Of a stretch of DNA of 21,901 bases, positions 1 through 21,901 are shown in pieces. This stretch comes from a virus. Where the stretch lies: IMG/VR virus record IMGVR_UViG_3300003323_000831, positions 1 to 21,901 of that record. One strand, written 5' to 3'. How positions within the stretch are numbered: position 1 is the first letter of the stretch; each line of letters starts with the position of its first letter. The notes under the pieces are model-generated. The model made no database searches. It saw only the letters and a program-made list of their open reading frames with translations, and had not been told where the DNA came from. The translations under genes and the position numbers were made by a program.

Positions 1-8
1 GCGAAGAA

Positions 9-293
9 GTGAGCGCGAACCGCCTCTTTCTAGTCTGCAGGCATCACCAGAACCCTGAGGACGCATTCTGCGTCGGGGAGCGCGCTGGCAACGACGCTCA
101 ATACGTCGCCCCGCGACTGAAGGGTATCGACGACTGGTACGCCAAGCACATGGGGTGCGGACGCGGGCTCGATCATTTCCAGGTGGGCTACTCACGAACT
201 CAGGATTGGGACGTACCTCAGCCCGCGGAGAAGTCTGTGGCAGGCACCGTGCGACTCGAGCTCGTGAAGGGAGGCTCGGATGCTGCTCATTGA
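9..293 (+). CDS. Small phage protein of unknown function
   Basis: A 94-residue soluble protein starting at a GTG. No domain can be assigned with confidence. It contains Cys/His residues (CRHHQ near residue 10, C21, C50) and a DHFQVGYSRTQDWD stretch, and reads like small conserved phage proteins found upstream of packaging genes, but this is an impression only. The GTG overlaps an in-frame TGA at 10-12 that would close a gene lying outside the left edge (codons GCG AAG AAG TGA at 1-12). That is the same GTGA coupling used at many later junctions and supports this start. The end overlaps the next gene by 14 nt, so it looks co-transcribed. Function unknown. Confidence 0.7.
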   Translation: MSANRLFLVCRHHQNPEDAFCVGERAGNDAQYVAPRLKGIDDWYAKHMGCGRGLDHFQVGYSRTQDWDVPQPAEKSVAGTVRLELVKGGSDAAH

Positions 294-513
294 GGATATC
301 CGCGGCGTGCCGAAAGACTTTCGTGGCGAGCCCATGGATTTCCACTACTTCCACCGCCGGTCAGGCGACAACGCACGCATAAGCGCCGAGGACTACCTCA
401 CGCGCCAGGGCTGCACCCACATCCTCCACAGCGATGATGGCGTCTCCTACGGCATCGTCGAGCGCCGTGAGGTCGTCCAGCAGCGAATCATGGAGCCGCG
501 CCACGATGGCTGA
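280..513 (+). CDS. Small phage protein of unknown function
   Basis: A 77-residue hydrophilic protein with no recognisable domain, signal peptide or membrane segment. It is rich in charged residues and ends MEPRHDG. The ATG at 280 is preceded by a good ribosome binding site (GGGAGG around 268-273). The gene overlaps the preceding one by 14 nt and the following GroES-like gene by 8 nt, so it fits a single polycistron. It is probably an accessory gene of the late operon. No function is proposed. Confidence 0.6.
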   Translation: MLLIEDIRGVPKDFRGEPMDFHYFHRRSGDNARISAEDYLTRQGCTHILHSDDGVSYGIVERREVVQQRIMEPRHDG

Positions 514-919
514 GATCCCGAAAGGAAAGCCCGAAGTAATCAACGGCAAGCTGCGCATGGCTGGCGATCGCATCCTGCTGAAACCGCTGGAGTGGGAAGG
601 CGAGGAGGTTCACGGTGCTGGCAGCCGTATTGCAGTCGTGCGTTCTGGCCGCCCACTCCGAGGCGTTGTACGGGAGGTGGGCCCGGGCATCCACCCTGTC
701 AGCAAACGCATCAAGTCAGCCGACGGCCAGAAACAGCGTATCGAGTTTTCCAAGCGCTTCCGCCCCACCGAAGTGAAGCCCGGTGACATCGTCGAATTGG
801 GTGGCCTGAACATCTACGACGGCAAGGGCTACAACTTCCCCGAGGTGATCTACAACGGCGAGCGCTGCCTGATCGTGACGGAGCGGGACATTGCCGGTGT
901 GCGCGAGGAGGCAGCCTAA
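506..919 (+). CDS. Phage GroES-like co-chaperonin
   Basis: A 137-residue protein resembling the 10-kDa chaperonin. GroES caps the GroEL ring; phage versions (T4 gp31 is the classic functional analogue) help fold the coat protein. The GroES beta-barrel opening is seen at about residues 18-27 (MAGDRILLKPL). A mobile-loop-like stretch at 31-49 contains IAV where GroES has the GroEL-binding IVL. RGVVREVGPG (52-61), VKPGDIVELGG (90-100) and the C-terminal RCLIVTERDIAGV strand match the family in order. A basic insertion at about 62-88 makes it longer than bacterial GroES (about 97 residues). An in-frame ATG exists at 434, but 506 is preferred because the GroES fold begins soon after it and GGAG lies at 492-495. 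It overlaps the previous gene by 8 nt. Placement next to packaging and head genes supports a role in coat folding. Confidence 0.85.
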   Translation: MAEIPKGKPEVINGKLRMAGDRILLKPLEWEGEEVHGAGSRIAVVRSGRPLRGVVREVGPGIHPVSKRIKSADGQKQRIEFSKRFRPTEVKPGDIVELGGLNIYDGKGYNFPEVIYNGERCLIVTERDIAGVREEAA

Positions 920-1422
920 TGCCCGGTGGACGCCCCAGCAAATACAAGCCGGAGTTCAACGAGCAGGCCGCGAAGCTCTGCAAGCTTGGAGCGACTGATC
1001 GCGAGCTCGCCGACTTCTTTGGCGTCAAGGAATGGACGATCAACCGCTGGAAAGCGGAATACCCGGAGTTCTCACAGTCCCTAAAGCGTGGCAAGGCCGA
1101 GTGCGACGATCGGGTCGAGCAGTCGCTGTATCGCCGTGCAGTGGGCTACGAGCACGACGCGGTGAAGATCCTGATGACCAAAGAGGGCGAGGTCTATCGC
1201 GAGGATTACGTCGAGCATTACCCACCGGACACAGTGGCCTGCATCTTCTGGCTCAAGAACCGTCGGCCCGATCAGTGGCGCGACAAGTTCGATGTGGACA
1301 CAGGGCTGACGCGTGAGCGCACAACCGAGCTTCTCCAGCTTGTCGAACAGCGACTTGCAGAAATTGCGCCTGCATCTTCTGGGTCGCCTGCAAACGCTGG
1401 ATTCGTACGAACGCCTCACTAA
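919..1422 (+). CDS. Terminase small subunit
   Basis: A 167-residue DNA-recognition subunit of the packaging motor. Small terminases bind the pac or cos site and hand DNA to the large subunit. The N-terminus (GGRPSKYKPEF) and a helix-turn-helix at about residues 25-46 (DRELADFFGVKEWTINRW) are typical of this type. They are followed by a helical region with the QSLYRRAVGYEHDAVKI pattern and a C-terminal part with PDTVACIFWLKNRRPDQWRD, also characteristic. The start is a TAATG overlap with the GroES-like stop, behind a strong GAGGAGG site. The next gene, the large terminase, begins 110 nt before this one ends, an unusually long overlap. Assignment rests on motif recognition and on the neighbouring large subunit. 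Confidence 0.9.
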   Translation: MPGGRPSKYKPEFNEQAAKLCKLGATDRELADFFGVKEWTINRWKAEYPEFSQSLKRGKAECDDRVEQSLYRRAVGYEHDAVKILMTKEGEVYREDYVEHYPPDTVACIFWLKNRRPDQWRDKFDVDTGLTRERTTELLQLVEQRLAEIAPASSGSPANAGFVRTPH

Positions 1423-2788
1423 GTATGTTCCGTACGCCAAACAGCGAGAGTTCCACGCCGCCGGACGAACAAAGCGCGAGCGGCTACTCATGGCCGCGAA
1501 CCAGGTCGGCAAGACGCTCAGCGCTGGAGCTGAAGTCGCCATGCACCTCACCGGTCGATATCCCGACTGGTGGCAGGGGTACACCTACAGCAAGCCCCCT
1601 CCATGGTGGGTCGCTGGAGTCACGAGTGAATCCACGCGCGACAATCCTCAGCGCATCCTGCTTGGGCGGGGCGCGAATTGGGGCACCGGCATGGTGCCCA
1701 AAGACGCGCTCGTGGGAGATCCGGCTCTCCGCCGGGGTGTCGTCGGTGCCGTTGATCACTTCGAGTGCCGCTGGGGCGGGGGTGGTGACGTGAGCTCCGG
1801 CAACTCCGTGTGCGCATTCAAGAGCTACGACCAGGGGCGAGAGAAGTTTCAGGGCGAGACGCTCGGCGGCATCTGGTTCGACGAAGAGCCGGACGAGGAC
1901 ATCTACACCGAAGGGCTCACGCGCACGAACGTGGGCCTGATGCCAGTGATGATGACGTTCACGCCGCTGCTTGGCATGTCGAACGTCGTGAAGCGCTTCC
2001 TGCTCGACAAGCCCCCGAGCACGCACGTCACCACGATGACGATCGACGACGCCGAGCACTACACGCCCGAGCAGCGTGCCGCGATCATCGCAACCTATCC
2101 CGCCTTCGAGCGTGAGGCGCGCACCAAGGGCATTCCGCAGCTGGGGAGTGGCCGCGTGTTCCCAATCGACGAAGACGAGATCCGCTGCGAGGCCTTTCCA
2201 ATCCCGCAGCACTGGCCGCAGATCGCCGGCATCGACTTTGGCTGGGATCACCCGAGCGCTGGAGCTCGACTCGCATGGGATCGAGACAACGACTGCGTAT
2301 ACGTGATCGCCTGCCATCGCCAGCGGGAGCAGACGCCCGCGATGTTTGCATCATCTGTGCGCCCTTGGGGCGCGCTCAAGGGCACGAACGATCAGTGGCT
2401 CCCCTGGGCATGGCCCCATGACGGCCTCCAGCACGACAAGGGCTCAGGAGAGCAGCTCGCCGCGCAGTACCGCGCTCAGGGGCTCCGCATGCTGCCCCAG
2501 CGTGCCACGTTCGATGACGGTTCGTTCGGCGTCGAGGCAGGTATCGCCGAGATGCTGGATCGGATGCAGACGGGGCGCTTCAAGGTATTCGCGCACCTCG
2601 CCGACTGGTTCGAAGAATTCCGCCTGTATCACCGCAAGGAGGGGCTCATCGTGAAGAAGGGCGATGACCTCATCAGCGCCACTCGCTACGCCCTGATGAT
2701 GAAGCGCTGCGCGCTCGTGATGGCGAAGCCAGTTCCGAAACAGACACAGCCGCTCCCAGATGCGCGCGGCACAGGATGGATGTCGTGA
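1313..2788 (+). CDS. Terminase large subunit (packaging ATPase/nuclease)
   Basis: A 491-residue motor protein that drives DNA into the prohead and cuts it. The ATPase half shows an adenine-binding-type segment (YVPYAKQREFH, 38-48), a Walker A motif AANQVGKT (61-68) and a Walker B motif GIWFDEE (186-192). The RNase H-like nuclease half shows the expected acidic residues: D308 in AGIDFGWDHPSA, D370 in WPHDG, and D451/D452 in KGDDLISATRYAL. Length is normal for P22-like large terminases. The GTG at 1313 has AGGG at 1302-1305 at good spacing. The first in-frame ATG (1491) would cut into the Walker A motif, so a GTG or TTG start inside the small-subunit gene is required. This creates the 110-nt overlap. 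It is followed by a GTGA junction. Confidence 0.95.
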   Translation: MSAQPSFSSLSNSDLQKLRLHLLGRLQTLDSYERLTKYVPYAKQREFHAAGRTKRERLLMAANQVGKTLSAGAEVAMHLTGRYPDWWQGYTYSKPPPWWVAGVTSESTRDNPQRILLGRGANWGTGMVPKDALVGDPALRRGVVGAVDHFECRWGGGGDVSSGNSVCAFKSYDQGREKFQGETLGGIWFDEEPDEDIYTEGLTRTNVGLMPVMMTFTPLLGMSNVVKRFLLDKPPSTHVTTMTIDDAEHYTPEQRAAIIATYPAFEREARTKGIPQLGSGRVFPIDEDEIRCEAFPIPQHWPQIAGIDFGWDHPSAGARLAWDRDNDCVYVIACHRQREQTPAMFASSVRPWGALKGTNDQWLPWAWPHDGLQHDKGSGEQLAAQYRAQGLRMLPQRATFDDGSFGVEAGIAEMLDRMQTGRFKVFAHLADWFEEFRLYHRKEGLIVKKGDDLISATRYALMMKRCALVMAKPVPKQTQPLPDARGTGWMS

Positions 2789-2982
2789 CCCGCGCCGAAC
2801 TCGAATCCAAGCTCCACCAGTGGGAAGAACTGGCCAACGAAACGATTGGCCGCCTCGATGAGATCGCCGGCACGCGCATCAGTGCAACTGCCACGACCGA
2901 ACGCGCCATGGACGTGCTGAAGGAGCAGCAGGCGGCGACGGCATTTGTGGCGACGAAGCTGCGGGAGATGCTGCTGTCGTGA
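2785..2982 (+). CDS. Small helical protein between terminase and portal
   Basis: About 65 residues (68 if the ATG at 2776 is used), predicted mostly alpha-helical and rich in Glu, Ala and Leu, with no membrane segment or Cys. Similar short helical proteins often sit between terminase and portal genes, but their role is generally unknown. The GTG at 2785 gives a 4-nt GTGA overlap with the terminase stop, and AGGA at 2773-2776 lies at ideal distance. The in-frame ATG at 2776 lacks such a site. The gene ends in another GTGA overlap with the portal gene. It may be an assembly cofactor, but nothing in the sequence proves it. Confidence 0.65.
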   Translation: MTRAELESKLHQWEELANETIGRLDEIAGTRISATATTERAMDVLKEQQAATAFVATKLREMLLS

Positions 2983-5141
2983 GCGAGCTCGGCATCTTCG
3001 ACAAGGACGCCACCACCGACGAAGCCATCTGGAGGGAATGCGCCGAACGCCTGCGCATCGCCATCGCGGCCGAAGGCGAGAACCGCAAGAAGGGCGTCGA
3101 AGCCCAGAAGTTCCGCTGGGGCGAGCAGTGGCCCGATGACGTGAAGAACGCGCGCAAGAGCCAGTCACGCCCTGCGCTTACGATCAACGAGACGAACATG
3201 CTCTGCCAGCGCCAGGAGAACACGCTCCGGCAGCAGCGCCCGCGCATCAAGGTCCATCCGGTCGGCGATGGCGCCAATGTAGATACCGCCGCCACCGTTC
3301 AGGGCGTGATCCGCCACATCGAGAACCGCTCTTATGCCTCAGTCGCATACGATCGCGGCGCCAAGAGCTCGATCGACATCGGCTGGGGCTACTGGCGCGT
3401 GGTGTCCGAGTACATCGGGCCCAAGTCATTCGATCAGGAGCTGCTGATCCGTCAGATCCGCAACACCTACACAGTGTACATGGACCCTGCTGCCGTGTTT
3501 CCGGACGGCCGCGACCAGCGCTGGTGCATCCTCTCCGAGGTGATGAAGCGGCAGGAGTACAAGCGCCGCTATCCGAAAGCCGAGAATGCCGAATACGGAT
3601 ATCTCGACGCCCCGGGCGATACAGGCCTGCTCAATCTCGAGTGGGAGTCGAAGGAAGAAATCCGGCTCGCCGAGTACTACCGCATCCACGAGGTGCGCGA
3701 CACGCTCTGCCTGATGGCCGATGGCAGCACCGTGTTCAAGTCGGAGCTGCCGGACGAGAAGATCCGCGACGCCGTGAACTACCGGCCGATGCTCGACAAG
3801 CGCACCGGCAAGCCGATCGAGCGGCCCGCATCTAGGGTCACGGTCCAGTGGTTCCGGCTGAACGGCAAAAAGATCATCGATCGCACGACAGTCGCCGGCC
3901 GCTACATCCCGGTGGTCCGCTGCGAGGGCAACGCCGAGGAAATCGACGGCCAGGTGAAGCGCAAGGGCATGGTCGAAGACCTGATGGACCCTGCGCGCAT
4001 GAAGAACTACTGGCTCACGGCGCAGACGGAGCGCTACGCACTCGCTCCCAAAGCGCCGTGGGTCGGTGCCGAGGGCCAGTTCGATGGCCATCCCGAGTGG
4101 AATGACGCGAATCAGCGCAGCTATTCGACGCTCGTCTACAAACCGGTCACGGTTCAGACGTCGGGCGGCGAAGTGCTCATTCCACCGCCGCAGCGCCAGC
4201 CCCCGGTACCGGTCGAAGAGGGCATGGCGCAGGCCGCGGCGGGCGCAACGCGCGATCTGATGTCCGTCGCCGGCATGCCGCAGGAGAATCCCGAGCTTCA
4301 GGCGCGTGTAGTCGGTGGCAACAAGTATCTGCAGCGCCGCCAGGGCATGCAGGATCTCACCCACTACCAGTACTACGACAATCAGACGATCGCCATCGCA
4401 TGGACGGGTGAGCTGCTCCTTGAGCAGATCCCGTTCATCTACGACACCCAGCGCATCCAGCGAATCATCGGCGAGGATGGCGTTCCGCAACTCGTGACGA
4501 TCAACGAGAAAGAGCCTAGCGAGGATGGCGTATCGCGCGTGAAGAACGATCTCACGACTGGTCTCTATGCCGTCGTGATGGACACGGGCCCCGGCTATGC
4601 GACCAAGCGCGAAGAGGCCGCAGAGACCATGGTGGAAACACTCAACACTCCGCTGGGCGAGATCATGGTCCAGCAGGGCGCTGACATCATCCTGCGCAAC
4701 TTCGACGCGCATGGGTTCGATGAGCTCGCGGACCGCGTGGCGACGACGATTCCGGCGGCGATGGAGAAGATCATCGAAGGCCTGCCGAAGCAGGCTCAGC
4801 ACATCATTGCGTCCCTGCAGCAGCAGCTCCAGCAGAAGGACGGCGTGATCCAGCAGCAGGCGCTGGAAATCAAGTACAAGAGCGGCGTCGAGCAGATGAA
4901 GCAGGACGCTGAAGACCGGCGCGAAGGCATGCGCGATGACACGCGGCGCCGGGACACCGACGTCAAGGCTGTCACGGCCATCAAGATTCAGGAGATGGGC
5001 GACACGACCCGGCGCGATGTGGCCGAGATCGGCGGCGCCGTGCAACTCCTCAACACTCATGCGGAGGCCGAGCACGAATCGCGCGCGGCCGACAAGCTCA
5101 TCAAGGCGGGCACCTCCAAAACCAACGGTGCAGCGGAGTAA
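2979..5141 (+). CDS. P22-like portal protein
   Basis: A 720-residue portal, the dodecameric ring at one capsid vertex through which DNA enters and leaves. The length matches P22 gp1 (about 725). Family features include the early RWGEQWPDDVKNARKSQSRP segment, the TINETNMLCQRQENTLRQQRP region, and YASVAYDRGAKSSIDIGWGYW. The central VYMDPAAVFPDGRDQRWC segment is typical of P22-type portals. The C-terminus (about 610-700) is a long Gln/Glu/Arg-rich helix (QQQLQQKDGVIQQQALEIK onward). It corresponds to the helical barrel that in P22 protrudes into the capsid. The GTG at 2979 overlaps the previous stop as GTGA. It lies directly upstream of the scaffold and coat genes. Confidence 0.93.
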   Translation: MSELGIFDKDATTDEAIWRECAERLRIAIAAEGENRKKGVEAQKFRWGEQWPDDVKNARKSQSRPALTINETNMLCQRQENTLRQQRPRIKVHPVGDGANVDTAATVQGVIRHIENRSYASVAYDRGAKSSIDIGWGYWRVVSEYIGPKSFDQELLIRQIRNTYTVYMDPAAVFPDGRDQRWCILSEVMKRQEYKRRYPKAENAEYGYLDAPGDTGLLNLEWESKEEIRLAEYYRIHEVRDTLCLMADGSTVFKSELPDEKIRDAVNYRPMLDKRTGKPIERPASRVTVQWFRLNGKKIIDRTTVAGRYIPVVRCEGNAEEIDGQVKRKGMVEDLMDPARMKNYWLTAQTERYALAPKAPWVGAEGQFDGHPEWNDANQRSYSTLVYKPVTVQTSGGEVLIPPPQRQPPVPVEEGMAQAAAGATRDLMSVAGMPQENPELQARVVGGNKYLQRRQGMQDLTHYQYYDNQTIAIAWTGELLLEQIPFIYDTQRIQRIIGEDGVPQLVTINEKEPSEDGVSRVKNDLTTGLYAVVMDTGPGYATKREEAAETMVETLNTPLGEIMVQQGADIILRNFDAHGFDELADRVATTIPAAMEKIIEGLPKQAQHIIASLQQQLQQKDGVIQQQALEIKYKSGVEQMKQDAEDRREGMRDDTRRRDTDVKAVTAIKIQEMGDTTRRDVAEIGGAVQLLNTHAEAEHESRAADKLIKAGTSKTNGAAE

Positions 5142-5144
5142 TCA

Positions 5145-6209
5145 ATGCCGAACGTCGTCACGAGCGAGAACATCGTCGAAGTCATTGCGAACGGCGGGCG
5201 GGCGCCCGAGTTCAAGGCGCCCGAAGCGAAGCCCGCAGAGGGCAAAGCTGCGCCCGATAGTTCACAAAAGCCGAACGACGGGAAGACGGAACGACCGGAG
5301 AACGGAACAACTGTACAACCGCGCAAAGCGGATGGTACATTCGACTCGCCGACGGGTGAAAAGCCCGCGGAGAAAGGTAAGGCGGCGCCTCAGCCCGCAG
5401 TTGATGACGATCCCGATGGCGAGAATCTGACCGAACACGCACGACGCGTGATCGCGAAGAAGCATCGCAAGCAGAAAGAGGCTGAAGAGTTCGCGACCCA
5501 AGAGGCTCGTCGAGCACTGTCAGCCGAAGCACGGGCAGAAGCCCTCCAGCGCGAACTCGATTCGCTCAAGGGGGGCAAGAAGTCAGGCGATGGCCCAGCG
5601 ACTTCAGCGGACGATGACCCAAAGCGTCCGAAGAAGAGCGACTTCGAAACGGTCGGCGACTATACGGAAGCCCTCACCGAGTACTTGGTCGAGAAAAAGG
5701 CCAAGGCGGCTGGCGAAGCGTCAAAAGCGCAGAGCGAGCAGGACCGTGCGAAGGCTGCGGCCGAGGAGATCGCGGGAACATTCGCGACCCGGCAGCAGGA
5801 GTTCATGAAAGCGACCCCCGACTACGAAGAAGTTGTGGGCGATTCGGAACTCGATATGCCGAACGCGGGCATGCAGTACTTGGTGGAGAGCGAGATGGGG
5901 CCACAACTGGCCTATCACCTCGCGAAGAATCCGAAGGAAGCCGAGCGTCTGTCCAGTTTGTCGCCGACCCGCGTGATTGCGGAGCTCGGCAAACTGGAGG
6001 CCCGGCTTGAATCAGCGAAACCGAAGGAAGCGCCGAAAGGCGAACCGGCTCCGCAGAACACAAGGCAGGTCTCCAGGGCACCCGCACCGGTGTCGCCCTT
6101 GAGTGGTGAATCTGCGACTGCAGTCGAGAAAGACCCTTCGCAGATGAGCTTTCAGGAGCTTCGCGCTCTCCGTGAGAAGCAGAAGCAGGCGGGCCAGTGG
6201 CGGGCATGA
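5145..6209 (+). CDS. Scaffolding protein
   Basis: A 354-residue, highly charged, low-complexity protein located between portal and coat, where P22-like phages encode the scaffold that directs coat assembly and then leaves. The N-terminal third (1-100) is disordered and rich in Pro, Lys, Glu and Asp. Residues about 95-145 and 160-225 are long Ala/Glu/Lys helices. A conserved-looking ATPDYEEVVGDSEL segment follows. The C-terminus ends in a short basic helix (FQELRALREKQKQAGQ), like the coat-binding helix-turn-helix at the end of the P22 scaffold. A GGAG site sits before the ATG. The call rests on position and composition more than on residue identity. Confidence 0.85.
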   Translation: MPNVVTSENIVEVIANGGRAPEFKAPEAKPAEGKAAPDSSQKPNDGKTERPENGTTVQPRKADGTFDSPTGEKPAEKGKAAPQPAVDDDPDGENLTEHARRVIAKKHRKQKEAEEFATQEARRALSAEARAEALQRELDSLKGGKKSGDGPATSADDDPKRPKKSDFETVGDYTEALTEYLVEKKAKAAGEASKAQSEQDRAKAAAEEIAGTFATRQQEFMKATPDYEEVVGDSELDMPNAGMQYLVESEMGPQLAYHLAKNPKEAERLSSLSPTRVIAELGKLEARLESAKPKEAPKGEPAPQNTRQVSRAPAPVSPLSGESATAVEKDPSQMSFQELRALREKQKQAGQWRA

Positions 6210-6233
6210 CAACCATGCTTCGGAGCCACTTCT

Positions 6234-7589
6234 GTGACGAACAATCTGCTCACCATCTCGTACATCACGAACGAAGGTCTCGTGGTGCTCGAGAACACCT
6301 GCGTCTTCTCAGACAAGGTCAACCGCCAGTACTCGGATGAGTTCGCGGTCAAAGACGCGAAGATCGGCTACACGTGTAACGTGCGCCGGCCGCCGCGCTA
6401 CCTCGGTACCTTTGGCCCCGCGCTGAACGTCGAGGACACGAACGAGACCTTCATCCCGGTCACGCTCAACTACCAGTTCCACGTCGACGTTCAGTTCACG
6501 ACTGCGGACCTGCTGCTGTCGATGGACCTGTTCCGCTCGCGCGTGCTGTCGCCCATCATGGCGGCGATCGGCAATCGCATCGATTCGGACGGCCTGTGGT
6601 TCTTCTATCAGAACACGGCGCTTGCAGTCGGTACGCCGCAGGTTCAGCCCGCCAGCTACAAGACGTTCTCCGATGCGCGCGCGCTGCTCGCGTTCGAAGC
6701 CTGCCCGAAGGGCGACAAGTCGGCGGTGCTCGATCCGCTCTCCATGTCCGCCGCAACGGATGGCGTCAAAGGCCTGTTCAACCCGCAGGCGCAGCTCGGC
6801 AGCTATGTCCAGGCGGGCATGATCGCGAAGAACTTCGCGGGCCTCGACTGGTACGAAGACCAGAATGTGGTGGCATTCACCACCGGTGCGCAGGGTGGTA
6901 CGCCGCTCCTGACCGCAAATACTGGCGGTGCGTTCCTGACCTCCGGCTGGGCGCAGTCGGGCTTCATCCAGACGAACGGCTGGACCGCGTCGACCGGTGT
7001 CATCAAGGTCGGCGACATCATCCAGATCGCGGGTGTGTTCCCGGCGAATCCGCAGAGCCGCACGCAATACGGCAACAGCCTCAAGACGTTCGTGGTGCTG
7101 CCGCCCTTCGGCTACACACAGAACCCGATCGGAACGGCATCGCCGGGCCTGGCATTCGCGAGCGGCACGCTCACCTCGGGCACGTTCAACCCGGCAACCG
7201 GTGTGTACACCTCTGGCGGCGGCGCCGGCGCGCTGTCGATCCTGATCGGCGAGTGCTGCATCTCTGGCGGCCAGTTCCAGAACGTTGTGACCACCAGCGC
7301 CTTCACGGCGACCTCGGCCATCACGGTCAATTTCGGCACCGGCAACGCCAACAAGGTGACCCCGCAGAACGCGGTCCTGCACCGGAACAAGATGGCGCTC
7401 GCGTTCGCCGACCTGCCACTGCCCCGAGGCGTGCACGAAGCCGCCCGCGCCAACGACAACCAGATCGGCATGTCGATGCGCATGGTGAGCCAGTACACGA
7501 TCAACAACGACGCGTTGCCGACTCGTGTGGACGTGCTCTACGGGTACGCGGACCTCTACCGGCAGCTCGGTTGCCGCATCTTCGGCTAA
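6234..7589 (+). CDS. Major capsid protein (P22 coat-like)
   Basis: A 451-residue HK97-fold coat protein of the P22 type, the main shell subunit. The N-terminus (NNLLTISYITNEGLVVLEN) and the KVNRQYSDEFAVKDAKIG and RRPPRYLGTFGPALNVED segments are hallmarks of this group. They are followed by FTTADLLLSMDLFRSRVLSP. The central region (about 205-345, with DWYEDQNVVAF and VGDIIQIAGVFP) corresponds to the part of P22 gp5 holding the inserted I-domain and is very rich in Gly, Thr and Ala. The C-terminus TRVDVLYGYADLYRQLGCRIFG closes the fold. The start is a GTG at 6234 with GGAG at 6222-6225. A short gap (6210-6233) separates it from the scaffold gene. Confidence 0.93.
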   Translation: MTNNLLTISYITNEGLVVLENTCVFSDKVNRQYSDEFAVKDAKIGYTCNVRRPPRYLGTFGPALNVEDTNETFIPVTLNYQFHVDVQFTTADLLLSMDLFRSRVLSPIMAAIGNRIDSDGLWFFYQNTALAVGTPQVQPASYKTFSDARALLAFEACPKGDKSAVLDPLSMSAATDGVKGLFNPQAQLGSYVQAGMIAKNFAGLDWYEDQNVVAFTTGAQGGTPLLTANTGGAFLTSGWAQSGFIQTNGWTASTGVIKVGDIIQIAGVFPANPQSRTQYGNSLKTFVVLPPFGYTQNPIGTASPGLAFASGTLTSGTFNPATGVYTSGGGAGALSILIGECCISGGQFQNVVTTSAFTATSAITVNFGTGNANKVTPQNAVLHRNKMALAFADLPLPRGVHEAARANDNQIGMSMRMVSQYTINNDALPTRVDVLYGYADLYRQLGCRIFG

Positions 7590-7601
7590 GGAGTCGAGAA
7601 C

Positions 7602-8027
7602 ATGCCTTCAGTGAATCCGGGTCCGGCGGCAACGACCGCGACCAACACTCAGCCTCCGTACAGCCCGGAGGTTACCGTACAGACGATTGCGGTAAGCCTC
7701 ACGCCCGTTTCGGTTGCGACGATCACGACTGCCGAACAGTCGTTCGGCGCGAACGGCGTCACCCAGGCCACTGCCGCGACGGGCATCAAGGCCGGCGACA
7801 TCATCGTCGGTGTGAACCCGCCTGGTATGCAGGCCGGTGTCGTGGTGGCAAACGCGCGTGTCGATCCCGCAGTGGACGACAAGTTCTACCTGCAGTTCGT
7901 GAACCCCACGGCCGGCGGTGTAGTTCCGACGGCCGGGCTCTATCTGCTGACGGTCATGCGCTTCAACCAGAGCACGCGCCCGCCGGGCAGCACGACCTAC
8001 GCGTTCGCGCCGACGAGCGTGGTGTAA
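7602..8027 (+). CDS. Capsid-associated protein A (tandem paralogue 1)
   Basis: A 141-residue Ala/Thr/Val/Pro-rich beta protein immediately after the coat gene, the usual place for head decoration proteins. Its core (TTAEQSFGANG, GDIIVGVNPPGMQAGVVVANARV, LQFVNPTAGGVVPTAGLY) recurs in the next gene, so the two are paralogues. The N-terminus carries a Pro/Thr-rich tail of about 30 residues. A strong AAGGAG site precedes the ATG at 7602. No enzymatic motif is visible. A decoration or capsid-stabilising role is inferred only from location and composition. A GC-rich hairpin follows the stop codon. Confidence 0.8.
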   Translation: MPSVNPGPAATTATNTQPPYSPEVTVQTIAVSLTPVSVATITTAEQSFGANGVTQATAATGIKAGDIIVGVNPPGMQAGVVVANARVDPAVDDKFYLQFVNPTAGGVVPTAGLYLLTVMRFNQSTRPPGSTTYAFAPTSVV

Positions 8028-8034
8028 CAACGAC

Positions 8035-8052
8035 GGGGCGCTTCGGCGCCCC
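8035..8052 (+). terminator. TTCG-loop hairpin between paralogous head genes
   Basis: GGGGCGC (8035-8041) and GCGCCCC (8046-8052) form a perfect 7-bp stem closed by a TTCG tetraloop, followed by CTTTC. The run of T is short, so it may act as a weak, leaky terminator, an attenuator or an mRNA-stabilising 3' end for the abundant coat and paralogue-1 message. It is not proven to be a full intrinsic terminator. Confidence 0.6.
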
Positions 8053-8069
8053 CTTTCGAGGAGGGGCAC

Positions 8070-8399
8070 ATGCCCGGTCCATCAGATATTCCCCGCGGCA
8101 ATATCGCGTTGTCGATGCTGCTCGGTGTTCCGCTTTCTCCCGCCGCAGTCGGCGCCAACACCACGGCCGAACAGACATTCACGGTCAACGGCTTGCTGGT
8201 CGGCGACGAAGTCGCAGCCACAAAGCCCACCACTCAGGCAGGTCTTGGTATCGTGAATGCGCGCGTCACGGCCGCCAATACGCTCGGCATCACGTTCTCG
8301 AACAACACGGGTGGTGGTATCACGCCGACAGCGGGCGAGACCTATGTCATCGCAGTGAACCGTCCTTCCAATCTACCGCTGCCTGCGGCGATCACCTGA
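8070..8399 (+). CDS. Capsid-associated protein B (tandem paralogue 2)
   Basis: A 109-residue beta-rich protein paralogous to its upstream neighbour. Shared blocks are NTTAEQTFTVNG, GDEVAATKPTTQAGLGIVNARV, GITFSNNTGGGITPTAGETY and a final V.R motif. It lacks the long Pro/Thr N-terminal tail of the first copy. A very strong GAGGAGGGG site precedes the ATG at 8070, directly after the TTCG hairpin, which suggests separately tuned translation. Its stop overlaps the next ATG by one base (TGATG). A structural or decoration role is inferred from position; no catalytic residues are apparent. Confidence 0.8.
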   Translation: MPGPSDIPRGNIALSMLLGVPLSPAAVGANTTAEQTFTVNGLLVGDEVAATKPTTQAGLGIVNARVTAANTLGITFSNNTGGGITPTAGETYVIAVNRPSNLPLPAAIT

Positions 8400-8761
8400 T
8401 GACTGCCGCGGTTTTCAAGCTCACGACGGCAAACACCACGAACCTCACCAAGGTGAAGGATCTGCCGGCGTCGCTCAAAGGCATCTCCTGCCTCAATACA
8501 AGTGCCGCCGCGATCTTCCTGAAGTTCTTCTGGTACGTGCCGACCGCGAGCGCCCCGACGCCCACGGTCGGCACGACCGTGCCTGACATCACGATCGAGT
8601 TGCCAGCGCTCGGCACGACGACCGGCAACGTGATCCAGTCGTGGCCTGATGGCCTGCAGAAGGCCGGGCAGCTCTTCCTTGCGGTCACAAACCTCGCCGC
8701 GGATTCGGACAATACGGCGGTGGCTGCAGGCTCTGGAATCATCTCTGTCTTCTACGAGTAG
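8399..8761 (+). CDS. Small virion structural protein
   Basis: A 120-residue Thr/Ala/Val-rich beta protein. The pattern LKGISCLNTSAAAIFLKFF, then PTPTVGTTVPDITIELP, then AVTNLAADSDNTAVAAGSGI is one I associate with a recurrent family of small phage structural proteins near head genes. The exact role (decoration or connector accessory) is unknown. The ATG at 8399 shares its A with the preceding TGA stop (TGATG), so translation is coupled. The long open frame upstream of this ATG (from 6596) is antisense-like noise over the coat gene and was trimmed off. No membrane segment or signal is seen. Confidence 0.75.
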   Translation: MTAAVFKLTTANTTNLTKVKDLPASLKGISCLNTSAAAIFLKFFWYVPTASAPTPTVGTTVPDITIELPALGTTTGNVIQSWPDGLQKAGQLFLAVTNLAADSDNTAVAAGSGIISVFYE

Positions 8762-8764
8762 CCC

Positions 8765-9706
8765 ATGACGACAGCGCAAGACCTCATTACAGGTGCGCTG
8801 AGATTCATCAATAGCTACTCGCCTGGCGAGTCGCTCGATGCATCCGACGCACAGGATGCGCTCGACACGTTGAACGACCTGCTCGACTCGCTCTCCACGA
8901 GCGAGGCGTCGGTGTACGCGAGCGACGAAGACATCTTCACGTACACGCCAGGGCAGTACAAATACACCATCGGCAATCCGGTGGGCGGTACGTTCGCAGG
9001 TACCGTGACCAGCGCATCGCTGATCATCACGGGCGCCACCGTGCCGGCGGACATGAAGATCGGCGGCGATCTCACGGGCGCCGGCATCGCAACCGGTGCG
9101 ACGGTCACGGCGTTCAATGCGGGCGCCGGCACGGTCACGATGTCGCTTGCGGGGACCTCGAGTCCCGGGCCGCAGCAGATCACCTACACAGTTCCGGGCG
9201 ACTTCAAGGCAACTCGCCCACTTCGCATCACGAACGCATTCTCGCGCGTGACGACGCAGGGATCTGGGCTCGACTACCCCATCGAGATCATCGATCAGAC
9301 GCGCTACGCGAACATCGGTTTCAAGGCGATTCCCGCGCCATGGCCGATCTATCTCTGGTACAACCCGACCTTCCCCTACGGGAATCTCTGGTTCTACCAG
9401 AACCCTTCGCAGGCGGCCGAGCTTCATCTCTTTGCTGATCTGCTGCTGACGAACCTGTCCTCCCTCACCACCACCGTGAGCCTGCCGCAGGGCTACTCGC
9501 GCATGCTCAAGCGACTGCTCGCGCGCGAGCTTGCCCCGGAGTACGGCGCCATCTGGACGCCGCAGAAGGAAAAGCTCACGCAGGAAGCGTACGGCTACGT
9601 GAAGGCGCTCAATGCCAACCCGGTGCCGGTGGCGCGCTATGACGCCGAGCTCATGCAGGACGCGCCGACGGACGCCGGGTGGATTTTGTACGGCGGCTTC
9701 AGGTGA
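8765..9706 (+). CDS. P22 gp4-like head-completion / tail adaptor protein
   Basis: A 313-residue protein placed where P22-like phages encode the connector that docks on the portal (gp4-type tail accessory factor). The N-terminus (AQDLITGALRFI, then DASDAQDALDTLNDLLDSLS) is the typical helical opening of this family. The C-terminal half (residues about 150-290) has PLRITNAFSRV, WPIYLWYNP, AELHLFADLLLTNL and a Leu/Ala helix with LAPEYGAIW. Between them (about 72-145) sits a Gly/Thr/Ala-rich beta domain (SLIITGATVPADMKIGGDLT) that looks inserted. P22 gp4 is only about 166 residues, so this is a much larger version. The ATG at 8765 lacks a strong ribosome site and lies three bases after the previous stop. 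Confidence 0.75.
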   Translation: MTTAQDLITGALRFINSYSPGESLDASDAQDALDTLNDLLDSLSTSEASVYASDEDIFTYTPGQYKYTIGNPVGGTFAGTVTSASLIITGATVPADMKIGGDLTGAGIATGATVTAFNAGAGTVTMSLAGTSSPGPQQITYTVPGDFKATRPLRITNAFSRVTTQGSGLDYPIEIIDQTRYANIGFKAIPAPWPIYLWYNPTFPYGNLWFYQNPSQAAELHLFADLLLTNLSSLTTTVSLPQGYSRMLKRLLARELAPEYGAIWTPQKEKLTQEAYGYVKALNANPVPVARYDAELMQDAPTDAGWILYGGFR

Positions 9707-9709
9707 TGC

Positions 9710-11245
9710 ATGGAGGCCGGTGATTTCGGCTTCGTAGGATCCGCCTACAACGCTCCTGACCCGTATCAGGACTCCCAGCGCGCGATCAACTACTACGTCG
9801 AGATCTCCCAGGACGGTAAATCGAAAACGCCCACTGCGCTTCTCGGCACGCCCGGGAAGAACCAGATTCTCGACTTCAGCGTCACAACGGACGGTATAGC
9901 GATCCCGCCCACTGGCGGGGTACGTGGTGTGTGGGTCCTTCCCGGCGGCACTGACGCGCTATGGGTGGTCGGCAACACGGTCTTGCTGACGAAGACGCTC
10001 GTTCCAGCGACGCAGACGAGCATTGCGCAGTTTGGCCGCTACTACGTGGGTAGCCTGCTCACAAACTCAGGGCCCGTATCCATCGCCGATAACGGCCTGA
10101 GCAGCGCCAACGCACGCGCGTGCATCGTCGATGGACCTTACGGCTACTACTACAACATCACGGCCGGCGGCCTCACGCAGATCACTGACCCGGGATTCCT
10201 TGGCGCCGATCGCGTGGACTTCATCAGCGGCTGGTTCCTGTTCACGCAGCCGGGAACCCAGAAGCTCTACACGACTGGGCCCACGCCATACTCGCTCACC
10301 TTTCCTGGCTCGTTTTTCGATCTCAAAGACGTGTCGAGCGACAACATCGTGACCCACATGGCGCAGAATGCCGAGTGGTGGATCATCGGCGAGCGCACGT
10401 CGGAAGTCCGCTACAACTCCGGCGGTGCGAATTTCGCCTTCACCCGTATCCCGGGCGTTGCGCCCCAGATCGGTTGCGCGGCCAAGCACTCGATCGCGCG
10501 CCTCGGTACGTCTCTCGTGTGGCTGGCGCGCAGCGAGCGCGGCGAAAACGTCGTCGTCAAGACGAACCAGTATAGCTACGAGCAGATCTCGAACCGCGCC
10601 ATTGAGGCCGCGATCACGAGCTACCCGCTCGTGTCGGATGCCATCGGGTTCACGTATCTCGAGGAAGGGCACCTGTTCTACGTGCTGACTTTTCCCACCG
10701 CGGATAAGACATGGGTGTACGACGAGAGCACGAAGGAATGGCACCAGCGCGCGTCCTTCGATCCGGCGACCGGGCAATTCCACCGCGACAAGGCCAACTG
10801 TTTCGCGAACTATCAGGACATCCGTGTCGTCGGCGACTTCCAGGCCCAGAAGGGCTACCAGATGTCGCGGCAGTTCTACGCTGACGGCTCAACGCCGCTC
10901 ATCGCCACTCGGCGCTGTCCGCACATCTGGAGCCGGGAAGATCGCAAGCGCATTTTTGCAGCGGCACTCGAGGTGGAGTTCTTCCGTGGCGCCGGCCTTC
11001 AGGTGGGGCAAGGCTCCGATCCCCGCGCCATGCTCCAGATCTCCTACGACTACGGCTCTACGTTCGGCACGCAGTACTTCATGCCGATCGGCAAGGCCGG
11101 TCGATACAAGGACCGATGCATCCGGCGCCGACTCTCGACGGCCCGCGACCTTGTTATCGAGGTGTCGGTAAGTGACCCTATCCGGCGAGACATCGTCGGC
11201 GCTACGCTCACCGCCCAGCGCGAAGAGGCTGAGCAGGTCGCATGA
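9710..11245 (+). CDS. P22 gp10-like packaged-DNA stabilisation / tail hub protein
   Basis: A 511-residue beta-rich protein matching the P22 gp10 family (472 residues in P22), which plugs the portal channel after packaging and joins the needle and tailspikes. Recognisable segments are GDFGFVGSAYNAPDPYQDSQRAINYY near the start (residues 4-29), the LLGTPG turn, and repeated propeller-like strands with WVLPGG, GYYYNI, WFLFTQPGTQKLY and HMAQNAEWWIIGERTSEVRY. It ends with WHQRASFDP and SREDRKRIFAAALEVEF, followed by DYGSTFG. The ATG at 9710 follows the gp4-like stop by three bases with AGGTG upstream. The gene ends in an ATGA overlap. Confidence 0.9.
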   Translation: MEAGDFGFVGSAYNAPDPYQDSQRAINYYVEISQDGKSKTPTALLGTPGKNQILDFSVTTDGIAIPPTGGVRGVWVLPGGTDALWVVGNTVLLTKTLVPATQTSIAQFGRYYVGSLLTNSGPVSIADNGLSSANARACIVDGPYGYYYNITAGGLTQITDPGFLGADRVDFISGWFLFTQPGTQKLYTTGPTPYSLTFPGSFFDLKDVSSDNIVTHMAQNAEWWIIGERTSEVRYNSGGANFAFTRIPGVAPQIGCAAKHSIARLGTSLVWLARSERGENVVVKTNQYSYEQISNRAIEAAITSYPLVSDAIGFTYLEEGHLFYVLTFPTADKTWVYDESTKEWHQRASFDPATGQFHRDKANCFANYQDIRVVGDFQAQKGYQMSRQFYADGSTPLIATRRCPHIWSREDRKRIFAAALEVEFFRGAGLQVGQGSDPRAMLQISYDYGSTFGTQYFMPIGKAGRYKDRCIRRRLSTARDLVIEVSVSDPIRRDIVGATLTAQREEAEQVA

Positions 11246-11583
11246 CGAACCAGTTTAACAGCCTGCCGACCTACCGCGTCCCGCTGCAGGATAAGGGCGT
11301 GACGGGGAAGGACTGGTACCTATTCTTCGTGAACATCTTCCAGGGGCGCGCGCCGGCGGCGGTGGTGCCCACAACGCCTGGAGCATCACCCTACACGTAC
11401 ACCGCGCCCGTGAAGGGCTTCATGCTCATCACCGGAGGCACGGTGTCGCTCGTTGAGTTCTCCCGGGATGGAACGACGTATTACAGCTACGGGGCGACCT
11501 CAGGACAGTTTCAGGTGAATGCCTCTGACCTGATCCGGGTGACCTACACAGTCGCGCCAACCATGACTTTCGTGCCCACATGA
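11242..11583 (+). CDS. Small beta-rich tail-region protein
   Basis: A 113-residue protein of unknown function, probably a virion or tail accessory. Residues 1-37 (NSLPTYRVPLQDKGVTGKDW, then YLFFVNIFQGRAP) resemble the opening of small phage proteins downstream of gp10-like genes. The rest is Thr/Tyr/Val-rich and probably a beta-sandwich (residues about 48-110). The start overlaps the gp10-like stop as ATGA, and the end overlaps the cupin-like gene as ATGA, so it is tightly embedded in the tail operon. No enzymatic motif is present. Confidence 0.75.
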   Translation: MTNQFNSLPTYRVPLQDKGVTGKDWYLFFVNIFQGRAPAAVVPTTPGASPYTYTAPVKGFMLITGGTVSLVEFSRDGTTYYSYGATSGQFQVNASDLIRVTYTVAPTMTFVPT

Positions 11584-12116
11584 GCGACATCGAGGTGCTG
11601 GACAGCGGCGCCATCATCGAGGGGTTGCCGCCGACCCGCGAGGACATCCTACGGCTCGAGACTCATATGCGTGAGATTGAGCAGCTCGACTGCCCGCTCA
11701 CGCACACCTTCGCGCCAGGCAGTTATGCGCGGGGCATCCAGCTCCCGGCAGGCGCGCTCATCGTGGGCAAGATCCACTTGCACGCCCACTTGAATATCAT
11801 CTCTCGCGGCCTCGTGACTGTCGTTACCGAGTTCGGCCGCATGCAGATCGATGCACGAAAGCAGCCGGTTACGTTCACTTCCCAGCCGGGAACGAAACGG
11901 GCACTATACGTCCACGAAGAGACCTGGTGGACAACTGTCCACCTGACTGATTCGACCGACCTCGCAGAGATCGAGCGCGAAATCATCGCGCCAACCTATG
12001 CCGAGCTGGATGCCGCTATGGCGAGAGCGTGCATCGAGCTCATAGATGCGTCCCCGGACGCAGGCAGGGTATCTCTACGACCTGGGTCGCCGTCGCTATC
12101 GGTGGTTCCGCGCTAG
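11580..12116 (+). CDS. Cupin-like protein in tail operon
   Basis: A 178-residue protein with a probable RmlC-type cupin barrel. The first metal-type motif is GKIHLHAHLN, giving H66, H68 and H70. The second half contains TSQPGTKRALYVHEETWWTTVH with H112 and H121. The canonical cupin Glu between motifs is not obvious, so metal binding and enzymatic activity are uncertain. The N-terminus (TREDILRLETHMREIEQLDCP) is a charged helix. Cupin-like genes are known among phage tail-region genes, but their substrate is unclear. The ATG at 11580 overlaps the upstream stop as ATGA, with no good ribosome site, so it is probably translationally coupled. Its last 88 nt overlap the next open frame. Confidence 0.75.
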   Translation: MSDIEVLDSGAIIEGLPPTREDILRLETHMREIEQLDCPLTHTFAPGSYARGIQLPAGALIVGKIHLHAHLNIISRGLVTVVTEFGRMQIDARKQPVTFTSQPGTKRALYVHEETWWTTVHLTDSTDLAEIEREIIAPTYAELDAAMARACIELIDASPDAGRVSLRPGSPSLSVVPR

Positions 12117-12523
12117 TCGGCGCAGGCGCCTCCTACCTCGGTAGCAAAAAGCAAGGGGACGCCGCCAAGAACGCCGCAGGGCTGAACATGGAAATGTTCA
12201 ACGTCCTGAACCGGCAACAGCAGCCGTTCATCAACTCTGGATACGGCGCGCTTTCTAAGCTGAACACTCTGCTGGGACTCAATGCGCGCCCGGGCATGGC
12301 TGCACCGGGTATGCCGCCCCCCAGCGCGCCGGCATATCGGCCAACCCCCGGCGGCGGCGTGACGCCAATCCTGCAGCCTGGGCCATCAGGTCCTGACGTG
12401 CATCTCAGCGACCCGATCCAGCCGGGCGGTGGAACCACAGCGCTCAATCGCATCCTGCTCCTGCGCGCGATGCACGGTGACACTCAGGCCGGTCAGCTGC
12501 TGCAACGGATGGGCGGCGGATGA
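12029..12523 (+). CDS. DNA-transfer (ejection) protein, N-terminal part
   Basis: Up to 164 residues. A hydrophobic, Gly/Ala-rich segment at about 19-38 (VAVAIGGSALVGAGASYLGS) is followed by a helical stretch with QQPFINSGYGALSKLNTLLG (about 63-83) and then a Pro/Gly-rich linker. This arrangement is the N-terminal half of glycine-rich phage ejection proteins, which enter the cell envelope during DNA injection. The GTG at 12029 lies deep in the cupin gene with a poor ribosome site. The first 15-18 residues look non-native. The only good ribosome-like sequence (GCAGGG, 12064-12069) precedes an ATC codon at 12071, so the true start is uncertain. It ends in an ATGA overlap with the gene carrying the C-terminal half. 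Confidence 0.65.
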   Translation: MHRAHRCVPGRRQGISTTWVAVAIGGSALVGAGASYLGSKKQGDAAKNAAGLNMEMFNVLNRQQQPFINSGYGALSKLNTLLGLNARPGMAAPGMPPPSAPAYRPTPGGGVTPILQPGPSGPDVHLSDPIQPGGGTTALNRILLLRAMHGDTQAGQLLQRMGGG

Positions 12524-13185
12524 AACTCGGGAATCTCTTCAATCCGAAGAAAGTGCTTCAGGGCGGCGCAAACCCGATCAACGTCGTCACCGATACCAAT
12601 CCGATTCGCGCCGTCACCGGCAAGAATCTGTTCGGCGGCGGAGGCGGCTCATCCGACGCAGCGGCGGCCAATGATCCGAGCGCGTCCACAGCGCCCGATT
12701 ACTACGGCGATTCGTCAGATCCCTCGTTCGGTTCATTCTCGCGGCCGTTCACAGTCGAGGACTTCTACAACTACGCGGATCCCGGCTACGCGTTCCAGTT
12801 GCAGCAGGGGACACAGGCCCTGCAGAACAGTGCGGCCATGGGTGGTTCGGCACTGGGCGGCGCGGCCCTCAAGGATCTCCTGAAGTACAACCAGGACTAC
12901 GCCGGCACCTCTTATAACGATGCGTTCAACCGCTATCAGGTCCAGCAGGGAAATATTTTCTCGCGCCTCTCGTCACTCCTGCAGCTTGGTCAAAACGCCG
13001 CGGCCGGTGTTGGCGCATCCGGTACGGCGCTCGCGGGAAATGCCGGTCAGGCCACCGCGAATGCTGGTAGCGCATACGGTGCGGGATATGTCGGTGCCGG
13101 CAACAACCTCAGCAGCGGGCTCACCAACTACTGGCTGATGCAGCAGTTGAACAAGCAGCCTGCCGTGATGACGGGCGGGCCCTGA
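12520..13185 (+). CDS. DNA-transfer (ejection) protein, C-terminal part
   Basis: A 221-residue Gly/Ala/Ser/Asn-rich protein. The diagnostic segment is ADPGYAFQLQQGTQALQNSA (86-105), followed by GGSALGGAALKDLLKYNQDYAGTSYNDAFNRYQ and RLSSLLQLGQNAAAG. This combination recurs in the second half of single-chain phage DNA-transfer proteins. The N-terminus has a glycine run (39-43) and disordered sequence. The C-terminus is a long Ala/Gly-rich helix ending LTNYWLMQQLNKQ. The ATG at 12520 gives a 4-nt overlap with the preceding gene, and GGGCGG precedes it. The protein probably enters the capsid and is injected with the DNA. The split from the preceding gene is discussed in the findings. Confidence 0.75.
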   Translation: MKLGNLFNPKKVLQGGANPINVVTDTNPIRAVTGKNLFGGGGGSSDAAAANDPSASTAPDYYGDSSDPSFGSFSRPFTVEDFYNYADPGYAFQLQQGTQALQNSAAMGGSALGGAALKDLLKYNQDYAGTSYNDAFNRYQVQQGNIFSRLSSLLQLGQNAAAGVGASGTALAGNAGQATANAGSAYGAGYVGAGNNLSSGLTNYWLMQQLNKQPAVMTGGP

Positions 13186-13186
13186 A

Positions 13187-14620
13187 ATGCCGGAACTCGT
13201 CGGACTCGGCGCACAATCGCCCGATGTGCTGGGGAAGCTGTCTGATGTCCTGAAGATCAGGAGTCAGCAGCAGGCTCTTGCAGGACAAGCAGCCGAAGTG
13301 CAAATGACGCAGCAGTCGGCGCGTCAGCGCGCGGCGCTGGCCGGCTACGACTGGAATAAGCACATCGGCGAGGATGGAACGTTCGACCTCAACACGCTGA
13401 ACGATCCCGAGCTTCAGCGCGCGGCCGGCGACCAGTACCTCGACGTCGTGCAGCGAGCAATCACCGCGAAGGAGTCGCAGCTTCAGGCCAAGCGCACGCT
13501 CACCAGCCTTCGCGGCGAGCAGCGCGCGGCATTTGCCGAGATGATGGGCGCCTTGCGCTCGGACAAGGATGTCGCGGAGGACAACGAGAAGGGCCGTCAG
13601 AAAGTCACGCAGGCGATGATCCAGTACGGCGAGCAGTACGGCGATGATGTGCTGCCCGTGCTCAAAGCCTACGCAGGACCGCTTCAGAAGGCGCCGAAGG
13701 GGCGCATGTCGGATGCCTTGCGGGCAATTCAGTTGCAGGCGCATTCGGCGGAGAGCCAGCTCGCTGTGCAAAATCCGCAGTACACGAGCTCGGGACGCAA
13801 GCTCGTCAACGTCAACCCGAATGCGGCGGCGGGCGGCGATATTCCGCTCGAGATCGCGCCGGGCGCGCAGGCGGTCACGCGAACTGATCAGCTCGGAAAC
13901 GTCTATGTCGAGTATCGAGACGCCGCCGGCAATGTCATCGGAACCGCCCCAATGGGCGGTGAAGGGGGTCCTGCGCGATTCGGACCTGGCGAACGCCATA
14001 CCTTCGAAGCCCAGGCCGAATCCAACTTCCAGAACGTCGATGCGAACCGCAAGGCAGCCAGCATGGCGCCTCAGCAACTCGACCAGATCAACAAGGCGCT
14101 CGACCTGTCGAAGCAGGTATCTACGGGCGCGTGGGCTTCTCGTCGCGCGCAAGTCGAAAGCGGAATCGGATCGCTCATTCCGGGTTTTGAAGGAATGGAT
14201 GATGCCTCGAAGCTGCAGGAACTCGACAAGTTCGCCGAGCGCATCGCGACCGATGCGTCTCGGGTGCTCGGCGTGAATGCGCGTACCGACGCCGAGCGCG
14301 AGTCGATCCACAAACAGAACGCGAACATTGGGTATACCCCGCAAGCTATCCAGGCGGTGCTTCAGTACGCCAAGGCGCAGACCATGGCGATGGAGGCCAA
14401 GGGTAATGCGCAGGAGAAATGGCTCTCGCAGAAGGGTAACGGGATCACCAAGCAGCACGAGTTTGAGACTGCGTTCCGCCAAGCATACGACCCGGTGATC
14501 TTCCAGCTTCAGGCGGCGGACCCCGAGGAGCGCAAGAAGATCATCGGCTCGCTCGATGCGAAGGAAGCCGCATCACTCAAGGAAAAGCGCTCGAAGTTGC
14601 GTGAGCTTGGAGCCTTCTGA
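13187..14620 (+). CDS. Internal virion / DNA ejection protein
   Basis: A 477-residue, mostly alpha-helical, Ala/Gln-rich protein in the ejection-protein block (P22 positions of gp7, gp20 and gp16). Residues 1-60 form an Ala/Gln helix (RSQQQALAGQAAEVQMTQQS). A middle beta-like insertion with GNVYVEYRDAAGNVIGTAP (about 243-261) separates it from a long helical half with NANIGYTPQAIQAVLQYAKA. No catalytic motif is visible. Function by position: ejected into the host envelope with the genome. The ATG at 13187 follows the upstream stop by one base. The stop TGA shares its A with the next ATG (TGATG). I cannot assign it to a specific P22 homologue. Confidence 0.7.
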   Translation: MPELVGLGAQSPDVLGKLSDVLKIRSQQQALAGQAAEVQMTQQSARQRAALAGYDWNKHIGEDGTFDLNTLNDPELQRAAGDQYLDVVQRAITAKESQLQAKRTLTSLRGEQRAAFAEMMGALRSDKDVAEDNEKGRQKVTQAMIQYGEQYGDDVLPVLKAYAGPLQKAPKGRMSDALRAIQLQAHSAESQLAVQNPQYTSSGRKLVNVNPNAAAGGDIPLEIAPGAQAVTRTDQLGNVYVEYRDAAGNVIGTAPMGGEGGPARFGPGERHTFEAQAESNFQNVDANRKAASMAPQQLDQINKALDLSKQVSTGAWASRRAQVESGIGSLIPGFEGMDDASKLQELDKFAERIATDASRVLGVNARTDAERESIHKQNANIGYTPQAIQAVLQYAKAQTMAMEAKGNAQEKWLSQKGNGITKQHEFETAFRQAYDPVIFQLQAADPEERKKIIGSLDAKEAASLKEKRSKLRELGAF

Positions 14621-16173
14621 TGGACGACATCGATACGCTACTCGATGCGCGCGCCAAGGACGCAGCGGAGCCGGATGGCTCCGACGTGGATGCATTGCTC
14701 GACGCGCGCGCTAAAAGCGCCACTGCACCGGCCCAGGCTAAAAGCAACGCCGCGGAACCATGGTGGAAGGGCGCGGTGAAAGAGGGCGGCCGTCAGCTTG
14801 CGCTCACCGGCCGCGCTGTTGGGAACGGGGTTGTGTCGCTTCCGATGATGGCGATGGATGCCGGCGTCTCGACGCGGAATCTCATCGAGAATGCTGCGCA
14901 CGGTGTTTATCCGTCGTGGCAGAACCTGAATCCTTTCTCGGCCGAAGGCTACGCGCCCGGAAAGTATGGCCACGAACTGCCGTCGCAGACATTCAACAAG
15001 GCGCTGAATGACGCGGGAGTGCCCGAGCCTCGCACCACAAGCGAGAAAGTCGCGAACTTCATCGAAAGCACTCTCGCCGGATCACGTATTCCGGCTCCGC
15101 AGGCCGCCAATCAGGCGCCAGTGGGCTTTGTGCGGCCCACGGCAAACCCTGCGGAGCAGGTACTTCGGGAGTCGCGCGAGGCTGGCTATGTGGTACCGCC
15201 CACTACGGCCAACAACTCGACCGTTAACAAACTGGCCGAAGGGTTCGCGGGCAAGATCTCGACCGCGCAGGCCGCATCGATCAAGAACCAGGAAGTGACG
15301 AACGAGCTTGTCCGCAAGGCGCTTGACCTGAAGTCAGGTCAGCCGATCACACTCGAAGCACTGGAAGGCATTCGCAAAGCAGCGGGCAAAGTCTACGAAC
15401 AAATCGGAAACGCAGGAGAGATCCGCCCCGATGCGCAGTATCTGGACGATCTTGCGCAGATCGGCCGAGGCGCCGATCAGATAGCGGAAGCCTTCCCGGG
15501 TGCCAATGTCGGCGCAACGAAGCAGATCAAGGAAGTGGTCGATTCGCTGCTCCAGGACAAGTTCGATTCGAAGGCCGCCCTTCAGTATCTGCGTGAACTG
15601 CGCAAGCAGGCGACCGGAAACCTGTCCGGCATGAATGCGGCGGATCCTGCAAAGCAAGCGCTCGGTATGGCCCAGCGAGAAGCGGCCTCGACGCTCGAGG
15701 ATCTCATCGGCCGTCATCTTGAGGCGAATGGAATGGGCGATGTAGCCCAGTCCTTTGCGCAGGCGCGTCGCGCAATCGCGATGACCCACTCTGTCGAGAA
15801 CGCGCTCAATGAGACTACCGGCAACGTGATCGCTGGGAAGCTCACGCAGCAGATGGTGAAAGGGAAGCCACTCTCAGGAGAGCTGGAGACTGTGGCGCGG
15901 TTCGGCCAAGCCTTTCCAAAGGCCGCGAAAGAAGTCACGGAGTCGATGCCGGGTGTGTCGCCTCTCGACTGGGCCATCTCGATCGGGAGCGCGATTGGCA
16001 CGGGCCACGTTGCGCCTCTGGCCGGTGTGGCGGCCAGGCCGGCTATGCGTTCAGCGCTGCTATCGGACTGGTGGCAGCGGTCACTGACGGATGCCGCGCC
16101 CTACGCGGCGCCGGACACCATCGGACTTGCGCCGAGCGCTGCGCTCCAAGGAGGCCAGCGTGCCGCTCAATGA
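14620..16173 (+). CDS. Ejection protein with N-terminal repeat
   Basis: A 517-residue internal virion protein candidate, the last of the ejection block (the place of P22 gp16-type proteins). The N-terminus has two copies of an acidic motif: DIDTLLDARAKDA (residues 3-15) and DVDALLDARAKSA (22-34). Next is a hydrophobic segment (about 60-85, GNGVVSLPMMAMDAG). The central 150-430 region is a series of Ala/Glu/Lys/Leu helices. A second Gly/Ala hydrophobic stretch lies near 455-475 (WAISIGSAIGTGHVAPLAGV). GGAG precedes the ATG. The 3' end contains a strong AAGGAGG (16148-16154), which is Gln-Gly-Gly coding sequence here. Role in membrane passage of DNA is inferred from position and hydrophobic segments. 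Confidence 0.72.
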   Translation: MDDIDTLLDARAKDAAEPDGSDVDALLDARAKSATAPAQAKSNAAEPWWKGAVKEGGRQLALTGRAVGNGVVSLPMMAMDAGVSTRNLIENAAHGVYPSWQNLNPFSAEGYAPGKYGHELPSQTFNKALNDAGVPEPRTTSEKVANFIESTLAGSRIPAPQAANQAPVGFVRPTANPAEQVLRESREAGYVVPPTTANNSTVNKLAEGFAGKISTAQAASIKNQEVTNELVRKALDLKSGQPITLEALEGIRKAAGKVYEQIGNAGEIRPDAQYLDDLAQIGRGADQIAEAFPGANVGATKQIKEVVDSLLQDKFDSKAALQYLRELRKQATGNLSGMNAADPAKQALGMAQREAASTLEDLIGRHLEANGMGDVAQSFAQARRAIAMTHSVENALNETTGNVIAGKLTQQMVKGKPLSGELETVARFGQAFPKAAKEVTESMPGVSPLDWAISIGSAIGTGHVAPLAGVAARPAMRSALLSDWWQRSLTDAAPYAAPDTIGLAPSAALQGGQRAAQ

Positions 16174-16174
16174 A

Positions 16175-16384
16175 TCAGTAGCCCAGCTTCGCGCGATTGT
16201 GGGCGGCTTGGTCGTGGATTCGGCGCCTGCTGATACCGAATCGATGAAGCGCGCCCCACGTGAGCAGCGCAACCACGATGACGCTCGTCGTCACGAGCCA
16301 CGAGCGCGGAAGCCACGAAAGGATTTCCGCCATCCCGATGGCAGTCGCGATCCAGGCAAGCATCCAGTTCAGGAGCGGTGGCAC
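16175..16384 (-). CDS. Antisense two-helix membrane protein (moron candidate)
   Basis: A 69-residue protein on the strand opposite the late operon. It has two hydrophobic helices, about residues 4-23 (LLNWMLAWIATAIGMAEIL) and 29-46 (WLVTTSVIVVALLTWGAL), and a basic, cytoplasmic-looking tail (HRFGISRRRIHD). By hand count about 80% of its codons end in G or C. The plus-strand frame over the same bases scores about 58%, so I prefer the minus strand. It starts at a GTG (16384); an ATG at 16363 is an alternative, and neither has a clear ribosome site. It sits in the only sizeable plus-strand gap between the ejection and tail-protein genes. Possible roles include a holin-like or superinfection-exclusion protein, but no family is recognised. 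Confidence 0.55.
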   Translation of the reverse strand: MPPLLNWMLAWIATAIGMAEILSWLPRSWLVTTSVIVVALLTWGALHRFGISRRRIHDQAAHNRAKLGY

Positions 16385-16413
16385 ACGCCAGATTATGCAC
16401 GAGGTATCTGGCC

Positions 16414-17373
16414 GTGGTAACGACCGTCCTCACCCCCAATGCGAAACAGCAGTTCTTCGACAACAACGGCCGTCCGGCTGTTGGCGGGAAGCTCTTTACA
16501 TACATCGCGGGGACCACGACGAAACAGTCAACTTATGTCGATTCGGGCGGCGTGTCCCTGAACTCGAACCCGATCATCCTCGACTACAGGGGCGAATGTA
16601 ATTTTTGGGTGCCCCCGAACGTGCGCTACAAGTACGTGCTGGCGCCGTCGACGGACACGGATCCGCCGACGAATCCCATCTGGACCGTGGACAACGTCGT
16701 GAGCTCGCAGCTCATCACGCTGTACGGCGGAATCGACACGGGCGTGGTGAACGCCTATGTCTTGAATTTCACCGCTAACTTTACGTCGTACACCGACGGC
16801 ATCGTCATCTACTGGATACCGGGCAACACCAACACCAGTGCCAGCACGATCAATGTGAACGGTCTTGGGCTCGTGTCGATCGTGAATCAGGACGGCACAG
16901 CACTAAAATCGAGCCAGCTCGTCGCGAACCAAGTAGCGACTATCATGTACAGCGGGGGCGTGTTCCTGCTGATCTCTTCTGGTATCGCGCCAAGCGTAGT
17001 GAGTGGGAATTTCACGCCAACGTGGACCGGATTTGGCGGTTCACCGCCAACCGGGAAAATCTTCTATCAGAAGATCAGCGGACTTGTGATCCTTCAGTGT
17101 GACGCAATCGGGATGACCGGTGTCTCGACATCAACGGCGCTGACGATCACAAATCTGCCCGCGGTCCTGCGTCCTCAAACTGACCCTGCGCCGCGCATAG
17201 TCTGCATGGTGACGGATAACGGCTCCCAGGCAGTCGGTGCGATGAGCTTTGGCGTCGCTCCGGGAACGGTTGTGTTTTACAAAGGCACGGCGCCACCGAA
17301 TGCGGCTGGGTTCACTGCAGCCGGAAACAAGGGCCTCTCACCGTACCAGACGCTGATGTGGAGCTCGCTTTGA
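16414..17373 (+). CDS. Tail protein with tailspike-type anchoring domain
   Basis: A 319-residue tail protein. Residues 1-95 (LTPNAKQQFFDNNGRPAVGG, then FTYIAGTTTKQSTY, NPIILDYRGE and PPTNPIWTVDN) form the N-terminal particle-binding type domain found on podovirus tailspikes. The next gene repeats it. The middle and C-terminal parts are Thr/Ser/Val-rich beta sequence with FTPTWTGFGGSPPTGKIFY near residue 210; no beta-helix or hydrolase motif is evident. The GTG at 16414 is chosen because GAGG (16401-16404) precedes it and the domain begins immediately. An upstream in-frame start at 16378 would add 12 residues unlike the family. It could be a short receptor-binding fibre or an adaptor that carries the tailspike. 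Confidence 0.75.
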   Translation: MVTTVLTPNAKQQFFDNNGRPAVGGKLFTYIAGTTTKQSTYVDSGGVSLNSNPIILDYRGECNFWVPPNVRYKYVLAPSTDTDPPTNPIWTVDNVVSSQLITLYGGIDTGVVNAYVLNFTANFTSYTDGIVIYWIPGNTNTSASTINVNGLGLVSIVNQDGTALKSSQLVANQVATIMYSGGVFLLISSGIAPSVVSGNFTPTWTGFGGSPPTGKIFYQKISGLVILQCDAIGMTGVSTSTALTITNLPAVLRPQTDPAPRIVCMVTDNGSQAVGAMSFGVAPGTVVFYKGTAPPNAAGFTAAGNKGLSPYQTLMWSSL

Positions 17374-17417
17374 ATCTCTCGCCGCTTCCCATTCAAAAAT
17401 TCTTCGACAACAACGGC
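16453..17417 (+). repeat. 18-bp identical repeat in the two tail-protein anchor domains
   Basis: TTCTTCGACAACAACGGC occurs at 16453-16470 and again at 17400-17417, in the same reading frame (FFDNNG) and near the same distance from each gene's start. It is the best-conserved part of a longer similarity covering about 270 nt of each gene, so it reflects duplication of the anchor-domain coding sequence rather than a separate repeat element. The coordinates span from the first copy to the second. Confidence 0.8.
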
Positions 17418-19061
17418 AACCCAATGGTTGGCGGCCTGTTGTTCACGTATGTCGCAGGCACCACAACAAAGATCGCAACCTACAAGGATCAGGTCGGAAC
17501 ACTTAATACGAATCCGGTTGTGCTTGATTATCGCGGCGAGGCGAATGTCTGGCTAGATCAGACACTGACCTACAAGTTCGTGCTCTCGCCGCAGGGTGAC
17601 ACCGATCCGCCCACGAAGCCCATTTGGACAGTCGACAACATCTCGGCGGCAGTTACCTACGCTAGCCTCACGCAGCAGATCATCGGGATGATTCTCTATC
17701 CGCGCACGGCCGCGGAGATCGCAGCGCTGGTCACGCCAACTAACTACGCCTATCCCGAGCTGAATCTTCTAAGGTACGGAGCTGATCCGACTGGAGCTGC
17801 AAGCTCTAACGCTGCGATGACAAGCGCAATCGCGGTGTGCGGATCGACTGGCGGAACGATCGTCGCACCTCCGGGCGTGTATCTATTCACAGGAAATTCG
17901 CTGGTAATTGATCTCACTTCTAAGGTGGGAATTATCATTCAAGGAACGGGGTCTCAGACTTCTGGAGCTCAACCCGCCGTGCGCTTCAATTTCAGCGGCA
18001 CCGGCACTGGCGTGCTCATTAGCATGAACTCGGCCTATGGATGCGCGTTGCGCGGAATTCAGGTTCGTCACACTTCCGCGTTATTCACTGGTACCTACAT
18101 CAAGTGCACCAATACAGCCAGTTCTGATCCTCAGTACTGCGGTGTCTACGACTGCACCTTCGGTGACTCGGCCGGTGCCGGAACTATCCATCTGGATCTC
18201 GACAAGTGCATCAACTTCACGGCCGAGCGGTGCTCGTTCACTCGCGGTAATCCCTCGGTCACTGGCCGTACCGCAAGCACATATTCAAATGTCATCAGGT
18301 TCCGCGATTGCCAGTGGTTCACGAATCCAGCTGTGCCTGTGCAGAATCCAGGCGAAGCCTGGCTGTTTGAGGGCTGTTCGTTTGAGCCGCTGACGTCGAC
18401 CGCGCCGGGCGCAGTCCTGTGCACGAGTGTGACTATCCCTGTAAATGGCATCACATTTGAAGGATGCTGGTTCGGCGATGCGAGCTCAACTGCGGGAACG
18501 TGGATCGAGCTTCAGGGAGGTGGGCTGCACTTTCATGGTAACACCCTTACCGGAAACGCTACGGGAACGACTGGGATCAAGCTGCGCCAATTCGTCGGCG
18601 CAAAGATCGCTGGGAACACATTCGCGGTACTTCTGACCGCGATCGATTTCGCGACAGCCACCTGCTACTCGACGAGTGTGGAAAATAATAACTTCAATAC
18701 AGTCACGAACAACTTCGCAAACCCAGCGAATCACGCACCAGGACTTATCTTCAATCCAAACGGACTTGGAGGGATCACTCCGCCGACGGGACATGGGACA
18801 TTCGCCACCAACGGCTACTCCATCGACGCCAATGGCATCATCGAGCAGTGGGGGGAAGTGACTCTCAATACCAACGTGGCCACGGCGGTTGTTTTCCCGA
18901 AGCAGTTCCCCGCGAGCTGCTGGAATGTGACGTGCTCGATCACCTCGGCGCCAGGTAATCAGTCCATGACCGCGGCCTCGCGCACCACGTCGCAGTTCAC
19001 TTTGACGGTTGGTGGGACTGTCGGCGCTAACACCGTGTGCTGGCGCGCGAGGGGCAACTGA
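17370..19061 (+). CDS. Beta-helix tailspike (possible polysaccharide depolymerase)
   Basis: A 563-residue tailspike. Residues about 1-92 repeat the anchor domain of the preceding gene (FFDNNGNPMVGGLLFTYVAG, PPTKPIWTVDN). Residues about 130-455 match a pectate-lyase-like right-handed beta-helix. The opening LNLLRYGADPTGAASSNAAM and the GGTIVAPPGVYLFTG signature are followed by repeated short strands with Gly/Asn turns. The last 95 residues carry GYSIDANGIIEQWG and FPKQFP, typical of phage tail-fibre C-terminal domains. Spikes of this build bind and often cleave surface polysaccharide; no active site was confirmed. The TTG at 17370 overlaps the previous stop (TTGA) with GGAG at 17360-17363; an in-frame GTG at 17358 has no such site. 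Codon use is less GC-rich than in the neighbours, as expected for exchanged host-range genes. Confidence 0.85.
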   Translation: MNLSPLPIQKFFDNNGNPMVGGLLFTYVAGTTTKIATYKDQVGTLNTNPVVLDYRGEANVWLDQTLTYKFVLSPQGDTDPPTKPIWTVDNISAAVTYASLTQQIIGMILYPRTAAEIAALVTPTNYAYPELNLLRYGADPTGAASSNAAMTSAIAVCGSTGGTIVAPPGVYLFTGNSLVIDLTSKVGIIIQGTGSQTSGAQPAVRFNFSGTGTGVLISMNSAYGCALRGIQVRHTSALFTGTYIKCTNTASSDPQYCGVYDCTFGDSAGAGTIHLDLDKCINFTAERCSFTRGNPSVTGRTASTYSNVIRFRDCQWFTNPAVPVQNPGEAWLFEGCSFEPLTSTAPGAVLCTSVTIPVNGITFEGCWFGDASSTAGTWIELQGGGLHFHGNTLTGNATGTTGIKLRQFVGAKIAGNTFAVLLTAIDFATATCYSTSVENNNFNTVTNNFANPANHAPGLIFNPNGLGGITPPTGHGTFATNGYSIDANGIIEQWGEVTLNTNVATAVVFPKQFPASCWNVTCSITSAPGNQSMTAASRTTSQFTLTVGGTVGANTVCWRARGN

Positions 19062-19066
19062 AAATG

Positions 19067-19258
19067 TCAGCTACCCCAGCGGATCACTTCGCGCTTGCAG
19101 GCCGAGCATCGGTAGTCCGTATGGAAACGATTGCCATGCAGGCGCTCGAGCGTACGGCCATGGAACCCGAGCTTGCAGGCCACTTTTCGTGGCCCCGTGA
19201 CGAGAACGATGACCGTCAGGACCACGGTGACAGCGGCGACAGACCAGATAGCAACCAT
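19067..19258 (-). CDS. Antisense membrane-anchored zinc-ribbon-like protein (moron candidate)
   Basis: A 63-residue protein on the minus strand, starting at an ATG behind a strong GGAGGAG site. Residues 2-21 (VAIWSVAAVTVVLTVIVLVT) form one membrane helix. The remainder contains C28, H33, H41, H46 and a C51-x-x-C54 pair (CKLGFHGR, RFHTDYRCSACKRE), the pattern of small phage or bacterial zinc-binding proteins. By hand count about 73% of its codons end in G or C. The gene ends five bases from the tailspike stop, so it converges on the late operon. Upstream it faces the late small membrane gene at 19345. A role in the envelope (conversion or exclusion) is possible; none is demonstrated by sequence. 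Confidence 0.72.
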   Translation of the reverse strand: MVAIWSVAAVTVVLTVIVLVTGPRKVACKLGFHGRTLERLHGNRFHTDYRCSACKREVIRWGS

Positions 19259-19264
19259 GCCCAG

Positions 19265-19271
19265 ACTCCTC
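19265..19271 (-). promoter_or_regulatory. Strong ribosome binding site for the antisense zinc-ribbon gene
   Basis: On the minus strand this reads GGAGGAG, six to eight bases before the ATG at 19258. An upstream ACTCC (minus strand, complement of 19280-19284) can pair with GGAGT (complement of 19264-19268), so the site could be partly masked in a small hairpin. The strength of this site on the antisense strand is the best evidence that the minus-strand frame is the real gene here. Confidence 0.65.
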
Positions 19272-19344
19272 CTTTTTTCGGGAGTGTACTGAGGCCACGC
19301 AAGCGATTCCAGATGAGCGAACAGAAGAGCCATGAGGGCATCTG

Positions 19345-19620
19345 GTGAATGACGAAATCCTATGGAAAGTGCTTCTCGGGCTGCTCGGCGTGGTGACCGC
19401 GCTGCTGGCATGGCTAGGGAAGCACCACGTGAACAAGCTCGAGGAACTCGACCGGGAGGCCGTCCGCCATCACGACCTTAAGGAGCTTGAGCAGCGGATC
19501 ACGGTCACGCATTCGCGAATGCACGTCGACAACCAGGGGCGCTTCGAAGAGCTGCGGGGAGACATCAAGGACCTGCGTCAGACCATCGAGCGGGTGCTAT
19601 TCCGCGGGAGGGAGCCGTGA
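19345..19620 (+). CDS. Small membrane-anchored coiled-coil protein
   Basis: A 91-residue protein with one N-terminal membrane helix (residues 7-24, WKVLLGLLGVVTALLAWL) followed by a charged, Glu/Arg/Leu-rich coiled-coil-like region (31-85, KLEELDREAVRHHDLKELEQ). Such proteins often precede lysis genes in late operons and may be spanin-like, holin accessories or tail-associated membrane proteins. The order here does not settle which. The GTG at 19345 has GAGGG upstream at good spacing. The gene ends in a GTGA overlap with the next frame. Family not recognised with certainty. Confidence 0.75.
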   Translation: MNDEILWKVLLGLLGVVTALLAWLGKHHVNKLEELDREAVRHHDLKELEQRITVTHSRMHVDNQGRFEELRGDIKDLRQTIERVLFRGREP

Positions 19621-19922
19621 GTCTTAGACCGGACACTTACCGCACGCGCACTGTGGATAGTTGGGACCCTTATGCAGATGAGGGTGCCAGCATGGCCATC
19701 AACAAGGTGCACATCAGCGAGAAGGCGCTGTCGGTTGTCGCGCTGATTCTCGCGGCGATCTCGATCTCGCTATCGATCTTTTTCTACGAGCAGGCCGTAC
19801 GCAGTGAGCGTGAAACGCGGATGCTGCAGTACTACCTCCTTGAGCTTGATGCGAAGGTAATTGCGGCAGGCATCAAGAAGCCAGAAGAGGCCATCTCTAA
19901 ACAGCAGGAGAAACGACCATGA
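19617..19922 (+). CDS. Small single-helix membrane protein, two possible starts
   Basis: Up to 101 residues. One membrane helix lies at about 38-57 (ALSVVALILAAISISLSIFF), followed by a conserved-looking ERETRMLQYYLLELDAKVIAAG segment and a charged tail. The GTG at 19617 overlaps the previous stop (GTGA) and has GGGAGGGAG upstream. An internal ATG at 19692 also has its own AGGG site and would give a 76-residue protein starting MAINKVHISEK. The 25-codon extension has fewer G/C third positions (about half) than the rest, which favours the shorter form. Two functional starts, as in some holins, are possible. Function unknown; it lies in the pre-lysis membrane-protein run. Confidence 0.65.
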   Translation: MSLRPDTYRTRTVDSWDPYADEGASMAINKVHISEKALSVVALILAAISISLSIFFYEQAVRSERETRMLQYYLLELDAKVIAAGIKKPEEAISKQQEKRP

Positions 19923-20122
19923 GTGGCGGTGGCGGTGGAGTGATCATCATCAGGTCCCGCATCCGGGATACGGCCAACGATTCGGCAGTGCTCGATCACT
20001 GCGACCAGACCAAGCGCAACAGGCTGGTGAACATCCTCGCAAAGGACCCGGCCAACTGGACGGTAGGCGAGTTCCGATTCGTCATGCGACGGATCGAAGA
20101 AGCCGCGGACAACCAGTGCTGA
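19919..20122 (+). CDS. Small soluble phage protein
   Basis: A 67-residue protein with a glycine run near the start (SGGGGGVIII) and a helical remainder (RNRLVNILAKDPANWTVGEFRFVMRR, split over two helices). There is no membrane segment. The ATG at 19919 overlaps the preceding stop as ATGA, with AGGAG upstream at 19907-19911. The gene lies between membrane-protein genes of the lysis region. No family is recognised. Confidence 0.68.
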   Translation: MSGGGGGVIIIRSRIRDTANDSAVLDHCDQTKRNRLVNILAKDPANWTVGEFRFVMRRIEEAADNQC

Positions 20123-20123
20123 C

Positions 20124-20363
20124 ATGCCTGAATGGCTCATGCCGATTCTCGTGGGCGGCGTCATCGTAGGTCTCGCAGGCCTCGTTTGGCGAGCCCATGA
20201 GAATCGCGACAAAGAGCGCTTCGAGGCGATCTGGGATCAGATCGGCCGGGACAGCAAGTCAGGTATGCGCGAGAAGGTTCACGACACAGCGAACGCAACC
20301 CACCTGAATGGTCTGGGACTGCACGAGTTGGAGCGCCGCGTGGAGAGGCTAGAGGACCGATGA
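20124..20363 (+). CDS. Small membrane protein upstream of lysozyme
   Basis: A 79-residue protein with one N-terminal membrane helix (residues 5-22, LMPILVGGVIVGLAGLVW) and a charged, mainly helical soluble region ending LGLHELERRVERLEDR. The topology (short N-terminus, one helix, cytoplasmic or periplasmic helical tail) resembles small lysis-accessory or spanin-like proteins, but no specific motif is present. The ATG follows the preceding stop by one base with no ribosome site, suggesting reinitiation. The end overlaps the lysozyme gene as ATGA. Could be a holin, antiholin or inner-membrane spanin; unresolved. Confidence 0.7.
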   Translation: MPEWLMPILVGGVIVGLAGLVWRAHENRDKERFEAIWDQIGRDSKSGMREKVHDTANATHLNGLGLHELERRVERLEDR

Positions 20364-20779
20364 CATTTGATCTCGCTCACCGTCTGGTCTCTGAAGAGGA
20401 AGGCCGCATAGCGCACGTCTATCAGGACTCGCTTGGGTTCTGGACCATCGGCGTGGGCGCGCTTGTGGACGCCAGGAAGGGCGGCGCGCTCTGCGACGAA
20501 GCGATCGATGCGCAGCTCGAGCACGATTTGCAGGCCGCGCGTAAACGAGCCCAGAGCCTCACAGGCTTTGATCAGTGCAACGACGTGCGACAGGCAGTCA
20601 TCGTGTCGATGTGCTTCCAATTGGGCTCGCTGGCCGCGTGGACGAACTTCCGCAACGCGCTCGCCGCAGGCGACTACAACGCCGCGGCCGATCATGGCCT
20701 CGATAGCCTGTGGGCGCGGCAAACGCCGAAGCGGGCTCATCGGCAAATGCAGATGCTACGCAGCGGGGAGTGGGCATGA
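20360..20779 (+). CDS. Endolysin, T4-type lysozyme (GH24)
   Basis: A 139-residue muramidase that cleaves the glycan strands of peptidoglycan at the end of infection. The catalytic triad spacing of T4 lysozyme (E11, D20, T26) is reproduced by E14, D23 and T29 in EGRIAHVYQDSLGFWTIGVG. The C-terminal helices (NDVRQAVIVSMCFQLG, WTNFRNALAAGDYNAAAD, LDSLWARQTPKRAHRQ) also match the family. T4 His31 is replaced by Ala34. There is no signal peptide or N-terminal anchor, so a holin is needed for release. The ATG at 20360 overlaps the previous stop (ATGA) behind AGAGGA. The gene ends with an ATGA overlap into the holin-like gene. Confidence 0.93.
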   Translation: MTFDLAHRLVSEEEGRIAHVYQDSLGFWTIGVGALVDARKGGALCDEAIDAQLEHDLQAARKRAQSLTGFDQCNDVRQAVIVSMCFQLGSLAAWTNFRNALAAGDYNAAADHGLDSLWARQTPKRAHRQMQMLRSGEWA

Positions 20780-20997
20780 AACTGTCCCATCATGCGGTCG
20801 CTACCGCGCAGGTTGGTCTGTCCTACCTGATCGTCATCGGATATCTCGGTGTCATCGTCGCAACCGGCGCGAAATACCTGGCGCAGGACACGGCGAGCAA
20901 CCTCAAGGATGTCCTATTTCTCGTCGCGACATTCTGGTTTCAGCGCCAGCGCACGTCCGACCCACCGAACCCACCAACGGAGACCAAGCCCTCATGA
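20776..20997 (+). CDS. Holin candidate
   Basis: A 73-residue membrane protein directly after the lysozyme. One hydrophobic helix spans about 12-32 (QVGLSYLIVIGYLGVIVATG), and a second, shorter one about 43-56 (LKDVLFLVATFWF), followed by a hydrophilic, Pro-rich C-terminal tail (RQRTSDPPNPPTETKPS). Two helices and a charged tail match class II-type holins, which open the inner membrane for the lysozyme. The ATG at 20776 was chosen because it gives an ATGA overlap and is preceded by GGGGAG; the frame is open from 20710, but the extra N-terminal residues overlap the lysozyme gene. Identity rests on topology and context. Confidence 0.7.
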   Translation: MKLSHHAVATAQVGLSYLIVIGYLGVIVATGAKYLAQDTASNLKDVLFLVATFWFQRQRTSDPPNPPTETKPS

Positions 20998-21197
20998 AAT
21001 CGATTGCTATCCTCGCCGCCGTCGTTTCCCTCGCTGGCTGCGCCACGATCGACAAGGACATCGCACCGAAGGCTGCGGCCGCAGTGATGACCTACTGCGC
21101 CACCCCGCAGGCCGAGCGCATGCTGATTCGCGAGAATGTGAATGCGCGAATCTCGCCGAACGCCATCAAGATCACCTGCGTCGGCGACACGCCCTGA
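20994..21197 (+). CDS. Small phage lipoprotein
   Basis: A 67-residue lipoprotein. The signal peptide ends in a lipobox VSLAGC, with lipidation expected at C16 (MKSIAILAAVVSLAGC). The mature part is short and helical with YCATPQAERMLIRENVN and KITCVGD, including two more cysteines (C35 and C62) that could form a disulfide in the periplasm. The final position after lysozyme and holin suggests an outer-membrane spanin-like or lysis-related lipoprotein. It is not proline-rich like Rz1, so this is not certain. The ATG at 20994 overlaps the preceding stop (ATGA). A stem-loop begins immediately after its stop codon. Confidence 0.75.
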   Translation: MKSIAILAAVVSLAGCATIDKDIAPKAAAAVMTYCATPQAERMLIRENVNARISPNAIKITCVGDTP

Positions 21198-21282
21198 CTC
21201 CACCGCCTGCCCGTCCGAATCTCTCCCAGCCTCCCCGAGAACCGGTGAGAGACTCGACGCACACCGCCGGGCAGGCGGGGAG
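21198..21282. terminator. Bidirectional stem-loop between convergent units
   Basis: CTCC-A-CCGCCTGCCCG (21198-21213) pairs with CGGGCAGGCGG-GGAG (21268-21282), giving 15 base pairs with one bulged A. The loop of about 54 nt holds a smaller TCTCTC/GAGAGA pairing. It starts right after the lipoprotein stop and ends seven bases before the stop of the minus-strand gene, so it probably ends transcription from both sides. No T-run follows on either strand, so it may act as a Rho-assisted or RNA-stabilising structure. Confidence 0.65.
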
Positions 21283-21288
21283 CCAGAT

Positions 21289-21510
21289 TCACTTACCGTA
21301 GCCCTTCGCTGGCCATATCTGGATCTCGAGCCGCGCGCGGCATGTCGCGTGTTTCAGCCGGAGATCTTTCGGGCGCATCTCGCCCTGGCCCTTCAGTACG
21401 TACTTCGCCAGGTTCAGCTCGGGGCCTCGACGTGCGCACTTCGGGCACCACGTCCCGACGGTATAGGAGTGCGAAAGAAGCTGCTCGACCGTCTCGATCT
21501 CGATGGTCAC
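21289..21510 (-). CDS. Small zinc-finger-like protein on convergent strand
   Basis: A 73-residue soluble protein with C22-P-K-C25 (GTWCPKCARRG) and, further on, H54 and C57 (RLKHATCRARLEIQI). It looks like a small zinc-binding phage protein with a degenerate second Cys pair. The GTG at 21510 overlaps the upstream gene's stop (GTGA on the minus strand). A GTG at 21519 in frame would add three residues; neither has an ideal ribosome site. The gene points toward the late operon and ends at the shared stem-loop. Function unknown; possibly an accessory or moron gene expressed from the right end. Confidence 0.7.
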   Translation of the reverse strand: MTIEIETVEQLLSHSYTVGTWCPKCARRGPELNLAKYVLKGQGEMRPKDLRLKHATCRARLEIQIWPAKGYGK

Positions 21511-21713
21511 CGCTTCCACCGCTCTTCGAGAAGCTGGCAGCGCTCCAGGCAGTCGTCCGCTTCATCCAGCGCGGCCTGCGCGCCGTCGTGATCACCGGCC
21601 GCCAGCAGACGGTGGCCGCGCACCGCGGCATGCTGGGCCTTCTCGCGCAGCTTCATGTGCTCGCGAAAGTCGTCCAGCTGGTTCGTTTTCGGGATGGGCA
21701 TGGCCGGGATCAT
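21507..21713 (-). CDS. Small helical protein on convergent strand
   Basis: A 68-residue, charged helical protein with a TPR-like helical pair (HRLLAAGDHDGAQAALDEAD). There is no membrane segment. Starts are possible at ATG 21713 or ATG 21701 (MPIPKTNQLDDF); no clear ribosome site is seen before either. It is coupled to the next gene by a GTGA overlap and probably to a 20-codon frame upstream by ATGA. Function unknown. Confidence 0.62.
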   Translation of the reverse strand: MIPAMPIPKTNQLDDFREHMKLREKAQHAAVRGHRLLAAGDHDGAQAALDEADDCLERCQLLEERWKR

Positions 21714-21772
21714 AGCAACGGCAGTTGCACCGTCAGCGGCTCCGGGTACCCGCGCACGTAGCGCAGTTCCAT
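21710..21772 (-). CDS. Possible 20-residue leader or remnant ORF
   Basis: A 20-codon frame beginning ATG at 21772 (MELRYVRGYPEPLTVQLPLL) whose TGA overlaps the next gene's ATG as ATGA. Most codons end in G or C. No ribosome site precedes the ATG. The reading frame stays open upstream to the window end, without ATG, GTG or TTG start codons. It could be a short coupled leader, or the end of an older gene cut by the phage end. Reported because the coupling is neat; it is a weak call. Confidence 0.3.
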   Translation of the reverse strand: MELRYVRGYPEPLTVQLPLL

Positions 21773-21834
21773 CCGGCCGCGTCGTCTGTCAGTGACCTTG
21801 AGTATGGTGTAGAGCCCATGGCGAGCGAGCCGAA

Positions 21835-21863
21835 TTACAGATAACCGACCACTTTTACAGATA
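21835..21863. repeat. Two 9-bp direct repeats beside the tRNA end
   Basis: TTACAGATA occurs at 21835-21843 and 21855-21863, separated by 11 nt, so the centres are 20 bp apart. The second copy ends 14 nt from the tRNA 3' end. Closely spaced direct repeats next to a tRNA-borne att core are typical of arm-type integrase or excisionase binding sites, but an operator is also possible. No gene is seen in the 21773-21877 interval. Confidence 0.5.
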
Positions 21864-21877
21864 GGGCGTTGCGTTTT

Positions 21878-21901
21878 TGGCGCCCCCGGCCGGAGTTGAA
21901 C
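21878..21901 (-). tRNA. tRNA gene, 3' end only (runs off the window)
   Basis: Read on the minus strand, these 24 bases start GTTCAACTCC and end GGGGGCGCCA. They fit positions 53-76 of a canonical tRNA exactly: G53, T54, T55, C56, A57, A58, C61, T-stem 62-65 CGGC, acceptor strand 66-72 CGGGGGC, discriminator G73, and encoded CCA. The 5' part, including the anticodon, lies beyond the right edge, so the amino acid cannot be named. A matching 5' acceptor strand GCCCCCG is predicted. Alternatively this is only the tRNA-identical core of a phage attP. Confidence 0.75.

Follow-up and report, generated by a model that had tools for sequence, protein, structure and literature searches.

A probable minus-strand gene for a small membrane protein in an accessory slot beside a podovirus tailspike gene

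In the current analysis a gene for a 63-residue protein has been identified on the minus strand directly downstream of the tailspike gene in the late region of a podovirus. The gene is very probably real, and its reality together with its location in an accessory slot is held with nearly the same assurance. It would represent a moron, a small accessory gene inserted in reverse orientation at the junction of tailspike and lysis genes, in a podovirus from a partly temperate group. The arrangement and the type of accessory slot are already known and the finding is of an ordinary kind; the protein itself is an orphan. The gene is of minor importance on its own; more useful are the recurring pair of slots to which it belongs and the tiny unrelated membrane ORFs found before the receptor-binding genes of related phages.

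The late region of the window

The window, which is the whole 21.9-kb IMG/VR virus record analysed here, carries a podovirus late region with the gene order terminase, portal, coat, head-closure protein (phrog_578), ejection genes, two receptor-binding proteins and lysis genes. As far as about 21.2 kb the late genes are encoded on the plus strand, with the exception of two minus-strand ORFs, 16175-16384 and 19067-19258. These occupy two positions referred to as slot A, from the ejection-like gene to the first receptor-binding gene, and slot B, directly 3' of the last receptor-binding gene. The features concerned are:

14620..16173, plus strand: large late protein in the position of the P22 ejection protein gp16, as judged by synteny
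16175..16384, minus strand: slot A ORF, 69 aa, hydrophobic, with weaker gene evidence
16414..17373, plus strand: first receptor-binding protein, with an N-terminal domain common to the second
17370..19061, plus strand: second receptor-binding protein or tailspike, with a pectate-lyase-like fold and a Gp53-like C-terminus
19062..19344: slot B, the 283-bp interval from the tailspike stop (19061) to the next plus-strand start (19345)
19067..19258, minus strand: 63-aa orphan gene, encoding an N-terminal membrane helix (about residues 2-21), a basic stretch, and C28/H33 and C51xxC54 around a predicted hairpin
19266..19275, minus strand: ribosome site of the 63-aa gene, AAAGGAGGAG, 7 nt before the ATG at 19258
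19345..19620, plus strand: first gene after slot B, a small membrane/coiled-coil protein related to the first post-tailspike gene of the phage L120
20360..20779, plus strand: endolysin (phage lysozyme family), part of the lysis cassette 3' of slot B

The equivalent of the 14620..16173 product in the Xanthomonas phage PBR31 is annotated as 'putative internal protein C'. The tandem receptor-binding proteins (16414-17373 and 17370-19061) have in common an N-terminal domain resembling particle-binding domains; such a tandem pair is also encoded in about 20 related phages, and several others have one copy only. Two neighbouring small late genes of the window, 7602-8027 and 8070-8399, each match the relatives of the other and are apparently a duplicated pair. 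An integrase search of 27 records has identified the gene in 11 of them, and the window record is not among these.

The minus-strand gene and its start

The 63-aa gene is preceded by a ribosome site with the core AAGGAGGAG / AAAAAAGGAGGAG, spaced by 7 nt from the ATG at 19258, and this combination of site and start codon fixes the beginning of the gene there. An antisense gene spanning 19067-19344 had been proposed in the initial annotation. The end at 19067 is retained, so that the gene converges on the tailspike gene, and the start is moved inward, giving a product of 63 aa that is shorter than was first described. Position 19344 is not a start codon and is merely the base preceding the next gene. 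Two further in-frame ATGs, at 19333 and 19411, have been rejected as longer starts, since neither has a good ribosome site.

Long open frames are cheap in the DNA of slot B, since 1343 of 3000 dinucleotide shuffles of the interval contain an ORF that reaches 60 aa or more on one strand or the other. The features carried by the frame are far rarer. The helix of the 63-aa protein reaches a best 19-residue Kyte-Doolittle mean of 2.76; none of the 3000 shuffles yields an ORF with a 19-residue mean of at least 2.5, 19 of them yield an ORF with a ribosome site of at least six matching bases, and the two properties are combined in none. An empirical control comprised 6169 start-to-stop antisense ORFs of 55-130 aa taken from within confidently called genes in 810 kb of DNA from the window and its relatives, among which such a helix occurs in 22, such a ribosome site before an ATG in 2, and both together in none. 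The strong ribosome site, the single membrane helix and the residues C28, H33 and C51xxC54 of the initial description are confirmed, and by these controls the combination of site and helix lies beyond chance. Codon usage is neutral (log-likelihood of +0.03 per codon, against about +0.2 for the neighbouring genes) and therefore lends the gene no support.

That the gap contains no minus-strand gene at all, and is a spacer or accommodates a plus-strand gene of 94 aa at 19064-19348, appears improbable: such a plus-strand ORF exists, its stop overlaps the start of the 19345 gene (GTGA) and codon usage does not clearly favour either strand, but its ribosome site is poor, its product has an unusual, charged composition and matches no family, and the minus-strand ORF has a combination of site and helix unseen by chance.

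A scan with simple sigma-70 patterns has detected no consensus promoter 5' of the 63-aa gene, and a scan with simple hairpin patterns has detected no terminator in the stretch that separates it from the tailspike gene. In slot A one promoter-like site precedes the ORF (16420-16392), at a frequency expected by chance. The slot A ORF begins with GTG, has a hydropathy of 1.8 and no ribosome site, and converges on the ejection-like gene. As a minus-strand ORF to the left of the tail genes, it is directed away from these; of the two minus-strand genes first described as pointing inward, only the one at 19067 does so.

The encoded protein

The protein (MVAIWSVAAVTVVLTVIVLVTGPRKVACKLGFHGRTLERLHGNRFHTDYRCSACKREVIRWGS) is made up of a single helix at the N-terminus, followed by the basic residues GPRK and then by C28, H33 and C51xxC54. 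By the positive-inside rule, an N-terminal helix followed by a basic stretch suggests that the tail faces the cytoplasm; the protein would reside in the inner membrane with a cytoplasmic tail of 40 residues. A single-sequence AlphaFold model of moderate confidence (mean pLDDT 72) has helices at residues 2-21 and 23-30 and a hairpin at 34-41/44-51, the hairpin being placed between the half-sites C28/H33 and C51xxC54. The predicted hairpin and its flanking residues fit a small metal-binding knuckle, a compatibility that is not proof, and the four residues C28, H33, C51 and C54 may hold a zinc ion. Small phage proteins with a C..GxH...CxxC motif (DUF1660-like) have a short metal-binding pattern of this kind. 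The similarity of the 63-aa protein to them is one of pattern and a resemblance only, as the protein has no match in Pfam.

No relatives of the protein have been identified in viral contigs, phage records or plasmids, and searches against PHROGs and PADLOC have likewise given no match. Comparison of the model with solved structures in the PDB revealed no counterpart. The 41 records behind the related loci contain no relative, the single weak match, in PBR31, being interrupted by an internal stop, and no related phage whose late modules are intact carries the protein. The single genome match, in a Geobacteraceae genome (L106), was rejected as a chance one, out of frame and inside an ATPase-like gene. 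A literature search for small zinc-ribbon exclusion proteins has found nothing fitting.

An empty site in a related phage

The best relative of the window tailspike is that of L120, with 50% identity over 482 aa extending to the last residue, and the gene that follows it in L120 is related to the window gene at 19345 (E-value 6e-8). Between these related flanks L120 has 20 bp, against 283 bp in the window, and the window interval is therefore most simply explained as an insertion, with a deletion in L120 as the alternative. The empty site indicates that the 63-aa gene is an inserted accessory gene which is not tied to its type of tailspike. The pattern by which a moron is recognised, presence in one phage and absence from the same junction in another with syntenic flanks, is thereby observed for the 63-aa gene. 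Beyond the related loci in the set, no further phages with the same tailspike tip have been identified.

Minus-strand genes flanking the receptor-binding genes of related phages

Related loci were gathered with three query proteins (head-closure, receptor-binding and endolysin), and the slots were surveyed in 24 phages, the window included, that have their receptor-binding genes in view. Genes were called by one simple scheme trained on the window, and the slot B genes of L113 and L126 were added by inspection. Minus-strand genes concentrate at two points flanking the receptor-binding genes. Slot A contains a tiny hydrophobic minus-strand ORF of 38-77 aa in 11 of the 24 phages, slot B contains a minus-strand gene in 8 of 24, that of the window being one of these, and both slots are occupied in five phages, again with the window included. 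Among 297 other plus-strand genes of the upstream late modules only two minus-strand calls occur, of 32 and 35 aa, and both are doubtful. Tight gene packing elsewhere excludes such genes, so that the pattern reveals where cargo is tolerated and not why. A survey of minus-strand genes flanking tailspikes had been proposed along with the initial annotation, and such genes are indeed found both before and after the receptor-binding genes. The accompanying suggestion of morons travelling with host-range cassettes holds as far as the flanking position is concerned; joint travel is not supported, in view of the empty site of L120, the lack of the protein in every relative and the different cargo that related phages carry at this point.

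In other related phages slot B carries genes of unrelated kinds, which in seven relatives encode predicted surface-modifying or similar enzymes. These include acyltransferase-3 proteins (PF01757) in L113/L019 and L126, both missed or shortened by the gene caller, methyltransferase-like proteins in L112, L015 and, by motif only, L111, and SGNH hydrolases in L014 (assigned by Pfam) and L160 (by similarity to L014). A 71-aa membrane ORF of L107 is an additional candidate. The length of slot B varies accordingly, from 8-29 bp in several cargo-free relatives (G008, G014, G019, G034) to 700-1400 bp with larger cargo. Cargo is present in 7 of 8 long records with an integrase and in 4 of 7 without one, numbers that are too few to reveal a clear association.

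Pairwise matches among the slot A proteins are weak and reflect mostly membrane-helix composition, and they have not been accepted as one family. Tiny unrelated membrane ORFs precede the receptor-binding genes on the minus strand in L108 (7750-7950), L152 (19312-19476) and L160 (16461-16616). Two of the three have strong ribosome sites, the textbook TAAGGAGG of the L108 ORF and AAGGAG, and these ORFs are better candidates for study than the slot A ORF of the window. An HNH-endonuclease-like ORF is encoded on the minus strand of L140 (13514-13891) between its two receptor-binding genes.

Comparison with P22, Sf6 and PBR31

Phage P22 (NC_002371) has the order gene 16 (ejection, plus strand), sieA (minus strand), immunity I genes, gene 9 (tailspike, plus strand), gtrCBA (minus strand), attachment site and int. 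Minus-strand accessory genes are thus found at both points, between the ejection and tailspike genes and after the tailspike gene, which correspond to the two slots of the window in position and in orientation. The region of P22 from gene 16 to the tailspike gene has been named the 'ant moron', and the morphogenetic cluster has no morons at other places (PMC2629481). The two phages differ in what follows the cargo, which is the attachment site and int in P22 and plus-strand lysis genes in the window, and the P22 cargo has no sequence relation to the 63-aa gene.

SieA of P22 is a small inner-membrane protein (PMC10883804, PMC2629481). It has 162-164 aa and three helices, compared with 63 aa and one helix in the window protein, and the SieA motif FxRYPxEAxxFNK is absent from the 63-aa sequence, which also has no family match. 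Judged by sequence, size and motif, the window protein is not a SieA-type member.

Phage Sf6 (NC_005344) has the order tailspike (plus strand), oac acetyltransferase (minus strand) and int, and its oac gene converges on the tailspike gene as the 63-aa gene does. Acyltransferase-3 proteins occupy slot B in two relatives of the window; the window gene, in contrast, encodes a 63-aa orphan that is neither an acyltransferase nor an O-antigen enzyme. The cargo genes of P22 and Sf6 have annotated promoters and terminators, unlike the 63-aa gene, for which the scan revealed no such signals.

PBR31 (MT119766) is the nearest named relative. Its late genes are syntenic with those of the window and it has an integrase. 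Slots A and B contain no called minus-strand gene in this phage; it has an SGNH-type hydrolase gene on the minus strand after the lysis genes, and the product carries the annotation 'possible O-antigen modification protein'. A literature search on window-like gene order in temperate podoviruses has found nothing fitting.

Possible roles of the protein and of the slots

Expression of the 63-aa gene would be separate from that of the late operon and would most likely take place in the lysogen; its product may alter the host envelope or hinder the entry of other phages, as do the products encoded at the same two positions in P22 and Sf6. The full explanation, namely an inserted moron encoding a zinc-binding protein of the inner membrane that is expressed in the lysogen and affects the envelope or phage entry, has in our estimate a slightly better than even chance. 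An exclusion or surface-modifying function taken by itself is suggested by position only and is put forward tentatively, as a possibility short of even chance.

The strongest competing explanation, although we consider it rather unlikely, is that of a selfish or neutral small gene without a role in exclusion, for instance one for a membrane-tethered zinc-ribbon protein that binds DNA or RNA, residing by chance at a spot that tolerates insertion. The orphan status of the protein and the unrelated genes held by slot B in relatives are in agreement with it, and for P22 it has been suggested that the position may merely tolerate insertion (PMC2629481). Against it, an action on the cell surface is known or predicted for most of the identifiable cargo at this place, in the relatives as well as in P22 and Sf6.

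A broader proposal is that, in this group of environmental podoviruses, an exclusion locus of fast turnover encloses the receptor-binding genes from both sides. On the ejection side about half of the phages would have a tiny unrelated membrane protein, and on the tailspike side there would be either a surface-modifying enzyme or a minimal membrane protein like that of the window. This we regard as unlikely. Should it be true, the 63-aa protein would be among the smallest exclusion proteins, and the opposite strand just before and after tailspike genes would indicate where unannotated small exclusion proteins of environmental phages are to be found. The two-sided arrangement itself recurs in a little-studied group of phages.

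The proximity of the lysis genes raises the further idea of a lysis regulator, a membrane protein beside holin-like genes that delays or tunes lysis and obtains a different timing from the minus strand. A distance of 86 bp separates the start of the 63-aa gene from the next gene, at 19345, and weak holin matches (phrog_1350, phrog_198) are found for the small membrane protein encoded by the gene after that one. Relatives in which the site is empty nevertheless retain a similar order of lysis genes, and the identifiable slot B genes encode surface-modifying or similar enzymes and not lysis proteins, so that lysis control has a low probability, well below that of an envelope or entry function.

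Genes in and beyond the lysis region

A 67-aa lipoprotein-like ORF of the window (20994-21197, plus strand) weakly matches the superinfection exclusion family Cor (phrog_1119, E-value 0.004), in the signal-peptide region only, and is more likely a small lysis lipoprotein. L018 encodes an acyltransferase-3 on the plus strand 3' of its lysis genes (11417-12379), its slot B being empty. Small CsrA-like ORFs with the pattern MLILTRR.GE..MIG... have been identified just past the lysis region in L015 (12846-13076), L029 (9004-9225), L205 (3649-3837) and L122 (13257-13364).
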